Shown piece after piece: positions 1-64,000 of a stretch of DNA of 64,000 nucleotides. This stretch comes from Bacteroidota bacterium (GTDB taxonomy: Bacteria; Bacteroidota; Ignavibacteria; UBA10030; SZUA-254). The position numbers were made by a program, and so were the translations under genes. The notes beneath the pieces are model-generated. The model did no database searches and had not been told where the DNA came from. It was given only the letters and a program-made list of their open reading frames with translations. Location: contig JAGVIE010000025.1 in the NCBI GenBank assembly GCA_020056225.1, positions 102,995 to 166,994 on the forward strand, written 5' to 3'. The first letter of the stretch is position 1, and the number at the start of each line of letters is the position of its first letter.

Positions 1-169
1 TTATCTTTCTGGATATGAAAAGAAATGCACGCTGTGCCTCATAAAGATGATGAAGCCGTTTGCGGATTGTATCATCCTCGAGTGCAGCAGGATGTGCTTC
101 CAATGCCTTCCAGTGTTCAGCGTCTGCCCATGCCTGGTGGGTGTATAAATCATGAAGTAGGTTGGTCAT
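1..169 (-). CDS. DinB-like protein, N-terminal part (runs off the window edge)
   Basis: A reading frame starts with ATG at 169 and is still open at base 1. It begins MTNLLHDLYTHQAWADAEHW and continues with a second helix containing LHHLYEAQRAFLF. The first-helix pattern (histidine plus tryptophan-rich turn) and amphipathic helices resemble the DinB/YfiT four-helix-bundle superfamily, whose members are metal-binding proteins, some acting as thiol-dependent transferases. A good ribosome site (AAGGAAAT) lies just before the ATG. Only 56 residues are visible, so the later metal-binding histidines cannot be checked. The DinB assignment is by pattern only. Confidence 0.6.
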   Translation of the reverse strand, partial: MTNLLHDLYTHQAWADAEHWKALEAHPAALEDDTIRKRLHHLYEAQRAFLFISRKI

Positions 170-192
170 ATTAATTTCCTTACGTATTACTC

Positions 193-627
193 TTAAACCC
201 GATAATAATCACCTTTCCAATTCTTGATCGCTCGCTTGATTGCATCTTCTGAAAGATTTTCCTCTGCCGCTCGCTTTGCGAGTGCGACAAACTCTTCATC
301 GGACGCGAAACGAAGTCCAATGATTTGCCGAACGGTGAGACGCGAATCTAACAATTTACCTGTAAGTACAAAATGCCTTAGATTCTCCTCAGCTCTGATG
401 GCACGGTCTTGCGCTTTCAAAGCGAACGAGCGGCTGAAGATAAACAGGAGTAACAAACACAAGCTAACAAGGCATATTAGTGAGGCGTTGTAAAGACGGT
501 CTTCATTCCCGAATGATTCAGTTAGGTTGTTAATTGATCCTCCAATGAGGGCGAGTATTGCAAAGAACAGAACAACATGGAACATGAAAACATATCTTTT
601 GTGGTTGGTGTAATTTTGCGGCTGCAT
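193..627 (-). CDS. DUF6526-like small membrane protein
   Basis: This 144-residue protein starts MQPQNYTNHKRYVFMFHVV. It has two predicted membrane helices, at about residues 13-30 (HVVLFFAILALIGG) and 47-66 (ASLICLVSLCLLLLFIFS). A charged cytoplasmic tail of about 75 residues follows. The QNYxNHxRY start followed by two helices and a tail is the pattern I associate with DUF6526, a Bacteroidota family of unknown function. It follows the divergent 133-bp gap before the small gene at 761 and precedes the DinB-like gene on the same strand by 23 bp, so the two may be cotranscribed. Function unknown. Confidence 0.7.
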   Translation of the reverse strand: MQPQNYTNHKRYVFMFHVVLFFAILALIGGSINNLTESFGNEDRLYNASLICLVSLCLLLLFIFSRSFALKAQDRAIRAEENLRHFVLTGKLLDSRLTVRQIIGLRFASDEEFVALAKRAAEENLSEDAIKRAIKNWKGDYYRV

Positions 628-760
628 ATTTTAATCCTTTATCAGTTATTAGAAGGTCGGAATGGCTATATTGTAATGAAAATCTCCCACGTTGTCAATA
701 AATATTTGCAATTGAGTAGTACAGTGATTACATTTTTATCAAGTAAGGAAAGGAACATTT

Positions 761-1036
761 ATGATCGGTTTCATAATGATACAAAAGGGTGCACCCGATA
801 TCATTAATCTGATAGGTCTGTTGTTGGGTATTCTGCTCTGCCTGTTGGCACTCAACGCTCTTTTTGAATGGCTGATGACAAAGCCGTGGAAAAGAGACAG
901 AAGTCCAGACGCAATTATCGGGGATGAAAACACCGAAACTAATCTAAACCAATCCTACGAAGAAGAAAATAAAAATCAATCCGATCGATCAGGGTTATTC
1001 ATTGAACAAAATATTACCCTGGCTTCTAACAGTTGA
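761..1036 (+). CDS. small single-pass membrane protein, unknown function
   Basis: A 91-residue frame with a strong ribosome site (AAGGAAAGGAA) about 6 bases before ATG 761. It has one hydrophobic helix at about residues 15-40 (NLIGLLLGILLCLLALNALF) followed by a short basic segment (KPWKRDR). The tail is hydrophilic and rich in Asn and Glu. The helix plus basic segment suggests an inner-membrane anchor with a cytoplasmic tail. I recognise no family. The gene is convergent with the peptidase at 1072. It is supported mainly by the ribosome site and the clear helix. Confidence 0.5.
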   Translation: MIGFIMIQKGAPDIINLIGLLLGILLCLLALNALFEWLMTKPWKRDRSPDAIIGDENTETNLNQSYEEENKNQSDRSGLFIEQNITLASNS

Positions 1037-1071
1037 GCGATTGTATTTGTGTTAAGCGGCTTTGCTGAATT

Positions 1072-2886
1072 TTAATTCGAAAAATTCTTTTTGTGCAGTT
1101 CTTCTATCTCGCTAAGAATCTTCGCGATCTTTTCTGCCTGTGCCTTCGGGAAGCTTTCACCCGGTTTTAACTCGCTCGCCTTCTGATAAAGCGCTTTTGC
1201 TTCAGAATATTTTTTCTCCTTCAGCAACTCATCGGCTTTCAAGATGTTCTCCTCATAAGCAAGAACGTCTGCACCGGGAAGTTTCTTCATCTTGATTGCA
1301 TCGCCCTGATCATCTATCATCATTTTCTTGAATGCATCGGGATATCCCACATTAATCGGCTGGAACGATTCGTTCTTCACAACACCATCCATGTACTTCA
1401 CTAACAAATCTTCGCCTAACTTCCGCCAGCGTTTGTATGTTAGGTCACCCATCTCACTCGAATATTTTGTCAGGTAATCTATAGCTTCACCTTTGGAATT
1501 TTTATAAAGCGCCATCGCCGTTTTCTCGATTGTTTCCTGGCGCGACATGAACGATCCTTCCAGTTCGCTTTGAACTCTCTTGATATCATTTATCACTAAG
1601 CTGTATTTTGGATAAGCAAAATTCGAAACGAAGTTGAAAGCCCAGAAAGCAGATTCCCAGTTGAACCTTCCCAAAGAAGCTAAACCCTGCGTGTAATTGT
1701 ACGGGGTCTTTGTCATGCAGGCATACATCGGAACGTAAACAGTCATGTACGTATCATCGAGACCGAACCAGAACACGCCGCCAATTTCATTCGGGAGGAA
1801 TGAGCGTGATTGAGCGACAAATGAAAAACCTGTTTGAGGCGTTGAAATGGGTCGCTCGTTGAAACACTGTTGTCCCTGGTATTCCCATGTGAGTGGTCTC
1901 CATCGATACGGCATTCCGTACGGTCCTGCTGCAACACCCTTCGTCATGTCGAATTCAGTGCCTTCGAAGTGATCGCGCATCAACTGTTGTACGTCCTGCA
2001 CGGAAAGTTTTCTGTCCGGCTTGATGTATAGCGGCATTCTTTCAAGACTTTCTCCTTTAATGTAGGAGATATACTTTTCCATCGTGCTGTTGACTCTACG
2101 GAAGAATGACCACACACGTCCTTCACAGAAACGGATTGCGCCAAAATCAAGAGGAGCATACGTACCAGAAAAATCAAACTCTGAATCTTTACCTTTGAAC
2201 CAACCTTTTTCACGGGCGAACGAAATTACATCGGGTGAGTATAAACAGTTGTTCGGGTCGTTCAACGGAAACTTTGTTATGCGCGCCTGATTCGCGTGTG
2301 CGCAGACATATCCGTCCGGTATGCGAACCGCAACCCAGATTGCGCCTTTCGAACCTACTCCATGTCCGAGCATTTCGAGAATCCAGACTTCGTTCGGATC
2401 GGAAATGGAAAAAGATTCACCTTCACTGCAATATCCGTACTCATTCACAAGATCGCTCATCACTTTGATTGCTTCGCGCGCGCTTTTAGAGCGTTGAAGG
2501 GCAAGATATATAAGACTTCCATAATCGACTATCCCTTTGGGATTATGCATTTCCTCACGTCCGCCAAAAGTTGTTTCACCGATCGAGACCTGATATTCAT
2601 TCATATTGCCGATAACATTGTACGTTTCGCGCGCCTGTTTGATTCTGCCTAAAAATTTTCCGGTATCCCATTCATAAACATCCACCATAGATCCATCGGG
2701 ATAGACCCCGGCTGAAAAATGATAAAGTTCTCCGTAAAAAGTAAACGAATCCGCACTATAAGAAATCATCGTGCTTCCATCCTTCGAGGCTCCCTTAGTT
2801 ACGAGGAAGTTCGTGCATGCTATTATTTGATTCTGGAATAAAATGATTGAAATGATTGTTAAAATCAGAATCGGCATTTTTCTCAT
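1072..2886 (-). CDS. C69-family (U34) dipeptidase-like Ntn hydrolase, secreted
   Basis: The protein has 604 residues if it starts at ATG 2886, which has AAGGAT seven bases upstream; the frame stays open further upstream to 2931, but that start lacks support. A signal peptide (MRKMPILILTIISIILFQ) leads directly into IIACTNFLVTKGASKDGST. In this family the Cys after the signal (C24 here) becomes the N-terminal nucleophile after processing. The rest matches the C69 dipeptidase layout, including the WILEMLGHG and WVAVRIPDGYVCAHANQ segments. The last 60 or so residues are helical and contain a TPR-like stretch (KKYSEAKALYQKASELKPG). It probably acts on peptides in the periplasm. Substrate unknown. 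Confidence 0.88.
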   Translation of the reverse strand: MRKMPILILTIISIILFQNQIIACTNFLVTKGASKDGSTMISYSADSFTFYGELYHFSAGVYPDGSMVDVYEWDTGKFLGRIKQARETYNVIGNMNEYQVSIGETTFGGREEMHNPKGIVDYGSLIYLALQRSKSAREAIKVMSDLVNEYGYCSEGESFSISDPNEVWILEMLGHGVGSKGAIWVAVRIPDGYVCAHANQARITKFPLNDPNNCLYSPDVISFAREKGWFKGKDSEFDFSGTYAPLDFGAIRFCEGRVWSFFRRVNSTMEKYISYIKGESLERMPLYIKPDRKLSVQDVQQLMRDHFEGTEFDMTKGVAAGPYGMPYRWRPLTWEYQGQQCFNERPISTPQTGFSFVAQSRSFLPNEIGGVFWFGLDDTYMTVYVPMYACMTKTPYNYTQGLASLGRFNWESAFWAFNFVSNFAYPKYSLVINDIKRVQSELEGSFMSRQETIEKTAMALYKNSKGEAIDYLTKYSSEMGDLTYKRWRKLGEDLLVKYMDGVVKNESFQPINVGYPDAFKKMMIDDQGDAIKMKKLPGADVLAYEENILKADELLKEKKYSEAKALYQKASELKPGESFPKAQAEKIAKILSEIEELHKKNFSN

Positions 2887-3017
2887 AAATAATCCTTTGA
2901 GTGAATAATTGGGAATTTGAAAACGAAACAATGATATGATAATATAAGAAAAAGTATATCAAGATTCATAACGATTAGCGGGGCAAATACTTTCAATTAC
3001 AAAATCGTGATAATGTT

Positions 3018-3638
3018 TTACTTAACGATCTCGATCCATCTACTTGTATCCCATCGTGTCCCCCGATGCGTCCATAACGGATAATCTCCCGCTCGTACAT
3101 GAATCTCATAAATCCCGGGGTCTAAATCCTTCGTGTCTAATTCGAAATAATCTTTCTTCTCATCTTCAAACTGAAAAACCATCGGACCGTTAAATCTGTT
3201 TACGGTAGCAGATATCCACAAGCTGGCAGGAAAATTAAATGTGACAATAGCGTTATCAGTGGGATAGATATACTTGATATACTTTATCAATGTTCCTGAA
3301 AAAGAATCTTTATCAACATAATAACCTGGACCATCATACCATTGTTGATATTCTCTCCATGTTTTATAAGATACATTGATGTAAGCATCGGCATCTCTGC
3401 TCCAAGCAATCTTCATTGCATCCTCTTGGTGTCCCGAGTATCGATCTAAAACAATGTACGCACCTTCTACCTGAGTGCTTTCAATTGTATTTACAAAATA
3501 AGTGGCTGGAAATACGTCGATTATATCACCGTGCAACACTTGAGTGGATTTTCGAACCGGTTCCGTATAACCACACCCGATGAGAATCGGTAAGAAGATA
3601 CTAATACAGAATAATTGTCGGATAAATTTCTTTTCCAT
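3018..3638 (-). CDS. predicted lipoprotein, unknown function
   Basis: A 206-residue protein with a lipoprotein signal: positively charged start MEKKFIRQ, hydrophobic core, and lipobox LIGC with Cys at residue 22. The mature part has aromatic-rich motifs (YKTWREYQQWYDGPGYY) and a C-terminal beta-rich part ending DPGIYEIHVRAGDYPLWTHRGTRWDTSRWIEI. This resembles small periplasmic beta-sandwich lipoproteins, but I recognise no named family. It stands alone, about 130 bp upstream of the dipeptidase gene on the same strand. Envelope location is inferred from the lipobox. Confidence 0.7.
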   Translation of the reverse strand: MEKKFIRQLFCISIFLPILIGCGYTEPVRKSTQVLHGDIIDVFPATYFVNTIESTQVEGAYIVLDRYSGHQEDAMKIAWSRDADAYINVSYKTWREYQQWYDGPGYYVDKDSFSGTLIKYIKYIYPTDNAIVTFNFPASLWISATVNRFNGPMVFQFEDEKKDYFELDTKDLDPGIYEIHVRAGDYPLWTHRGTRWDTSRWIEIVK

Positions 3639-3701
3639 TGTATCTCAAGTTGTTGTTCCGATGAATGTAAGTAATCTCTCTCCGAAAACCAAATTATACT
3701 C

Positions 3702-3730
3702 TTGCTAATCTGCCAATTTTCTCGTATATT
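3702..3730 (+). promoter_or_regulatory. sigma70-like promoter upstream of tRNA(CAU)
   Basis: TTGCTA at 3702-3707 and TATATT at 3725-3730 are separated by exactly 17 bases and followed by TTACAACCGAAAAC and the tRNA-like sequence at 3745. The -10 and the following TTACAA closely match the independently found promoter before rpsL (45729-45757). This supports both calls. Confidence 0.55.
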
Positions 3731-3744
3731 TTACAACCGAAAAC

Positions 3745-3761
3745 GGCGGAGTAGCTCAGTT
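3745..3761 (+). repeat. 17-bp direct repeat of the tRNA 5' end (partial duplication)
   Basis: GGCGGAGTAGCTCAGTT is identical to the first 17 bases of the complete tRNA at 3885. After base 17 the sequences diverge completely, so this is a remnant that cannot fold as a tRNA. The repeats start 140 bp apart. Confidence 0.9.
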
Positions 3762-3884
3762 CCAATTCGATTGAATTTAGCAAAAGAAATACAGCTAAAT
3801 TCACTATCGAATTGAGAATCCCGTATCGAGAATCGAGACGGGATTGGTTATCAAAATAAACAATGCTGTATACAGAATAAACTT

Positions 3885-3958
3885 GGCGGAGTAGCTCAGT
3901 TGGTTAGAGCAATGGAATCATAATCCATGTGTCGGGGGTTCGACTCCCTCCTCCGCTA
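3885..3958 (+). tRNA. tRNA with CAT anticodon (Met, or Ile2 modified by TilS)
   Basis: A 74-base cloverleaf is visible. The acceptor is GGCGGAG/CTCCGCT, the D-arm GCTC...GAGC, and the anticodon stem ATGGA/TCCAT encloses ATCATAA (anticodon CAT). The T-arm is GGGGG-TTCGACT-CCCTC with discriminator A. CCA is not encoded. The 5' base pairs with the 3' strand, so this is not an initiator-type tRNA with an unpaired first base. Elongator tRNA-Met and tRNA-Ile2 both carry CAT. The next gene is tilS, which converts the C34 of tRNA-Ile2 to lysidine, so Ile2 identity is a real possibility. Sequence alone does not settle it. Confidence 0.9.
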
Positions 3959-4010
3959 CGAATAAATCCTTTCGAAGTCTCCTTTGAGAGGTATTTTTTT
4001 ACACGATCTT

Positions 4011-5402
4011 ATGACGGAACAGCCGTTATTCAATTCATTCCAGGAATTCATTCATAAAAACCACCTCATTGAGCGCGGAGAGAAGATTCTCGTCTCAGTC
4101 AGCGGCGGGATCGATTCGATGTCTCTGCTCGATCTTATGCTTGAACTTAAGAAGCGATTGAAACTCGATATTGCAGTTGCGCATTTCAATCACCAGCTCC
4201 GTGGAACCGAATCGGACGCGGATGAAGCTTTTGTCAGAAATACCGCAAAAGAATCAGGTCTCGAGTGTTACGTTGAGTGCGCCGATACGATGACTGCTTC
4301 TGAAGTTGAAAAATTATCGATTCAGGAAATCGCCCGGAATCTTCGATATGCATTTCTTGCAAAACTCCGGCGGTCGCTTGGTTATCAGAAAATTGCTACA
4401 GCACATAATGCCGATGATAACGCTGAAACTATCATCATGAATCTTCTCCGTGGAAGCGGCGTCCATGGGCTTACCGGCATTCCGATTTTCAGAAGTGATC
4501 GGCTCATAATTCGCCCGCTATTATTTGCCACCCGTGAGGAAATCTCACAATACGCATCATCTAACAAAATCACATATCGGGAAGATTCTTCAAACCTAAA
4601 AAGCGATTATACAAGGAATTTCATCCGGCACAAACTTATCCCCCTGATAAAAGAGAATATAAATCCTAATCTGACTGCCGCTCTCAGAAAAACAAGCGAA
4701 TTATTCTGCGGGATAGAAGAATATATCGGAATCGAATGTAGTAAAGTTCTGGATTATGTTCTTGGATCGCGCACAAAGGATGAGATAGTAATTAATCTTC
4801 CACATCTTCAAGAACAGCCCGTTTTCATACAAGAACATATCCTTCTTCATCTCGGAAAGGAATTTTCGAAATCGGAAATCGATTTCAACACTGTAAAAAC
4901 GATGATGAATATCTCCGGCGCAGAAACAGGTTCGTCATGCTCAATTTCCGGCGAGACGGTTCTCTACAAAGACCGTGACCGGCTGATATTTATGGGAAAA
5001 TTATCTGCTAAGGATTTTTCATATCCGATCTATACGAACATGAGATACGAATTTGAAACCTTGATCTTCGAATCATCGGCAGTTGAAAAAGCCGAGCTAC
5101 CAAGCAACCCGAATATCGAATTTGTTGATGCGGATACACTTGGCAATCGGTTTGAGCTTCGCACATGGCTGGCAGGCGATTGGTTCATACCTTTCGGTAT
5201 GTCTGATAGTAAAAAAGTCAGCGATTTTTTAATCGACAAAAAAATTCCGTTATTTAAAAAGCATAATATTCCAATACTGGTTTCCGACGAAAATATAGTC
5301 TGGATCTGCGGTATACGATTGGATGACCGATTCAAAATTACGCCAAATACGAAAAAGATTTTAAAACTTGAGTTCATTCCACAAATTCGAGCATCTAAAT
5401 GA
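4011..5402 (+). CDS. tilS: tRNA(Ile)-lysidine synthase TilS
   Basis: TilS uses ATP and lysine to modify C34 of tRNA-Ile2 so that it reads AUA as isoleucine. The 463-residue protein starts at ATG 4011; an upstream in-frame TTG at 3984 would add nine residues but has no better support. The PP-loop SGGIDS is at residues 31-36 of an N-type ATP pyrophosphatase domain, with AHFNHQLRG and TAHNADDNAET following. A C-terminal TilS domain follows (residues about 380-460, with FIPFGM and KVSDFLIDKKIP). It lies 52 bp after a CAT-anticodon tRNA and its stop overlaps the hpt start (ATGA), so tilS and hpt are probably translationally coupled. Confidence 0.95.
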   Translation: MTEQPLFNSFQEFIHKNHLIERGEKILVSVSGGIDSMSLLDLMLELKKRLKLDIAVAHFNHQLRGTESDADEAFVRNTAKESGLECYVECADTMTASEVEKLSIQEIARNLRYAFLAKLRRSLGYQKIATAHNADDNAETIIMNLLRGSGVHGLTGIPIFRSDRLIIRPLLFATREEISQYASSNKITYREDSSNLKSDYTRNFIRHKLIPLIKENINPNLTAALRKTSELFCGIEEYIGIECSKVLDYVLGSRTKDEIVINLPHLQEQPVFIQEHILLHLGKEFSKSEIDFNTVKTMMNISGAETGSSCSISGETVLYKDRDRLIFMGKLSAKDFSYPIYTNMRYEFETLIFESSAVEKAELPSNPNIEFVDADTLGNRFELRTWLAGDWFIPFGMSDSKKVSDFLIDKKIPLFKKHNIPILVSDENIVWICGIRLDDRFKITPNTKKILKLEFIPQIRASK

Positions 5403-5947
5403 AAAGACATATAAAATTCGGTAACGACAAATTCGAGTTGTATCTAAGTGAAAAGCAGATACTTGCGAGAATTATTAAATTAGCACAGAAGATAAATAAA
5501 GATTACAAAGACCGTGTTCCGATTTTTATCGGCATCCTCAATGGTTCGTTTATCTTTATGTCGGATCTCATCCGGCATATCAAGATCGATTGCGAGGTTG
5601 ACTTCCTCAAGCTTTCTAGTTACGGTGACGCAAAAATAAGTTCGGGACACGTTACATTGCTGAAAGACCTAAATGCGACCATTGGCGGTAGAGATATCAT
5701 CGTAGTTGAGGATATCGTCGACTCGGGTTTGTCAATCGATTTTATCAAAAAACTAATTTGCCTTCACAAACCGAAAACATTCAAAATTGTATCGCTCCTT
5801 TACAAGAAGGATGCAGTTAAAATTAATGTAAAAATTGATTATATTGGATTTAGCATCCCTAACGATTTTGTAATAGGTTACGGCCTTGATTATATGCAGA
5901 AAGTTAGGAATTTACCTGCAATATATAAATTAGTTGACAAGGGATAA
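5399..5947 (+). CDS. hpt: hypoxanthine-guanine phosphoribosyltransferase
   Basis: This purine-salvage enzyme transfers ribose-phosphate from PRPP to hypoxanthine or guanine. The 182-residue protein carries the PRPP-binding motif IIVVEDIVDSGLS (about residues 100-112). It also has the early IGILNGSFIFMSDL segment and the C-terminal FVIGYGLDYMQKVRNLP, all in the usual family order and length. It overlaps the tilS stop by 4 bases and is followed 20 bp later by ftsH. The order tilS-hpt-ftsH is conserved in many bacteria, supporting a common operon. Confidence 0.95.
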   Translation: MKRHIKFGNDKFELYLSEKQILARIIKLAQKINKDYKDRVPIFIGILNGSFIFMSDLIRHIKIDCEVDFLKLSSYGDAKISSGHVTLLKDLNATIGGRDIIVVEDIVDSGLSIDFIKKLICLHKPKTFKIVSLLYKKDAVKINVKIDYIGFSIPNDFVIGYGLDYMQKVRNLPAIYKLVDKG

Positions 5948-5967
5948 TTCAGACTACGATAGGAAAC

Positions 5968-8001
5968 ATGGACGATAATAAAGACATAAAACGTACGGAA
6001 CAGCAGAAGAAACTAACCAAACCCAGACGAAACAGAATGCCCAAAAAACCGTTGAAAAACGACGACGACTTCAACTGGGGAAAAGTAATGAAGGTTGTGC
6101 TCAGTTGGTCGGCAATTATTCTTGGCGTTTTTATAATCATGACGCTCTTTCGGACACAAGAAGCATCCGAGGTTGAACTCGCATTTACGGAATACCAAAA
6201 ACTTTTATCCAATGGATTAATAGAATCGGCAATTGTGAAAAAATCCGACTTTAGCGATTATCAACTTCATGGCGCTTTGAAAGAAGCGCAGGAGGTGATA
6301 ACTGCCAGCGGTAAAACCGCGAAAGTTCAACACTTCACAGTTACTCTTCCCTACCTCGATGATAATGTCGTCAAAATCTGGAATGAGAAGAACATCCGGT
6401 TCAGTATCAGCAAAGAAGATAACACATGGATGAATGCACTCTTAGGCGCATTGCCGTGGGTTCTCCTACTCGTTGTTTGGCTTATCATCATGCGGCGAAT
6501 GCAGGGAGTTGGCACAAAAGGTATTTTTTCGTTCGGAAAAAGTAGAGCAAAAGTTCAAAACGAGGGGGCTCCAAAGGTAACATTTCAGGATGTCGCAGGT
6601 GCCGACGAAGCAAAAGTTGAGTTGCAAGAGATAATTGAATTCTTAAAAGAACCTACTAAATTCCAGCGTCTCGGCGGTAAAATTCCACGCGGTGTTTTAC
6701 TTTTAGGACCCCCGGGAACCGGTAAAACATTATTAGCCCGCGCAGTTGCCGGTGAAGCCGCTGTACCGTTCTATTCTATTTCAGGTGCTGAATTTGTCGA
6801 GATGTTTGTCGGCGTTGGCGCAAGCCGCGTAAGGGATTTATTTGAAACCGGAAAGAAAAACGCTCCGGCTATTATTTTTATCGACGAGATTGATGCAGTT
6901 GGGCGTCATCGCGGCGCCGGTCTTGGCGGCGGACACGATGAACGTGAACAAACTCTTAATCAATTGCTCGTTGAGATGGATGGATTTGAGCAGAACAGCG
7001 GTGTCATCATAATCGCTGCAACAAACCGCCCGGATGTTCTCGATCCTGCATTACTTCGTCCGGGTCGCTTTGATCGTCAAATCGTTGTCGACCGTCCTGA
7101 TGTCCGTGGTCGTGAAGGAATTTTGAAAGTTCATACACGACAGATTCCACTTTCCGAAGATGTCAATCTCGCTGTATTGGCAAAAGGAACACCCGGTCTC
7201 GCCGGTGCTGATCTTGCAAACCTTGTCAATGAAGCCGCTCTTCTCGCTGCAAGGAAGAATCAAAAAGCCGTTTCGATGCTCAACTTTGAAGAAGCGAAAG
7301 ATAAAGTCATGATGGGTGTTGAGCGCAAGAGTCTCATCATCACCGAAAGTGAAAAGAAAATTACGGCATATCATGAATCCGGTCACGTACTTGTAGCCAG
7401 GATGGTTCCGGAAGCGGATCCTGTTCACAAAGTCACCATCATCCCGCGCGGCAGAGCGCTCGGTGTGACAACTTATCTGCCGATAGACGAGAAGCATACT
7501 TATTCCAAGGAATATTTAGAAGCGATGATCACATATGCGCTCGGGGGACGCGCGGCAGAGAAAATTGTTTTCAATCAATTTACAACAGGTGCCGGTAACG
7601 ATATTGAACGCGCTACTAATCTCGCTCACAAAATGGTATGCGAATGGGGCATGAGTGAACGCATGGGACCTCTTGCCTATGGAACAAAAGAAGAAGAGAT
7701 ATTTTTAGGAAGAGAAATAACCCGCTCGAAGAATTATTCCGAGACCACTGCAGTTGTAATAGATGAAGAAACAAAAAAAATAATTATGACCGGAATGGAT
7801 CGCGCAGAGAAGATTTTAACTGAGAAGATAGACGTTCTCCATCGGCTGGCAAGCGCATTGCTCGATCGTGAAATCCTCGACGGAGACGAGATAGATAAAG
7901 TTATACGAGGAGAAGAATTACCTCCGGTCGAAAAACGGAATAACGAACCAAATCCAACAACAAACCTTTTGATCGATGAGAAACAAAAACAATCCGCTTA
8001 A
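5968..8001 (+). CDS. ftsH: ATP-dependent zinc metalloprotease FtsH
   Basis: A membrane-bound AAA+ protease that extracts and degrades membrane and regulatory proteins. The 677-residue protein has a basic N-terminus and a first membrane helix at about residues 43-60 ([18 protein letters not shown]). A periplasmic part and a second helix follow ([14 protein letters not shown]). The AAA domain has Walker A GPPGTGKT at 247-254, Walker B IIFIDEID at about 302, and the second-region-of-homology arginine finger RPGRFDRQ. The zinc site HESGH is at 469-473. Its end overlaps the following membrane-protein gene by 26 bp. Confidence 0.98.
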
Positions 8002-8698
8002 TGATTTAATCAATCAGGTTAAATCTTCTCAGGCAGGCGGAAAGGGACAGAATTCCATCATCGAGTCTGATTATCGCATCGAGGTGATTCGCAAGGCGAT
8101 TCACCTCGTTTCACTTTCTATTCCCATTACCTACTATTTTATCTCAAAAACTACCGCGCTTATCCTGGTCATCCCGTTGATGGTTGCATTTCTAACAGTC
8201 GATATCGCCCGATATTATCACAAACCGGTTGAAGAATGGTTTTATAAATTTTTCGGATTCCTGCTCCGGAAGCGTGAAAGCGATAAGAAGAAGAAAACGC
8301 TCAATGGAGCGACTTACGTCCTTATCTCTGCAACGATTTGCATTATTTTTTTCCCAAAGATAATCATGATTATCGGGTTTTCGATTCTTATAATCAGCGA
8401 TATCACCGCGGCTTTGATCGGGCGAAAATTCGGGAAACATAAATTCATAGCTAAATCGTTGGAAGGAAGTCTTGCTTTTTTTGTAAGCGCGATTGGAGTT
8501 ATTGCACTTACACCCAAGATTGAATATTTACCGGGCGAGTATCTAATCGGTATAGTGGCTGCACTTGTGGGTACAATCGCTGAAGCGTTACCTGCCGATA
8601 TTGATGATAACCTGTCTATCCCGATCAGTGTCGGTGCGATTTTGTGGCTGTTGTATACAATTTTCCTTCCAACATTAAACATTTATAAATTCGGATAA
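7976..8698 (+). CDS. diacylglycerol/polyprenol (dolichol-type) kinase family membrane protein
   Basis: A 240-residue polytopic protein with about six hydrophobic helices. The family signature is visible in the middle: SDITAALIGRKFGKHKF followed by KSLEGSLAFF. This matches CTP-dependent dolichol, phytol and diacylglycerol kinases (SEC59/DGK1/VTE5-like), which phosphorylate lipid alcohols. The hydrophilic first 35 residues are encoded partly within the end of ftsH (26-bp overlap), which suggests coupled translation. The lipid substrate cannot be told from sequence. The start at ATG 7976 is likely but an internal start is not excluded. Confidence 0.8.
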   Translation: MRNKNNPLNDLINQVKSSQAGGKGQNSIIESDYRIEVIRKAIHLVSLSIPITYYFISKTTALILVIPLMVAFLTVDIARYYHKPVEEWFYKFFGFLLRKRESDKKKKTLNGATYVLISATICIIFFPKIIMIIGFSILIISDITAALIGRKFGKHKFIAKSLEGSLAFFVSAIGVIALTPKIEYLPGEYLIGIVAALVGTIAEALPADIDDNLSIPISVGAILWLLYTIFLPTLNIYKFG

Positions 8699-8703
8699 TT
8701 ATT

Positions 8704-9171
8704 ATGCGTGTATATCTATCTGGCGGTATGGAATATGCTGACGGTGAAGGCGTTAATTGGCGTAAAGAAATGCAGGAATGGCTGCAAGACAATCTTAAAC
8801 ATTCTGTATTCAATCCTAATGTGGAAAGCGACATCTTCTTCGCGCAACGTTATCCTAATCTCGATTTCCGGGAGATCAAAAAAACAAATATCAATCTGTA
8901 TCAGGAAATCGTTCGCCACCTTGTTGATATCGATTGCGGAGAAATCGCAAACAAATCTGATTATGTTATCTGCTATTGGGATGAAGGCGCCGCGAAAGGC
9001 GCGGGAACCAAAGGCGAGTTGACTATGGCGCGGTATTTCGGAAAACCGGTTTACATCGTGACTTCATTCCCGCTATATGATATACCGGGATGGGTGCTCG
9101 GCTGTGCAACGAATATTTTCCCAACCTTCTATGAGTTGAAACAATTTCTGTCAATCGATGGACACAAATAA
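8704..9171 (+). CDS. nucleoside 2-deoxyribosyltransferase-like protein
   Basis: A 155-residue soluble protein with an N-terminal VYLSGGMEYA strand-loop and a C-terminal SDYVICYWDEGAAKGAGTKG followed by GELTMARYFGKPVYIV. This pair (glycine-rich first loop, then GTxxEL helix) is characteristic of the Rossmann-like nucleoside 2-deoxyribosyltransferase superfamily, which cleaves N-glycosidic bonds of nucleosides or nucleotides. The Glu of GTKGEL sits where the catalytic glutamate is expected. It lies 5 bp after the lipid-kinase-like gene and 17 bp before the GroES-like gene. Exact substrate unknown. Confidence 0.75.
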   Translation: MRVYLSGGMEYADGEGVNWRKEMQEWLQDNLKHSVFNPNVESDIFFAQRYPNLDFREIKKTNINLYQEIVRHLVDIDCGEIANKSDYVICYWDEGAAKGAGTKGELTMARYFGKPVYIVTSFPLYDIPGWVLGCATNIFPTFYELKQFLSIDGHK

Positions 9172-9188
9172 GTCCGGAGTATAATGAT

Positions 9189-9575
9189 ATGGAAGATTTT
9201 AATAGAAAAAAGATGATCGTCGTCGGAGACAAAGTTCTTGTCATCCCCGATAGCGATAAAGAACGTACCGATGCGGGACTTTATCTTCCAGCAACCGTCA
9301 AAGAAAAAGAAAAAGTTCACAGCGGCTACGTAATAAAAGTTGGTCCCGGTTATCCTGTACCGAATCCAAGTTTCATCGATCAGGAATCATGGTCAACAAC
9401 TCCCAAAGACCCTGTAAAGTACATACCGCTTCAAGTCGAGGAAGGCGATTACGCAATCTTCCTCCGCGATCAAGCGATTGAAATCGAATACGAATTGAAA
9501 AAATATCTCATCGTTTCGCAATCCGCAATCCTAATGGTGATACGCCGAAATCCCATGGAAGGATTAGAGAAGTAG
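9189..9575 (+). CDS. GroES-like (Cpn10-family) protein, divergent and stand-alone
   Basis: A 128-residue protein with the Cpn10 fold pattern: VVGDKVLVIPDSDKERTDAG at the start (the family usually has RPLxDRVLV...EEKTxGG). GLYLPATVKEKEKVHSGYVIKVGPG follows (mobile loop and SGI-like turn), and the end is a beta-strand block with VEEGDYAIFL and YLIVSQSAILMVI. It is about 30 residues longer than typical GroES because of an insert near residues 60-80 (PVPNPSFIDQESWSTTPKDP). No groEL is adjacent. It is therefore probably an accessory co-chaperonin-like protein rather than the main GroES. Its stop codon TAG lies inside the GTAG of a REP-like palindrome. Confidence 0.8.
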   Translation: MEDFNRKKMIVVGDKVLVIPDSDKERTDAGLYLPATVKEKEKVHSGYVIKVGPGYPVPNPSFIDQESWSTTPKDPVKYIPLQVEEGDYAIFLRDQAIEIEYELKKYLIVSQSAILMVIRRNPMEGLEK

Positions 9576-9593
9576 TGCGAACTTCAGTTCGCA
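9572..9593 (+). repeat. REP-like palindrome (GTAG + TGCGAACTT/AGTTCGCA)
   Basis: GTAG is followed by an inverted repeat TGCGAACT-TC-AGTTCGCA. The TAG of GTAG is the stop codon of the GroES-like gene. It belongs to the same family as the palindromes around the RAYT gene. Confidence 0.75.
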
Positions 9594-9626
9594 AACAACG
9601 ATTTAATAGTCACTCAGCACATTTAG

Positions 9627-11321
9627 ATGTTCCTCCCCACAACTAAAGAAGAACTAAGCAAGCTCGGTTGGAAGAAGTTGGATGTCATCATCGTCTCCGG
9701 TGATACGTACATCGATAGCTCGTATTCCGGGACGGCAGTAATTGGGAAAGTTCTTCTCGATGCCGGTTACAAAGTCGGCATCATTGCCCAACCTGATTTT
9801 AAATCAGATAAAGATATTAAACGATTAGGTGAGCCGGAATTATTTTGGGGAGTCACATCCGGCTGTGTAGATTCGATGGTGGCGAACTTCACTGCTTCCA
9901 AGAAACGAAGACGGCAGGATGATTTCACTCCCGGTGGCGTCAACAATAAGCGTCCGGATCGTGCGGTTATTGTTTATTCAAATCTCATCCGCCAGTATTT
10001 CAAGAATACAAAACCGATTGTCATTGGCGGAATTGAAGCGAGCTTACGCCGCATTGCTCATTATGATTATTGGAACGATCGGATCCGCAAATCGATACTG
10101 TTTGATGCGAAGGCAGATATTCTCGTTTATGGAATGGGTGAAAAAGCAATCTTAGAAATCGCCGCACGCTTGCACGCTAACCAACCGACAGAAGATATCC
10201 GCGGCATCTGTTACATCTCGAAATTACCAAAAGAAGGATACACCCATCTTCCATCTTTCAATCAGGCAGCCGATGATAAGAAGAAATTCATCGAGATGTT
10301 CCATTTATTTTACCGGAACAACGATCCCGTAACTGCTAAGGGCTTATGCCAACAGTACGGTGACCGGTATCTTATTCAGAATCCTCCCGCGCGAAATCTT
10401 TCGCAGGATGAAATCGACAAGATTTACAATTTTGATTACGAACGCGACGTCCATCCGTATTATAAAAAAGATGGCGATGTACGCGCGATGGATACAATCC
10501 GTTTCTCGATCACCACACACCGCGGATGTTACGGCGAGTGCAACTTCTGCGCTATCAGCGTCCATCAAGGAACTGCGATAACTTCACGAAGCGAGCAATC
10601 AATAATCCGGGAAGCAAACGAGATCGTTCACGATCCGGGATTTAAAGGATATATTCAGGACGTCGGCGGACCAACTGCAAACATGTACTCGACTAACTGC
10701 GATAAATTGCTGATACATGGGAAATGTGTAAAGAAAGATTGCGTCTTTCCAACGACATGTAAGAATCTTGACAATAATCATCGTCCTCAGATTGAGCTTC
10801 TTAGAAAACTGCGGAAGATCGACGGAGTGAAGAAAGTTTTCGTCGCATCCGGTATCCGGTACGATATGATCATTGATGATAAGGAATTTGGTGATGAATA
10901 TTTGCACGAACTGATCGAGCATCATGTTTCCGGACAACTAAAGATTGCACCTGAACATACAGAAGACAGCGTGCTCGGACTTATGCGTAAACCGGGAGCG
11001 CGGTACCTGACAGAATTTAAGAAACGTTTCGACCGGATCAACGCGAAACAAAAGAAAAACCAATTCCTAACATATTATCTGATCGCCGTACATCCGGGAT
11101 GTTCATTAGAGGATGAAGTTAAAATGAAACAGTTCGTCTCAAAAGAATTGCAGACCAATCCCGAGCAGGTACAAATATTTACACCAACTCCCTCCACCTA
11201 CTCAACATTAATGTATTACACCGAGATGAATCCGTGGACAGGTGAGAAGCTTTTTGTTGAAAAGAATCTTGGTGAGAAAAATAAACGGAAGGAAATAATT
11301 ACCGATCCTAATAAAATGTAA
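9627..11321 (+). CDS. YgiQ-family radical SAM protein
   Basis: A 564-residue protein with N-terminal DVIIVSGDTYIDSSYSG and a B12-binding-like/UPF0313 region including GGIEASLRRIAHYDYW. The radical SAM cluster motif is CYGECNFC (Cys 301, 305, 308), which binds a 4Fe-4S cluster and S-adenosylmethionine. The C-terminal YgiQ block follows (LKIAPEHTEDSVLGLMRKPG and VQIFTPTPSTYSTLMYYT). The length and order fit YgiQ (UPF0313), which is widespread with no firmly established reaction. The last codons ATG TAA form the start of a REP-like repeat. Confidence 0.93.
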   Translation: MFLPTTKEELSKLGWKKLDVIIVSGDTYIDSSYSGTAVIGKVLLDAGYKVGIIAQPDFKSDKDIKRLGEPELFWGVTSGCVDSMVANFTASKKRRRQDDFTPGGVNNKRPDRAVIVYSNLIRQYFKNTKPIVIGGIEASLRRIAHYDYWNDRIRKSILFDAKADILVYGMGEKAILEIAARLHANQPTEDIRGICYISKLPKEGYTHLPSFNQAADDKKKFIEMFHLFYRNNDPVTAKGLCQQYGDRYLIQNPPARNLSQDEIDKIYNFDYERDVHPYYKKDGDVRAMDTIRFSITTHRGCYGECNFCAISVHQGTAITSRSEQSIIREANEIVHDPGFKGYIQDVGGPTANMYSTNCDKLLIHGKCVKKDCVFPTTCKNLDNNHRPQIELLRKLRKIDGVKKVFVASGIRYDMIIDDKEFGDEYLHELIEHHVSGQLKIAPEHTEDSVLGLMRKPGARYLTEFKKRFDRINAKQKKNQFLTYYLIAVHPGCSLEDEVKMKQFVSKELQTNPEQVQIFTPTPSTYSTLMYYTEMNPWTGEKLFVEKNLGEKNKRKEIITDPNKM

Positions 11322-11370
11322 ATCGAACTTCAACTAGATTCTGTAGAACGAAGTGTTACTTCGTTCTACA
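11317..11370. repeat. REP-like composite repeat between convergent radical SAM and RAYT genes
   Basis: AATGTAAATCGAACTT (degenerate first palindrome) is followed by a near-perfect 29-base hairpin at 11342-11370: stem TGTAGAACGAAGT, loop GTT, and its complement. The left end contains the TAA stop of the radical SAM gene and the right end (GTAG on the minus strand) contains the TAG stop of the RAYT gene. A GTAG foot plus hairpin is the defining layout of REP sequences mobilised by RAYTs. Confidence 0.85.
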
Positions 11371-11992
11371 TTTCATATTTGCAGTAACTCCACTTCCACT
11401 TTTGCCAATCATCAACGAACTCCGCTTTTACAGGATTGTTTAATACGTATGAGATGATGTTAGCTAACTCCTTGCCGTTACGTATTACATGATCATAGCT
11501 TTCGTGCTGCCAGAATGCACCTGAACGATTCAGGATTTTATTGCATTCTCTTGCCGTGTAAGCTTTTAAAGATTGTAGCACCCTGTAAAGCGAAGTGCCA
11601 CTTCGCTCTACATCCGCAACCATGTGAACATGATTCGGCATAATACAATAAGCAATCAACTCGTACTCTTTTGTATCACGGAAGTGAATAGCATCAGCCA
11701 CAACTTGCGCCACTCTATCATCGCTTAACCACTTGTGACTATCCGAGTATTTATCCAGAAAGTCATCAAATCTATCAAAATACCGTTTACGATGTTCTTC
11801 AATTGCCGTCCTCTTTGTGTCTGGTTCGTTAATAGCAATTAGTCGTTGTTCTTCAAGTTCATATTCTTCTTTAAGTTTGATAATTACTTCATTCGGCAAA
11901 GAACCTGCGAGACGGAATGTAATAAAATATGATGCATGTGACGGTTGGTAATGAGGTAAGTTACGACGGTAATATATCTTTTCATCTTCCAT
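11366..11992 (-). mobile_element. REP-associated tyrosine transposase (RAYT, Y1/HUH, Transposase_17 type)
   Basis: A 208-residue Y1 transposase of the IS200-related superfamily. RAYTs cut and rejoin single-stranded DNA at REP hairpins and are usually single-copy domesticated genes. The metal-binding HUH motif is at IMPNHVHMVA (His121, His123) and the catalytic tyrosine is probably Tyr145 in LKAYTARECN. The N-terminal HYQPSHASYFITFRLAG and C-terminal YVLNNPVKAEFV are typical of the family. It is flanked on both sides by REP-like palindromes. One such palindrome lies inside the coding sequence, in frame, at residues 128-136. The stop codon sits in the downstream REP. Confidence 0.92.
11584..11612 (-). 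repeat. REP-like palindrome inside the RAYT coding sequence
   Basis: On the minus strand TGTAGAGCGAAGT and ACTTCGCTTTACA form a near-perfect hairpin with a 3-base loop, closely matching the extragenic REP at 11342-11370 and 12067-12095. It is read in frame as VERSGTSLY, between the HUH motif and the catalytic tyrosine. Confidence 0.85.
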
Positions 11993-11998
11993 ATGCTA

Positions 11999-12025
11999 TG
12001 TGAGCGAAATGAATTTCGCTCTACA
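11999..12025 (-). repeat. REP-like palindrome, second sequence type
   Basis: GAGCGAAAT-GA-ATTTCGCTC at 12002-12021. On the minus strand it is preceded by GTAG (12024-12021). It lies just upstream of the RAYT start codon. Confidence 0.75.
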
Positions 12026-12043
12026 ATATAATATTTTCAAAAT

Positions 12044-12066
12044 TGTAAATCGAACTTTAGTTCGGT
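12044..12066 (+). repeat. REP-like palindrome, first sequence type
   Basis: TGTAAAT is followed by CGAAC-TTTA-GTTCG (12051-12064). It is adjacent to the stronger palindrome at 12067 and matches the left half of the composite repeats at 11317 and 15226. Confidence 0.65.
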
Positions 12067-12095
12067 TGTAGAACGAAGTGTCACTTCGTTCTACA
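12067..12095. repeat. REP-like palindrome, near-perfect 29-base hairpin
   Basis: Stem TGTAGAACGAAGT, loop GTC, and complement ACTTCGTTCTACA. It is identical in both stems to the repeat at 11342-11370. Together these two bracket the RAYT gene. Confidence 0.85.
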
Positions 12096-12164
12096 TTTCA
12101 TCTAATTACTCATAACTATGGAAAAATGAGAGGCAAAAACAAATAATTATCAAGCTAAAGTGTA

Positions 12165-12209
12165 TGTAGATCGAACTTCAGTTCGAGATGAGCGAAATAA
12201 ATTTCGCTT
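12165..12209 (+). repeat. composite REP-like repeat, broken at its right end
   Basis: GTAG at 12166 is followed by TCGAACTT/CAGTTCGA (12171-12186) and GAGCGAAAT-AA-ATTTCGCTT (12190-12209). Related copies continue with CTACA or TTACAT. Here the sequence switches after CTTT to the GC-richer dihydroorotase fragment, so the repeat ends at the junction with the apparently foreign DNA. Confidence 0.75.
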
Positions 12210-12773
12210 TGCCGGCGCTACAAAAACGCGACCTACGAGATAAGCCCAAACCACCTTTTCATGTCAACTGACGACATCAGGCGCCTTGGCGAATTGGGCA
12301 AGATAAACCCCCCTCTCCGCGACAAGCGCGAGCAGGCGGCATTGTGGAGGAGCATAAACGACGACACCATAATCTCATCCGACCACGCGCCCCACCTTAT
12401 AGCGCACAAGCTCACAGGCTCGCCCGGGTTTCCCGGCGTGGGAACGCTCCTGCCCCTGATGCTGAACGCAGTGCATGAGAAGAAAATAACAATGGAGCAA
12501 CTGGTGAAAATGTGCGCATACAACCCTTCACAGGCATTCCAGCTGAAAAATAAGGGCTCTCTCGCTCCAGGCTTTGACGCGGACATTGTTCTTGTGGACA
12601 TGAAAAAGAAATGGAGGATAACCGCGGAGAACCGCCTCTCCAAGTGCGGCTGGACGCCATTTGAGGGCAGGGAAGTCTGCGGGAAAATAGAAAAGGTGTT
12701 CCTGCGCGGAAAGCTCGCGTACGACGGGGAAAAAGTGACATCCAAGCCCGGCGAAGGCAGGGAACTGCTCTAG
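12210..12773 (+). pseudogene. dihydroorotase, C-terminal fragment (5' end missing)
   Basis: The reading frame is open from about 12210 with no start codon before conserved sequence begins: RRYKNATYEISPNHLF, then STDDIRRLG. The class I dihydroorotase signatures are clear: SSDHAPH (metal-site Asp and His), LMLNAVHEKKITMEQLV, and CGWTPFEGREVCGKIEKVFLRGK. Dihydroorotase closes the dihydroorotate ring in pyrimidine synthesis. Only about the last 185 residues exist, so the N-terminal metal-binding HxH half is absent. ATG 12261 is internal to the conserved sequence. Codon use (many AGG and ATA, GC-rich third positions) differs from neighbours. It is probably non-functional. Confidence 0.88.
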
Positions 12774-12852
12774 TTTCAGCTTTCTTCTCACAGAAAAAGA
12801 ATCCGATTCAACATCCATTCATCCATCAGAAGCCTTCACGCTGATTTCCGCC
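12774..12852. other. short gap between convergent fragment genes
   Basis: The 79 bases between the dihydroorotase stop and the small Cys-rich gene on the opposite strand show no clear hairpin terminator, promoter or RNA gene. Confidence 0.4.
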
Positions 12853-12972
12853 TCAACCAACGGTGTGGATTTTGCCGTCGCACTTGTCCGCGCTCGTGAT
12901 TTGCGCGCCCTTGCGCTCCTTTTCGCTTACGCGCGTGTCATAGCACCGTTGGCAATATTTTTTCTTTGCCAC
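12853..12972 (-). CDS. 39-residue Cys-containing basic protein, unknown function
   Basis: A GTG at 12972 has a perfect GGAGG seven bases upstream. The frame reads MAKKKYCQRCYDTRVSEKER followed by KGAQITSADKCDGKIHTVG and a TGA stop. A CxxC pair near the start, a further Cys and a late His could bind zinc. The high charge fits a small nucleic-acid-associated protein, but I recognise no family. It lies 48 bp downstream of the 13021 gene on the same strand and inside the segment suspected to be foreign. Its support is the ribosome site and sensible composition, and its short length limits confidence. Confidence 0.45.
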   Translation of the reverse strand: MAKKKYCQRCYDTRVSEKERKGAQITSADKCDGKIHTVG

Positions 12973-13020
12973 AACCAGGCCTCCATGGTTCTTTTTCCAT
13001 CCTGTATTATCCAATGAGTG

Positions 13021-13443
13021 TCAGTCCTGCTTCGACTTGGTGAAGAAATCGGTGGCGGGCGCGTCCTTCTTCATATCTGGTGACTTCTCAGCCTTCTCTT
13101 CGCCTGGCGTCTTTGTCTTGGGTGCTTTCGAGAGAGCATCCTCCCTGACTTTCGACTGTGTCTTCTTCCGTTTTCCACCCTCGGTCTCCTCCTGCTGCGT
13201 TTTTTGCGCCCCGCCGCCCTTGGGCTGGGATTTTGTTTTCTGTGTTTCTATTTCTTTTTGGACATACGTCAGAGTTTCAGTCAATTCCCATGTTTTTAGT
13301 AACTTTTGGAGTCCGTCGTAATCATTACTTTGCCACAATTTCTTGGCGAATCCCACTATGGTGTCTGTCGTTTTTTGGTCATAGCCTTTATTTTTCGATT
13401 CATTCCGAATACTTAGCTCAAGTTGTTTCCATTCCATTTGCAT
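13021..13443 (-). CDS. basic, low-complexity protein of unknown function
   Basis: A 140-residue protein starting at ATG 13443, chosen because GGAGGAG lies just upstream; the frame is open to GTG 13530 without a ribosome site. Residues 1-65 look helical (MQMEWKQLELSIRNESKNKG, then FAKKLWQSNDYDGLQKLLKT). Residues 66-140 are a disordered, Lys/Glu/Gln/Pro-rich tail (QPKGGGAQKTQQEETEGGKR...). No family recognised. It follows the C-terminal end of the 13535 gene closely on the same strand. It lies in the segment with codon use unlike the rest of the window. Confidence 0.6.
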   Translation of the reverse strand: MQMEWKQLELSIRNESKNKGYDQKTTDTIVGFAKKLWQSNDYDGLQKLLKTWELTETLTYVQKEIETQKTKSQPKGGGAQKTQQEETEGGKRKKTQSKVREDALSKAPKTKTPGEEKAEKSPDMKKDAPATDFFTKSKQD

Positions 13444-13534
13444 GGCTCCTCCAGCCAGTATGGGAGTCTTTTTTATGGCATCTTCTTTGATTTCAGTTGC
13501 TTTAAACTGAGTAAATTGAAAAATAAACACAATA

Positions 13535-15160
13535 TTACCTCATTGCAATAGCGTCTGGTAATACTTCTGCCTTAAACTTATCCAACGTGAGTGTTACTTT
13601 TACTTGTTTTTCACCGTCTTTAATTACTTCATCTCTTAAATCGACATGATTTTTGTCCTTACCTTGGCTAAATACTGGCATTACGAGTGGCGGCACGTCT
13701 CCGAAAAGAGTTTTGTAAGTAACGGCTATCACATCCTTGTTATTTGGATTAAGCACGAGTAAAGTTGTCGGAGTTGTTGCTAATGCAGAACCATCTTCGC
13801 TTAGAAATGTTGCTCCTTGGTGGTTAAAGATTTTACTTCCATCGCTTACACTCGTATATGCGAACGTTCCTTTTCTGTTCGGTTCTGGAAAAGCAGCCAA
13901 TATTCCGCTTTCGAATATTAAAAATACTCCGTCACCACCTGTCGTATATATCCTCTGTTTTATCTCGGCATTTGTAGGGATATTTAATTTAAGCTCTCCG
14001 AGATCTATATCCATCGTTACTGTTCCTGCGCCTTTTTTTACGCGGGCGAAGGTCAGAACTCCATCTTTCAGATCTACATCAAAATTTCTCTCTCCAATTA
14101 TTTTTGGCGCTTCAGGTATCTTTATTCTAGCTTGTGGAGGTAGTTTTGTCTCGCTCGCTACCGGCTTGTTCTCGGCAAGCATCCGTTTCTCCTGTTCCTG
14201 CGCGCTTGCGGGCGTGAATGCTGCTCCGCTGGTTGCAAAACATATCTGTGCCTTCAATCCATCGCTGTACCATATCTTATACTCGTAACTTGTCTTTAAA
14301 ACGGAGGACTGAAACAGAACCGCTTTCTCATCGGTTGAGCTTTCAGGCGCGAGAATCGGATTTCCTTCGTACTTTGCCCATGCTACTCCATCCCTTGAAA
14401 CCGCATACCCAATTGCTCGCTGTTTTGCATTGCCAAAATAGAATGCTTCATAATACAAACTATCAGGTAGTACATCGGCGATCCATTGCTCATACTCGTC
14501 CCATGTGCCGGGTGCACCAAATTCCAATAACGGATTGTTGAGCGTATCTTTTGTCCAATGAACACCGTCGGAAGAAACCGCAAGACCTGTGTACCAACGC
14601 GTATCCGAACGAAAACCGTTGTACCACATCTTCCACGTCGTACCTTGCTTCAGAACCGGTCCGGCAGATAAGCCGAAATCATCCCACCAACCCGGAGCTC
14701 CTTTTTTAAGGATAGGGTTATTGGCAGTGTCTTTAGTCCATGAGATTCCTTCGGGCGAGGTGGCATGGCAAATTGTTCCGGCATTTGCAAAGCTACGCGC
14801 AGTGTAGTACATGTGGTATTGTCTGCCGTCAAACAGAACTGCGCCCGGCGAGACAACCATGCCGTCAAGGTTATCACGCTCTCCAATTTTTAGAACGGGA
14901 TTGGCAGGGTGCTTCGCCCAATTGATGCCATCAACCGAAGTAGCATATCCAATTTGTCGAGACGTGTCGTTGGAGCCGGCATACCACATGCGATAGAGTT
15001 TACCATCAAAGAGTATCCTCGGGTGTGAGACTTGTTTGCTCTCCCATGAGCCGGCTGTCCCAAGCCGGAGAACCGGGTTGCCTTCGTATTTAATAAATTG
15101 TGCCTGTGCGGTGAAAGCCGCAGCCAGAAGAAGACATTTAAGAAGAATTGTAGTTTTCAT
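13535..15160 (-). CDS. secreted beta-propeller glycosidase-like protein with an unrelated C-terminal region (probable fusion)
   Basis: A 541-residue frame. A signal peptide (MKTTILLKCLLLAAAFTAQA) is followed by five repeats of the type YEGNPVL...W(D/E)...P.(I/V)L.DG..Y.MWY...IGYATS.DGI.W.K, to about residue 310. These are blades of a GH43/GH130-like five-bladed propeller. From about residue 312 the sequence changes (TPASAQEQEKRMLAENKPVA, then DVDLKDGVLTFARVKKGAGT...) to a beta-rich part with no propeller repeats and no T9SS domain. The codon choice also shifts (ATA for Ile, AGA/AGG for Arg). I infer that two unrelated genes are joined in frame near 14190-14250. The N-terminal part is confident; the C-terminal part is unrecognised. 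Confidence 0.8.
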   Translation of the reverse strand: MKTTILLKCLLLAAAFTAQAQFIKYEGNPVLRLGTAGSWESKQVSHPRILFDGKLYRMWYAGSNDTSRQIGYATSVDGINWAKHPANPVLKIGERDNLDGMVVSPGAVLFDGRQYHMYYTARSFANAGTICHATSPEGISWTKDTANNPILKKGAPGWWDDFGLSAGPVLKQGTTWKMWYNGFRSDTRWYTGLAVSSDGVHWTKDTLNNPLLEFGAPGTWDEYEQWIADVLPDSLYYEAFYFGNAKQRAIGYAVSRDGVAWAKYEGNPILAPESSTDEKAVLFQSSVLKTSYEYKIWYSDGLKAQICFATSGAAFTPASAQEQEKRMLAENKPVASETKLPPQARIKIPEAPKIIGERNFDVDLKDGVLTFARVKKGAGTVTMDIDLGELKLNIPTNAEIKQRIYTTGGDGVFLIFESGILAAFPEPNRKGTFAYTSVSDGSKIFNHQGATFLSEDGSALATTPTTLLVLNPNNKDVIAVTYKTLFGDVPPLVMPVFSQGKDKNHVDLRDEVIKDGEKQVKVTLTLDKFKAEVLPDAIAMR

Positions 15161-15225
15161 ATTATCCCCAATATAATATTCAAATTAAACTAACTTTTAC
15201 AATATTTCCAAGTTCTGCATTTAAA

Positions 15226-15294
15226 TGTAAATCGAACTTCCTCAAAGGGATCCTTCGGACAGTTCGATGTGAGTGAAATGAATTTCGCTTTACA
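15226..15294 (-). repeat. composite REP-like repeat with an internal insert
   Basis: On the plus strand it reads TGTAAATCGAACTT, then an unrelated segment of about 20 bases, then AGTTCGATGTGAGTGAAAT-GA-ATTTCGCTTTACA. It is the same two-palindrome unit as at 12165 and 12000-12064. The TAA stop codon of the Fe-S oxidoreductase gene (15292-15290, minus strand) lies within its GTAA. Confidence 0.75.
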
Positions 15295-17302
15295 TCTCAA
15301 TCCCTTCCAACACTAACTCCGCAATATCCTTTACTTGTACTTTCTCACTCGCTTCTTTATCCTTCACACCGTCAGTCATCATCGTCATACAGAACGGGCA
15401 GGCAGTACCAATTACATCGGGGTTGAGTGTGAGAGCTTCTTCGGTTCGCTCGTGGTTAACTCGCTTGCCAATTGTTTCTTCCATGAACATCCTTGCACCG
15501 CCGGCGCCGCAGCAGAAACCCTTATCGCCGGAACGCTTCATCTCAACTTTCTGTACTCCCGGAATTGCTTTAATCGCTTGCCTTGGTGCATCATATATCT
15601 CGTTGTAACGACCAAGGTAACAGGAATCGTGATAGGTTATCTTTGTTCTCTTTTCTTTCGAGAGTTTTAATTTACCGGTGTTAATTAAACCCATAATGAA
15701 ATCGGTATGGTGCACAACCTCGTACTTGCCGCCGAACTGCGGATACTCATTCTTCATAATGTTAAAGCAGTGCGGGCATGTTGTAACGATCTTTTTGAAT
15801 TTATATTTAGCAATCGTGGCAACATTATCGTTGATGAGCATCTGGGCAAGATACTCATTGCCAGCGCGTCGTGCCGGATCGCCGTTACATTTTTCTTCAG
15901 TGCCGAGAATTGCAAAATCAATTCCTGCAATCTGCATTAGCTTTGAAAATGCCTTTGTTACTTTCTTATATCGTTCATCATACGAGCCGGCACAGCCAAC
16001 CCAGAACAATACATCTACCTCACGCTTGTTTGCCATGAGCGGAATGTTCAGTCCCTCAGCCCAATCGGCACGAGTTGAATGGCTAAACGCCCAAGGTGTG
16101 AAGTTGCGCTCAAGGTTCTGGAACACAACCTGCATCTCTTTCGGGAAACGCGATTCGTTGAGCACAAGATACCGCCGCATATCTACAATCGAATCAATGT
16201 GCTCAATCTGCACCGGACATTCCTGCACACATGCCATACAGGTTGTACAAGCCCAAAGCTCATCCTCTGTAATATAATTATCTATTAAATGTTTATTTAA
16301 GAGATTATCAGTTGACAATTCGCCATTGGCTATTGGCATTTGGCTATTCAAGATGTATGGCGCTTTCTCTAAAAGGCGGTGACGAATATCCACAATTATT
16401 TTCTTCGGAGAGAGCGGCTTACCGGTGATATTTGCCGGGCAAGAAGCAGTGCATCTTCCACACTCTGTACAAGTGTAGCCATCCAACAATTGCTTCCAAG
16501 TTAAATCCTCAACATCCGACGAACCGAACTTTGTTGCGGTTTCGTCTCCAAGATTTAGACTTCTGATACTTCCGCGATTTTCAAGTTTAGCGAGATAAAC
16601 ATTTGGTATCGATGAGAGAATATGAAGATGCTTTGAGTATGGAAGATAATTCATCAAACCTAGTACAAACAATACATGGAGCCACCAAAATATTTCGTAG
16701 TATGTACTCTGCTGCTCAATTGACAGCCCGCTGAATAAACCGGCAAGCTGTATTGATACAAACCTTCCCATGTAAATTGTACAGTGACATTTGGCAAATT
16801 GAGCGGCATTCTGACCAAACATCGAGACCATGATGAGCAATATCACACCAAGGATGAAAGTTGCATCGAATTGCGCATGACCTGTTACTTCGAGTCGTTT
16901 TGGACGAATGATATATCTTCGGAACAATGCAAAGAGAACCGATCCTATCACTAATAATCCGAATAAATCCTGAAGCGCGGTGAGATAAAGATACACTCCG
17001 CCCAAGAATGAAAAATCGAATCCGGGATATAATCCTTCACCAATCGATTCGAGAATCGCTAACAAGAGAACAACGAAACCCCAGAATATCAGGAAGTGCA
17101 TAATACCTGCAACCGGCTCACGGAGTAATTTCGTCTGACCGAAAGCAACATTCATTACATTTCTCAGCCGTTGCGTCAAATTACCTGATCGGTTTTCCGG
17201 TTTACCAATTTTTAAATATGAAATTAGTTTCCTGACATTAAATCCGAATAATAATAATGATCCAATAAAGATCAATAGGAAAATGATAATTTTAATCGCC
17301 AT
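15290..17302 (-). CDS. membrane Fe-S oxidoreductase (HdrD/DsrMK/NarI-like fusion)
   Basis: A 670-residue protein. Residues 1-230 hold about five membrane helices of the nitrate-reductase-gamma/cytochrome b type. Two 4Fe-4S ferredoxin motifs follow (CTECGRCTASCP near 277 and CTTCMACVQECP near 351). Two cysteine-rich CCG-type domains complete it (HDSCYLGRY near 556, FCCGAGGARM near 593, with CPHCF and CPFCM partners). This layout is that of quinone-linked heterodisulfide-reductase-like oxidoreductases, which pass electrons between the quinone pool and a soluble donor; the partner is unknown. Residues about 318-326 are encoded by a repetitive DNA stretch (16325-16348) that looks inserted in frame. 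The stop codon lies in a REP-like repeat. Confidence 0.9.
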   Translation of the reverse strand: MAIKIIIFLLIFIGSLLLFGFNVRKLISYLKIGKPENRSGNLTQRLRNVMNVAFGQTKLLREPVAGIMHFLIFWGFVVLLLAILESIGEGLYPGFDFSFLGGVYLYLTALQDLFGLLVIGSVLFALFRRYIIRPKRLEVTGHAQFDATFILGVILLIMVSMFGQNAAQFAKCHCTIYMGRFVSIQLAGLFSGLSIEQQSTYYEIFWWLHVLFVLGLMNYLPYSKHLHILSSIPNVYLAKLENRGSIRSLNLGDETATKFGSSDVEDLTWKQLLDGYTCTECGRCTASCPANITGKPLSPKKIIVDIRHRLLEKAPYILNSQMPIANGELSTDNLLNKHLIDNYITEDELWACTTCMACVQECPVQIEHIDSIVDMRRYLVLNESRFPKEMQVVFQNLERNFTPWAFSHSTRADWAEGLNIPLMANKREVDVLFWVGCAGSYDERYKKVTKAFSKLMQIAGIDFAILGTEEKCNGDPARRAGNEYLAQMLINDNVATIAKYKFKKIVTTCPHCFNIMKNEYPQFGGKYEVVHHTDFIMGLINTGKLKLSKEKRTKITYHDSCYLGRYNEIYDAPRQAIKAIPGVQKVEMKRSGDKGFCCGAGGARMFMEETIGKRVNHERTEEALTLNPDVIGTACPFCMTMMTDGVKDKEASEKVQVKDIAELVLEGIEM

Positions 17303-17332
17303 AGAAATTATCGGTATGTTCTGATCATATTT

Positions 17333-18238
17333 TCAGTCTTTAAGTAAAAGATCGCCTTCGAAGACGGTAACTGCTTTACCACCGACCTTAACGAAGACCG
17401 GTTTTTCGCCGTCCACATCTAATTCTACCATTACTCGTCCTCGCCTGCCGATGGCATCACCTTGCTCTCCCTGAAAAATACATTTACCGTCTTGCGCCTT
17501 AAGAAATCCGTTATTATAAAGTATTACTGCAATCGGCGCATGTGAAGATCCTGTGACAGGATCCTCGTTGATGCCGTCGTTGGGTGCGAAGAATCGTGAG
17601 TGCACTTTCGAATCCCTGTCAACGGTCTCTGTAGTGAATACACAGAGACCATGAAGATTCCGAGACTCCAGGAAATATGACATCATTACCAAATTGGGTT
17701 TAATAGTAAAAAGTGTGTGCAGACGTTTGACGGCAACAAAAAGATAGTTATCACGGAGCGGCGGGAAATTACCGTCAAATTCCGATTGGGTTATATTGAG
17801 CAGCCGAACAAGCTCAACTTTTTGTTGATTACTCGATTGGAAATTGGGAAGCTTCATACCGAGCATCACCGTGATCGAATTGTTTTCTTTAGTAACATCG
17901 AGCAGCAGAATACCTGAATTAGTCTCAAGTTTAAAATGATATTCACCGTCCTTCTCCATTCCCATTCTGCCTTCTTCTGCAAGGACGTGAAAGCTGGCAA
18001 CTGTAGCATGACCACAAAGCGGTACTTCAGTAGTCGGTGTGAACCAGCGAATCCTGACATCCGCATCGAGTTTGGACGGCGGTAATATAAATGCTGTCTC
18101 TGAAAGATTTAGCTCGCGGGCAATATCAGCCATCTGAGTCTCGGACAAATTCTTCGCATCCAAAACTACTCCTGCCGGATTTCCGCTGAATGGTGTTTCA
18201 GTAAACGCATCTACATGTTTTATTTTGATTTTATTCAT
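17333..18238 (-). CDS. PhzF-family isomerase
   Basis: A 301-residue protein with the family start KIKHVDAFTETPFSGNPAGV. It carries NLSETAFI (the Glu matches the catalytic Glu of PhzF) and the second-half signature GINEDPVTGSSHAPIAVIL. PhzF proteins are diaminopimelate-epimerase-fold enzymes. One member isomerises a phenazine precursor, but most homologues, including this type, have unknown substrates. Its start overlaps the stop of the DUF4905 gene (ATGA), indicating translational coupling. No phenazine genes are nearby. Confidence 0.93.
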   Translation of the reverse strand: MNKIKIKHVDAFTETPFSGNPAGVVLDAKNLSETQMADIARELNLSETAFILPPSKLDADVRIRWFTPTTEVPLCGHATVASFHVLAEEGRMGMEKDGEYHFKLETNSGILLLDVTKENNSITVMLGMKLPNFQSSNQQKVELVRLLNITQSEFDGNFPPLRDNYLFVAVKRLHTLFTIKPNLVMMSYFLESRNLHGLCVFTTETVDRDSKVHSRFFAPNDGINEDPVTGSSHAPIAVILYNNGFLKAQDGKCIFQGEQGDAIGRRGRVMVELDVDGEKPVFVKVGGKAVTVFEGDLLLKD

Positions 18239-19101
18239 TTTCTATTTGAAGGTAAATGCAACGCAGTTATTTTTTTTCGTTCTTGTATATAATAAAGGTA
18301 ATCGCCTATTGAAAAATATGTTTCAGGATACAGCGCTTTTGTATTCGAGTTCATGCATTCTCGGTATATTACATTCTTCTTCCTCCGCTCAAGCACAACA
18401 ATATCTTGTCGATACCCGGAAGGCTGCTGTACAACATCGAGCGGTTCATAATAAGTAAATATATAATAATCCGGTGTCTCTATATACTCGATCATCTCGA
18501 TATTCTTTTTGCTACTCATTGTCTGACGAGCGATATTATCAAATTCGGAACTCATCTGAGATTGGTTACTAAATGATTTAGGAAATATTCTACGATCAAC
18601 ATCTTCCTCCGATGCCCTTCGTGCGATACTGTTAATTTCATCGGGATCTATTTTTCTTATGTATCCGCCATCGGATGGATTCATTTCAGAATACAATTTA
18701 TTCTCATAAGTATCTTTTGACGTATATATTGAACCTTTATATGAAAACAAAAATGTGATATCTTCATTCATCCATAATTGTTTTCCGGTTTTTATATCGA
18801 ATGCATAAATTTTCTTATGATCCGGCATATCGGGTGTTGCATAACCATGGATTAAAAGGATATTCTTATGAATATTTTCAATCCCAACCCACCATTTCTC
18901 GTTCAAGGAGACATCTTTCCACAACACCTTTCCACTTTGCTGCTCAACGCAGAAGAAAGTAACAGATTTAGAATCCACATTCCGATCTTCACCTACCAAA
19001 AACCCATCTTCGCAATTCATCAACCGCCAGAGAATTCCTTCTGTCGAATATTCCCACGCGGTCTTAAGGTTGAGATGAAAAAGCTTATTGATTAGACCCA
19101 T
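18235..19101 (-). CDS. DUF4905-like protein
   Basis: A 288-residue soluble protein. The N-terminal half has ILWRLMNCEDGFLVGEDRNV, a KSVTFFCVEQQSGKVLWKDV segment, the WWVGIENI motif and FDIKTGKQLWMNEDI, which resemble PQQ/quinoprotein-like beta-propeller repeats. This combination is what I know as DUF4905, a family of Bacteroidota/Chlorobiota with no assigned function. The C-terminal half repeats similar strand patterns (YCLYYIQERKK-like ending YLYYIQERKKITALHLPSNR). It overlaps the phzF-like gene by 4 bases. No signal peptide is visible. Confidence 0.8.
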   Translation of the reverse strand: MGLINKLFHLNLKTAWEYSTEGILWRLMNCEDGFLVGEDRNVDSKSVTFFCVEQQSGKVLWKDVSLNEKWWVGIENIHKNILLIHGYATPDMPDHKKIYAFDIKTGKQLWMNEDITFLFSYKGSIYTSKDTYENKLYSEMNPSDGGYIRKIDPDEINSIARRASEEDVDRRIFPKSFSNQSQMSSEFDNIARQTMSSKKNIEMIEYIETPDYYIFTYYEPLDVVQQPSGYRQDIVVLERRKKNVIYRECMNSNTKALYPETYFSIGDYLYYIQERKKITALHLPSNRK

Positions 19102-19197
19102 GTTAGATCGTTAAAATTTTGGCATAAGATAATAATATCGCACCAGATTATCAAGAAAAATCATTTGAGAGTGAAATATTACGAAGAATTGAATTGG

Positions 19198-19794
19198 CTA
19201 TAGGCTAAAGTACTCTAAAATAAGGGTTTTTATTTTTTGGAAAGCTTGTGCACGATGACTGATTCTGTTTTTAATCTCTGATGGAAGTTCCGCGAATGTT
19301 TGATCGTATCCTTTCGGGATGAACAGTGGATCATAACCAAAACCTCCGGAACCGCGAAGGTCACTGATAATCCGACCCTGACAAATGCCTTCTACTGTTG
19401 TCTCGATATTCGGTGCGATGAAAGAAGCGACACATCGAAATTGTGCTTTCCGTTGTTCGTATGGAATTCCATATAACTCCTTCAAAAGCTTCCGGTTATT
19501 ATCCTCATAACTAACTTTCTCACCGGCATAGCGAGCAGAAATCACGCCCGGTGCCATCCCGAGATGAAATACCTCAAGTCCGGTATCATCAGCCAGTGTT
19601 GGAAGTTGAGTTAACTGGAAAATCTCGCGTGACTTCTTTACAGCATTCTGTTCAAGAGTTTTGCCATCTTCAATAACTTCCGGCAGTTCAGGGTAATCGA
19701 ATAAACTGAGGAACTCAATTGGGAGACTGCCAAGAATCGCCTGAATCTCTTTTAACTTTCCTCTATTGTGCGTAGCGAGAATTATTTTCGGCAT
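19198..19794 (-). CDS. rdgB: XTP/dITP pyrophosphatase (HAM1/RdgB)
   Basis: A 198-residue housekeeping enzyme that hydrolyses non-canonical purine nucleoside triphosphates to keep them out of DNA. The family motifs are all present: ILATHNRGKLKEI at the start, LADDTGLEV (metal-binding acidic residues), APGVISARYAG, GSGGFGYDPLF, and FAELPSEIKNRISHRAQAF near the end. Length is normal. It follows radA by 37 bp on the same strand. Confidence 0.96.
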   Translation of the reverse strand: MPKIILATHNRGKLKEIQAILGSLPIEFLSLFDYPELPEVIEDGKTLEQNAVKKSREIFQLTQLPTLADDTGLEVFHLGMAPGVISARYAGEKVSYEDNNRKLLKELYGIPYEQRKAQFRCVASFIAPNIETTVEGICQGRIISDLRGSGGFGYDPLFIPKGYDQTFAELPSEIKNRISHRAQAFQKIKTLILEYFSL

Positions 19795-19831
19795 AATCTG
19801 TTTGGCATGTTAGAAATAAAAGCAAATGAAA

Positions 19832-21187
19832 TCAACCGAGAAGAATTTTTATCGCATCCTCTATTCGCTCAACTCCAACAAGCTCAATGCCGTTGGAGTG
19901 CTGTAATCCTTTAAGATTGTTTTTCGGAAGTATTATTTTTTGAAAGCCGAGCTTCGCAGCTTCCTGTACCCTTTTATCGATTTGACTGACTGTACGAACT
20001 TCTCCGCCCAATCCAATTTCACCTACAGCTACAATTTGTGAATCAATTGACTTGTCTCTAAGACTGGAAATTATGGATGCGGCTATTCCCAAATCAACCG
20101 CAGGTTCATCAACCCGAACGCCTCCGGCAATATTCACAAATACATCATACTGACCGAGCAAAATACCAAGGCGTTTCTCCAGTACTGCGGTGAGTAAACC
20201 AAGCCTGCGATAATCGAAACCGGTCGTATTCCTTTGAGGAACTCCGTAACTCGTCGGTGTAACGAGCGCTTGTACTTCAATAAGAATAGGCCTGCTTCCT
20301 TCAATACTTGCAACAACCGTTGAGCCTGAAGTGCCGAAGGATCTTTCCGAAAGAAATACTTCGGACGGATTATTCACTTCCTGCAAGCCGGTATCACGCA
20401 TTTCGAATACGCCGATTTCGTTTGTAGAGCCGAAGCGATTCTTAATTGCTCGAAGAATTCGATATGCATAATGCCGATCACCTTCAAACTGAAGCACAGT
20501 ATCAACCATATGCTCAATAACTTTTGGACCTGCGATAACTCCCTCTTTGGTAACGTGACCGATTAGAAACACCGGAATGGATTTCTCTTTAGCAATACGC
20601 GTAAATAACGCCGTCGATTCACGAACCTGCCCGACACTGCCTGCTGAACTTTCAAACTGCGGCCGGAACATTGTCTGAATCGAATCCACAATGATAACAT
20701 CGGGTGGGGATCGCTCAATCACTTCAGAGATGATATCGATATTGGTTTCGGCAAGAACCAAGAAGGAATCGTTCGTATTAAAATCTAACCGCTCTGCGCG
20801 CATTTTGATCTGCTTTGCCGATTCTTCGCCTGAGATGTATAGAATAATACTTTTTTTCAATTGCGAAGCTAACTGCATCATTAATGTCGATTTGCCGACT
20901 CCGGGATCACCTCCAAGGAGGATAACTGATCCGAGCACGATGCCGCCGCCCAGCACTCGGTCAAATTCACTTATCGATGATTGAAGACGTTGATCTTCAA
21001 CGATATCGACTTCACTCAATGGGAGCGCCTTGATGTTCGAGCCTTTTACTGCCTTTCGTGCTGAGACTTTTTGGGCAACTTCCTCGACGAACGAATTCCA
21101 TTCACTGCAATTAGGGCACTTGCCTGTCCAACGCGGCGATTCATATCCGCAAGATTGGCAAACATATTTTGATTGAAGTTTAGCCAT
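19832..21187 (-). CDS. radA: DNA repair protein RadA
   Basis: A 451-residue RecA-like branch-migration helicase. The N-terminal zinc finger has Cys 10, 13, 24 and 27 (CQSCGY, CPNCSEW). The RecA-type core has Walker A GGDPGVGKST, and the RadA-specific motif KNRFGSTNEIGVF follows. The C-terminal Lon-protease-like domain has VDLGIAASIISSL and LGGEVRTVSQIDKRV. Length and order are standard. Its start codon directly abuts the stop of nadK (ATG at 21187, nadK ends 21188), suggesting coupled translation. Confidence 0.97.
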   Translation of the reverse strand: MAKLQSKYVCQSCGYESPRWTGKCPNCSEWNSFVEEVAQKVSARKAVKGSNIKALPLSEVDIVEDQRLQSSISEFDRVLGGGIVLGSVILLGGDPGVGKSTLMMQLASQLKKSIILYISGEESAKQIKMRAERLDFNTNDSFLVLAETNIDIISEVIERSPPDVIIVDSIQTMFRPQFESSAGSVGQVRESTALFTRIAKEKSIPVFLIGHVTKEGVIAGPKVIEHMVDTVLQFEGDRHYAYRILRAIKNRFGSTNEIGVFEMRDTGLQEVNNPSEVFLSERSFGTSGSTVVASIEGSRPILIEVQALVTPTSYGVPQRNTTGFDYRRLGLLTAVLEKRLGILLGQYDVFVNIAGGVRVDEPAVDLGIAASIISSLRDKSIDSQIVAVGEIGLGGEVRTVSQIDKRVQEAAKLGFQKIILPKNNLKGLQHSNGIELVGVERIEDAIKILLG

Positions 21188-22075
21188 TCACTGCTTCTCT
21201 TTCCTTACATCTTTTACCCACATTAGTTTCGTTCTTAGAAGGTCAAAGTATGTGCGACCTTTACGTTTTACCAGCTTCACTTTGAAAGGAGCCATTTGGA
21301 TTGAAAACTCAGCAGGTGTATCGTAAAACTTTTCTTCCTGCCCATCGATCGTGATGTGAACCGGCGGATGACTTGCTGGAATCTTCACACGGATGATGCA
21401 TCGATGCGGCACAATAACAGGCCTCGCGGATAGTGTATGCGGTGATATCGGATTAATCGTTAATACATCGCTACCGGGAACAACAATTGGTCCGCCAGTT
21501 GCGAGTGAATAAGCTGTTGAACCGGTCGGCGTGCTTAGTATGATTCCGTCTGCAACATATGTTGCAAGGTAATCTCCATCTACATAAGTCTCGATATCTA
21601 TAACACGAGAAGACGATCCGCGATCTATGACAATATCATTTAATGCGAAATATTTATTTGTATCGCTGTGTGCTGTCGCCATAATTGTCAATCGTTCTTC
21701 GATTAGATAATTACCGGAGGTAATATCGTCTATACAATCATTTATCTCATCAATTGAAATCTCAGCAAGGAAGCCCAATTTCCCTAGGTTCACCCCAAGA
21801 ATAGGTATTCCATGCGGACTGACAATGCGGGCGGCAGTAAGCATAGTTCCATCGCCACCTAACGAGATCAACATATCGCATTGTTTGATAATCTCTGTCT
21901 CACTCACCATAAATATTTTATCAACGGTCAGACCTGCACCCGATTCGTTGAACCACTGACCTAACTCCTGGTGAATAACAAACGGAATTTTCTTCAACGT
22001 AAGATAGCCGATAAGATTTTCGGTTACTTCCCTTATCGCCGGCTTGCGAATATTTCCAACTATTCCGAATCGCAT
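21188..22075 (-). CDS. nadK: NAD kinase
   Basis: This 295-residue enzyme phosphorylates NAD to NADP. The start is placed at ATG 22075; a TTG nine bases upstream is in frame but overlaps the DUF1844 stop. The nucleotide-binding motif GGDGT is at residues 73-77. Also visible are GVNLGKLGFLAEI, the NDIVIDRG segment, and the conserved DGIILSTPTGSTAYSLATGGP. It lies between the DUF1844 gene (5-bp gap) and radA (0-bp gap) in a compact leftward operon. Confidence 0.97.
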   Translation of the reverse strand: MRFGIVGNIRKPAIREVTENLIGYLTLKKIPFVIHQELGQWFNESGAGLTVDKIFMVSETEIIKQCDMLISLGGDGTMLTAARIVSPHGIPILGVNLGKLGFLAEISIDEINDCIDDITSGNYLIEERLTIMATAHSDTNKYFALNDIVIDRGSSSRVIDIETYVDGDYLATYVADGIILSTPTGSTAYSLATGGPIVVPGSDVLTINPISPHTLSARPVIVPHRCIIRVKIPASHPPVHITIDGQEEKFYDTPAEFSIQMAPFKVKLVKRKGRTYFDLLRTKLMWVKDVRKEKQ

Positions 22076-22080
22076 GACGT

Positions 22081-22398
22081 TCAAGCTGATGATGGTTGTT
22101 GTTCGGGGGATGACTGTTGTGAAGCGGGTTTCTGCGCTTTACTAACTTCATCGACATAATTGAGCCGTAGTTCTTGAAGAACTGTTGTAAACAGTCTTTC
22201 TTCATCGGGTGTAAGGTTGTTCTTCATTTTAGAATGAAGCATTTCCAGCAGATCAATCGATATTTGTGCCTGCGGAAGATCCTGCTCAACCTTATCCGTC
22301 ATTGTATTTTTGAGTTTGCCCATATGCTGAAGTGCTGCAGTCTGGAACATTAATATAAGCTGTATAAGAAGTAATTCGTCTTTTTTGATTTGATCCAT
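22081..22398 (-). CDS. DUF1844 protein
   Basis: A 105-residue protein starting at ATG 22398, chosen because GGAAAGAAT immediately precedes it; the upstream frame to 22449 lacks a ribosome site. The sequence FQTAALQHMGK, then DLPQAQISIDLLEMLHSKMKNNLTPDEERLF matches the DUF1844 family, short helical proteins of unknown function found in many phyla. It ends in a Gln/Ser/Pro-rich tail. The gene lies 5 bp before nadK. Confidence 0.85.
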   Translation of the reverse strand: MDQIKKDELLLIQLILMFQTAALQHMGKLKNTMTDKVEQDLPQAQISIDLLEMLHSKMKNNLTPDEERLFTTVLQELRLNYVDEVSKAQKPASQQSSPEQQPSSA

Positions 22399-22515
22399 AT
22401 TCTTTCCAAATGGTTGAGAAAAAGTAGGAAAATTATACCTGAAAAACAAACAATCGAAGTTATCTTCCCGAAGGTTTATATTGATCGAGATTAGAAATCT
22501 TCAAGAAGGTATTTG

Positions 22516-23286
22516 TTATAACTTATTTACGGTTTCTAGTTCCCGCAATTTTGCATACTTTACAAACACATACGAAGCAGATAGCATTGCAAGTACTAGT
22601 CCGTGCATGCCGTCTAAAAAACCGCGGCGGATGATGTACATCTTAAAAAACAAAAACGGAGGACGTACGATAATATCGTACAACGAAAACCTTTTACCTG
22701 CCTGTTTCATGTCAGCCGCCGCAAGTGTTGTGTACATATTGAACTTCTCCAGATAATGATACAGCGTATCATCCGTATAATGAAGTAAGTCATGTTTTAA
22801 TCTGCCGATTGTTCCATTTATATCTACTTTCTCGTGCACGCGTGAATCATTGAATCTTACCTTCACCCGCTTAAACAGCCGTACTACATAACCTGGATAC
22901 CAGCCACAATGCTTGATCCATTTCCCTAAAAAGTATGCTCTGCGAGCAACCTCGAATCCAGTATAATCGTATGCGTTATTATGAACGATTGATTTGATTT
23001 CAGAGGCAAGCTCGGGAGTAACTCTCTCATCAGCATCCAGCCAGAGTATCCAGTCGAATGTTGCATTATCGAGAGCAAAGTTTTTCGCACCTGCATATCC
23101 CATCCATTCTTTAATAAATATTTTCTTTGTAAATGTCTTTGCAAGTTCTACTGTGCGGTCGGTGCTTTGCGAATCTACAACAATAATTTCTCTCGCCCAG
23201 GCAACCGATTGTAAACATACCTCAATGTTCTTTTCTTCGTTGTGTGTAATAACAATAACTGAAAGGTTATAGTCGTCCGTACTCAT
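22516..23286 (-). CDS. GT2-family glycosyltransferase (WaaE/KdtX-like)
   Basis: A 256-residue enzyme with a GT-A catalytic domain: SVIVITHNEEKNIEVCLQSV, IVVDSQSTDRT, and the metal-binding WLDADERV. The C-terminal region (residues about 160-256) has an amphipathic helix and a hydrophobic segment (FFKMYIIRRGFLDGMHGLVL) as in WaaE-type lipopolysaccharide glycosyltransferases that act at the inner membrane. It most likely adds a sugar to a lipid-linked or lipopolysaccharide core acceptor. The gene just upstream encodes a protein that aligns only with this C-terminal region. Confidence 0.9.
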   Translation of the reverse strand: MSTDDYNLSVIVITHNEEKNIEVCLQSVAWAREIIVVDSQSTDRTVELAKTFTKKIFIKEWMGYAGAKNFALDNATFDWILWLDADERVTPELASEIKSIVHNNAYDYTGFEVARRAYFLGKWIKHCGWYPGYVVRLFKRVKVRFNDSRVHEKVDINGTIGRLKHDLLHYTDDTLYHYLEKFNMYTTLAAADMKQAGKRFSLYDIIVRPPFLFFKMYIIRRGFLDGMHGLVLAMLSASYVFVKYAKLRELETVNKL

Positions 23287-23287
23287 T

Positions 23288-23644
23288 TCAGAAATCGTAC
23301 TTTTGTTTAAGTGCGTCTACTTCTTTTTGATTGATATGCGGCAGGAGTTCCTTCCCTTCCTTCTGCCTCATATTTACTTCCCATATTTTTGCTTCGAAGA
23401 CTAACGTATGAATTGCTGCCAAACGAGCGGCAATAAATCCATCAGCCCCACGAAATATTTTTCCTTCGAATAAATACACAGAGAAGAAAGTACGAATTAC
23501 TGAAAATAAAATCATTCCCCCACCAACAGTTGAGGAAGAATTTAATTTTACAGCATCACCGACTTTAATCGATGTTGCATAGTTAAGTTCAGAAACATAT
23601 TCGCCAATTGTTTCGTCATGTTTTGTTATTGGGACTGAATCCAT
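23288..23644 (-). CDS. stand-alone paralogue of the GT2 C-terminal membrane-associated region
   Basis: A 118-residue protein with no GT-A domain. Its residues 9-92 align end to end with the C-terminal region of the next gene: DETIGEYVSELNYATS with DDTLYHYLEKFNMYTT, FFSVYLFEGKIFRGADGFIA with FFKMYIIRRGFLDGMHGLVL, and VFEAKIWE with VFVKYAKLRE. It begins directly at the leuS stop and ends 1 bp before the glycosyltransferase start, so it is well placed for coupled expression. It may be a degenerate glycosyltransferase or a separate partner subunit. The alignment is by eye. Confidence 0.7.
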   Translation of the reverse strand: MDSVPITKHDETIGEYVSELNYATSIKVGDAVKLNSSSTVGGGMILFSVIRTFFSVYLFEGKIFRGADGFIAARLAAIHTLVFEAKIWEVNMRQKEGKELLPHINQKEVDALKQKYDF

Positions 23645-26167
23645 TTATTTTACCACGATACTGACAAGTTTGTTCTTTACAACAACCAGCTTAACAATCT
23701 GTTTTCCATCGATATGCCGCTTCACGTTTTCATCATCTAATACAAGTTTCCTCAAAATCTCTTCATCCATATCAACTGCTACAGGAAACTTTGAGCGAAC
23801 TTTGCCGTTCACTTGCACAACCATTTCGATAGTACTTACTGCCGCTTTCGATTCATCGTAGCGGGGCCATTTTTCATAAGCGAGTGAAGAAGAATGACCC
23901 AGCTTTTGCCACAATTCTTCAGCGATATGCGGTGCAAAAGGCGAGAGAAGCAAAACAAACGTTTCCATCATACATCTTGGTTTCACATCGCGGTTTAAAA
24001 ACTCGTTAACGAAAATCATCATCTGCGATATGGCGGTGTTGAAGTTCATTCCTTCCAAATCGAGCGTAACCTTTTTGATTGTTTGATGGATGAATCTTTC
24101 ATCATCACCGGATATTGGAATATCTTTGATTGTTGGATGAATCGCATTATTCTCATCGACAATCATTCTCCAAACTCGATTCAAGAAACGGTATACACCT
24201 TCAACTCCGTGAGTCGACCATGGTTTGGTATCAACGAGCGGACCCATAAACATTTCGAACAAACGCATCGCGTCGGTGCCGTATTCGCTCACAACATCAT
24301 CTGGATTAACAACGTTGCCGCGCGACTTAGACATTTTTTGTCCATCTTCACCAAGAATCGTTCCTTGATTTATCAGACGCCTGAAAGGTTCTTTGGTTGA
24401 AAGATATCCGAGATCGTAAAGAACTTTATGCCAGAAGCGGGCGTACAGCAAATGCAGAACAGCATGTTCTGCTCCTCCGACATACAGATCGATCGGCATC
24501 CAATATTTTTCTTTTTCCTTTGAGATAAATTCTTTATCGTTATCAGGATCAATGTAGCGCAGATAATACCAGCACGAGCCAGCCCACTGAGGCATTGTAT
24601 GAGTTTCGCGCCGCGCTGGTTTGCCGGTAGCCGGATCAGTTGTATTAACCCACTCCGGAATAGTTGCAAGAGCAGATTCTCCCGTATCACTTGGCTTATA
24701 TGATTTACTTTCGGGCAGTAAAATTGGAAGATCGCTTTCGCGTAAATCTTTTACAGTTCCATCTTCAAGATAAATAAGCGGAAATGGTTCACCCCAATAT
24801 CGTTGACGTGAGAACAACCAATCCCTCAACTTATAATTAATGGATCGTTTGCCAAGACCTTTTTTCTCCAACCATTCAGCCATTCTAAGCTTAGCATCCT
24901 CTGTCACTAGTCCATTAAGTGATATTTCATCGTTCGCAGAATTCACCGCGCTACCGTCACCGGTGTAAGCTTCTTTTGAAATATCGCCGCCTGAAACAAC
25001 TTCTACAATCGGAAGATTAAACTGTTTAGCGAATTCATAATCTCTTTCATCATGTCCCGGGACTGCCATGATTGCGCCGGTGCCATAAGTGATGATTACA
25101 TAATCGGCAATCCAGATAGGGATATTTTTCTTTGTTGCCGGATTAACTGCATACGCGCCGGTGAAAACTCCTGTTTTGTTTTTTTCCATTGCAATGCGGT
25201 CGAGTTCACTTTTCATCTTTGCTTGATTGCGATAATCATCAACAATCTTTTTCTGTTCAGGAGTTGTGATCTCATCTACAAGCGGGTGTTCGGGTGCGAG
25301 AACCATGTAAGTTGCGCCAAACATCGTGTCGGCACGCGTCGTGAAAACACGGATTGATTTATTAGAACCTGCAATCGCAAAATCTGCTTCCGCGCCTTCA
25401 GATCGACCAATCCAGTTGCGCTGCATTTCTAAAATGCCGGGGGGCCAATTGAGATCGGCTAAATCATTTTCTAACCGTTCAGCGTAAGCGGTAATACGCA
25501 ACATCCACTGTCGCATTGCACGCCGTTCAACCGTGTAACCTTTGCTTACCCATTCGTCTACTTCCTCATTGGCAAGGACGGTACCAAGCTCGGGGCACCA
25601 GTTCACAGGCATCTCAGCAAGGTATGAAAGCCGGTGTTTCGTAACATAATCGTATTTTTCTTTTTCAGAAAGATCGTGTGGAATCAGCAACTCTGATATC
25701 GGTCTGGCTTTATCTAATTTCGGATCGTACCATGAGTTATAAATCTTCAGAAAAATCCACTGAGTCCATTTATAATATTTCGGATCGGTTGTGTTCACCT
25801 CGCGTGACCAATCGTACGACAAGCCGAGCATTTTTATCTGCCGTTTGAATGTCGCGATATTTTGCTGCGTCGTTATACTCGGATGAATTCCTGTTTGCAT
25901 TGCATACCGCTCGGCAGGCAAACCAAAAGCATCCCACCCCATCGGATGTAACACATTAAAACCGTTCATCCGCTTAAAGCGAGTATAAATATCGGTTGCG
26001 GTATATCCCTCGGGATGACCGACATGCAATCCCGAACCGGAAGGATACGGGAACATGTCGAGTATGTAAAGTTTTTGTTTGGCAGTATCGTCAGCGACCT
26101 TGAATGTTTGATGGTCGTCCCAATATTTCTGCCACTTCTTTTCGATTTCTAAAAATGAATAAGCCAT
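23645..26167 (-). CDS. leuS: leucyl-tRNA synthetase
   Basis: This 840-residue class I synthetase charges tRNA-Leu. The ATP-binding HIGH-type motif reads HVGH at residues 48-51 ([11 protein letters not shown]) and the KMSKS motif is at about residue 612 ([10 protein letters not shown]). The editing (CP1) domain contains the [15 protein letters not shown] and [18 protein letters not shown] motifs used to hydrolyse mischarged tRNA. Length and order are bacterial-type. It heads a leftward run with the two glycosyltransferase-related genes. Confidence 0.98.
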
Positions 26168-26342
26168 AGTGTGTTTATAATACGGAATTTAGAGGGGATT
26201 CACAAAATAAAGTACAAAGTATTTGAGTACAAAGTATTAAAGTACTAAGCACGAAGTTCAAGTAATTGATAAATGTAATATACCAAATAAAAAAGGGTAA
26301 CCATTTCTGGATACCCTTTAAAAAACTGGAAGATGATTAAAC
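26168..26342. other. intergenic region between rplQ and leuS with a direct repeat
   Basis: It holds the rplQ-side terminator (26284-26325) and a short direct repeat near 26205-26245, where AGTACAAAGTATT-type units recur. The leuS promoter should lie here (transcription leftward), but I see no convincing -35/-10 pair. Confidence 0.4.
26284..26325 (-). terminator. hairpin terminator after rplQ
   Basis: Stem AAAGGGTA/TACCCTTT (26292-26299 with 26312-26319) is followed on the minus strand by a T-rich run. It closes the long ribosomal-protein cluster 17 bp or so beyond the rplQ stop codon. Confidence 0.75.
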
Positions 26343-26831
26343 TTATTCTTTTTCCATCTTCACTTCGCCCGTAGGAACTTCTTTTTTCTTACCCTTATTT
26401 TCTTTCTTAACTTTTTGCTTTGTCGTTGTTTTTGCTTCTGCCTGTCCAGTATTGAAATCGACAAGCTCTAGAATTGCAACTTCAGCAGCATCACCGTGGC
26501 GCTGTCCGAGCTTAACGACACGTGTGTAACCACCCGGACGTGTTGCAACTTTTGGTGCGATCTCTGTAAACAACTCTTTAATAACATCTCTGTCTTTAAT
26601 GTATCGTGCGATTTCTCTACGAGCGTGAACATTTTTCTGTTCACCTTCAGCCGCAACGGCATTCTTCGCGCGGGTTATTATCTTTTCCACAACCATGCGA
26701 GTTTCTTTTGCTTTTGCAAGCGTTGTTCTAATTTTTTTATGTTTTATTAGCGAAGTTGAGAGCGCCGAAAGTGTCGCTTTTCTGTGGCTCGCGGTTCGTT
26801 TTAATTTTCGTCCTGATTTTCTGTGTCGCAT
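26343..26831 (-). CDS. rplQ: 50S ribosomal protein L17
   Basis: 162 residues. The family start MRHRKSGRKLKRTASHRKAT and the LGQRHGDAAEVAILELV end of the core are clear. The core is about 125 residues, and here a Lys/Thr/Glu-rich tail of about 35 residues follows (AEAKTTTKQKVKKENKGKKK...). It is the last gene of the alpha operon, 21 bp after rpoA, with a terminator just beyond. Confidence 0.97.
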   Translation of the reverse strand: MRHRKSGRKLKRTASHRKATLSALSTSLIKHKKIRTTLAKAKETRMVVEKIITRAKNAVAAEGEQKNVHARREIARYIKDRDVIKELFTEIAPKVATRPGGYTRVVKLGQRHGDAAEVAILELVDFNTGQAEAKTTTKQKVKKENKGKKKEVPTGEVKMEKE

Positions 26832-26852
26832 TGAGATTCCTATTGATAAACA

Positions 26853-27842
26853 TTAATCGTTACTGTCGTGAAGATATTTCTCGACATCCATACCAAAATT
26901 CAAGCCGAATTGTTCGATAATTTCAGAGAGTTCAGCAAGCGACTTGCGTCCGAAATTCCTGAACTTCAGAAGTTCCGGTTCATCTCTACGGACAAGGTCG
27001 GCTATAGTTCTGATATTAGCTGCCTTTAAACAATTGTGTGAGCGAACCGAGAGTTCAAGCTCATCAACAGACATTTGAAGAATTTTTTTGATACGCGCGA
27101 ATTCAGAATCGCGTTCAAGCATTTCCTCGTGAGAGTCAGATTCGATATTGAAACTTAAAAACAACTGTATATGATCGCGTAAAATTACCGCCGCCTGCGC
27201 TAGCGCATCATCAGGTGCAACCGAACCGTCTGTTTCGATTTCAAGCGTTAACTTTTCATAATCGGTTTGCTGTCCGACGCGAGTCGGTTCGACTATGAAC
27301 CTGACGTTCTTGATCGGCGTGAAGATAGAATCGATTGCTATAAGATCAATCGTTTGTTCAGCAATTTTATTTTCTTCTGCTGTGACATATCCTTTACCGC
27401 GTCCGATTCGGAGTTCCAATTCGAAAACAGAGCCTGCGTTTAATGTCGCTATATGCTGATTCGGATTCAGGATTTCAATCTCCGGATTCGCTTTTTGAAT
27501 ATCTGCGGCAGTAAATTCTTTCGGACCCTTCATCTCAACCACTATACGATTGAGCTTTTTGTTGATTAGCTTCATTCGTACTGATTTGAGATTCAAGATG
27601 ATTTCCGAGACGTCTTCAACAACACCGGTTATGGTGGAGAATTCGTGAAGAACGCCCTCGATGCGGATCGCTGTAAAAGCTGTTCCTGTAAGTGAGGATA
27701 AGAGGATTCTCCTGAAAGCATTACCAATAGTAACGCCGAAACCTTTTTCTAACGGTTGTAGGATGAACCTTCCGAAAGTATTGGAATAACTTCCTTCATC
27801 GAGCTGTACTTTCTCAGGCATTTGATAATTTGTTGTTACCAT
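26853..27842 (-). CDS. rpoA: RNA polymerase alpha subunit
   Basis: 329 residues. The N-terminal assembly domain has GFGVTIGNAFRRILLSSLTG, and DPVTR-like VEPTRVGQQTDYEKLTLEIETDG follows. The C-terminal domain (about 250-329) has LELSVRSHNCLKAANI and LLKFRNFGRKSLAEL, the helix-hairpin-helix that contacts promoter DNA and activators. Standard length and position between rpsD and rplQ. Confidence 0.98.
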   Translation of the reverse strand: MVTTNYQMPEKVQLDEGSYSNTFGRFILQPLEKGFGVTIGNAFRRILLSSLTGTAFTAIRIEGVLHEFSTITGVVEDVSEIILNLKSVRMKLINKKLNRIVVEMKGPKEFTAADIQKANPEIEILNPNQHIATLNAGSVFELELRIGRGKGYVTAEENKIAEQTIDLIAIDSIFTPIKNVRFIVEPTRVGQQTDYEKLTLEIETDGSVAPDDALAQAAVILRDHIQLFLSFNIESDSHEEMLERDSEFARIKKILQMSVDELELSVRSHNCLKAANIRTIADLVRRDEPELLKFRNFGRKSLAELSEIIEQFGLNFGMDVEKYLHDSND

Positions 27843-27905
27843 AATTTCTTTCTCCCGCCTATTTATATCGTGAATAATCTCAATAAATAATGGGTTAATA
27901 ATGAA

Positions 27906-28535
27906 TTACTTGGAATAAAGCTCTACAACCAATTGTTCATTGGCATTGAGCGGTATATCGGCACGCTCGGGGACACTCAGGAACACACCCGACATGGCTG
28001 CTTTATCGAGACTCAGCCACGGCAGCATCGAACTGTCTTTCATACGCTTCATTGAAGTATGGATAACTTCCATTTTTTTACTTTTATCGACTATCTGAAC
28101 TACATCACCGGCTCTTAATAGATAGGACGGAATGCTGACAACTTTATGATTAACCATAACATGTCCATGGTTGATAAGCTGTCTGCCGGATTTGCGTGAT
28201 GGCGCAAAGCCTAAACGATAGAAAACAGTATCGAGCCGGCGTTCGAGCATTTTTACAAGATTCTCCGCGGTTCGTCCGGTTTGGCTCAAGGCTTTCTCAA
28301 AATATTTATGGAATTGACCTTCCTGCAAACCATACATGCGTCGTATCTTTTGTTTTTCACGGAGTTGAACACCATACTCCGAAATTTTTTGCCGTCGTGA
28401 TTGACCGTGTTGTCCCGGCGGATATGCTTTTCTTTCTACAGGACATTTTTCAGTGAAACATTTCGTGCCTTTTAAAAATAATTTTTGTCGCTCTCTTCGG
28501 CACAATCTGCAGCTTGCTTCTATATATCTACCCAT
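27906..28535 (-). CDS. rpsD: 30S ribosomal protein S4
   Basis: 209 residues. It starts MGRYIEASCRLCRRERQKLF and keeps the zinc-type Cys pattern (C9, C12, C26 and C31) of the C+ form of S4. An S4 RNA-binding domain follows (LERRLDTVFYRLGFAPSRKSG, GHVMVNHKVVSIPSYLLRAGD). It lies in the alpha operon between rpsK and rpoA. S4 is the usual autogenous repressor of this operon. Confidence 0.98.
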   Translation of the reverse strand: MGRYIEASCRLCRRERQKLFLKGTKCFTEKCPVERKAYPPGQHGQSRRQKISEYGVQLREKQKIRRMYGLQEGQFHKYFEKALSQTGRTAENLVKMLERRLDTVFYRLGFAPSRKSGRQLINHGHVMVNHKVVSIPSYLLRAGDVVQIVDKSKKMEVIHTSMKRMKDSSMLPWLSLDKAAMSGVFLSVPERADIPLNANEQLVVELYSK

Positions 28536-28574
28536 ATTTTCCTTCTAAAAAAAATAGATTACTTAATACTCTGT

Positions 28575-28988
28575 TTATACACGACGTTTCTTCGGTGGAC
28601 GGCAGCCGTTGTGCGGAATCGGTGTAATATCGCGGATACTAAGAATTTCCAAGCCAACTGTCTGAAGGGATCGTATCCCTGCCTCACGGCCTGAACCGGG
28701 TCCTTTAACGAAGACATCTACTTTCCTTAGTCCTAAATCGTGAGCTTCTTTAGCTGCGGCTTCTGCTGTTACCTGAGCGGCAAAGGGTGTATTCTTTCGC
28801 GATCCTTTAAATGCATTCCGCCCGGCAGACGACCAGCTTATCACATTTCCATAAACATCCGTGATAGTCACAATTACATTATTGAACGTCGCTTTGATAA
28901 AGACTTTTCCGGTAACATCAACCTGAATTTTCTTTTTTTTCTTTGCGGCTCCGGCTGTTGAAGCTGCACCTGTTGTATTTTTAGCCAT
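28575..28988 (-). CDS. rpsK: 30S ribosomal protein S11
   Basis: 137 residues. An Ala/Lys-rich N-terminal stretch leads into the core [53 protein letters not shown] and the conserved end [13 protein letters not shown] follow. It sits between rpsM and rpsD in the alpha operon. Confidence 0.98.
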
Positions 28989-29013
28989 TATTTTTTCTCT
29001 TAATATATATGAA

Positions 29014-29397
29014 TTACTTCTTAGCTATTGCTTTTTTCTTTCCGGCAACGGTCTTGCGCTTTCCTTTCCTCGAACGCGCGTTCGTACGTGTCCGCTGACC
29101 GCGCACAGGTAATCCTTTTCGATGACGCAATCCGCGATAGCAGTTAATATCCATCAAACGTTTGATGTTCATCTGCGTTTCACTACGGGCAGCGCCTTCT
29201 ACTTTCATATCGCCGGTAATAATCGAACGTATTTTAGCGACTTCATCGTCAGACAAATCGCCAATCCGTTTTTCATAACCGATACCAGCCGCATCGAGAA
29301 TCTTATGAGCTGTACTTCTGCCGATACCGTAGATATATGTAAGTCCGATCTCTGATCGTTTATTTTTCGGAAGATCTATTCCTGATATACGAGCCAC
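29014..29397 (-). CDS. rpsM: 30S ribosomal protein S13
   Basis: 127 residues. [30 protein letters not shown] and [20 protein letters not shown] are all family signatures, and the tail is basic. It contacts the P-site tRNA in the 30S head. It follows rpmJ in the alpha operon. Confidence 0.98.
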
Positions 29398-29442
29398 TCT
29401 TTACAATCCTTTCGAATATAAATCTTTACTTAATTTCAACGA

Positions 29443-29556
29443 TTATCCTTGCCTCTGTTTGTGTTTTGGATTTTTACAAATAACGCGAACAATTCCATGG
29501 CGTCTGATAATTTTACAATTCTCACATAATTTTTTTACTGACGAACGTACCTTCAT
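29443..29556 (-). CDS. rpmJ: 50S ribosomal protein L36
   Basis: A 37-residue gene starting at ATG 29556: [20 protein letters not shown], then [17 protein letters not shown]. It is a zinc-ribbon ribosomal protein with C11, C14, C27 and H32, so it is the zinc-binding (C+) paralogue. It lies in its usual place between infA and rpsM. Confidence 0.96.
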
Positions 29557-29567
29557 AATCTTTCCCC

Positions 29568-29786
29568 TTACTTATATCTGTAAGTTATTCTGCCTTTGGT
29601 TAAATCATATGGCGATAATTCTACGGTAACTTTATCGCCTACGAGAATTTTTATATAATGCATCCGCATTTTTCCTGATATGACAGCGAGTATTTCATGT
29701 CCATTATCGAGCTTCACCCGAAACATCGCATTAGGAAGCGTATCGGTTATTACGCCGTCCATTGTTATCGGTCCCTGCTTAGCCAT
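29568..29786 (-). CDS. infA: translation initiation factor IF-1
   Basis: 72 residues of the S1-like OB fold: [59 protein letters not shown]. It blocks the A site during initiation. It lies 8 bp after map and 11 bp before rpmJ, the usual order. Confidence 0.98.
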
Positions 29787-29794
29787 TCACTATT

Positions 29795-30559
29795 TTATAA
29801 TGTGAGTATTTCAGGATCATTGTCTGTTATTAACACTGTATGTTCAAAATGCGCCGACGGCAAACCATCGGCTGTTCTAACTGTCCATCCATCGGAATCG
29901 ACTTTGACCCGATATGTACCAAAATTAACCATCGGCTCTATTGCAAGGGTCATCCCCTTTTGAAGCTGCATACCTGCTGCCGAATCTACAAAATTCGGTA
30001 TCGGCGGTTCTTCGTGAAGTTGTCGTCCGACACCATGACCGACCAGATCGCGCACAACCGAGAATCCTTCTTTTTCAATCAACGATTGAACAGCAGCTGA
30101 TATATCTCGTACATGATTTCCATGCCGCGCTTGTTTGATACCTTCTATCAAAGATCGCTTTGTTATTTCAAGCAGCCTTATTTTATCATCGGTTATATTA
30201 CCGACCGGAAATGTCCAGGCTCCATCTCCGTAAAAACCGTTTTTCTTAACTCCGACATCTATTGCAACTATCTCGCCGTCATGTAATTTTCTACTGCCCG
30301 GTATTCCATGCACGACTTCGTCGTCTATCGATACACATAATGTTGCAGGAAATAAATTCTTTTTATCTGATCCGTAACCTTTGAATGCCGGCTCACTCTC
30401 TTGGGAACGGATATATTCTTCTGCAAAATTATCAAGTTCTTTGGTCGTAATACCCGGTCGTATCATCTCTTTCAACATGCGAAGAACTTCTGCTACAATT
30501 TTGCAGCTTTCCCGCATCCGACTGATCTCTGCAGGCGACTTGATCGTTGCCTTCGCCAT
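29795..30559 (-). CDS. map: type I methionine aminopeptidase
   Basis: A 254-residue metalloenzyme that removes the initiator methionine. Visible metal ligands lie in VAIDVGVKKNGFYGDGAWTF (both Asp), GHGVGRQLHEEP (His), TLAIEPMVNFG (Glu) and the C-terminal HFEHTVLI (Glu). The order secY-map-infA-rpmJ is conserved. The gene starts 12 bp after the secY stop. Confidence 0.98.
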   Translation of the reverse strand: MAKATIKSPAEISRMRESCKIVAEVLRMLKEMIRPGITTKELDNFAEEYIRSQESEPAFKGYGSDKKNLFPATLCVSIDDEVVHGIPGSRKLHDGEIVAIDVGVKKNGFYGDGAWTFPVGNITDDKIRLLEITKRSLIEGIKQARHGNHVRDISAAVQSLIEKEGFSVVRDLVGHGVGRQLHEEPPIPNFVDSAAGMQLQKGMTLAIEPMVNFGTYRVKVDSDGWTVRTADGLPSAHFEHTVLITDNDPEILTL

Positions 30560-30571
30560 CTTCGTTTAGTA

Positions 30572-31906
30572 TTATCTTCTACCTTTTAATTTACCGCTCT
30601 TCATGAATCCATCATAATGTCTCATTAACAAATGAGATTCAATTTGTTGGAGCGTATCCAAACCGACGCCAACTATGATCAATAGACTTGTTCCGCCGAA
30701 AAAGCTTGCGAAACTTGATGTAACACCCATCCTAACCATAAAGGCAGGTAGAATAGCTACGAACGCAAGAAAAAATGAACCGGGCAATGTTATCTTTGTT
30801 AAAATATTATCGATAAAATCCGATGTATTTTTCCCCGGACGAATTCCCGGGATAAATCCACCTTGTTTCTGCATCGTCTCTGCTACATCTTTTGGATTGA
30901 ATGCAACAGCAGTATAAAAATATGTGAAGAATATAATCATCAATGCATAAACGGTCGAATAAGTTATTGATGTATAATCCATATACCCTGAGATACTCTG
31001 AAGAAACTCACTATCCGGAAAGAATGTGAGGATCGTGCCGGGAATAAACATGATTGCCTGTGCGAAAATGATAGGCATAACACCGGCAGTGTTAACACGC
31101 ATCGGAATATATTGGGTGACACCACCGTAAATTTTTCTTCCAACAACACGCTTGGCGTATTGAACGGGGATACGTCGGGTAGCCTGAGTTACGAGCACAA
31201 TACCGGCGACAATAAAAACCATTAAGATAAGTACGATCAATTCCACTATCAATCCACGTGCACCGGAACTTACAAGCTGATATTCATCTAGAAGCGCATT
31301 CGGAAACCGTGCGATGATTCCAATAAAGATAATCAGCGAGATACCGTTCCCTATTCCGCGCTCTGTGATTTGTTCACCCAACCACATCATAAATATTGTG
31401 CCGGCAGAAAGAACGATTATAGTCGACATTTGGAAACCAAAACCCTGCACATCAGCCGGAATAATCGGTGTGCCTCCTGTATTCATACTTAATAAATTCA
31501 CACTGACACCCCATGCTTGAAGCATAGATATTACCACCGTACCATAACGGGTGAGCTGTGTAATTTTCTTGCGTCCCTCTTCACCCTCCTTGGTTAATTT
31601 CTGAAAATAAGGGATAACTGCACCGAGAAGCTGGATGATAATAGAGGCGCTGATATACGGCATTATACCCAGTGCAAAGATTGCAGCATTACTGAATGCA
31701 CCGCCGACGAAAAGATCATAGAGACCGAACAGAGTGTTCGATGCCTGATTCCGCATCGCTTCAGTCAGTAATTGTGCATCCACACCGGGAAGAGTTACGT
31801 GAGCACCAAAACGAACGATAATCAGCAGACCTGCCGTGAATAGTATCCGCTGTCGCAGTTCCTGGATTTTGAAAATATTTCGAAAACTTTCGCTGAGCTT
31901 CGCCAT
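30572..31906 (-). CDS. secY: protein translocase subunit SecY
   Basis: 444 residues with ten hydrophobic helices. It starts MAKLSESFRNIFKIQELRQR. GIMPYISASIIIQLL is the conserved helix-2 region, and the C5 cytoplasmic loop includes KQGGFIPGIRPGKNT. It forms the channel for export across the inner membrane together with SecE (encoded at 56808). It follows rplO by 6 bp in the spc operon. Confidence 0.98.
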   Translation of the reverse strand: MAKLSESFRNIFKIQELRQRILFTAGLLIIVRFGAHVTLPGVDAQLLTEAMRNQASNTLFGLYDLFVGGAFSNAAIFALGIMPYISASIIIQLLGAVIPYFQKLTKEGEEGRKKITQLTRYGTVVISMLQAWGVSVNLLSMNTGGTPIIPADVQGFGFQMSTIIVLSAGTIFMMWLGEQITERGIGNGISLIIFIGIIARFPNALLDEYQLVSSGARGLIVELIVLILMVFIVAGIVLVTQATRRIPVQYAKRVVGRKIYGGVTQYIPMRVNTAGVMPIIFAQAIMFIPGTILTFFPDSEFLQSISGYMDYTSITYSTVYALMIIFFTYFYTAVAFNPKDVAETMQKQGGFIPGIRPGKNTSDFIDNILTKITLPGSFFLAFVAILPAFMVRMGVTSSFASFFGGTSLLIIVGVGLDTLQQIESHLLMRHYDGFMKSGKLKGRR

Positions 31907-31912
31907 GAGAGC

Positions 31913-32392
31913 TTATTTTGTTGAATGAGAAATTGTAATTGCTTTTCCTCCGGCACTTTCAATCTTCTGCACTGCCGATTTACTAAAGGAATGTGCCGTT
32001 ACTTCTAATTTTGCTTTCAATTCTCCATTGCCTAGAATCTTGACAGGTATGGATTTTTTTGATACTGAACCCGCTTTATATAATAATTCAGGATTTATTT
32101 TTCCATCTGCACATTTTCCCACGGCAACTAACTTCTCTAATGATACAAGATTCACAACCTGGAATTCTTTTTTCATGGGATTGAAAAAGCCGAATTTGGG
32201 TACACGACGGACGAGAGGCATTTGGCCGCCCTCGAACCATGGTCGGTAATGCGTGCCAGCTCGTGCGCCTTCACCTTTATGTCCGCGTGTTGCTGTACCA
32301 CCATGACCGGAACCCTGACCACGCGCAATACGTTTTACCCGTTTACGCGCACCCTTTGCAAAATGTAAATTACTTAAGATCGATTTCGACAT
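31913..32392 (-). CDS. rplO: 50S ribosomal protein L15
   Basis: 159 residues. The glycine-rich start is RGQGSGHGGTATRGHKGEGA, with FEGGQMPLVRRVPKFGF and the C-terminal LEVTAHSFSKSAVQKIESAGG. It is normal in length and lies between rpmD and secY. Confidence 0.97.
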   Translation of the reverse strand: MSKSILSNLHFAKGARKRVKRIARGQGSGHGGTATRGHKGEGARAGTHYRPWFEGGQMPLVRRVPKFGFFNPMKKEFQVVNLVSLEKLVAVGKCADGKINPELLYKAGSVSKKSIPVKILGNGELKAKLEVTAHSFSKSAVQKIESAGGKAITISHSTK

Positions 32393-32395
32393 GTA

Positions 32396-32581
32396 TTATT
32401 TCACCTCTTCCACTTTTACAAGGTGTTTTACTCTGTTGATCATTCCTCTAAGTTGAGGTGAATCATTTTTTACGACAGAATAATTTGGTCTGCCTAAACC
32501 AAGTGCCTCTATTGTGCGCTTGTGCACTTTAAGGCAATGGATTTGGCTGACAACCTGAGTTATTTTTAATTTTTTATCCAT
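32396..32581 (-). CDS. rpmD: 50S ribosomal protein L30
   Basis: 61 residues: KLKITQVVSQIHCLKVHKRT, then ALGLGRPNYSVVKNDSPQLRG. It is the short bacterial form, located between rpsE and rplO. Present in most but not all bacteria. Confidence 0.96.
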   Translation of the reverse strand: MDKKLKITQVVSQIHCLKVHKRTIEALGLGRPNYSVVKNDSPQLRGMINRVKHLVKVEEVK

Positions 32582-32591
32582 ACAACTTCCG

Positions 32592-33116
32592 TTAATTCGC
32601 AGGCAACGCTTGCGGCGTACCCAATAATTGATTCAATGACATCCCTCGTCGTGCAGCCATCGTCCGGGCATCTGTTAATGATAATAATGCCTGTAGTGTT
32701 GCTTTCACTACGTTATGCGGATTCGATGAGCCGATAGATTTTGTTAAAACATCTTTTACACCGGCAGATTCCAGAACGGCGCGAACACCTCCGCCTGCAA
32801 TCAGTCCGGTCCCGGGTGATGCGGGTTTTAATAAAACTTTTGACGCCCCGTACTTCGCGTATATGATATGCGGTATAGTGCCGTGAAGTATTGATACAGT
32901 GACTACGTTTTTCTTCGCGTCGTCGATTCCTTTTGCTATAGCATCCTGGACTTCATTCGCCTTGCCAAGGCCAACGCCCACATGTCCATTTCCATCGCCA
33001 ACAACAACGATGGCACTAAAACTGAATCGTCTTCCACCTTTTACAACCTTCGCAACCCTGTTGATGTGTACTAACCGATCCTTGAGATCTAATTCACCTG
33101 TTTTTATTTTTGCCAA
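32592..33116 (-). CDS. rpsE: 30S ribosomal protein S5
   Basis: 174 residues. The double-stranded RNA-binding start [20 protein letters not shown] is followed by [20 protein letters not shown], and [21 protein letters not shown] follows in the C-terminal part. It acts in decoding fidelity with S4. Unusually, a tRNA-Gln gene separates it from rplR. Confidence 0.98.
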
Positions 33117-33147
33117 TGTATTTGCTCCAAATAATAATAAATTTCTG

Positions 33148-33218
33148 CTGCCGGGGGAGGAGTCGAACCTCCACTGACGGCTCCAAAGGCCGCTGTCCTG
33201 CCATTAGACGACCCGGCA
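33148..33218 (-). tRNA. tRNA-Gln (TTG)
   Basis: A 71-base cloverleaf on the minus strand: acceptor TGCCGGG/CCCGGCA, D-arm GTCT...GGAC, anticodon stem GCGGC/GCCGT with loop CTTTGGA (anticodon TTG), T-arm GGAGG-TTCGACT-CCTCC, discriminator G. CCA is not encoded in full. It lies in the same orientation within the spc ribosomal operon, between rplR and rpsE, so it is probably cut from the operon transcript by RNase P and a 3' processing enzyme. Confidence 0.93.
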
Positions 33219-33254
33219 ATTAATTATCCGTATCGCCGGAATCGAGGTTCGGTC

Positions 33255-33623
33255 CTAACATTTAAGTCCGGCTTCGCGGGCGCCATCTGCCAATGATTTA
33301 ACCACGCCGTGATATAAATATCCGTTTCTATCAAAAACAACTTGTTTAACATTTTTTTCAAGAGCTTTTTTAGCTACCTGCATTCCAACACGCTTTGCAA
33401 CTGCTTTTTTTCCTTTTAAGCTTTTCACTTCTTCGCGTAAGTCCGGCGATAATGTTGAAGCCGTTACAATAGTCTTTGAAGTTGAATCATCGACTATCTG
33501 CGCATAGATGTGATGCAAACTTCTGTATACTGTGAGACGCGGCATCTCTGTTGTTCCCCGTATTTTTTTCTGTATACGGCGTTTAACATGCAGCCGTTTT
33601 TCTATTCTCGATTTATTTATCAT
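33255..33623 (-). CDS. rplR: 50S ribosomal protein L18
   Basis: 122 residues. The basic start [19 protein letters not shown] is followed by [18 protein letters not shown] and the C-terminal [20 protein letters not shown]. It binds 5S rRNA. It begins 1 bp after rplF and is followed by the tRNA-Gln gene. Confidence 0.97.
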
Positions 33624-33624
33624 A

Positions 33625-34182
33625 CTATCCTGCCTTTGCTCCTGCTGTTGCTGCTGCCTTACCGGCTTTACGTCGGATGTATTCGCCTTCGTATTTTACA
33701 CCTTTTCCTTTATATGGTTCCGGCGGACGGAAGGATCGAAGTTTAGCGGCAACTTGACCAACGAGCTGTTTATCCACTCCAGAAATCATAATATTAGTCG
33801 GTATTGGTACCTCGACTTTTATTCCCTGGGGTGGTTCAAATAAAATGGGATGTGAATAACCAAGGGCTAATTGAACTTTCTTTCCCCTCACTTCTGCCTT
33901 ATAACCAACCCCGACTATCTCCAGTTTTTTCTGGTATCCTATTGAAACACCGTTGATCATATTCTGAAGCAACGCTCGCCAGGTTCCGTGTAACGCTTTC
34001 TGACTTTTTTCGTCGGATGATCGTTTTACCAAAATTTCGGTATCGTTCATTTCTATTGAGATAGAGGAAGGAATTATTGCCTGAAGTTCACCCTTAGGTC
34101 CAACGACCTTAATTATTCCATCTTTCTTTTCAATTTTAACACCCTTTACAACAGGTATTGGTTTTCGTCCTATTCGTGACAT
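33625..34182 (-). CDS. rplF: 50S ribosomal protein L6
   Basis: 185 residues. [20 protein letters not shown] is followed by [20 protein letters not shown], a second alpha/beta domain, and the conserved [20 protein letters not shown]. An Ala/Gly-rich tail follows. Usual place between rpsH and rplR. Confidence 0.98.
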
Positions 34183-34204
34183 TGTTTTCTCTTTTATCTA
34201 AATA

Positions 34205-34600
34205 TTACCAAATATGACAGAGTACTTCACCGCCGATTTTATTACGCCGGGCATCGCTGTCTGTCATTATACCTTGTGAAGTCGATACTAATGCTATTCC
34301 TAAACCGTTTAAAACCCGTGGTATTTCATTCGCGGGTTTATAAACACGTAGTCCGGGTTTGCTGATCCTTGTTAAACCGGAGATGGCGCTAATGCCATCG
34401 ACATAACGGATTGAGATTCTTAGTATGCCTTGTTTATTATCGCTAATCTCTGAAAACTCATTGAGGAACTTTTGCTCAATAAGTATCTTTGTGATGTCGC
34501 GTTTCAAATTAGAAGCAGGGACATCAACTTTTTTATGTCTCGCTTTGATCGCGTTACGAACACGCGTTAAATAATCTGCAATTGGGTCTGTAATATTCAT
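34205..34600 (-). CDS. rpsH: 30S ribosomal protein S8
   Basis: 131 residues. DPIADYLTRVRNAIKARHKK is at the start and the C-terminal GIALVSTSQGIMTDSDARRN, GGEVLCHIW at the end. It is a primary 16S-binding protein and in many bacteria represses the spc operon. Confidence 0.98.
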   Translation of the reverse strand: MNITDPIADYLTRVRNAIKARHKKVDVPASNLKRDITKILIEQKFLNEFSEISDNKQGILRISIRYVDGISAISGLTRISKPGLRVYKPANEIPRVLNGLGIALVSTSQGIMTDSDARRNKIGGEVLCHIW

Positions 34601-34614
34601 ACTTTCATTTTTCC

Positions 34615-34800
34615 TTACCAGCTTGCTTTCAATACGCCGGGAATTTTTCCTTCAAGCGCCATCTTTCTGAAACAGAGACGGCAGATTCCAAATTTCCGCA
34701 AAAAGCCCCGAGGCCTGCCGCATATTCCGCATCGATTGTGCTTGCTAACCGCATGCTTCGGTGTCCTCTTTGCTTTTACGACCATCGCTAAACGTGCCAA
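34615..34800 (-). CDS. rpsN: 30S ribosomal protein S14, zinc-binding (type Z)
   Basis: The 61-residue short form with two CxxC pairs (CGIC and CRLC) around [10 protein letters not shown], which bind zinc. The 61-residue length and four Cys distinguish it from the longer zinc-free paralogue. It lies between rplE and rpsH. Confidence 0.97.
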
Positions 34801-34815
34801 ATTGGTTTCTCCTGT

Positions 34816-35484
34816 TTATATGTTAACTTTATTCTGTTCGATTGTAGCCTCACGTTTCTCGAAAGGCATTCCATATTCTTTAAGAAGTGCATAAGCTTCC
34901 TGATCGGTTACTGCGGTTGTAACGAATGTTACATCCATGCCGAAAACTTTTGAAACCTTGTCGACGTCTATCTCAGGAAATATGATATGTTCTTTTATTC
35001 CGAGAGTGTAATTTCCATGACCGTCGAAAGATTTATCTGAAAAACCTCGAAAGTCACGTATGCGCGGAACAGCAACACTGATGAACCGATCCATAAATTC
35101 GTACATGTGGCTGCTACGCAGCGTGACACGTACACCGATAGGCAAACCTTCACGCAATTTGAAATTCGAGATTGCTTTCTTTGCACGCGTCAGGACTACT
35201 TTTTGCCCGAGTATCATTTCTAAATCTTTTACAACGCCATCGAGTAGTTTGACGTCCTGAGTAGCCTGTCCAACGCCTACATTGATGCAAATCTTTTCCA
35301 GTTTCGGGACCTGCATTACATTCGAATATTGAAACTGAGTCATCAAATTCGATATAATTGTCTTTTTAAACTGTTCCATCAATCTCGGCGGAATACCGGC
35401 TTCTTGCTTTTGTGCCTGAGGCGCTTTTGGCGCTTCTTTTTTCGAAGTCTCTTTAGTTGTTTTTTGTGGTTTTTCTTTACCCAT
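34816..35484 (-). CDS. rplE: 50S ribosomal protein L5 with N-terminal extension
   Basis: 222 residues; most bacterial L5 are about 180. The core starts near residue 33 ([19 protein letters not shown]) and has [36 protein letters not shown] and the C-terminal [20 protein letters not shown]. Before it lies a Lys/Pro/Ala-rich stretch ([20 protein letters not shown]) that looks disordered. The start is supported by position, 14 bp after rplX. L5 binds 5S rRNA and tRNA. Confidence 0.97.
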
Positions 35485-35498
35485 ATATTATCTCTTGG

Positions 35499-35822
35499 TT
35501 AAAACATCTCCTCACAATTTCGGCAAATCCTCATTGTGTGTTTTCTGCCAGTTGCAGAATCGCTGACACTTTTGTGCCCTACGCGTGAAGGCTTATTACA
35601 TTTAGGGCAGACTACCATCACATTCGATGCATTGATCGGAGCTTCTTTCTGCACAATGCCGCCTTGTGGATTTTTTTGTGATGCGCGAGTATGACGTTTT
35701 ATAATATTAACACCTTCGACAATAACGCGGTGATTTTCACGGAATATTTTCAATATCTTTCCGGATTTTCCGCGGGCATTGCCTGCTATTACTATTACAT
35801 TATCGTTTTTATGAACATTCAT
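35499..35822 (-). CDS. rplX: 50S ribosomal protein L24 with C-terminal zinc-type motif
   Basis: 107 residues. The KOW domain is NDNVIVIAGNARGKSGKILK, then RVIVEGVNIIKRHTRASQKN. The C-terminal part has two Cys pairs, VVCPKCNKPSRVG and MRICRNCEEMF, a probable zinc ribbon found in some but not all bacterial L24. It is an early assembly protein of the large subunit. Confidence 0.97.
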   Translation of the reverse strand: MNVHKNDNVIVIAGNARGKSGKILKIFRENHRVIVEGVNIIKRHTRASQKNPQGGIVQKEAPINASNVMVVCPKCNKPSRVGHKSVSDSATGRKHTMRICRNCEEMF

Positions 35823-35839
35823 ATTAAATTCCGTTTTTC

Positions 35840-36208
35840 TTATAATACTTCAGGAGCGAGCGAGATGATCTTCATATAATTTTTATCGCGCAGTTCGCGA
35901 GCTACCGGACCAAAGATACGTGTACCTCTCGGTTCTCCTTGGGCGTTAAGCAAAACCGCCGCGTTTTCATCGAAACGAATGAACGAGCCGTCTTTTCGCT
36001 GTGTTTCTTTTCTTGTGCGAACAATAACAGCGCGAGATACTTCGCCTTTTTTCACACCGGCGCCCGGGATTGCACTCTTTACAGAGACAACGATGATATC
36101 TCCCAGCCCTGCATATCGTCTATCATGCCCGCCAAGCACACGTATGCACCGGACTTTCTTTGCACCGGAATTATCGGCAACGACGAGATTAGTTTCTTCC
36201 TGAATCAT
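35840..36208 (-). CDS. rplN: 50S ribosomal protein L14
   Basis: 122 residues of standard length: [56 protein letters not shown]. It heads the spc genes after rpsQ. Confidence 0.98.
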
Positions 36209-36221
36209 AATTCAATCTTTA

Positions 36222-36482
36222 TTATTTTGCTTTCTCGACAATTTGAATTAAACGCCATCGCTTTCGTTTGCTAAGCGGGCGTGTTTCCATAATTTTCACA
36301 GAATCACCTATTCCAGCCTCTTGCTTCTCATCATGAGCCATGAGAGTTGGTGTTCGCGTATAATATTTCTTGTACAAAGGATGCGCGATGCGGCGCTCGA
36401 TTGCAACAACAATGCTTTTCTGCATCTTGTTGCTAATTACTGTACCAATTCGGGTTTTGCGTTGTGTTGTTCTTTCAGCCAT
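36222..36482 (-). CDS. rpsQ: 30S ribosomal protein S17
   Basis: 86 residues of the OB fold: [50 protein letters not shown]. It lies 6 bp after rpmC in the S10 operon. Confidence 0.98.
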
Positions 36483-36488
36483 AATACT

Positions 36489-36734
36489 TTATTGGTCCTT
36501 ATTTTTCTCGACCGTAGACGATGGTTTGATCTGTTGTGTATTTTTTTTTAGCTCGTGTTCGCGCAGTATAGTTTTCATTTTTGCAATATCTCTTCGTACT
36601 GATCGCACTTTTATCGGGCTTTCAAGTTGGCTAGTCGCCTTCTGAAATTTCAGATGAATCAGATTTTCTTCTTCATCCTTTATTCTCTTGCGCAACTCTT
36701 CATCGGGTAATTCTTTTATTTCAAAAGTCTTCAT
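36489..36734 (-). CDS. rpmC: 50S ribosomal protein L29
   Basis: 81 residues. The helical hairpin is KELPDEELRKRIKDEEENLI then SQLESPIKVRSVRRDIAKMK, with a short charged tail longer than the usual 65 residues. It lies near the nascent chain tunnel exit. Located between rplP and rpsQ. Confidence 0.96.
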   Translation of the reverse strand: MKTFEIKELPDEELRKRIKDEEENLIHLKFQKATSQLESPIKVRSVRRDIAKMKTILREHELKKNTQQIKPSSTVEKNKDQ

Positions 36735-36750
36735 CGTTTCGTTTCCTTGT

Positions 36751-37173
36751 TTAACTCGCTGTATACGATCGTCGTGTTACCATCCTGGTTTTTATGGGTA
36801 GTTTGTGCTCAGCTATTTTCATCGCTTCGACAGCCACCTCACGTTTAATACCGCCTAATTCAAACATTATTGTGCCCGGTTTAACTACAGCTACCCAGTA
36901 TTCGGGAACGCCTTTACCGCTACCCATACGCGTTTCCGCCGGTTTCTTCGTCACAGGTTTATCGGGAAATATGCGAATCCACAATCTTCCTTCTCGTTTC
37001 ATCAACCGTGTAAGCGCTACGCGTGCGGCTTCAATTTGTCTTTGTGTTATCCATGCCGGTTCAAGGGCTTTCAAACCAAAATCGCCAAATGTTACCGTGA
37101 AGCCTCTAGTGGCTTTTCCCTTCATGCGGCCACGCTGTGTTTTTCTGTATTTTACTCTTTTTGGTAATAACAT
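36751..37173 (-). CDS. rplP: 50S ribosomal protein L16
   Basis: 140 residues. [55 protein letters not shown] and the PIKTRMV end are all present. It organises the peptidyl-transferase region and A-site tRNA. Confidence 0.98.
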
Positions 37174-37198
37174 ATAGTTTTGAATTCTTAATTAGATT

Positions 37199-37837
37199 TT
37201 ACTTGGATACACGTTCAAGAACTTCACCACGGCAAATCCATACTTTCACCCCGATCGCGCCATAGATTGTTTTCGCAGTTGCCTGGGCGTAATCGATATC
37301 CGCACGAAGCGTGTGAAGTGGAATACGACCTTCTTTATATTGTTCCGACCGGGCAATTTCCGCGCCGCCGAGACGTCCTCCGCACATTACGCGAATTCCT
37401 TCAGCCCCCATTCGCATCGCGGAAGTAATTCCCATCTTCATCGCGCGGCGGAACGACATTCGTCCTTCTAACTGTACCGCAATATTCTCAGCTACTAAGA
37501 ACGCATCAAGTTCGGGTCTTTTAATTTCATGAATTAATATTTTAATCTCTTTTGTGGTGATCTGTTTAAGCTCTTCTTCTAGTTGGGTGATTTCTTTCCC
37601 GCTTCTGCCAATCACGATACCGGGACGTGAAGTATGAATCGTAATCACTGCTCGTTTAGGTGTGCGATCAATCTGAATACGAGAAATGCCTGCTTTCTTT
37701 AAACGATTCTGAACATAAGTTCTGATTTTTAAATCTTCCTGAAGCTTTACAGCGAAATCTCTCTCATCGTACCAATTCGAATCCCAGGTACGTATCATCC
37801 CGAGACGAAAACCAACCGGATGTACTTTTTGTCCCAA
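37199..37837 (-). CDS. rpsC: 30S ribosomal protein S3
   Basis: 212 residues. It starts [20 protein letters not shown]. The KH domain has [20 protein letters not shown], and the C-terminal part has [20 protein letters not shown] and IKVW-like [11 protein letters not shown]. It forms part of the mRNA entry site. Confidence 0.98.
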
Positions 37838-37845
37838 GTAATCTC

Positions 37846-38256
37846 CTATTCTTGTTTTGATTTTTTAACTGGTTGTTTATCTTTGACTTTTGAAACTTGC
37901 TTAACTTTCACTGGTTTTTGGGCTACAACGATCGTCAAGTGATTGGATCTCTTTAACATACGATAAGCCCTACCCATTGGTGCCGGTAGCATACGCTTTG
38001 CGCTTGGCCCACCATTAACAAACACTGTTTTTACAAATAATGTATCTACGTTCGTCCTGCCTGCTTCATCTTTATTTTGAAGATTGGAGACAGCCGAACG
38101 TAAAACCTTTTCTGCTACCCTCGATCCATGCTTCGTCGAGAAGTGAAGAATGTTCAGTGCTTCAGGTACCATCTTCCCGCGTATCAGGTCGATTACCAAC
38201 CTCATCTTTCGCGGAGATGAACCGATGTATCTATTAATTGCTTGAGCTTCCAACAT
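37846..38256 (-). CDS. rplV: 50S ribosomal protein L22
   Basis: 136 residues. [20 protein letters not shown], then [20 protein letters not shown] and [17 protein letters not shown] form the tunnel-lining loop region. A Lys-rich tail of about 25 residues follows. Confidence 0.98.
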
Positions 38257-38259
38257 AGT

Positions 38260-38550
38260 TTATCCTTCAGACGATGTCGATGATTCACTCTTTAAACCGG
38301 GATGACCGCGGAATATTCGAGTCGGGGCAAATTCACCAAGTTTATGACCGACCATACCTTCATGGACGTAAACCGGAATGAATTTGTTCCCGTTATGCAC
38401 TGCGAATGTGTGACCCACATACTCAGGTGTAATGGTGGTGGAACGTGACCACGTTTTAATGACCTTTTTCTGACCAGACTTGATCACTTCCATGACTTTT
38501 GCCTGAAGTCTTGGGTCGATAAATGGACCTTTTTTAAGAGAGCGACTCAT
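38260..38550 (-). CDS. rpsS: 30S ribosomal protein S19
   Basis: 96 residues. [58 protein letters not shown]. It forms a heterodimer with S13 in the 30S head. It begins 37 bp after rplB. Confidence 0.98.
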
Positions 38551-38587
38551 AATATGACATTTATTTTCGTGTTATCTGATTTATTAA

Positions 38588-39415
38588 TTACTTACGACGT
38601 TTGACAATAAATTTGTCTGATTTTAATTTCTTATGCCGTGTCTTTTTACCCTTCGTATGCCAGCCCCATGGGGATACTGGATGCGGATTTCCCTGGGGCG
38701 ATTTTCCTTCTCCGCCGCCATGCGGGTGATCTACAGGATTCTGAACAACACCGCGCGATTGTGGACGAATACCCACCCATCGCGATCTTCCGGCTTTACC
38801 AAGACTTATATTTTCATGATCGATATTTCCTACTACACCGATTGTTGCATAGCACTCAAGAAGTACATTGCGAATCTCTCCTGAAGGCATTTTAAGCTGT
38901 GCATATTTTCCTTCCTTAGCCATCATTTGTATAGATGAGCCTGCGCTTCGTGCAATCTGGCCTCCGCGTCCTACGCGAAGTTCAACGTTGTGAACAAAAG
39001 TTCCAACAGGTATATTGGCGAGAGGCATTGCATTCCCTACTTTTATCTCGGATTGTGGTCCGGAAGTTACAAATTCGCCAACTTTAAGTCCATCGGGTGC
39101 AATGATGTAGCGCTTCTCACCGTCTTTATATTCCAGCAGTGCGATACGGGAAGTACGGTTCGGATCATATTCAATTGCTGAAACTGCCGCAGCCATACCC
39201 AACTTGTTGCGCTTAAAATCGATAATTCGATAAAAACGCTTATGTCCGCCGCCGCGATGACGTGAAGTGATATGCCCATTAGTATTTCGACCACCGGTTT
39301 TCCGTAACGGTTCGAGTAGTGATTTTTCCGGTTTGGATTTTGTGATTTCCTCGAACGTCGGGACTGACATCCAACGCGTGCCGGGAGTATTTGGTTTTAA
39401 TTTTCTGATACCCAT
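38588..39415 (-). CDS. rplB: 50S ribosomal protein L2
   Basis: 275 residues. [20 protein letters not shown] is at the start, [20 protein letters not shown] follows, and the peptidyl-transferase-centre segment [15 protein letters not shown] is near the end. Standard length and position between rplW and rpsS. Confidence 0.98.
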
Positions 39416-39430
39416 AATTATCTTTTTCTA

Positions 39431-39721
39431 TTAAACATTTGCGAAGAGGTCGATCTTATCACCCTCTTTTAAAGTGACGATAGCTTTTTTGATGTGCGAA
39501 GTCTTTCCTTCAAATCGTCCGCGTTTAGTCATTTGCGTTTTCGATTTTCCTTTGATATTGATCGTTCGTACATTCGTCACCGTTACATTAAATTTTTTCT
39601 CAACTGCACGTGCAATTTCAATCTTATTTGCCTTGAGATGAACTTCAAAAGCGTATATACCTTTCTCTTGAAGATTCGAAACTTTTTCTGTAACAATGGG
39701 CCTATAAATTATGCCTGTCAT
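39431..39721 (-). CDS. rplW: 50S ribosomal protein L23
   Basis: 96 residues: IIYRPIVTEKVSNLQEKGIY, AFEVHLKANKIEIARAVEKK, FNVTVTNVRTINIKGK. It lies at the tunnel exit, where trigger factor and SRP bind. Confidence 0.97.
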   Translation of the reverse strand: MTGIIYRPIVTEKVSNLQEKGIYAFEVHLKANKIEIARAVEKKFNVTVTNVRTINIKGKSKTQMTKRGRFEGKTSHIKKAIVTLKEGDKIDLFANV

Positions 39722-39737
39722 AATTGCTTCTTCTTGA

Positions 39738-40361
39738 TTAGAATGTTTTTTCTAAAACTTCAACTGCGCTTTTTTGAATTAACAGCATCTGTGTATTGAG
39801 TATTTCGTACGTGGATGCTTTCGATGCTTCGATAATATTCAATCTGGGAATATTTCTGCCTGATCTGTAAACCATCTGGTCTGTTTTAGGCACGAGGAGT
39901 AATATTTTCTTTCCGCTCAATTCGAGAGCCTTGAGAATAGATGCCATTTCTTTTGTCATCGGTTTATCAAAAGAAAAATCTTCAACAACTTTGATAGATT
40001 CATCTTTTGCTTTATAACTTAAAGCCGACTTACGAGCAAGTTGTTTCACCTTCTGCGGGAGCTTCATCGAGTAATCATGCGGAACTGGTCCGAAGATTGT
40101 GCCGCCACCCTTCCATAACGGAGAACGCAGGGCGCCTATTCGTGCGCGTCCGGTGTGTTTTTGTTTCCACAATTTTTTACCGCTTCCGCTTACTTCACCG
40201 TAAGTTTTAGTCTTATGGGTACCCTGACGGCGGTTAGCAAGATATGTAATAACCGCCTGGTAGATTGCGTGATCGTTGGGCTGTATTTCAAATACATCCG
40301 GAGAAAGCGTTGCTTTTTCTCCGCTCAATGAACCGTCTTTTTTATAAATTTCGAGCTTCAT
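39738..40361 (-). CDS. rplD: 50S ribosomal protein L4
   Basis: 207 residues. The extended loop is HKTKTYGEVSGSGKKLWKQK, then GRARIGALRSPLWKGGGTIF. The LARKSALSYKAKDESI and C-terminal NTQMLLIQKSAVEVLEKTF segments follow. L4 is the usual autogenous regulator of the S10 operon. It lies between rplC and rplW. Confidence 0.98.
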   Translation of the reverse strand: MKLEIYKKDGSLSGEKATLSPDVFEIQPNDHAIYQAVITYLANRRQGTHKTKTYGEVSGSGKKLWKQKHTGRARIGALRSPLWKGGGTIFGPVPHDYSMKLPQKVKQLARKSALSYKAKDESIKVVEDFSFDKPMTKEMASILKALELSGKKILLLVPKTDQMVYRSGRNIPRLNIIEASKASTYEILNTQMLLIQKSAVEVLEKTF

Positions 40362-40374
40362 AAATTCTCAGATA

Positions 40375-41001
40375 TTATTTCTCTTTGTGAATCTCAACGT
40401 AGCTATTATTATATCCGGGTATGGAGCCGCGAATTATAACTAAATTCGATTCCGGAACAATCTGTACGATGCGTAAATTTTTAACTGTAACATTATCGCC
40501 GCCCATGCGGCCCGCCATCTTCATTCCTTTAAATACTCGTGAAGGATATGAACTGGAACCGATCGATCCCGGTGCTCTTACGCGGTCACTCTGTCCGTGT
40601 GTTCTTAAACCACCACCAAAATGATGGCGCTTCACAACACCCTGGAATCCGTGCCCTTTGGATATCCCGCTGACCGAGACCGTATCACCTTTTGAGAACA
40701 GCGTCTCTATTTTCACCTCTGCGCCGACTTGAAATTTCGAAATGTCGAAACTTCTAAATTCAGTAAGAAGACGTTTCGGAGGAACGTTTGCCCGCTTGAA
40801 GTGGCCGGTTACCGGTTTATTGACAAGCCGAGGTTTTTTATCTTCGAAACCAAGCTGAATAGCCTCGTAGCCGTCTTTTTCTTTTGTTTTTATTTGAATG
40901 ACATAACACGGACCTGCTTCTACGACTGTACAGGGAACCGATTCACCTTTATCGTCGAAGATACTGGTCATGCCTATTTTTTTACCAAGAATACCACTCA
41001 T
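40375..41001 (-). CDS. rplC: 50S ribosomal protein L3
   Basis: 208 residues. [40 protein letters not shown] and [20 protein letters not shown] are family landmarks. It reaches into the peptidyl-transferase centre. It follows rpsJ after a 94-bp leader that contains a short hairpin (TGTCC/GGACA near 41041-41056). Confidence 0.98.
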
Positions 41002-41095
41002 TGTTCAATTAACTCAAAGTAAATAAATCGTATCTCTCCAATGTCCGTTTCAGGACACGGAGCTAATTACAGTAATATATTTTATTTGTGAAAAA

Positions 41096-41404
41096 TTAGA
41101 CTTTTATTTCCACATCGACGCCAGCGGGAAGCTCAAGCTTCATCAACGAATCAACCGTCTTGTTAGACGAATTGAGTATATCGATTAGGCGCTTATGGGA
41201 CCGCATTTCAAACTGTTCGCGCGATTTCTTGTCTACATTGGGAGAGCGCAAAACAGTATACAACGTATGTTTCGTCGGCAATGGAATTGGACCGGATACG
41301 ATAGCACCCGTAGACTTCACTGTCTTGATGATTTTTTCCGCCGATTTATCGATCAGCGTATGATCATATGACTTAAGTTTTATTCGTATCTTTTGTCCAG
41401 CCAC
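41096..41404 (-). CDS. rpsJ: 30S ribosomal protein S10
   Basis: 102 residues: [60 protein letters not shown]. It is the first gene of the S10 operon, placed 27 bp after tuf, so the str and S10 operons are joined here. Confidence 0.98.
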
Positions 41405-41431
41405 TTGATGCGTTCCTTAAATTAAATTTAT

Positions 41432-42643
41432 TTATTCTACAATCTTCGTCACAACACCTGCGCCAACCGTATGTCCGCCTTCACGAATAGCGAATCGTAA
41501 TCCTTCTTCCATGGCGATCGGTGATATTAATTCGATTGATAGGTTATCCACGTTATCTCCGGGCATAACCATTTCGGTTCCGGCAGGTAATGTGCCGACA
41601 CCGGTTACGTCTGTTGTACGGAAATAGAATTGAGGACGATATCCGCTGAAAAATGGAGTATGACGTCCACCTTCTTCTTTTTTCAATACATATACCTGTG
41701 CTGTAAATTTCGTATGGGGCGTGATGCTGCCCGGTTTTGCTATAACCATACCTCGTTCGAGATCATTCTTCTCAACGCCACGCAATAATAAACCGGCATT
41801 ATCTCCAGCTTGAACTTCGTCTAATTCCTTACGGAACATTTCTGCGCCGGTGATAACAGTTTTCTTATGTGCACCAAGACCGATAACTTCAACTTCATCG
41901 CCTACCTTCGCTTTGCCTCTTTCAACACGACCAGTTCCGACTGTACCACGACCGGTGATAGAAAATACGTCTTCAATCGGCATTAAGAATGGTTTGTCAA
42001 TTTCGCGCTTTGGTATCGGTATGTAACTATCAACCGCCGCCATCAAATCCATAATTGGTTTGAATGCCGGGTCATCAGCTTTTGAATCAGGCAATATCGC
42101 TCTTTCCATTGCTTTCAATGCACTACCGCGAACGATTGGAATTTCATCGCCGGGAAATTCATATTTTTTCAGAAGATCTCTCAGTTCCATCTCAACTAAT
42201 TCTATAAGCTCCGGATCATCCACCATATCGACCTTATTGAGGAAAACTACCATACGGGGAACACCAACTTGCCTGGCAAGGAGAATATGTTCACGCGTTT
42301 GCGGCATTGGTCCATCGTTAGCGGCAACAACCAGGATAGCGCCATCCATTTGCGCGGCGCCTGTGATCATGTTCTTAATATAATCAGCATGACCTGGGCA
42401 ATCTACGTGCGCGTAGTGGCGTTTGTCCGTCGAATATTCGACGTGCGCAACAGCGATAGTGATACCGCGCTCGCGCTCTTCAGGTGCGTTATCGATACTA
42501 TCGAATGTGCGTACCGCCGATAATCCTTTCTTACTCAGCACCATCGTGATTGCTGCAGTAAGGGTTGTTTTTCCATGATCGATGTGACCGATGGTTCCCA
42601 CATTAAGATGCGGTTTATCTCGATTGAATTTTTCTTTTGCCAT
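41432..42643 (-). CDS. tuf: elongation factor Tu
   Basis: 403 residues. It delivers aminoacyl-tRNA to the ribosome. The GTP-binding motifs are GHIDHGKT (residues 19-26), [15 protein letters not shown] and SALKAM. Switch I reads [12 protein letters not shown] where the common form is RGITINTAHVEY, with the Mg-coordinating Thr kept. Domains 2 and 3 are complete to the end [11 protein letters not shown]. This is the only tuf in the window. It follows fusA, the str-operon position. Confidence 0.98.
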
Positions 42644-42695
42644 TTTTTAATCTCCTTATAGCTGAGAGGATTTAAAAAGAATTTAATTAATAAAC

Positions 42696-44798
42696 TTATG
42701 CTGTTACTGCTTCTTTACCTTTAACTTTTTCTACGATCTCGTCGGCTATGCTCTGAGGAACTTCATCGTAGTACGCGAACTGCATAGTATAAATTGCGCG
42801 ACCCTGGCTCATAGAGCGTAGCTGAGTTGAATAACCGAACATTTCGGATAAAGGTACTTTTGCTTTAATTATCTGGGCATCTTTGCGCGTACTCAATCCT
42901 TCAATCTTACCGCGCCGTGAACTCAGATCACCCATAACATCGCCCATATATTCTTCCGGTGTGATTACCTCAACTGCCATGATCGGCTCGAGTAGTACGG
43001 GATCAGCTTTCCGGGCGGCTTCTTTAAATGCGATTGAACCAGCGATTTTAAATGCCATCTCCGATGAATCAACATCGTGGTAAGACCCGTCAAACAATTT
43101 TATTTTTATATCTTCAACCGGATAACCAGCGAGCACACCGTTGCGCATCGCTTCAACGATTCCTTCCGAAACAGGATTAATATATTCTCTTGGGATAACA
43201 CCGCCAACTATCGCGTTCTCGAACTCGTAACCCTTTCCTTTTTCGTTCGGTTCAACAATTATCCATACATGTCCGAATTGACCGCGGCCGCCGGACTGGC
43301 GAACAAATTTTCCTTCCTGTTCGATTCTCTTCCTGATAGTTTCTTTATAGGCAACCTGAGGTCTGCCGACATTCGCTGCAACACGGAATTCCCGTTTCAT
43401 ACGGTCGATTATTATTTCGAGATGAAGCTCACCCATTCCGCTGATGATAGTCTGCCCTGTTTCTTCGTTTGTTGAGACTTTAAATGTCGGATCTTCTTCT
43501 GATAGTTTCGCAAGCGCTTCACCCATCTTTTCCTGATCGGCTTTTGTTTTGGGTTCGATGGCAACCGATATAACGGGGTCGGGGAATTCCATTTTCTCTA
43601 GAATGATCGGATCATCTTCTGTGCAGAGCGTCTCGCCTGTCTTTGTATGCTTTAACCCAACTACTGCAACGATATCACCTGTATATGCTTCATCGATATC
43701 TTCCCTATGATTAGCATGCATCCGGAGGAGGCGACCGACTCGCTCTTTCTTACCCGATGTCGGGTTGTAAATATATGAGCCTGCTTCCAACGTACCGCTA
43801 TAAACACGCATGAAAGTTAACTTACCAACGTAAGGATCTGTCATTATCTTAAAAGCTAAAGCAGTGAAATTCTCACTGTCACTGACCTTGCGGATTATAT
43901 GATCCCGCATATTAATATGATGTCCGAATACTTCTCCTGCAGAAACATCAACGGGTGATGGTAAGAAATCAACGACAGCATCCATTAAGCCTTGAACGCC
44001 TTTATTTTTAAACGATGACCCGCAGAGTACCGGTACAATGCTTACCTTTACACATGCGCTGCGAAGTACATTTTTAATTTCTTTCGGAGAAATTTCTTTT
44101 CCTTCAAGATATTTTTCGAGCAACGTGTCATTTTCATCCGAAACAGCTTCTAACATCTTTGTGCGCCATTCTTGCGCCTTCTTTTTAAGTCCCTGAGGGA
44201 TTTCGATTTCATCCCAAGTTGTTCCTGAACCACCCTCGTGAAATATCCGGGCTTTCATTGTGATCAGATCGATATAACCAGTAAACAACTCACCTTCCCC
44301 GATTGGTATCTGGATCGGAACTGCATTCGCACTGAGCCGCGTTTTCATCATCTCGATCACATTAAAGAAGTCAGCGCCAACACGATCCATTTTATTCACG
44401 AATGCCAATCTTGGCACGCCATATTTATCTGCTTGTCTCCAAACCGTTTCAGATTGCGGCTCAACACCACCGACAGCACAAAAAAGTGCGACAGCACCAT
44501 CGAGCACTCTGAGTGAACGTTCGACTTCTACCGTAAAATCGACATGCCCCGGTGTATCGATGATATTGATCCTATGGTTGTCCCAGAAACACGTTGTCGC
44601 GGCACTTGTGATAGTGATATCGCGTTCTTTTTCCTGCTCCATCCAATCCATCGTCGCTGCGCCATCATGTACTTCTCCCATCCGATGAAGAATACCTGTG
44701 TAAAAAAGTATTCGTTCGGTGGTAGTAGTTTTTCCTGCATCAATATGAGCCATGATGCCGATATTTCGAGTTCTATTTAAGGGGTATATTCTTGCCAT
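42696..44798 (-). CDS. fusA: elongation factor G
   Basis: The 700-residue translocase GTPase. The P-loop is HIDAGKTT (residues 18-25), G3 is DTPGHVDF and G4 NKMDR. Domain IV loop sequences near the C-terminus include [20 protein letters not shown]. Position 60 in switch I is Asp ([11 protein letters not shown]) where almost all EF-G have Gly ([11 protein letters not shown]). The codon is a clear GAT at 44621-44619. It lies 45 bp after rpsG and 52 bp before tuf. Confidence 0.98.
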
Positions 44799-44843
44799 TC
44801 GTATCTAAACCTTATTCCAATCCAATCATTTTTCTAAGTATCA

Positions 44844-45314
44844 TTACCATTTGAAATGTGCAAATGCCTTATTGGCTTCCGCCATTTTATGAGTATCTTC
44901 TCTTTTTTTAACTGAGTTACCGTCGTTGTTCGCAGCTGCCATCAGCTCAGAAGCTAACTTCAATGACATCGATTTATCTTTACGGTCATTAGCGTAATTA
45001 ATTAACCACCTAATTGCCAGAGCTACACTCCGGTCAGCGCGAACTTCTGTCGGGATTTGATATGTTGCGCCGCCGACTCTTCTTGCGCGAATTTCCAATA
45101 GGGGTTTGACATTGTTCATCGCTTTTTTAAAGACGTCAAATCCAGACGTATCCTTTGATCGTTCAGAAATAATATCGAACGCATCATATACAATTTTTCT
45201 AGCTAAGTGTTTCTTGCCTTGTTTTAAAACACTATTAATGAACCTTGCGACCAGAATGTCGTTAAATTTTGGGTCGGGGGCGATTAATCTTTTTGCTGCT
45301 GTTTTTTTTCTCAT
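44844..45314 (-). CDS. rpsG: 30S ribosomal protein S7
   Basis: 156 residues: MRKKTAAKRLIAPDPKFNDI, LEIRARRVGGATYQIPTEVR, ALAIRWLINYANDRKDKSMS, KREDTHKMAEANKAFAHFKW. It nucleates assembly of the 30S head and often represses the str operon. It starts 5 bp after rpsL. Confidence 0.98.
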   Translation of the reverse strand: MRKKTAAKRLIAPDPKFNDILVARFINSVLKQGKKHLARKIVYDAFDIISERSKDTSGFDVFKKAMNNVKPLLEIRARRVGGATYQIPTEVRADRSVALAIRWLINYANDRKDKSMSLKLASELMAAANNDGNSVKKREDTHKMAEANKAFAHFKW

Positions 45315-45319
45315 AATAA

Positions 45320-45694
45320 CTATAATTTCGGTTTCTTAGCACCATACTTTGATCTGCCTTGTTTTCTGTCTGTCACGCCGGCAGCATCAAGTGTTCCTCT
45401 GATTATATGATAACGAACACCTGGTAGATCCTTGACTCTTCCGCCTCGGATTAAAACTATCGAATGTTCCTGTAAATTATGCCCTTCACCTGGAATATAG
45501 GCTGTAACCTCTATTCCATTAGTGAGGCGAACACGCGCTACCTTCCGAAGAGCAGAATTCGGTTTTTTAGGGGTTGTTGTATAAACCCTTGTACAAACCC
45601 CCCTTTTTTGGGGAGATTGCTGGAGAGCGGGAGCTTTGCTCTTCCATGTTACATCTTCTCTACTAAGTCTAATTAGCTGATTTATTGTGGGCAA
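45320..45694 (-). CDS. rpsL: 30S ribosomal protein S12 (TTG start)
   Basis: 124 residues. The decoding-centre protein has [19 protein letters not shown] (the Lys of PKKPNS is the wild-type, streptomycin-sensitive state) and [17 protein letters not shown]. The conserved N-terminus MPTINQLIR begins at a TTG codon (45694-45692). No ATG or GTG exists in frame nearby, and TAGGAG lies nine bases upstream. It has its own sigma70-like promoter and opens the str operon, 81 bp after rpoC. Confidence 0.97.
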
Positions 45695-45728
45695 AAAATG
45701 ACGCTCCTATAATTTAACAAAGTTTGTA

Positions 45729-45757
45729 AATATATGAAATTTTTCGGTGTTTGTCAA
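45729..45757 (-). promoter_or_regulatory. sigma70-like promoter for rpsL-rpsG-fusA-tuf
   Basis: On the minus strand TTGACA (45757-45752) and TATATT (45734-45729) are separated by exactly 17 bases and lie in the 81-bp gap between rpoC and rpsL. The sequence after the -10 (TACAAAC) matches that of the tRNA promoter at 3702-3730. It would start transcription about 25-30 bases before the rpsL start. Confidence 0.65.
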
Positions 45758-45775
45758 CACTGGCTAATTATATTA

Positions 45776-48700
45776 TTAAGTTGCCTTCTCTTTTCTACGA
45801 ATTTTTTTCTTTTCGACCACTTCTTCAATAGGTTCAATTTCAATCTGTACGTCTTCAGTGCTGGGAGTAACAATAATATTTCTGAATTTCTTAAGTCCAG
45901 TTCCGGCAGGAATAAGATGACCCATTATCACATTTTCTTTCAAGCCAAGTAGATAGTCAACTTTTCCTTCGATTGCCGCATCCGTTAAAACTTTAGTTGT
46001 CTCTTGAAAAGATGCCGCTGAAATGAAACTTTCAGTCGACAACGCAGCCTGCGTTATTCCGAGAAGAATTGGCTCGGCAGTTGCCGGTTCAGCATCTCTG
46101 AACTCGACTATTTTCTTGCTCTTCTTTCGCAAGTCAGTATTAACTTCACGGATTTTTTTCTTTGAAATAATCTGACCGTTCTTAAGTTTCGAGTCACCCT
46201 TACCGGTAATATTAACTTGATCTTTTAAAATTTCATTTTGTTCATTGACGCTTTGGATATCTACATAATCTTCTTCAAGAAAAGGTGTGTCTCCCGGATC
46301 GATAATCCTAACTTTTTGCATCATTTGACGAACGATAACTTCGACATGTTTATCATTAATCTTGACACCTTGCATACGATATACTTCCTGAATTTCATTA
46401 ACCAGATATTCTTCAACAGATCCTACACCTTTGATCCGGAGAATATCATGCGGATCAATTGCACCGTCCGACAACCTCTCGCCTGCACGTATTACATCGT
46501 TATCTTGAATTAGAACGTGTTTTCCCAATGGTATCATATAGTGCCGTTCATCCATACCGTCATGACTTTTAACGATGATCTCTCGCGATCCTCTTTTTTG
46601 TAGACCAAATCTCACGACACCATCAATTTCAGAAACGATAGCGGGATCGGCTGGACTGCGAGCTTCGAATAATTCGGTCACCCGCGGCAGACCACCGGTA
46701 ATATCTCTCGTCTTACCACTGTCTCGCGGTATCTTTACCAGTACCGTTCCAGCCTGGACACTCTCACCATCATTGACTCCAAGGTGCGATCTTGTTGGGA
46801 TTATATAACTGCCAATCGTTTGTCCTTCTTCGTTCGTAACAAGAAGCGACGGACTCAATGATCGATCTCGTGTATCTATTACAACTTTTTGTATGTGTCC
46901 TGTTTGTTCATCAGGTTCTTCACGATACGTTACGTTCTCTTTCAAGTCCTGATATTTAACTATGCCGGGATGCTCAGAAATAATAACAGCATTATAAGGA
47001 TCCCACTCATAAATTATTTCACCTTTCCGGACTGAGGTTCCATCGGCAACAAGAAGAGTCGCTCCGTAAGGAACATCATATTTGGTTAACACACGATTAT
47101 CCGAGTCGACAATATGTATTATTCCACTGCGTCCCAAAACTATAAGTTTACCGTCCGCATCTATCTGCTTGAGAAATTTAATTCCATCGTATTTTACTTT
47201 ACCATCAAATTTTGAAACAATTTGAGATTGAGTAGCAATCAAGCTTGCCGTTCCACCTGTATGGAATGTTCTCAACGTCAATTGAGTACCAGGCTCACCA
47301 ATGGATTGTGCCGCAATAATCCCTACCGGCTCACCGGGTTCAACAATCTTCGATGTTGTAAGATTTCTTCCATAGCACTTGGCACAAATACCACGCTTTG
47401 CCTCACACGCGAGAACAGACCGTATTTCTACGGTTTCGATGGATGTTTCGGCAATTGCAATTGCTTTTTTCTCATCGATTTCTTCTCCGCCCTTCACAAT
47501 GACAATTTTTGTGAGCGGGTCTATGACATCGTGAACAGCAACACGACCTGAAATTCTTTCTGCTAAAGGTTCTTTAACATCCTCTCCCTCTTTCAACGCA
47601 CCGGTGATTACACCACGGATAGTACCGCAATCATTGACTGAGACTATTGCATCTTGTGCAACATCGACCAATCGACGCGTTAGATATCCGGCATCGGCAG
47701 TTTTCAGAGCTGTATCAGCAAGACCTTTTCGTGCACCGTGGGTTGAGATGAAATATTCGAGGATTGACAAACCCTCACGGAAATTCGCGATGATCGGGTT
47801 CTCGATCAATTCACCTGTTGCACCCGACATACTCTTTTGCGGTTTCGCCATCAATCCGCGCATACCTGCAAGTTGTCGTACTTGCTCCTTCGATCCTCTT
47901 GCACCGGAATCCACCATCATATATAAAGAATTGAATCCTTCACGATCATGCTGGAGCGCATCGAATAGACGTTCTGCAACTTTGTTAGTCGTTCTTGTCC
48001 AGATATCGATTACTTTATTGTATCTTTCGCCGTTTGTAATAAATCCCCTGTAATATTGATTCTGTACATTATCGACGTCTTTTAAAGCTTTTGTGATAAT
48101 ATCATCTTTTTCTTTGGGAATAATAACGTCACCGATACTAACCGACAGACCGCTTTTTGTTGCATATCTGAAACCCAGTTCTTTTAAATTATCAAGGAAC
48201 TCTGCAGTCCGAAGATTTCCGCAGGTTCGGAAAGCTGTCAGTATTATTTGGATTAATCGTTTTTTATTAAGCAACTCGTTTATGAAACCGAGTTCACTGG
48301 GAACAATTTGATTAAACATGACTCTACCAGTTGTCGTATCGACAAGTGAATTATTAATTTTTACTTTTATCCGTGTGTGTAACCCAATTTTCCCGGCATT
48401 ATGAGCAATGATCACTTCATCCTGCGATGAAAACATTTTTCCTTCCCCTGTATCACCTGCCCGAGATTTAGTCAGATAGTATAAACCTAAAACCTGATCC
48501 TGAGTGGGATGTACGATGGGTGAACCATTAGAAGGCGAAAGAATATTATGACTCGAAAGCATCAGTATACGCGCTTCAAGTTGCGCATCATAAGACAGTG
48601 GAACGTGAACAGCCATCTGGTCACCATCGAAATCGGCGTTGAATGCTGTACAGACCATTGGATGAATCTGAATAGCTTTGCCTTCTACTAATACTGGCTG

Positions 48701-50047
48701 AAATGCCTGGATGCCAAGCCTATGTAATGTTGGGGCACGATTAAGAAGTACCGGATGACCATCTATTATGTTCTCGAGGATTTCCCAAACTTCCTGTCCC
48801 TTTTTATCAACCATTTTCTTTGCGCTTTTTACAGTCTTTACGAGACCACGCTCGATGAGTTTACGAATAATAAAAGGCTTGAACAACTCGACAGCCATAT
48901 CTTTAGGCAAGCCACATTCGTGCAGTTTGAGTTCCGGTCCAACGACGATGACTGATCGTCCTGAATAATCGACTCGTTTGCCGAGCAGATTTTGTCGGAA
49001 GCGTCCCTGTTTTCCTTTCAGCATATCTGAAAGTGATTTTAAAGCGCGGTTATTATCGGACCGAACAGCATTAGCGCGACGAGAATTATCGAATAACGAA
49101 TCGACAGCTTCCTGCAACATTCGTTTTTCATTACGCAAAATTACTTCGGGGGCTTTGATCTCGATTAATCTTTTCAAACGATTATTTCGGATGATGACCC
49201 TTCTGTACAGATCATTCAAGTCCGAGGTTGCAAATCGACCACCTTCGAGTGGAACAAGAGGACGTAATTCCGGCGGGATCACCGGAACAACATCGAGTAC
49301 CATCCACTCCGGTTTGTTAATAGGTCTTTCTTCTCTCTCACGGAATGCCTCAATTACCGAGAGACGTTTTAGCATCTCTTGTTTCTTCTGAAGAGAAGGT
49401 TCAGTCTTAACATCGGCGCGCAGTTGGACGGCAATTGATTCGATCTGTACCCTTTTAAGAAGGTCTTTGATTGCGTCTCCACCAATTTTTGCTATGAACT
49501 TCTTTTCATCGCTATCTTCAAGATGCTGGTTTTTCTCCGGCAACGATGCTAACACATCGTAATATTGTTCCTCAGAAAGCAAATCCATTTTCTGCAATCC
49601 GGTAGGACCCGGTTGTATTACAACGTACGACTCGTAATAGATTACCCTCTCCAAATCTTTTCCACTTAAACCGAGAATATTGCCAATTTTTGACGGGGCA
49701 GACCGGAAATACCAAATATGTACAATCGGAACAGCGAGTGAGATGTGTCCCATCCGTTCTCGGCGAACACTCTTCTGAGTTACCTCGACACCGCATCGGT
49801 CGCAGATAATACCTTTATACCGAATGCGTTTATACTTACCACAGTGACATTCCCAATCCCGTACAGGACCGAAAATTTTCTCACAGAACAATCCATCCTT
49901 TTCCGGACGGAACGATCTATAATTGACCGTCTCGGGTTTGGTTACTTCACCATGCGATCTCGACAGAATTAAATCTGACGAGGCAAGCGTAATAGTAATT
50001 TTACCGAAATTCTTCTTTAACAGATTTTCATGTGATGTGAATGCCAT
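45776..50047 (-). CDS. rpoC: RNA polymerase beta' subunit
   Basis: 1423 residues. The N-terminal zinc site has CHCGKY and CDRCGVEVT (ribbon). The active-centre motif [12 protein letters not shown] lies at about residue 467 and coordinates the catalytic magnesium. A second zinc site [13 protein letters not shown] is near residue 880. FHTGGTA of the trigger/bridge region follows. It ends in a Lys/Glu-rich tail. It follows rpoB by 17 bp. Confidence 0.99.
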
Positions 50048-50064
50048 GATATCTCCATTCTCTT

Positions 50065-53000
50065 TTATTCAATCTTAATATCTAAACCTAATCCCATTAA
50101 TTCACGAACAAGTACGTTAAACGATTCAGGAACGTTCGGTTCCGGTAAATTGTCTCCTTTAACGATCGCCTCGTAAAGTTTCGCACGTCCGTATACGTCA
50201 TCGCTCTTTACCGTCAATATCTCCTGAAGCGTATTCGCCGCACCGTATGCTTCAAGTGCCCATACTTCCATCTCTCCGAAACGCTGACCGCCGAATTGGG
50301 CTTTGCCGCCAAGCGGCTGTTGTGTAATAAGTGAGTATGGACCGATCGATCGGGCGTGAATCTTATCGTCAACCAAGTGCGAGAGCTTCATCATATAGAT
50401 AAATCCAACGCTTACTTCCTGATCGAAAGGTTCACCGGTACGGCCATCGACCAACAACGCTTTAGAGTTTGTATTCAACCCTGCTTTTTCCAGTTCAACC
50501 TGGACGTCTTCCCATGTTGCACCATCAAAGATTGGGGATGAATATTTTGTTCCAAGTTTCTTGCCAGCCCAGCCGAGTGCAGTTTCAAACAATTGGCCCA
50601 GGTTCATACGCGAAGGAACGCCGAGCGGATTGAGCACCATATCTACCGGTGTGCCATCAGTCATAAACGGCATATCTTCCTGTGGAACGACCTTAGCAAC
50701 CACGCCTTTGTTTCCGTGTCTGCCTGCCATTTTATCGCCTACCGATAGTTTGCGCTTCTTGGCAACATAAACTTTCGCCAGTTGAACAATACCGGAGGGA
50801 AGTTCATCACCGAGCATTATTTTTGTCTTTTCATGCTTGTAATATTCAACGATGTCATTCTGTTTCTGAAAGAATCCTTCATAGATTTTGGTGACTAACA
50901 AATTTTTCTTCTTATCCTCTACCCACTCTGATTTGTAATCGAGCTTTTCAAGCTTTTCCATATCTACAAATGATTCTTTTTTAATCTGGGTTCCGCCGCG
51001 GATAATAACATCCCCATTCATATCCCGGATACTCAGAGTTTTTTCGCCTTCAAGCAATAAGCCAAGTTTCTTAGTTAAGGATACGAAACAATCTTCTAAT
51101 GCTTTCTTTTCTGCGCGATCGAGATGCTCACCGAGACGTTTATCTTCTTTTTTCGATTCGGCGTCTTTTTTCTTCCGGCTGAATAATTTCGTAGCAATGA
51201 CGATACCCTTCATACCGGGCGGAGCTTTTAACGATGCATCCTTTACATCACCGGCTTTCTCGCCAAAAATTGCTTTGAGCAATTTTTCTTCCGGAGTAGA
51301 TTCCGTTTCACCCTTGGGCGTGATTTTACCAATGAGAATATCTCCTTCAACAACTTCGGCTCCAACACGAATAACGCCGTTCTCATCTAAATCTTTCACA
51401 GCATCTTCACTTACGTTCGGTATTTCACGCGTCAATTCTTCCTCGCCGCGTTTCGTATCGCGAACCTGCAAGTCGAATTCTTCGATGTGAAGCGATGTGA
51501 AAATATCTTCAGAGACTAATCGTTCATTCAGAACTATTGCGTCTTCAAAATTGTACCCGCGCCACGGCATGAAGGCAACCAATATGTTTCTGCCAAGAGC
51601 CAGTTCACCGCCATCCGTTGCACAACCATCGGCAAGAATATCGCCTTTCTTGACCTTCTGCCCAGGTTTTACAACAGCTCGCTGATTAATTGAAGTATCT
51701 TGATTGGTTCTGAAGAATTTTATTAGTCGATACTCAACTCGTTTTTTATCTTCAAAACTTGTAAGTGATTCAACGCTTGCCTCATCGACATCATAATTCA
51801 CAATGATGGAATTTGAATCTACATACTCGACGATTCCGTTACGCTCGGAAGTGATCATCGTTCGCGCGTCATAGGCGACCTTCCTTTCCAAACCGGTGCC
51901 AACCAAAGGCGCTTCGGGCCTAAGTAGCGGGACTGCCTGGCGTTGCATGTTCGATCCCATGAGCGCACGATTAGCGTCATCGTGTTCAAGGAATGGAATC
52001 AGCGCCGCCGCCGCACTTACAATTTGGTTCGGCGCGACATCCAGATACTGTACTTCTTCCGGCTTCGCAAGCGGATAATCGCTTTGCAATCTGGCTTTGA
52101 TGCGTTCAGTATGAAATTTCCCGTCTTCATCAACTTCGGTGTTGGTCTGTGCGATTGTATAGATATCTTCCTTTTCCGCCGTCATGTATTCGATATCGTT
52201 TGTCGCTTTTCCATTTTTCACTTTACGGTACGGAGTCTCGATGAAACCGAATTCATTCACTCGTGAATGGAGGCAGAGCGATGAGATCAAACCGATATTC
52301 GGACCTTCCGGTGTTTCGATCGGACACAAACGTCCGTAATGTGTATAATGAACGTCTCGGACTTCGAATCCTGCTCTCTCGCGTGTCAATCCGCCGGGAC
52401 CAAGTGCAGACATACGCCGCTTGTGTGTTATTTCGGCAAGCGGGTTCGTTTGATCCATGAATTGGGATAATTGATTTGTTCCAAAGAATGCATTGATTAC
52501 ACTGGTAATCGTTCGGGCATTAACCAAATCTTGTGGAGTAATTTTTTCCTGATCACGCATACTCAGACGTTCACGGATAGTGCGAGCCATACGGGCAAGA
52601 CCGATATTAAACTGCTGTCCGATTTGCTCACCTACTGTCCGGACACGGCGATTGCCAAGATGATCGATATCATCGACAGTTCTTCTTCCCTGCTGTAGAT
52701 CGATGAGAAAGTTGATAATAGCAATTATGTCATCTTTTGTCAGTGTGGTCGTCGAATACGGTATCTTCAAATTGAGTTTGGCGTTCATACGATACCTGCC
52801 GACATTACCGAGATCATAACGCTTTTCGTTGAAAAAGAGTTTCTCGAAGAGATTTCGCGCAGTATCGAGATCGGGCGCCTCGCCGGAACGCAACTGTGTG
52901 TAAATTGCGTTCAGCGCTTCCTCATCAGTTCGCGAAGTATCTTTCAGAATAGTATTTGCGATGACCGAGCTTTCACCGATACCTTCATAACGCAAAAAAC

Positions 53001-53850
53001 GAATTTTCTTTATCTCCGATTTTTTGACTTTCTTGATCATCTCCTCAGTAAAGATCGAATCTTTATTGATGAAAATCTCACCTGTCTTTTTATCTACAAC
53101 ATCACTACAAACTATCCGTCCCTGATAATCTTTTAAATTCACTTTATGAGGATCGACTTCTTCAACAAGGTTGAAGAGATGTAAAATTTCATCATCCGAT
53201 GAATATCCTATTGCACGAAGCAATGTTGTAACGGGGAATTTTTTCTTTCTATCGATGTATACATACATTACATTGCTGATGTCGGTAGTAAATTCCACCC
53301 ACGAACCTCGGAACGGAATTATACGCGCCGAGTAAATCGACATGCCGTTCGGATGAACTGATTCATCGAAGAAAACACCAGGCGACCGGTGGAGCTGGCT
53401 CACAACGACACGTTCGGCACCGTTAATGATGTAGGTACCCCGGTGCGTCATCATCGGAAGATTGCCAAGATATACTTCCTGCTCCATCGTATCAACATAG
53501 CTCTTGCCATCCTCAGCTTTTGTTGATAACCGAAGTTTCGCTTTCAACGGAACGGCATATGTTAATCCACGTTCCTGACATTCGATTACAGAGTATTTCG
53601 GTTTTTCCACATAATACTCGATGAATTCGAGAAAATAATTTTCACGAGCATCGGTAATCGGAAAACTCAAAAGGAATATTTGCTGCAATCCTTTGACCAA
53701 ACGCTTTTCCGGGGGCACTGTGGCTTGCAGAAAATTTTCCCATGATTCCAATTGAACGTTAAGAAGATCCGGATACTCGATGATCTGCGGAATCTTCGAG
53801 AACGAAATTCTTCCATTCGATTGATGATTCTGATTTTTCAAGGGTGTCAC
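50065..53850 (-). CDS. rpoB: RNA polymerase beta subunit
   Basis: 1261 residues. The rifampicin-region motifs [20 protein letters not shown] and [20 protein letters not shown] are wild-type-like. [17 protein letters not shown] and [20 protein letters not shown] are in the C-terminal part. Standard domain order. It is separated from rplL by 155 bp carrying a strong hairpin. Confidence 0.99.
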
Positions 53851-53914
53851 CTCAAGTGAAACAAATGTTTTTATTAGTTAATCGACAACCAAAAACAGTT
53901 TTCAAAAAAATAGC

Positions 53915-53950
53915 ACACCGATAACCAATATTTCTAATGGTTACCGGTGT
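53915..53950 (-). promoter_or_regulatory. stem-loop between rplL and rpoB (attenuator or RNase III site)
   Basis: Two stem blocks ACACCG/CGGTGT and TAACCA/TGGTTA are separated by a single mismatch and close a 10-base loop. The position between rplL and rpoB is where many bacteria place a partial terminator or RNA-processing hairpin that lowers rpoBC expression relative to the ribosomal genes. No T-run follows, so full termination is unlikely. Confidence 0.6.
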
Positions 53951-54005
53951 AAACTACCGTCTTAGTCGTATATGAGTACAGAATATTGACTTGTATATTC
54001 TCAGT

Positions 54006-54383
54006 TTACTTCATCTCAACTGTTGCGCCGGCTTCTTCGAGTTCTTTCTTGAGCTTGTCGGCTTCGTCTTTACTCACATTTTCTTTTACATTCTTCGGTG
54101 CGCCATCGACAAGGTCTTTTGCTTCTTTAAGACCAAGACCGGTTGCGGCACGAACAACTTTAATAACGTTGATCTTCTGAGCGCCCGCGGCTTTCAATAC
54201 TACGGTGAATTCAGTTTGTGCTTCCACAACCGCCGGTGCCGCTCCTCCTGCCGGCATTGCACCCATCATCATGGGAACTGCCGCAGTGACGCCAAATTTT
54301 TCTTCGAGGGCTTTTTTCAATTCGGATGCCTCGAGAAGGGTAAGTTTTTCAATTTTTTCTACTATTTCTTGAACTACTGACAT
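54006..54383 (-). CDS. rplL: 50S ribosomal protein L7/L12
   Basis: 125 residues. The N-terminal dimer helix is [20 protein letters not shown]. An Ala/Gly/Met hinge ([13 protein letters not shown]) and the C-terminal factor-binding domain KTEFTV-like [20 protein letters not shown] follow, ending [14 protein letters not shown]. It binds to L10 and recruits translation factors. It follows rplJ by 30 bp. Confidence 0.98.
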
Positions 54384-54413
54384 GTGTAATCTCCTTTTTC
54401 AAATGATATAATA

Positions 54414-54935
54414 TTATGCTGCTTTTTTCTTTTCTATTGCATCGATGACACTGACAAGATCACGCGCAACCGCATTGATCGCGCCGACAACACCGGAGAT
54501 CGGAGCTTGTATGCTTCCGATTATACCTGCGATTAATTCGGATCGTGAAGGTAATTTTGCGATATCGTTAAGATGAGTTCCGTCGAATACTTGATTTTCG
54601 AGAACACATACTTTAACCTTCAATTTCTCATGCTTGTCGCGAAACTTCTTCATGATCTTTGCAGGTGCAACCGGATCATCGTAGCTGAAAGCTATTGCGG
54701 TATGACCGACAAGTTTCTCAATCACCTTATCGTACCCCGTAACACTTTCTAGCGCTTTTCGTACGAGGGTATTTTTCACAACACGATAATCGACGTTCAC
54801 TTTTCGGAATTCACGGCGAAGATCAGTTACCTGTTCTACCGTAATTCCGGTGAAGTCGGCGAAATACATTCCCTTCGCGCGCTCGATCTTTTCCTTCACC
54901 TCTGCAATGATCTGTTCTTTTTCAGAACGTTTCAT
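54414..54935 (-). CDS. rplJ: 50S ribosomal protein L10
   Basis: 173 residues: MKRSEKEQIIAEVKEKIERA, ADFTGITVEQVTDLRREFRK, VDYRVVKNTLVRKALE, and the C-terminal helix that carries L7/L12 dimers. A stem-loop lies in the leader upstream, in keeping with the autogenous control by L10-L12 known in other bacteria. Confidence 0.97.
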   Translation of the reverse strand: MKRSEKEQIIAEVKEKIERAKGMYFADFTGITVEQVTDLRREFRKVNVDYRVVKNTLVRKALESVTGYDKVIEKLVGHTAIAFSYDDPVAPAKIMKKFRDKHEKLKVKVCVLENQVFDGTHLNDIAKLPSRSELIAGIIGSIQAPISGVVGAINAVARDLVSVIDAIEKKKAA

Positions 54936-54958
54936 GATTTCCTCGTTATTTAATATTC

Positions 54959-54996
54959 ATCATCTGAGAAGCCCCCACAATAACGGGGCAGATGAT
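54959..54996 (-). promoter_or_regulatory. stem-loop in the rplJ leader (possible L10-type leader)
   Basis: A perfect 8-bp outer stem ATCATCTG/CAGATGAT is followed by an asymmetric internal loop and an inner CCCC/GGGG stem, all within the 91-bp gap between rplA and rplJ. Position and shape fit an L10 autoregulatory leader, but I cannot score it against the known RNA family. Confidence 0.5.
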
Positions 54997-55026
54997 ATTT
55001 ATTTATTTAGTGCGTAATTTCTAAAT

Positions 55027-55722
55027 TTAATGAGCAGCAATAACATTTTTATCGACGTGGACGCCGGGTCCCATCGTGCTCGATATTGCAATACTCTTGA
55101 TATATTGTCCTTTTGCTGTAGCTGGTTTTAGGCGGACAACAGTACTTAAAAATGCATTGACATTTTCGATTAATTTTTGATTCTCAAAATTGGCTTTACC
55201 TATTGTAGCGTGGAGAATTCCAGCTTTATCTACACGGAATTCAATTTTACCTGCTTTAACTTCCTTTACGGCTTTTGCGATATCCAGCGTAACTGTTCCG
55301 CTTTTAGGATTGGGCATAAGTCCGCGTGGACCAAGAACTTTACCAAGTTTTCCCAAATCACCCATTACATCCGGTGTTGCAATTATAACATCCACATCAG
55401 CCCAGCCTTGCTGGATTTTTAGAAGGTAATCCTGAAATCCAAAGTAATCGGCTCCAGCAACCCTTGCTTCTTCATCTTTTGGTGGTTTTGCAATTACAAG
55501 GACCTTAACCTCTTTGCCAATCCCGTGAGGAAGCGCTACCGTACCTCGTATCGCCTGATCGGCTTTCTTTGGGTCAACACCTAAGCGGACTGCAATATCA
55601 ACCGCTTCGGCAAACTTCGCTGATGCCATCTCTTTAACCACGGAAACTGCATCCTCGATGGAATACATTTTCTTGGAATCAACTTTTTTAACAACTGCTT
55701 TATATCGTTTACTGCGTTTCAT
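55027..55722 (-). CDS. rplA: 50S ribosomal protein L1
   Basis: 231 residues. The first domain is [39 protein letters not shown]. The middle part has [20 protein letters not shown], and the end is [13 protein letters not shown]-like [13 protein letters not shown]. It forms the mobile stalk at the E site and often represses its own operon. It is preceded by a small hairpin (AACCGG/CCGGTT at 55775-55794) that may be its leader element. Confidence 0.98.
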
Positions 55723-55799
55723 TTTTTGTTCCTTATTTTGTGGTACAAGCGTTCCGATTTGCTTTACAGTCTGAAACCGGAACTTCCACCGGTTAATAT

Positions 55800-56222
55800 T
55801 TAATCTTCTACAGTTATACCCATACTACGAGCTGTTCCAGCCACCATAGCCATCGCAGCTTCAACGTCGTTTGCATTCAGGTCCGGCATTTTTGCTTCAG
55901 CAATTTCGCGGACTTGTTGTTTAGTAACTTTACCAACTTTTGTCCGATTCGGTTCACCCGAACCTTTTTCAACTTTAGCAGCCTTCGCAAGTAAAACCGA
56001 GGCAGGCGGAGTTTTTGTAATAAACGTAAAAGACTTATCTGAAAACACCGTAATAACAACGGGAATAATCAAACCCTGTTTATCCTGAGTTCTCGAGTTG
56101 AATTGCTTACAGAACTCCATGATATTGACGCCCTTTTGACCGAGAGCAGGTCCTATAGGTGGTGCAGGAGTTGCCTGTCCGGCGGGTATCTGTAATTTTA
56201 TGAACCCTACAATTTTTTTCAT
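55800..56222 (-). CDS. rplK: 50S ribosomal protein L11
   Basis: 140 residues: [48 protein letters not shown] and the C-terminal RNA-binding [20 protein letters not shown]. It binds the GTPase-centre rRNA. Located between nusG and rplA. Confidence 0.98.
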
Positions 56223-56248
56223 AATACTATATCCAAATTATATGATAA

Positions 56249-56803
56249 TTATTTTTCGATTTCTACTTGATTGAAATCCAGTTCAACGGGCGTTTTCCGT
56301 CCGAAAATACTGACCATCACTTTTAATTTCATTTTTTCTTCATTGACATCTTGAACGATGCCGGTGAAGTTATTAAACGGACCATCGATAACCTTGACCG
56401 GTTCACCTAAATGGAATGGAACTGCCAGTACCTCAACATCTTTTCGTTCTTCCATCCTGCCGATGAGTCTTTTCACTTCATCGGTATGAAGCGCGGCAGG
56501 TTCGCCACGCGGACCGACAAAACTTATAACCGAAGGTGAAGTCAGAATAAGGTGTTTGGTTGTTTTGTCCAGAATAGCCTCAACCAAAATATAACCTGGG
56601 AAGAAAGTTTTAGTTTTACTTTTTTTCTTTCCTTCCTTAATCTCGAAAATTTTTTCCGATGGAACCAAAACCTGAGATACCATCTCATCGAGATTCAAAA
56701 GCTTGATTTCATTTTCCAGATGAGCTTTAACCTTGTTTTCATGTCCGGAATATGTACGTACTGCGTACCACCGTTTCTGAGTTGTCAGTTCTTTCACTTT
56801 CAT
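56249..56803 (-). CDS. nusG: transcription termination/antitermination factor NusG
   Basis: 184 residues. The NGN domain is KRWYAVRTYSGHENKVKAHL, then KTFFPGYILVEAILDKTTKH and FVGPRGEPAALHTDEV. The C-terminal KOW domain is HLGEPVKVIDGPFNNFTGIV. It links RNA polymerase to Rho or to ribosomal S10. It begins 4 bp after the secE stop. Confidence 0.98.
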   Translation of the reverse strand: MKVKELTTQKRWYAVRTYSGHENKVKAHLENEIKLLNLDEMVSQVLVPSEKIFEIKEGKKKSKTKTFFPGYILVEAILDKTTKHLILTSPSVISFVGPRGEPAALHTDEVKRLIGRMEERKDVEVLAVPFHLGEPVKVIDGPFNNFTGIVQDVNEEKMKLKVMVSIFGRKTPVELDFNQVEIEK

Positions 56804-56807
56804 GCCC

Positions 56808-56990
56808 TTAGAGAATTACCTTCATAAGGTTGCTGACTACCCAGTCAACACCGAAAACAAAGCTTGCAATCACACCGCAAACTACCAAAACGATGACAGT
56901 CGATTCTTGAAGTTCAGCGCGACTGGGCCAAGTAACTTTTTTCATTTCTTTCACTGTATCAGTGAGAAATGCGATTATTTTTTCTTTCAT
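56808..56990 (-). CDS. secE: protein translocase subunit SecE
   Basis: 60 residues: an amphipathic helix with the family motif KEMKKVTWPSRAELQEST, then one membrane helix VIVLVVCGVIASFVFGVDWV. This is the minimal single-helix SecE that clamps SecY (30572). It lies between tRNA-Trp and nusG, its conserved place. Confidence 0.96.
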   Translation of the reverse strand: MKEKIIAFLTDTVKEMKKVTWPSRAELQESTVIVLVVCGVIASFVFGVDWVVSNLMKVIL

Positions 56991-57028
56991 ATTATTCCCT
57001 TTAAGATCTAAATGGTCTACTCAATCAG

Positions 57029-57102
57029 CACGTCAGGAGGGAGTCGAACCCCCAACCTGCGGTTTTGGAGACCGCTGCTCTAGCCAATTGAGCTACTGAC
57101 GT
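57029..57102 (-). tRNA. tRNA-Trp (CCA)
   Basis: A 74-base cloverleaf on the minus strand: acceptor ACGTCAG/CTGACGT, D-arm GCTC...GAGC, anticodon stem GCGGT/ACCGC with loop CTCCAAA (anticodon CCA), T-loop TTCGACT, discriminator G. It lies between rpmG and secE, the usual position of tRNA-Trp in many bacteria. Confidence 0.95.
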
Positions 57103-57111
57103 ATGAGCTAC

Positions 57112-57261
57112 TCACTTTGTCTCTTTATGCTGCGTATGTTTATTACACCACGGGCAGAATTTTTTATATTCGACTCTGCCAGATTGTTTTTTCTTATTTT
57201 TCGTCGTTGTGTAATTACGACGTTTACACTCAGTACATTCTAATGTTATTATATCACGCAT
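57112..57261 (-). CDS. rpmG: 50S ribosomal protein L33
   Basis: A 49-residue gene starting at ATG 57261: [20 protein letters not shown], then [20 protein letters not shown], ending KHTQHKETK. The two CxxC pairs (CTEC and CPWC) mark the zinc-binding form. It lies between the tRNA-Thr(GGT) and tRNA-Trp genes, in the place where E. coli has tufB. Confidence 0.95.
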
Positions 57262-57294
57262 TCTGTACACTCCTAAAATATTTGTTATTTACCG

Positions 57295-57367
57295 AGCTTG
57301 CGATCGGGATTGAACCGATGACCTCATCCTTACCAAGGATGTGCTCTACCAACTGAGCTACGCAAGC
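57295..57367 (-). tRNA. tRNA-Thr (GGT)
   Basis: 73 bases. Acceptor GCTTGCG/CGCAAGC, anticodon stem CATCC/GGATG with loop TTGGTAA (anticodon GGT), discriminator T, no encoded CCA. It is the last of four closely spaced tRNAs before rpmG. Confidence 0.95.
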
Positions 57368-57386
57368 AGTGCACAATGTTGATTAG

Positions 57387-57459
57387 AGCGGGAGACGGGA
57401 CTCGGACCCGCGACCAACAGCTTGGAAGGCTGTGACTCTACCAACTGAGTTACTCCCGC
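57387..57459 (-). tRNA. tRNA-Gly (TCC)
   Basis: 73 bases. Acceptor GCGGGAG/CTCCCGC, anticodon stem ACAGC/GCTGT with loop CTTCCAA (anticodon TCC), T-loop TCCGAGT, discriminator T. Confidence 0.95.
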
Positions 57460-57491
57460 AAAGACTTATTATCATTCTATCTTCAACTCCG

Positions 57492-57574
57492 TGGGCAGGG
57501 GAGGATTTGAACCTCCGAAGGCCGGAGCCGACAGATTTACAGTCTGTTGCAGTTGACCACTTTGCTACCTGCCC
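57492..57574 (-). tRNA. tRNA-Tyr (GTA)
   Basis: 83 bases with the long variable arm of class II tRNAs. Acceptor GGGCAGG/CCTGCCC, anticodon stem ACAGA/TCTGT with loop CTGTAAA (anticodon GTA), discriminator A. Confidence 0.95.
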
Positions 57575-57643
57575 GATATGAATTTGCGTTATCAATTCAT
57601 CTCGTAAAACAAATTACTACCAAAAATAATTATACCTCATCTG

Positions 57644-57716
57644 AGCTGGCGGTCGGATTTGAACCAACGACCTGCTGATTACAAATCAGCTGCTCTACCA
57701 GCTGAGCTACGCCAGC
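57644..57716 (-). tRNA. tRNA-Thr (TGT)
   Basis: 73 bases. Acceptor GCTGGCG/CGCCAGC, anticodon stem GCTGA/TCAGC with loop TTTGTAA (anticodon TGT), discriminator T. It is the first tRNA of the leftward Thr-Tyr-Gly-Thr cluster. Confidence 0.95.
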
Positions 57717-58027
57717 GATCTTTACATCAATTAGTATTATCAGTATTTATTTACCAAACCTATCGATAAAGGAGCATTTAATCAGAAGTGTTATTCGACT
57801 ACCATAAATATTAAGATAGGGTTCATCGAATTAATCTAAAATATGTCAACCCAATAAAAATAAAAACCCTTAATAGCCTATTCATTGAGGGTTTTTACTA
57901 AAATATCGATAATTGTTGTGCGATTGTAAACTTGTAAATTTATCAAGCTTATAAATATAATGTTTTTTTGTTAAAAGTCAAACAATTTTTGTGCCATTGA
58001 AGTAATTTTTTCAACTTGATATTCATT
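57717..58027. other. intergenic region with a terminator and weak promoter signals
   Basis: This AT-rich region lies between the 58028 gene and the tRNA cluster. It holds a hairpin terminator (57861-57898). On the minus strand there is a TTGACA at 57849-57844, but no good -10 at 16-18 bases. The promoter of the tRNA-rpmG-secE cluster should be here; I cannot place it with confidence. Confidence 0.4.
57861..57898 (-). terminator. bidirectional-looking hairpin terminator
   Basis: Stem AAAACCCT/AGGGTTTT with A-rich and T-rich sides, so it could work in both directions. It lies downstream of the 58028 gene and about 145 bp upstream of tRNA-Thr(TGT), insulating the tRNA/ribosomal cluster. Confidence 0.75.
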
Positions 58028-59911
58028 TCATTTTTCCAACTGTGTCTTCATTGACAGCGCCGATTGTAAATGTGGTTGGATTTGAATCGCGTGATCCAAA
58101 TAGTATAATGCCATCTCTTTTTCTCCTATCATATTCAAATATATTGCATTGTTCAGATATGCCTGTGCATAAAGAGACCTTATGCCATTTGTATATATAT
58201 TGTGACTTGAAGGATCTCGAAAATTGAATATCTGTCTTGAGGTCTTATGCGCGCTAGTGTCCATATATAAACGAAATGTAAGACCCGATGGTACTCTTGT
58301 ATACCCCAAGGTATACCGGTCTTCAATTTCTTGTGTGATATAGATCGGATGAGTTGAATAATTGTTATCGACGATACTCCTGATCAATTGTGCATAGCGA
58401 TATTCTATCACGTTCGAATTGAAGGGTTGATCATGTTCAAATGGATAAAGTTCATGCAGAAAATTGGCGATCTCTTTTTTTGAATTCTTAAATATATCTG
58501 GATGACTATCGCCTAGTTGATTATAGTACCATGACCTTCGCAATAGTTCCTTGTCGATAACCACAACATCCGGTCTCCGGTTTTCAATTAGCTGGAGATA
58601 ATAAGCCGCTGATACAAAATAATCCCATTGATATGATATGATAATTCCATCTTTGTCTACTGATCGCAACATATCCATCGAGTAATCTTCAACCAAATAA
58701 TTATCACTTTGATCGACCCGATTATAGTTAATAAACATAATTATAAGACCGGAAAGCAATAATAGAACTGCCGCAATCCGCTTCCACTCCAGTTTTTTGA
58801 CTCCCGCGATGATAGCGTAACTTCCAATACCAGCCCATATTGCTATTGTTATATAGGCAAGAAGAAAATATGAATCAATATCGTGGATATCATAGTTGAT
58901 CGAGTAGAGAACACAGCCTATAAATAGTAATGCAGTAAATATAAGTACTGTTCTCCGATTTTTTATCAGATAACCTATTCCAAGCAAAGCTATAACTAAT
59001 GGATAGTACACAAATTCACCCCCAATTGTGTTTAAAAAGTAATCGAACTGTTTTACTGCGTTTTCCGCTGATGAGAATATCCATACTCTATACACTTTGC
59101 CGCTAAAGTGCCAGAGAAATTTCTCGACATCTATTGGATTCCCCCAATTCATTAACGGATGCTGTGCGGCTCTGAGTGGTAAATAAAGATAAACTGACAA
59201 TCCGAGAATAAAAAGAAAGACCATCCATAATATTTTCTTCCAGGCACTCTTTCGAAAACCGTGGGCGTAAAAAAACAAATACAGAAACGCCGGCGCTAAT
59301 AAGATGGTTGTAAGATGGTTCGTAAAAGACAAACCAAGTACGAATGCAATCATGTGCCATAAAGATGTAGCGACTTTTACTTTATTGATATTCTTAGACA
59401 AGACTTCAACTTGAACACCTTTTGTCAATAAAAGAAGCAAAATAGACACAAAACAAACATGTAATGAATAAACCTCGATTGATAATGCCTGCGACCAATA
59501 TGTTTTGGAAAAAGCGAGCGTTAATGTTCCAAATGCTGCTCCGATAAAAACCTGCCATGTATTTTTTGTTTCGATTCGATCTTTAGTTGCCAGAAACTCA
59601 CCTATGAGAAAGACCGATAATCTAAAAAAAAAGAACAACCCCAATGAACAAAAAAAAGCAGACATTAAATTCAATTGAATAATCGTTCGTAATCCGAGGG
59701 GTAAATGAGCAAATATCCACCCAAATAAGGTGAAAAGCGGATAACCTGTAGGATGTGCAATACCCAATGTTGCGGCAACTGTTGCCAGCTCACCGCTATC
59801 AATAAAGTTGACAGTCGGACATAATGTCAAACAATAAATTACAAACGCACATACTGCGATCATACCTCCGATGAGATACTCAAGCTTGTTTTTTGTCATG
59901 ATAATATTCAT
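58028..59911 (-). CDS. DUF2723 / O-mannosyltransferase-family (TMEM260-like) membrane protein
   Basis: A 627-residue polytopic protein. The N-terminal signature is YCLTLCPTVNFIDSGELATV followed by LGIAHPTGYPLF; the Asp-Ser-Gly-Glu loop is the catalytic-type motif of this GT-C family. About ten membrane helices follow to residue 390, then a soluble C-terminal domain that ends with TPR-like helices (EMALYYLDHAIQIQPHLQSA). Family members are predicted to transfer mannose from a lipid carrier onto Ser/Thr residues of exported proteins. Substrate here unknown. Monocistronic, with a terminator downstream. Confidence 0.85.
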   Translation of the reverse strand: MNIIMTKNKLEYLIGGMIAVCAFVIYCLTLCPTVNFIDSGELATVAATLGIAHPTGYPLFTLFGWIFAHLPLGLRTIIQLNLMSAFFCSLGLFFFFRLSVFLIGEFLATKDRIETKNTWQVFIGAAFGTLTLAFSKTYWSQALSIEVYSLHVCFVSILLLLLTKGVQVEVLSKNINKVKVATSLWHMIAFVLGLSFTNHLTTILLAPAFLYLFFYAHGFRKSAWKKILWMVFLFILGLSVYLYLPLRAAQHPLMNWGNPIDVEKFLWHFSGKVYRVWIFSSAENAVKQFDYFLNTIGGEFVYYPLVIALLGIGYLIKNRRTVLIFTALLFIGCVLYSINYDIHDIDSYFLLAYITIAIWAGIGSYAIIAGVKKLEWKRIAAVLLLLSGLIIMFINYNRVDQSDNYLVEDYSMDMLRSVDKDGIIISYQWDYFVSAAYYLQLIENRRPDVVVIDKELLRRSWYYNQLGDSHPDIFKNSKKEIANFLHELYPFEHDQPFNSNVIEYRYAQLIRSIVDNNYSTHPIYITQEIEDRYTLGYTRVPSGLTFRLYMDTSAHKTSRQIFNFRDPSSHNIYTNGIRSLYAQAYLNNAIYLNMIGEKEMALYYLDHAIQIQPHLQSALSMKTQLEK

Positions 59912-60066
59912 AAATCAACCATATAATACTTCTGAAGCTGTCTACGTCGAAAGAAGTTAGTAAAAATCCGGAGGAAAATCCAATCAGTCATTTGATTTTT
60001 GATTTTACCACAGGTATATTGATCCTGTTCAATTTACTATTCATCTATTATTCTGAAAGATGTCTG

Positions 60067-61287
60067 ATGAAATATATTACTCTCTTCTCCCTTCTATTAT
60101 TATTTAGTGTTTCCGGATTATACCAAACATCCGACACGCTCAAGTTAGAGCTTGTTGAAAGCATACCCATAGAAACGAATCTCGATAATTCCGATATACG
60201 AAATACTACAGAGGTTTGGACCGAGATGATCGACAATGCGAAAACATCTCTTGATATTGAGCAATTCTATATTTCGGATCAAAAGGGAGAACCTCTGGAA
60301 GTTATTATTAATGCAATACTATCAGCCGCTGTTCGAGGAGTTAGAGTTAGAATTATTGTTGACTCCAAAATGTACAAGACATATCCTGAAACCGTCGATA
60401 TGTTCGGTAAACAAAAAAATGTATCGGTTAGAATAATAGATTTCGGTAAACTTGCCGGAGGGATACAACATGCAAAATATTTTATTACAGATGACGAAGA
60501 AATATTCCTCGGCAGCCAGAACTTCGATTGGCGCGCACTCAAACACATCCACGAGATAGGGCTACACCTAAAAAACAAAGAGATCGTTAAAATCTATAAA
60601 GATATTTTCGATCTAGATTGGAAACTCGCAGAGCAGAACGATCCTGCTAACATAGAGGAAAGCATAGCCAGGAAGAATTACCAAATCCCTATTCTCATAA
60701 AGAAGAGTGATAACGATTCCATCTCTCTCTTCCCCACTGTAAGTCCGAAAGAATTATGCTTTGACACAACCATGTGGGATGAAGATTGGATTTTACACCT
60801 AATTGACGAAGCAAAGAATGATATCTATTGCCAGTTCCTAACTTATTCCCCTATCGCCAGAGGTAAAATACTCTACCCGACACTCGATAACGCACTCCGA
60901 CGCGCCGCAATCCGCGGTGTCAAAGTCAGTATGATCGTATCAGATTGGTCGATCGATCATCCAGCCATCGAACATCTTAAAAGTCTAACGTGCATTCCAA
61001 ACATTGAAGTTAAATTCAGCGCGATCCCTGAATGGTCGGGTGGTTATGTTTCTTTCGCACGTGTTGAACACAGCAAGTATCTTGTCATCGATAGTTCATC
61101 TTGCTGGATTGGTACAAGCAACTGGGAAAAAAGTTATTTTTATAACTGCCGAAACCTTGGAATCGTAATAAAAGATAGGAGTATCACTAAACAACTTCGG
61201 GGTATATTCAATAGAAGTTGGGATGGACCATATACTACATTGATCAAATCTGAAGTTGAATATGCACCCCGAAAACATGGCGAATAA
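60067..61287 (+). CDS. secreted phospholipase-D-like protein with two HKD motifs
   Basis: 406 residues with start at ATG 60067, chosen because it begins a signal peptide (MKYITLFSLLLLFSVSGLYQ); the frame is open upstream to 59992. Two complete HxKxxxxD motifs are present: HAKYFITD (H135, K137, D142) followed by GSQN, and HSKYLVID (H335, K337, D342) followed by GTSN. This is the two-lobe active site of the PLD superfamily, with spacing like the PLD3/PLD4/K4 subgroup. It may be a phosphodiesterase acting on lipids or nucleic acids outside the cytoplasm. The substrate cannot be told from sequence. Confidence 0.9.
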   Translation: MKYITLFSLLLLFSVSGLYQTSDTLKLELVESIPIETNLDNSDIRNTTEVWTEMIDNAKTSLDIEQFYISDQKGEPLEVIINAILSAAVRGVRVRIIVDSKMYKTYPETVDMFGKQKNVSVRIIDFGKLAGGIQHAKYFITDDEEIFLGSQNFDWRALKHIHEIGLHLKNKEIVKIYKDIFDLDWKLAEQNDPANIEESIARKNYQIPILIKKSDNDSISLFPTVSPKELCFDTTMWDEDWILHLIDEAKNDIYCQFLTYSPIARGKILYPTLDNALRRAAIRGVKVSMIVSDWSIDHPAIEHLKSLTCIPNIEVKFSAIPEWSGGYVSFARVEHSKYLVIDSSSCWIGTSNWEKSYFYNCRNLGIVIKDRSITKQLRGIFNRSWDGPYTTLIKSEVEYAPRKHGE

Positions 61288-61631
61288 CTAACAAATACGC
61301 CATAATCACATGTGTAGATATATCTCTGCACCTTCCTTCCATTAATTTTCTATCCAAGATAAAGCCGTCACTTATCTTCATTGATTTTGACGGTTACGAA
61401 TCTTATATTTCAGCATCATAAGCACCCGTCCCTGGAGATAGAATTTTAACGAGCAATGCGGGCAGTTCTTACCATTCATGAAGAAATTTTCATTTAAATA
61501 TTTATGAGAACAAAAAATAAAGATACAATTGGCTTTTTCTTTTTAAGAGTGAGCTTATTATCTCAATAAAGCACAGTTAGATAATTCTATCTGTGCTTTA
61601 TTCATATATACTAATTTAGTGAGGAGATTCT
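61288..61631. other. intergenic region with two hairpins
   Basis: 344 bases without a gene. A weak hairpin CCGTCA/TGACGG (61365-61393) lies after the PLD-like gene and a strong one follows at 61565-61602. Otherwise it is AT-rich with no clear promoter. Confidence 0.45.
61565..61602 (+). terminator. strong hairpin, probable terminator
   Basis: A 12-bp stem AATAAAGCACAG/CTGTGCTTTATT encloses a 14-base loop and is followed by TCATATATA rather than a clean T-run. It separates the PLD-like gene from the T9SS-sorted gene cluster. Confidence 0.55.
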
Positions 61632-62351
61632 ATGAGAACGAAACTGATATTTATTACTATCCTACTTGCGACATATCTCGGAATTGCTCAGCAAGATTCT
61701 GTCTTCGCCACTGTTTCCGGGGATACTGTTACGATTTGGAACATGGATATTGAGGAAAACTGTGCCTCCATATTTACTCACTCCATCGTAATGCTCGACA
61801 GCAACGTCATCGTTCTAACCGAGACAGATACATTAGGACCAATTGCAAATTGTATATGTAAGTTTGATCTTCAACTCCAATTAATAGGTTTAGGTGTTGG
61901 TCATTATACGGTGGAAGTGTTTCGTGCGTACCTTTCAAAATTCAATTATCCGAAAGACAATACTATATTTATCGGTTCGACGAGCTTCGATATTGGAAAT
62001 ACTTTTTCTCCACTAATTACAGAACGATTTTACCAAAGCCACTGCGGTGGTTGTGTAGGCGTAAACACATCAGGGATGGATGAATTCACAAATTATTCAT
62101 TATTGCAAAACTATCCTAACCCATTCAATCCAAGCACAACAATCCACTTCGAGCTACCAAAAGAATCACATGTTACACTAAAGGTGTACAACATGGTTGG
62201 ACAGGAAGTGATGTCTGTGTTGGATGAGGAGAAAGTTGCGGGAAGATATGATTTGAAAATAGATGGAACTCAGCTCGCAAGCAGTGTTTATTACTACAGA
62301 TTGATTGCAGGTGATTATATCTTGACAAAGAAATTCGTACTTCTCAAATAG
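61632..62351 (+). CDS. secreted protein with T9SS type A sorting domain
   Basis: 239 residues with GAGGAG just upstream of ATG 61632. There is a signal peptide (MRTKLIFITILLATYLGIAQ) and a mature part of about 130 residues with no recognised fold. The C-terminal sorting domain of about 80 residues follows: LLQNYPNPFNPSTTIHFELP, VTLKVYNMVGQEVMSVLDEE, and YYRLIAGDYILTKKFVLLK. The type IX secretion system exports proteins bearing this domain to the cell surface. The function of the passenger part is unknown. Confidence 0.93.
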   Translation: MRTKLIFITILLATYLGIAQQDSVFATVSGDTVTIWNMDIEENCASIFTHSIVMLDSNVIVLTETDTLGPIANCICKFDLQLQLIGLGVGHYTVEVFRAYLSKFNYPKDNTIFIGSTSFDIGNTFSPLITERFYQSHCGGCVGVNTSGMDEFTNYSLLQNYPNPFNPSTTIHFELPKESHVTLKVYNMVGQEVMSVLDEEKVAGRYDLKIDGTQLASSVYYYRLIAGDYILTKKFVLLK

Positions 62352-62381
62352 TTTTTCAAAATAATCTAGGAGTAATGACCT

Positions 62382-63671
62382 ATGAAAAAGATTATTTTAA
62401 CAATTCTGCTTATCCTTCTGATTACTCAAAGTGGAGTAACACAGTTAAAGTTATTTGGCCTGGATCAGATGATAGTTACGGATCTACGGTTTTATGGAAA
62501 TATACTTTACGCCTCCACTGATAATTATGGGATATTCAATTGTTCTCTGCCTGATACAATATGGACACCGCTTGGGCTAGAAGGGAAAACTATTCGAACT
62601 GTTTATCCTCATCAAGTTGGACCGCTTGGATTTGCTGTGACGGTTGGGGTTGAACCTGATCGAGTTGAAGGTGATTCAACACTTGTTTACTGTTGGTTCA
62701 ATCAAACATGGAATAAAACCGACAGTGGTATGATTCATGAAAATACATGGGAGATTAGATCTATTGATGGCATCCCAACTCCACAAGTTTGTGGGGAAAC
62801 TTTCGCGAGCGGCTCGGGAAAAGTCTTTAGAAAGAAAACGGATTTCTGGGAAAAGGTGTTTGAAGGCGCAGTGATTAACGTTGTTCGAGTTTCACCAACA
62901 TATGAAATTTGGATCGGTGGTGAAACAAACATATTTTGGCCCTTCATAGCAAAATCAACTGATATCGGAGACACATGGATGATGATGTATCCTAATCTCG
63001 CCGGCGATAATGCCTGCAACTCTATAGCATTCGATCCCTCCGATTCCAATATAGTGTACGCAGGTATGGAGGGCGTGGTGATAAAAACTACAGATGGAGG
63101 GCTTAATTGGGAACGCACAGGATTGACAAACACATCATTTTATTTAAGAGGTTTGGCTGTCGACCAACCATTCCCAAACCACATTTACGCAGGCGGCATT
63201 GCTGTGCCGGATAGTCTTGGCTTCTTCGAATCAACTGATGGTGGAACAACATGGCAAAATATTCCTGCACCTAAAGGTACAAAAGGCATTTCAAGTATCG
63301 AAATCAACCCATCAGATCATCGCGATGTATTTATTTCGACGCTTGGAAGTGGTGTGTTTCGGTATCGAAGCCCTATAGTCGATGCTAGAGAAGTACAAAT
63401 ATTACCAACAAAGTTTCGGTTGGATCAAAATTACCCAAATCCATTCAATCTGATAACATCGATCGAGTATCATACACCGAAAGCTTTATTTGTTACTCTA
63501 AAAGTATACAACGTGATCGGGCAAGAAGTTGCAACATTGGTAAATGAAGATAAAAAGATTGGAAGATATGAAGTTGAGTTCAACGCCTCCTCCCATTCTA
63601 ATGGCGTTTACTTCTATCGTCTTCAGACAAGTGATCATATAGAAACCAAGAAACTCTTACTGATGAAATAG
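62382..63671 (+). CDS. BNR/sialidase-like beta-propeller protein with T9SS sorting domain
   Basis: 429 residues preceded by AGGAG nine bases before the ATG. A signal peptide is followed by a propeller-like body with Asp-box repeats: STDIGDTWMMM, TTDGGLNWERTG and STDGGTTWQNI. The C-terminal sorting domain is LDQNYPNPFNLITSIEYHTP through VYFYRLQTSDHIETKKLLLM. Asp-box propellers of this kind occur in sialidases and in many non-enzymatic surface proteins. No catalytic sialidase residues can be assigned. It lies 30 bp after the first T9SS gene, so they are probably cotranscribed. Confidence 0.93.
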   Translation: MKKIILTILLILLITQSGVTQLKLFGLDQMIVTDLRFYGNILYASTDNYGIFNCSLPDTIWTPLGLEGKTIRTVYPHQVGPLGFAVTVGVEPDRVEGDSTLVYCWFNQTWNKTDSGMIHENTWEIRSIDGIPTPQVCGETFASGSGKVFRKKTDFWEKVFEGAVINVVRVSPTYEIWIGGETNIFWPFIAKSTDIGDTWMMMYPNLAGDNACNSIAFDPSDSNIVYAGMEGVVIKTTDGGLNWERTGLTNTSFYLRGLAVDQPFPNHIYAGGIAVPDSLGFFESTDGGTTWQNIPAPKGTKGISSIEINPSDHRDVFISTLGSGVFRYRSPIVDAREVQILPTKFRLDQNYPNPFNLITSIEYHTPKALFVTLKVYNVIGQEVATLVNEDKKIGRYEVEFNASSHSNGVYFYRLQTSDHIETKKLLLMK

Positions 63672-63715
63672 TATCAAATTAACAATCAACAAATAAAATA
63701 TTTTATGGAGTATTT

Positions 63716-64000
63716 ATGAAAACAATGGCTCTTGTTTTAATGATGATGTCATGTTGCACTATGACGATATGCCAGCCACAGCTTTTTACGAACAATTCGC
63801 CATACGAGACGAAGTACGAACAAGGAATTGTGTTAGTTAAGTTTAAAGATAGTGTGGAGATGCCAATCAGTAAAGAAGGGCGATTAGACAAGATCACAAT
63901 AGCTGAACTCCAAAATACATTTGGCAAATATGGCATAGAAATAGGAGAGACATTATTTAAACAAGCTAAACGTGGAGAACAGATAAGAAAGGTGCGAAGT
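63716..64000 (+). CDS. secreted protein, N-terminal part; probable propeptide of a subtilisin-like protease
   Basis: A frame starts at ATG 63716 with GGAG 6 bases upstream and runs off the right edge (95 residues seen). A signal peptide (MKTMALVLMMMSCCTMTICQ) is followed by YEQGIVLVKFKDSVEMPISK and ELQNTFGKYGIEIGETLF. GxVLVKFK followed by a helix is characteristic of fervidolysin-type prodomains of S8 proteases. The catalytic domain would lie beyond the window, so the family call is tentative. It is the third gene of the T9SS-cargo run. Confidence 0.6.
   Translation, partial: MKTMALVLMMMSCCTMTICQPQLFTNNSPYETKYEQGIVLVKFKDSVEMPISKEGRLDKITIAELQNTFGKYGIEIGETLFKQAKRGEQIRKVRS

Follow-up and report, generated by a model that had tools for sequence, protein, structure and literature searches.

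The stop codons of four neighboring genes are supplied by REP-like repeats in the 64,000-nt stretch of Bacteroidota DNA analyzed here (the window). Each stop is the TAA, or the amber codon TAG, of the repeat's own GTAA or GTAG (GTAR) foot, and in a REP-rich genome such feet lie exactly at stops far more often than uniform placement predicts. By a narrow preference, we read the repeats as GTAR-tagged elements of a RAYT (REP-associated Y1 transposase-like) unit in which the built-in stop is probably a by-product of the recognition motif and gene ends are safe landing sites.

Four stops inside repeat feet

The first-pass annotation had claimed that four stops are the TAR of a GTAR foot, and this was confirmed for the GroES-like, radical SAM, RAYT, and Fe-S oxidoreductase genes. 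The features concerned are the following.

9189-9575, plus strand: GroES-like (Cpn10) gene, PF00166
9572-9591, plus strand: single REP-like hairpin with foot GTAG, family D3; TAG at 9573-9575 is the GroES-like stop
9627-11321, plus strand: radical SAM gene, YgiQ-like (Radical_SAM_N), PF08497 and PF04055
11318-11337, plus strand: degenerate REP-like copy with foot GTAA (D3, D4); TAA at 11319-11321 is the radical SAM stop
11342-11370, minus strand: full palindrome with a foot on both strands (D1, I1); minus-strand TAG at 11366-11368 is the RAYT stop
11366-11992, minus strand: RAYT gene, 208 aa, PF01797
11584-11612, minus strand: palindrome within the RAYT gene, same as 11342-11370, in the stop-free frame GTA GAG CGA (D1)
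11998-12025, minus strand: REP-like hairpin just 5' of the RAYT start, foot GTAG (D2)
12044-12095, plus strand: REP-like pair, GTAAATCGAACTTTAGTTCG and a full palindrome, from the repeat and foot search
12165-12213, plus strand: REP-like pair, GTAGATCGAACTTCAGTTCG and GAGCGAAATAAATTTCGC, from the repeat and foot search
15226-15294, minus strand: REP-like pair (D2, D4); minus-strand TAA at 15290-15292 is the Fe-S oxidoreductase stop
15290-17302, minus strand: Fe-S oxidoreductase gene (CCG and 4Fe-4S domains), from the ORF and domain matches

The repeats are short palindromes (20-40 bp) with an unpaired GTAG-type tag, GTAG or GTAA, at one end. The GroES-like gene ends AAG TAG, followed by TGCGAACTTCAGTTCGCA. 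The radical SAM gene ends ATG TAA, followed by ATCGAACTTCAAC, a degenerate copy whose hairpin was rejected by the hairpin-calling scripts. The RAYT gene closes with ATG TAG and then AACGAAGTAACACTTCGTT, and the Fe-S oxidoreductase gene with ATG TAA and then AGCGAAATTCATTTCACT, an imperfect hairpin.

Fourteen GTAR feet were found in the window. The one at 62157 is a chance match without a hairpin; the remaining 13 all fall within 9572-15293, where four are stop codons and two are the two strands of the palindrome inside the RAYT gene. The four coincidences exceed chance: independent uniform placement in gaps of 51, 44, and 129 nt gives a probability of very roughly 1e-6 to 1e-7, a post hoc figure from hand arithmetic in which the RAYT and Fe-S cases are not independent. 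The genome-wide count in relatives is the better-founded test.

Spread of the repeats in the genome and its kin

Pattern searches of the 3.5-Mb genome found the window family nowhere outside this 6 kb. One exact pattern had two matches in the whole genome, both in the window. A second, allowing up to 2 mismatches, had 16, of which the six exact ones all lie in the window and the other 10 carry two mismatches, lie elsewhere, and look like chance (3 in the control). Many dispersed copies in the genome are not seen for these repeats, which are therefore classed as REP-like elements of a RAYT unit and not as a dispersed REP family. Because the copies are only local, the genome that holds them yields no genome-wide stop-codon statistics. 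The same hairpin occurs in 3 of 15 genomes in a scan of the family and in 3 of 296 in a scan of the phylum, in few copies each.

Within a 400-kb sample of this genome, a hairpin abuts 5 of 41 GTAR stops, 2 of 185 other TAR stops, and 0 of 80 TGA stops (P 0.0025), in a sample biased by having been chosen to hold the window and the RAYT contigs, so that two of the five cases are the window's own. A 400-kb sample of the relative G011 gave 3 of 48, 2 of 173, and 0 of 91, which is not significant (P 0.07). A second REP family in this genome, AGTCCG, is dispersed in few copies. It has 22 matches, 19 with loci; six showed no clear hairpin on inspection and were set aside, and two of the 13 feet kept are stops. 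These two are the ends of a single pair (C32:2594-2653; L220 2593-2654, G000:C32) that lies between convergent genes and supplies the stops of both. AGTCCG feet are at stops in 1 of 7 cases in G011 and 0 of 1 in the relative G010.

Genome-wide counts

Matches to GTARNNCGATTTNNNAAATCG, the search pattern, number 133 in G322 (Anaerolineae bacterium CHL1, the genome of locus L077), 274 in G321 (the genome of locus L078), and 31 in G323. Among the matches listed, 100 feet of the 133 were examined in G322 (56 stretches) and 51 in G321 (31 stretches). ORFs were called mechanically (80-100 aa, longest first) and are unannotated, except in Escherichia coli. The enrichment of feet at stops that the first-pass annotation had proposed is present in G322: 21 of the 100 feet lie exactly at a stop (offset 0), against 1.05 expected from uniform intergenic placement (P 2e-20). 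Another 14 lie at offsets of 1-30 and none at -9 to -1. In only two cases does an ORF run into the foot out of frame (a read-in), whereas random frames predict two such cases for each in-frame one (P 1e-8). The G321 count is 5 of 51 at offset 0, with 0.16 expected and one read-in.

The REP core abuts 21 of 95 GTAR stops and 0 of 160 other stops in the G322 stretches, a contrast that is partly true by construction. Similarly, the finding that 0 of 36 GTAR-less sides have offset 0 is almost built into the definition. A fairer comparison takes offsets of 0-30, which include 35 of 100 foot sides and 6 of 36 sides without GTAR. Of 10 G322 stop genes (from the 21) compared with Pfam, nine match a family and seven of these come within 3 positions of the profile end, so the proteins are not grossly truncated.

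The habit of supplying stops is not universal. Some bacteria show it strongly and precisely, and the E. coli sample only weakly. Seven 50-kb stretches of E. coli K-12 (350 kb) hold 47 feet, which end an unannotated ORF of 86 aa and, among the annotated genes, mutT alone. In mutT, the stop is the TAG of a REP's GTAG foot (L422 11430-11433).

RAYT loci and the RAYT unit

Of 309 confirmed RAYT relatives 80 were kept, and 78 of these have enough sequence to show the RAYT stop. In 22 of the 78 loci, this stop is a GTAR and has a hairpin no more than 4 nt away; a hairpin follows a non-GTAR stop in three, GTAR stands without such a hairpin in 19, and 34 have neither. When a co-directional gene ends within 400 nt before the RAYT gene, its stop is a REP foot in 14 of 55 loci, and both stops are REP feet in seven of the 55. 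The association extends to the 544 other ORFs of these loci: a hairpin lies no more than 4 nt from the stop of 31 of the 132 with GTAR and of 15 of the 412 without (P 9e-11). Repeated GTAR hairpins at non-RAYT genes of the 80 loci show the same peak, with the foot at offset 0 from the nearest same-strand stop in 20 of 73 cases, no other single offset above 4, and 11 feet read into out of frame. The frame bias is thus milder in RAYT loci (20 in frame to 11 read-ins) than in G322. In L078, four genes of one 12.6-kb locus, the RAYT gene aside, end in REP feet.

The window's RAYT matches the Y1 transposase domain PF01797 (E 2.9e-9). In an alignment of 12 RAYTs, its HUH residues H121 and H123 are invariant, as are three candidates for the catalytic tyrosine, Y166, Y182, and Y203. 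The gene is flanked by inverted REPs at 11342-11370 and 11998-12025. In the relative G009, the RAYT gene has a larger in-frame REP cluster at the place of the window's intragenic palindrome (L023 1145-1230), and in both genes the internal REPs are read in a stop-free frame.

The order in G009 is the Fe-S gene ending TTG TAG, 29 nt, and the RAYT gene ending TTG TAG, then hairpins. The window has the same order of Fe-S gene and RAYT, but with 3.3 kb of other DNA between them. Given the adjacency in G009, two of the four window cases belong to a single RAYT unit, the Fe-S stop marking its left end and the RAYT stop its right. The intervening DNA includes a GC-richer block at 12233-13530 (about 50-55%, compared with 36-45% around it) that holds the C-terminal part of a dihydroorotase-like amidohydrolase (12261-12773) and has no counterpart between the Fe-S gene and RAYT in G009. 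It looks like an insertion between REPs or an assembly joint. A 541-aa protein with GH130/GH32N-like matches (13535-15160) directly adjoins the Fe-S gene.

C-termini of orthologues

Orthologues give a mixed picture: at some genes the repeat lies against an old stop, and at others it introduces a new one. GroES proteins of G010, G011, G009, G006, and G004 end at the same last residue as that of the window, with stops TAA, TAA, TAG, TAG, and TGA, and lack this repeat at the stop; the GroES stop is therefore older than the repeat. The window's Fe-S protein is 0-5 residues shorter than seven family relatives with complete ends and no REP foot (G003, G005, G007, G008, G010, G011, and G014) and alone among these ends in Met. 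The G009 Fe-S protein, which has a hairpin, ends in Leu.

The radical SAM gene ygiQ was found in 12 of 40 genomes. It ends NKM TAA in the window and NKL TAG in both G011 and G010, with three different hairpins at one stop; in G009 it has no hairpin and is nine or ten residues longer. Another G011 gene (L241) has gained a Met in the same way, ending RRM TAA before a hairpin where its counterpart in the window's genome ends RR TAA. In these alignments, a new repeat-borne stop costs a gene a few residues. The first-pass annotation was right that proteins end in Met owing to the repeat: by the orthologues, the last Met comes with it in three of the four cases. Annotators should be aware that a C-terminus next to a REP, frequently Met or Leu, may be determined by the repeat.

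Relation to described REPs

The first-pass annotation knew of no description of stop-supplying by REPs, but it is already in print: according to Di Nocera, De Gregorio, and Rocco (2013; PMC3733652), the ends of GTAG-tagged REPs "often provide" a gene's TAG stop. As in the window, those GTAG-tagged REPs are palindromes with an unpaired GTAG-type tag and lie close behind genes; unlike their GTAG, the window feet are both GTAG and GTAA (PMC3733652). In the available parts of that paper, the statement on stops comes without a count, control, frame analysis, or orthologues (PMC3733652). Counts or frame tests of REP-supplied stops were not recognized in the open-access literature searched. This analysis adds a measurement of the spike at zero offset and of its frame bias, a stop that has been used more than once, and copies of gene 3' ends next to REPs.

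The window also resembles a REPtron, as that is described in the accessible text of Nunvar (2010; PMC2817692) and Bertels and Rainey (2011; PMC3116915), in having a RAYT with inverted REPs on both sides, REPs near or directly behind the rayt stop, and a local excess of REPs round the gene. The rayt 3' ends captured in BIMEs in that work are akin to the gene-end copies described below (PMC2817692, PMC3116915). Unlike in a REPtron, the window's REPs end the gene before RAYT and two further neighbors, and the family was not found dispersed. E. coli REPs within 15 nt of stops (RepRanger paper, PMC12306157, its reference 17) likewise place a hairpin beside a stop, with ribosome stalling proposed, as far as the available text goes. 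Those REPs lie near a stop, whereas the window REP's own foot is the stop.

How feet may come to lie at stops

An explanation must cover the coincidence, the spike at offset zero, the frame bias, and the mixed orthologue histories. The element carries GTAG or GTAA directly 5' of the hairpin because RAYTs recognize this tetranucleotide and probably use it as a guide (PMC8266576, where GTAG is the recognition motif). RAYT-driven dispersal would drop hairpins near gene ends, with transposition by this RAYT as the presumed source in the window. A copy landing at or just before a gene end with TAR in frame would give a clean stop, change a few residues at most, and survive. In the other two frames, ribosomes would read into the hairpin and most copies would be lost, so that selection may account for the frame bias and the spike at zero could arise from this alone. 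The RAYT unit would use the stop at both ends, its left REP ending the preceding gene and its right REP the RAYT.

Under uniform landing, the G322 spike would need a tolerated loss of ∼15-20 codons (an estimate from 12 feet at offsets 6-12). The orthologues show smaller losses than this, and survival may therefore be supplemented by a slight bias toward stops or gene ends or by some advantage of the hairpin. Counting against survival as the explanation are GroES, where nothing was carried in, the weak E. coli count, the undispersed window family, and the milder frame bias in RAYT loci. The relatives compared yielded no clean empty site whose junction could be resolved. The earlier idea of repeats that insert at or replace gene ends with a selected stop holds insofar as GTAR feet are at stops above chance and in-frame copies are favored; it fails for GroES, whose stop the repeat did not bring.

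Three different hairpins at ygiQ are more than expected from random landing, which points weakly to a hotspot or to replacement in place. A more ambitious proposal, which we offer tentatively and with considerable doubt, is that stops are preferred docking sites of RAYT units and GTAR is a portable stop: units would dock stop-to-stop behind genes, unrelated REP families would re-use one stop, and hairpins would be swapped in place with the foot kept. On either reading, a transposase recognition motif that is also a stop would explain the placement of REPs (gene 3' ends, one orientation) without a host function. A simple measure for any genome is the number of feet exactly at stops relative to feet read into out of frame.

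Clearly less probable than survival is that the RAYT machinery inserts hairpins at or 3' of existing stop sequences, so that the gene's own stop becomes the foot. The older GroES stop, the three hairpins of ygiQ, and the G322 spike at exactly 0 with nothing at -9 to -1 all fit. So does a gene before RAYT that has the hairpin in L093 and L075 and ends NNG TAR without it in L095 and L085, although an NNG TAR with no hairpin might just as well be what remains after a REP was lost. Against insertion at existing stops, no particular base precedes GTAR in the 26 G322 and G321 stop cases, the C-terminus is altered in the Fe-S and G011 cases, and the REP literature, in its accessible part, counts the GTAR foot as part of the element, with cleavage at CT or CA (PMC8266576).

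Selection may instead have kept the hairpin because its position against the stop modulates translation or shields the 3' end of the mRNA, which we consider unlikely. REPs within 15 nt of a stop are reported to stall ribosomes and lower translation (PMC12306157, from its available text), and among the matches listed, orthologous stops keep GTAR and a hairpin of changed sequence (L060/L070/L090 and L053/L078/G322). However, most of these kept cases mark the left end of the RAYT unit and would persist along with RAYT, and the genes concerned have no function in common. Terminator-like sites in the region are not above shuffles (5 versus 6.2). RNA folding at the four stops gave z-scores of -1.85, -4.39, -3.87, and -2.13, to which little weight is given because the fold at the Fe-S stop lacks the REP hairpin of that site.

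It is improbable that REP-linked copying, which would duplicate gene 3' ends together with a REP and spread some stop-plus-REP units with a piece of gene, explains the pattern. Such copies exist: the last 25 codons, stop, and REP pair stand in tandem in L083 (3145-3270, 88% identical), 95 nt of the upstream gene lie between two REPs in L277 (1502-1660), and G010 ygiQ has 73 nt of its own 3' region (78% identical) behind the REP pair. In addition, four captures of rayt 3' ends are described (Nunvar 2010, PMC2817692, in the text available). Gene-end copies nevertheless occur in only 5 of 97 REP-stop genes versus 14 of 1945 others (P 0.0015), the latter including a similar case in L011 without a REP foot. 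Two of the five were removed, L057 as a repeat array and L329 as a paralogous neighbor; the three accepted against the uncleaned 14 give P 0.04.

The locality of the repeat family, the derivation of two cases from one RAYT unit, and the age of the GroES stop could be cited for a chance cluster in the window that follows no general rule. Given the genome-wide spike in G322 and the RAYT-locus statistics, this is very improbable.

Copies of a gene's own 3' coding region directly behind its REP stop are thus noted in L083, L277, and, on the reverse strand from 3232, L108. In the window, 3890-3952 and 57035-57097 form a 63-nt inverted repeat pair, 78% complementary and 53 kb apart.

Follow-up and report, generated by a model that had tools for sequence, protein, structure and literature searches.

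The stretch analysed here carries a block of DNA of archaeal origin that is joined in frame to a secreted propeller at a site which is empty in a relative, and the same composite is present in two further genomes of the same bacterial order. The stretch (hereafter the window) comprises 64 kb of a contig of 187,724 bases, from a bacterial genome of 3.5 Mb in 62 contigs that was estimated by the tool used as 100% complete and 0.79% contaminated. The best explanation, to which we assign a probability of about 0.5, is that a piece of a Micrarchaeon chromosome with the propeller-ORF1 fusion, ORF2, a CxxC ORF and the end of the dihydroorotase gene (pyrC) was inserted in the window's bacterium, with separate entries elsewhere. 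The features of the locus are listed in Table 1. The genomes used for comparison were G020 and G030 (metagenome-assembled genomes of genus g17, in the same order as the window's bacterium and a different family, whose copies came from an order-wide search), G001 (a relative in the window's family, of another genus, used as empty-site reference) and the Micrarchaeota genome UBA10161, the single named archaeal genome near the donor.

Table 1. Features of the inserted unit and its borders (window coordinates).
Feature	Position	Strand	Evidence
RAYT (REP-associated tyrosine transposase), host gene left of the insert	11366..11992	-	NCBIfam NF047646 above cut-off; adjoins oxidoreductase without insert in G001
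Host REP, two hairpins, cut at its end; left insert boundary	12165..12210	+	GCTTT common to REP and archaeal gene
Micrarchaeota dihydroorotase (pyrC), C-terminal part, truncated, frame otherwise open	12206..12773	+	79% aa identity to UBA10161; tree UFBoot 99
Small ORF, 39 aa, CxxC motif, GTG start (12972), GGAGG site	12853..12972	-	In-frame counterpart readable in G020
ORF2: variable N-terminal half, conserved C-terminal tail	13021..13443	-	Homologue beside ORF1 in Micrarchaeota UBA10161
Hypervariable interior	13240..14145	.	~40-60% DNA identity among the three bacterial copies, against mostly 70-95% on either side (sliding identities, alignment)
Archaeal ORF1 domain, from remnant of archaeal signal peptide (AAFTPASAQEQEKR)	13535..14225	-	Profile A5: 6/301 Micrarchaeota-phylum genomes
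Secreted beta-propeller part (GH130/GH32-like), in frame with ORF1	14226..15160	-	Pfam PF04041; aa identity 83% to G030, 75% to G020
Host REP, orientation as left REP; right boundary region	15227..15291	+	

Origin of the dihydroorotase fragment

The gene at the left end had been described in the initial annotation as a dihydroorotase lacking its N-terminal half, and it matched residues 228–418 of the 418 residues of the intact UBA10161 gene. In the pyrC tree the window and G020 fragments were sisters nested beside UBA10161 (UFBoot 99). Two full-length dihydroorotase-like genes of their own are present in each of the window's bacterium, G020 and G030 (in G020 the match to one of them contains stops), and these are 29–33% identical to the archaeal gene, against 79% for the fragment. 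The transferred gene is thus nested among the donor lineage and far from the recipient orthologues. The protein searches with the genes of the block agreed with this, since the best matches of the archaeal genes did not lie among the host's relatives. The suggestion of laterally transferred, DPANN-like archaeal DNA is therefore supported, and the comparison places the source among Micrarchaeota near UBA10161.

The foreign composition and codon choice that had been noticed across the block proved real for part of it. The 4-mer composition of positions 12201–13400 deviated by 3.9–6.2 SD from the host towards Micrarchaeota, and codon usage was strongly archaeal in pyrC and the ORF2 tail and lay between host and archaeon in the propeller. 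The anomaly stops near 13400: positions 13250–14150 are AT-rich and by 4-mers indistinguishable from the host, but archaeal by homology, and ORF1 is AT-rich in UBA10161 as well. Composition alone would miss half of the insert.

Insertion site and extent of the unit

The left edge had been placed exactly where a REP breaks off, and this is what was found: the REP ends in GCTTT and archaeal pyrC homology starts at 12206. The archaeal sequence at this point reads GAGCTTTGCCG and also has GCTTT, so that the left joint lies within the five shared bases. This supports insertion at a REP, and the joint would have been formed by microhomology or by RAYT/REP cleavage. In G001, RAYT and the oxidoreductase are neighbours separated by a single decayed REP, and neither insert nor propeller is present, whereas the same site in the window holds several REP segments and a 3-kb unit. 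Since the empty site lacks the propeller too, the propeller belongs to the insert. From these comparisons the unit is delimited at ~12206 to 15226 (right end about 15110–15226), propeller included, between two REPs (12165–12210 and 15227–15291) in the same orientation, as looked for in a RAYT/REP-mobilised element. The initial annotation had set the block at 12210–14230; archaeal sequence does stop near 14225, where the fusion joint lies, yet by the empty site in G001 the inserted unit continues through the propeller.

Sequence common to the window and G030 stops near 15109, inside the signal peptide, which indicates that signal peptide and promoter region are the window copy's own. As read by eye, palindromes lie near both ends of the G020 copy, and in the G030 copy none is close to the left end. 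In G020 (L016:700-900) several different short palindromes crowd the left flank, and the contig begins beside them with the remnant of an IS3-like transposase (also by eye). The RAYT unit of the window (11342–12095) is of textbook form, with the gene between two inverted REPs (29 nt, 93% complementary).

Recurrence of the composite in two further bacteria

In both G020 and G030 a propeller is joined to ORF1 at the archaeal signal peptide and is followed by ORF2 and pyrC, most of the latter being deleted in G030. These composites occupy other chromosomal sites, with bacterial neighbours that differ from those of the window. At the left end of the G020 copy two further archaeal scraps were found, a Fic gene (81% to UBA10161) and a CDP-alcohol transferase fragment, whose homologues lie ~1 kb apart in UBA10161.

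The recurrence bears on a chimera of archaeal and bacterial DNA, arising by assembly or binning of a mixed metagenome, which had been raised at the outset. G030 and UBA10161 are metagenome assemblies by their titles, each of the three genomes is fragmented, the contig of G030 is short and the G020 locus lies near a contig end, all of which would favour such an artefact. However, three assemblies have the composite, 74–88% identical as DNA and bordered left and right by bacterial sequence that differs between them, and the left joint shares GCTTT alone, too short for repeat-driven misassembly. A chimera is hence strongly disfavoured and highly improbable, and it was rejected on the recurrence. 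Cargo of a virus or plasmid was likewise unsupported, since phage, viral and plasmid records gave only distant propeller matches and no composite.

The fusion gene and its neighbours

Both ends of the block had been said to carry truncated genes. This is the case on the left (dihydroorotase), but the right-end gene is intact: its 541 aa form an in-frame fusion, with the propeller followed by the ORF1 domain and the joint motif AQICF..SAAFTPASAQEQEKR. The propeller matched PF04041 and PF00251 (glycosidase/phosphorylase-like). The description of this part as host-like did not hold, since the nearest relatives found in the class other than those of G020 and G030 are only 35–45% identical. A distant propeller relative (about 28%) without the ORF1 domain is encoded in the Micrarchaeota-phylum genome G386 (L064:4132-5172). 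The fusion product is predicted to be exported, propeller first and variable domain after it. In G020 a 2-base deletion puts propeller and ORF1 out of frame, and this broken copy suggests that the fusion protein is dispensable there.

ORF2 and the 541-aa gene correspond to a native gene pair of UBA10161, an exported ORF1 ('...TALSAALSPTYAQEKEKG...') followed by ORF2. The GGAGG ribosome sites noted for two genes, one of them with a GTG start, were confirmed: one belongs to the small ORF and the other precedes the ORF2 ATG at 13443. The six genomes recovered with the ORF1 profile (A5) among 301 of the Micrarchaeota phylum all belong to UBA10161's family, and a sample of 394 further genomes of the window's phylum yielded none. 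As judged from these profile searches, the ORF1-ORF2 secreted-protein locus appears restricted to few Micrarchaeota of the 301 plus the bacterial copies. UBA10161 has two tandem ORF1 copies, with domains 47% identical, plus ORF2 (L060:1-2381). In 4 of the 6 archaeal metagenome-assembled genomes the ORF1 family lies at contig ends, as if assemblies break there.

Pfam, NCBIfam and PHROGs gave nothing usable for ORF2 or the ORF1 domain. PADLOC gave no match, and a defence system was rejected on this basis. The ORF1 domain matched the designed propellers 'Cake' weakly in sequence (E 0.002), a hint only, and AlphaFold2 on the fusion with two rows gave a pLDDT of 33.

Variable interior

The interior contrasts with its flanks, where DNA identity is ~80–95% in pyrC and mostly 70–90% in the propeller. 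In the N-terminal part of ORF2, G030 and UBA10161 are 67% identical, and all other pairs are at 22–28%, about the level of shuffled sequence; in the C-terminal part G020 and G030 are 90% identical and other pairs 40–56%. These alignments show mosaic ancestry, with core alleles common to several species and exchanged between conserved flanks; the middle of ORF1/ORF2 behaves like a swappable cassette. Variable core, conserved flanks and mosaic ancestry, three features of an antigenic-variation cassette system, were found together. In the archaeal donors the ORF1/ORF2 interior would be a rapidly swapped cassette; the protein it belongs to would be exported and probably bind at the surface, with a putative role as hypervariable binding protein at the archaeal cell surface.

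Divergence of the copies and number of transfers

Silent and replacement rates, approximate by the Nei-Gojobori method, were compared among the copies. The pyrC fragments of the window and G020 differed by ~50 silent and 25 replacement changes (dN/dS 0.109), and dN/dS against the intact archaeal gene was 0.106; only 79 codons of the G030 pyrC were comparable. Drift of a dead fragment would give ~73–78% replacement changes and was rejected at P ~1e-12 or less. The predominance of silent differences (dN/dS 0.11) indicates that the copies diverged while intact, before truncation. In the propeller, dS between G020 and G030 was 0.98, against 0.30–0.43 in their host genes; between the window and G030 it was 0.67, and the one clear orthologue on which host divergence between the window and g17 rests was saturated. 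Propeller dS is thus out of step with the host genes, and the copies were not inherited from a common bacterial ancestor. These rates are best explained by separate transfers out of a donor pool, at least two in number as we infer. The pool would most simply be archaeal because pyrC was intact there, and the donors were probably Micrarchaeota already carrying the fusion; a bacterial vehicle with an intact pyrC is possible as the donor.

Propeller dS is about three times that of pyrC, and the parts may therefore have different histories. Together with a slightly different joint (CFATSG|AAFTP in the window, CF(A/T)LSAAFTP in G020 and G030), this gap would suit independent fusions, bacterium by bacterium, of archaeal ORF1 fragments to related propellers, with short matches at the signal peptide as the guide. 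We regard this as unlikely, since a near-identical joint would hardly form three times by chance, and the three propellers are xenologues that resemble one another far more than they do any other propeller found in the order.

It is also possible, if doubtful, that archaeal DNA entered a bacterium once and was fused there to a bacterial propeller, after which the composite with an intact pyrC was spread by a mobile element. Its interior would later have been exchanged by recombination with newly arriving archaeal DNA, and truncation of pyrC would have been a local event. The fusion is known from bacteria only, the signal peptides and propeller composition look bacterial, and the site beside RAYT and between REPs suggests local mobility. 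Such a course would nevertheless require lasting selection on an archaeal pyrC in bacteria that already had two dihydroorotases, the composite was on no plasmid, phage or virus contig searched, and the similarity of the G030 and UBA10161 cassettes demands repeated archaeal input anyway.

In the preferred explanation, an unsampled Micrarchaeon close to UBA10161 would have given a chromosome piece to the REP cluster beside RAYT. This piece would have carried the secreted propeller-ORF1 fusion, probably present already in the archaeon, together with ORF2, the CxxC ORF and the terminal part of pyrC; two other bacteria of the order would have received related pieces independently. Against it stand the intermediate codon usage of the propeller, the threefold difference between propeller and pyrC dS, the location of pyrC and ORF1/ORF2 on different contigs in UBA10161, and the finding of no propeller-ORF1 fusion in any archaeon among the 301 Micrarchaeota-phylum genomes.

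Comparison with known systems

The protein combines an exported propeller of bacterial type with an archaeal variable domain, and the same hybrid in three bacterial genomes suggests repeated DNA flow between two domains of life. To our knowledge, the hosts of most Micrarchaeota are unknown. All hosts of cultivated DPANN archaea are archaeal (PMC11291902). Repeated recent transfer of a hypervariable Micrarchaeota locus into one bacterial order would offer a named, testable partner. We suggest, quite tentatively, that Micrarchaeota of UBA10161's family lived in close contact with this bacterial order, took up the propeller gene from these bacteria, turned it into a surface protein that is hypervariable and gave DNA back to them repeatedly, the inserts being traces of a DPANN-bacterium association.

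In antigenic variation, surface proteins swap cassettes between conserved flanks, with silent donor copies and switching. The locus resembles such systems in its conserved flanks and swapped interior, and in the tandem ORF1 copies of UBA10161.

Horizontal transfer in DPANN, including Micrarchaeota, has been used to infer symbiont-host pairs, as described in parts of PMC12892359, and as there foreign genes are common to a DPANN lineage and another organism. The pairs named in those parts are archaeal, whereas the present fragments, several from a single Micrarchaeota locus, are found in bacteria and are so recent that open frames and gene order persist. RAYT/REP units are known (PMC2817692), and the RAYT of the window is likewise flanked by inverted REPs; unlike such units, the insert encodes no transposase, and apart from the host REPs it lacks terminal repeats of its own. 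REPs are also known as insertion targets, according to PMC1525189, and the present insert similarly begins inside a REP and ends near another. Archaeal integrons have been proposed as cross-domain platforms and a route of gene transfer from archaea to bacteria (PMC9668308). The present block is comparable in its direction of transfer, but no integrase was seen in it, and it holds several genes and fragments on both strands instead of a single cassette.
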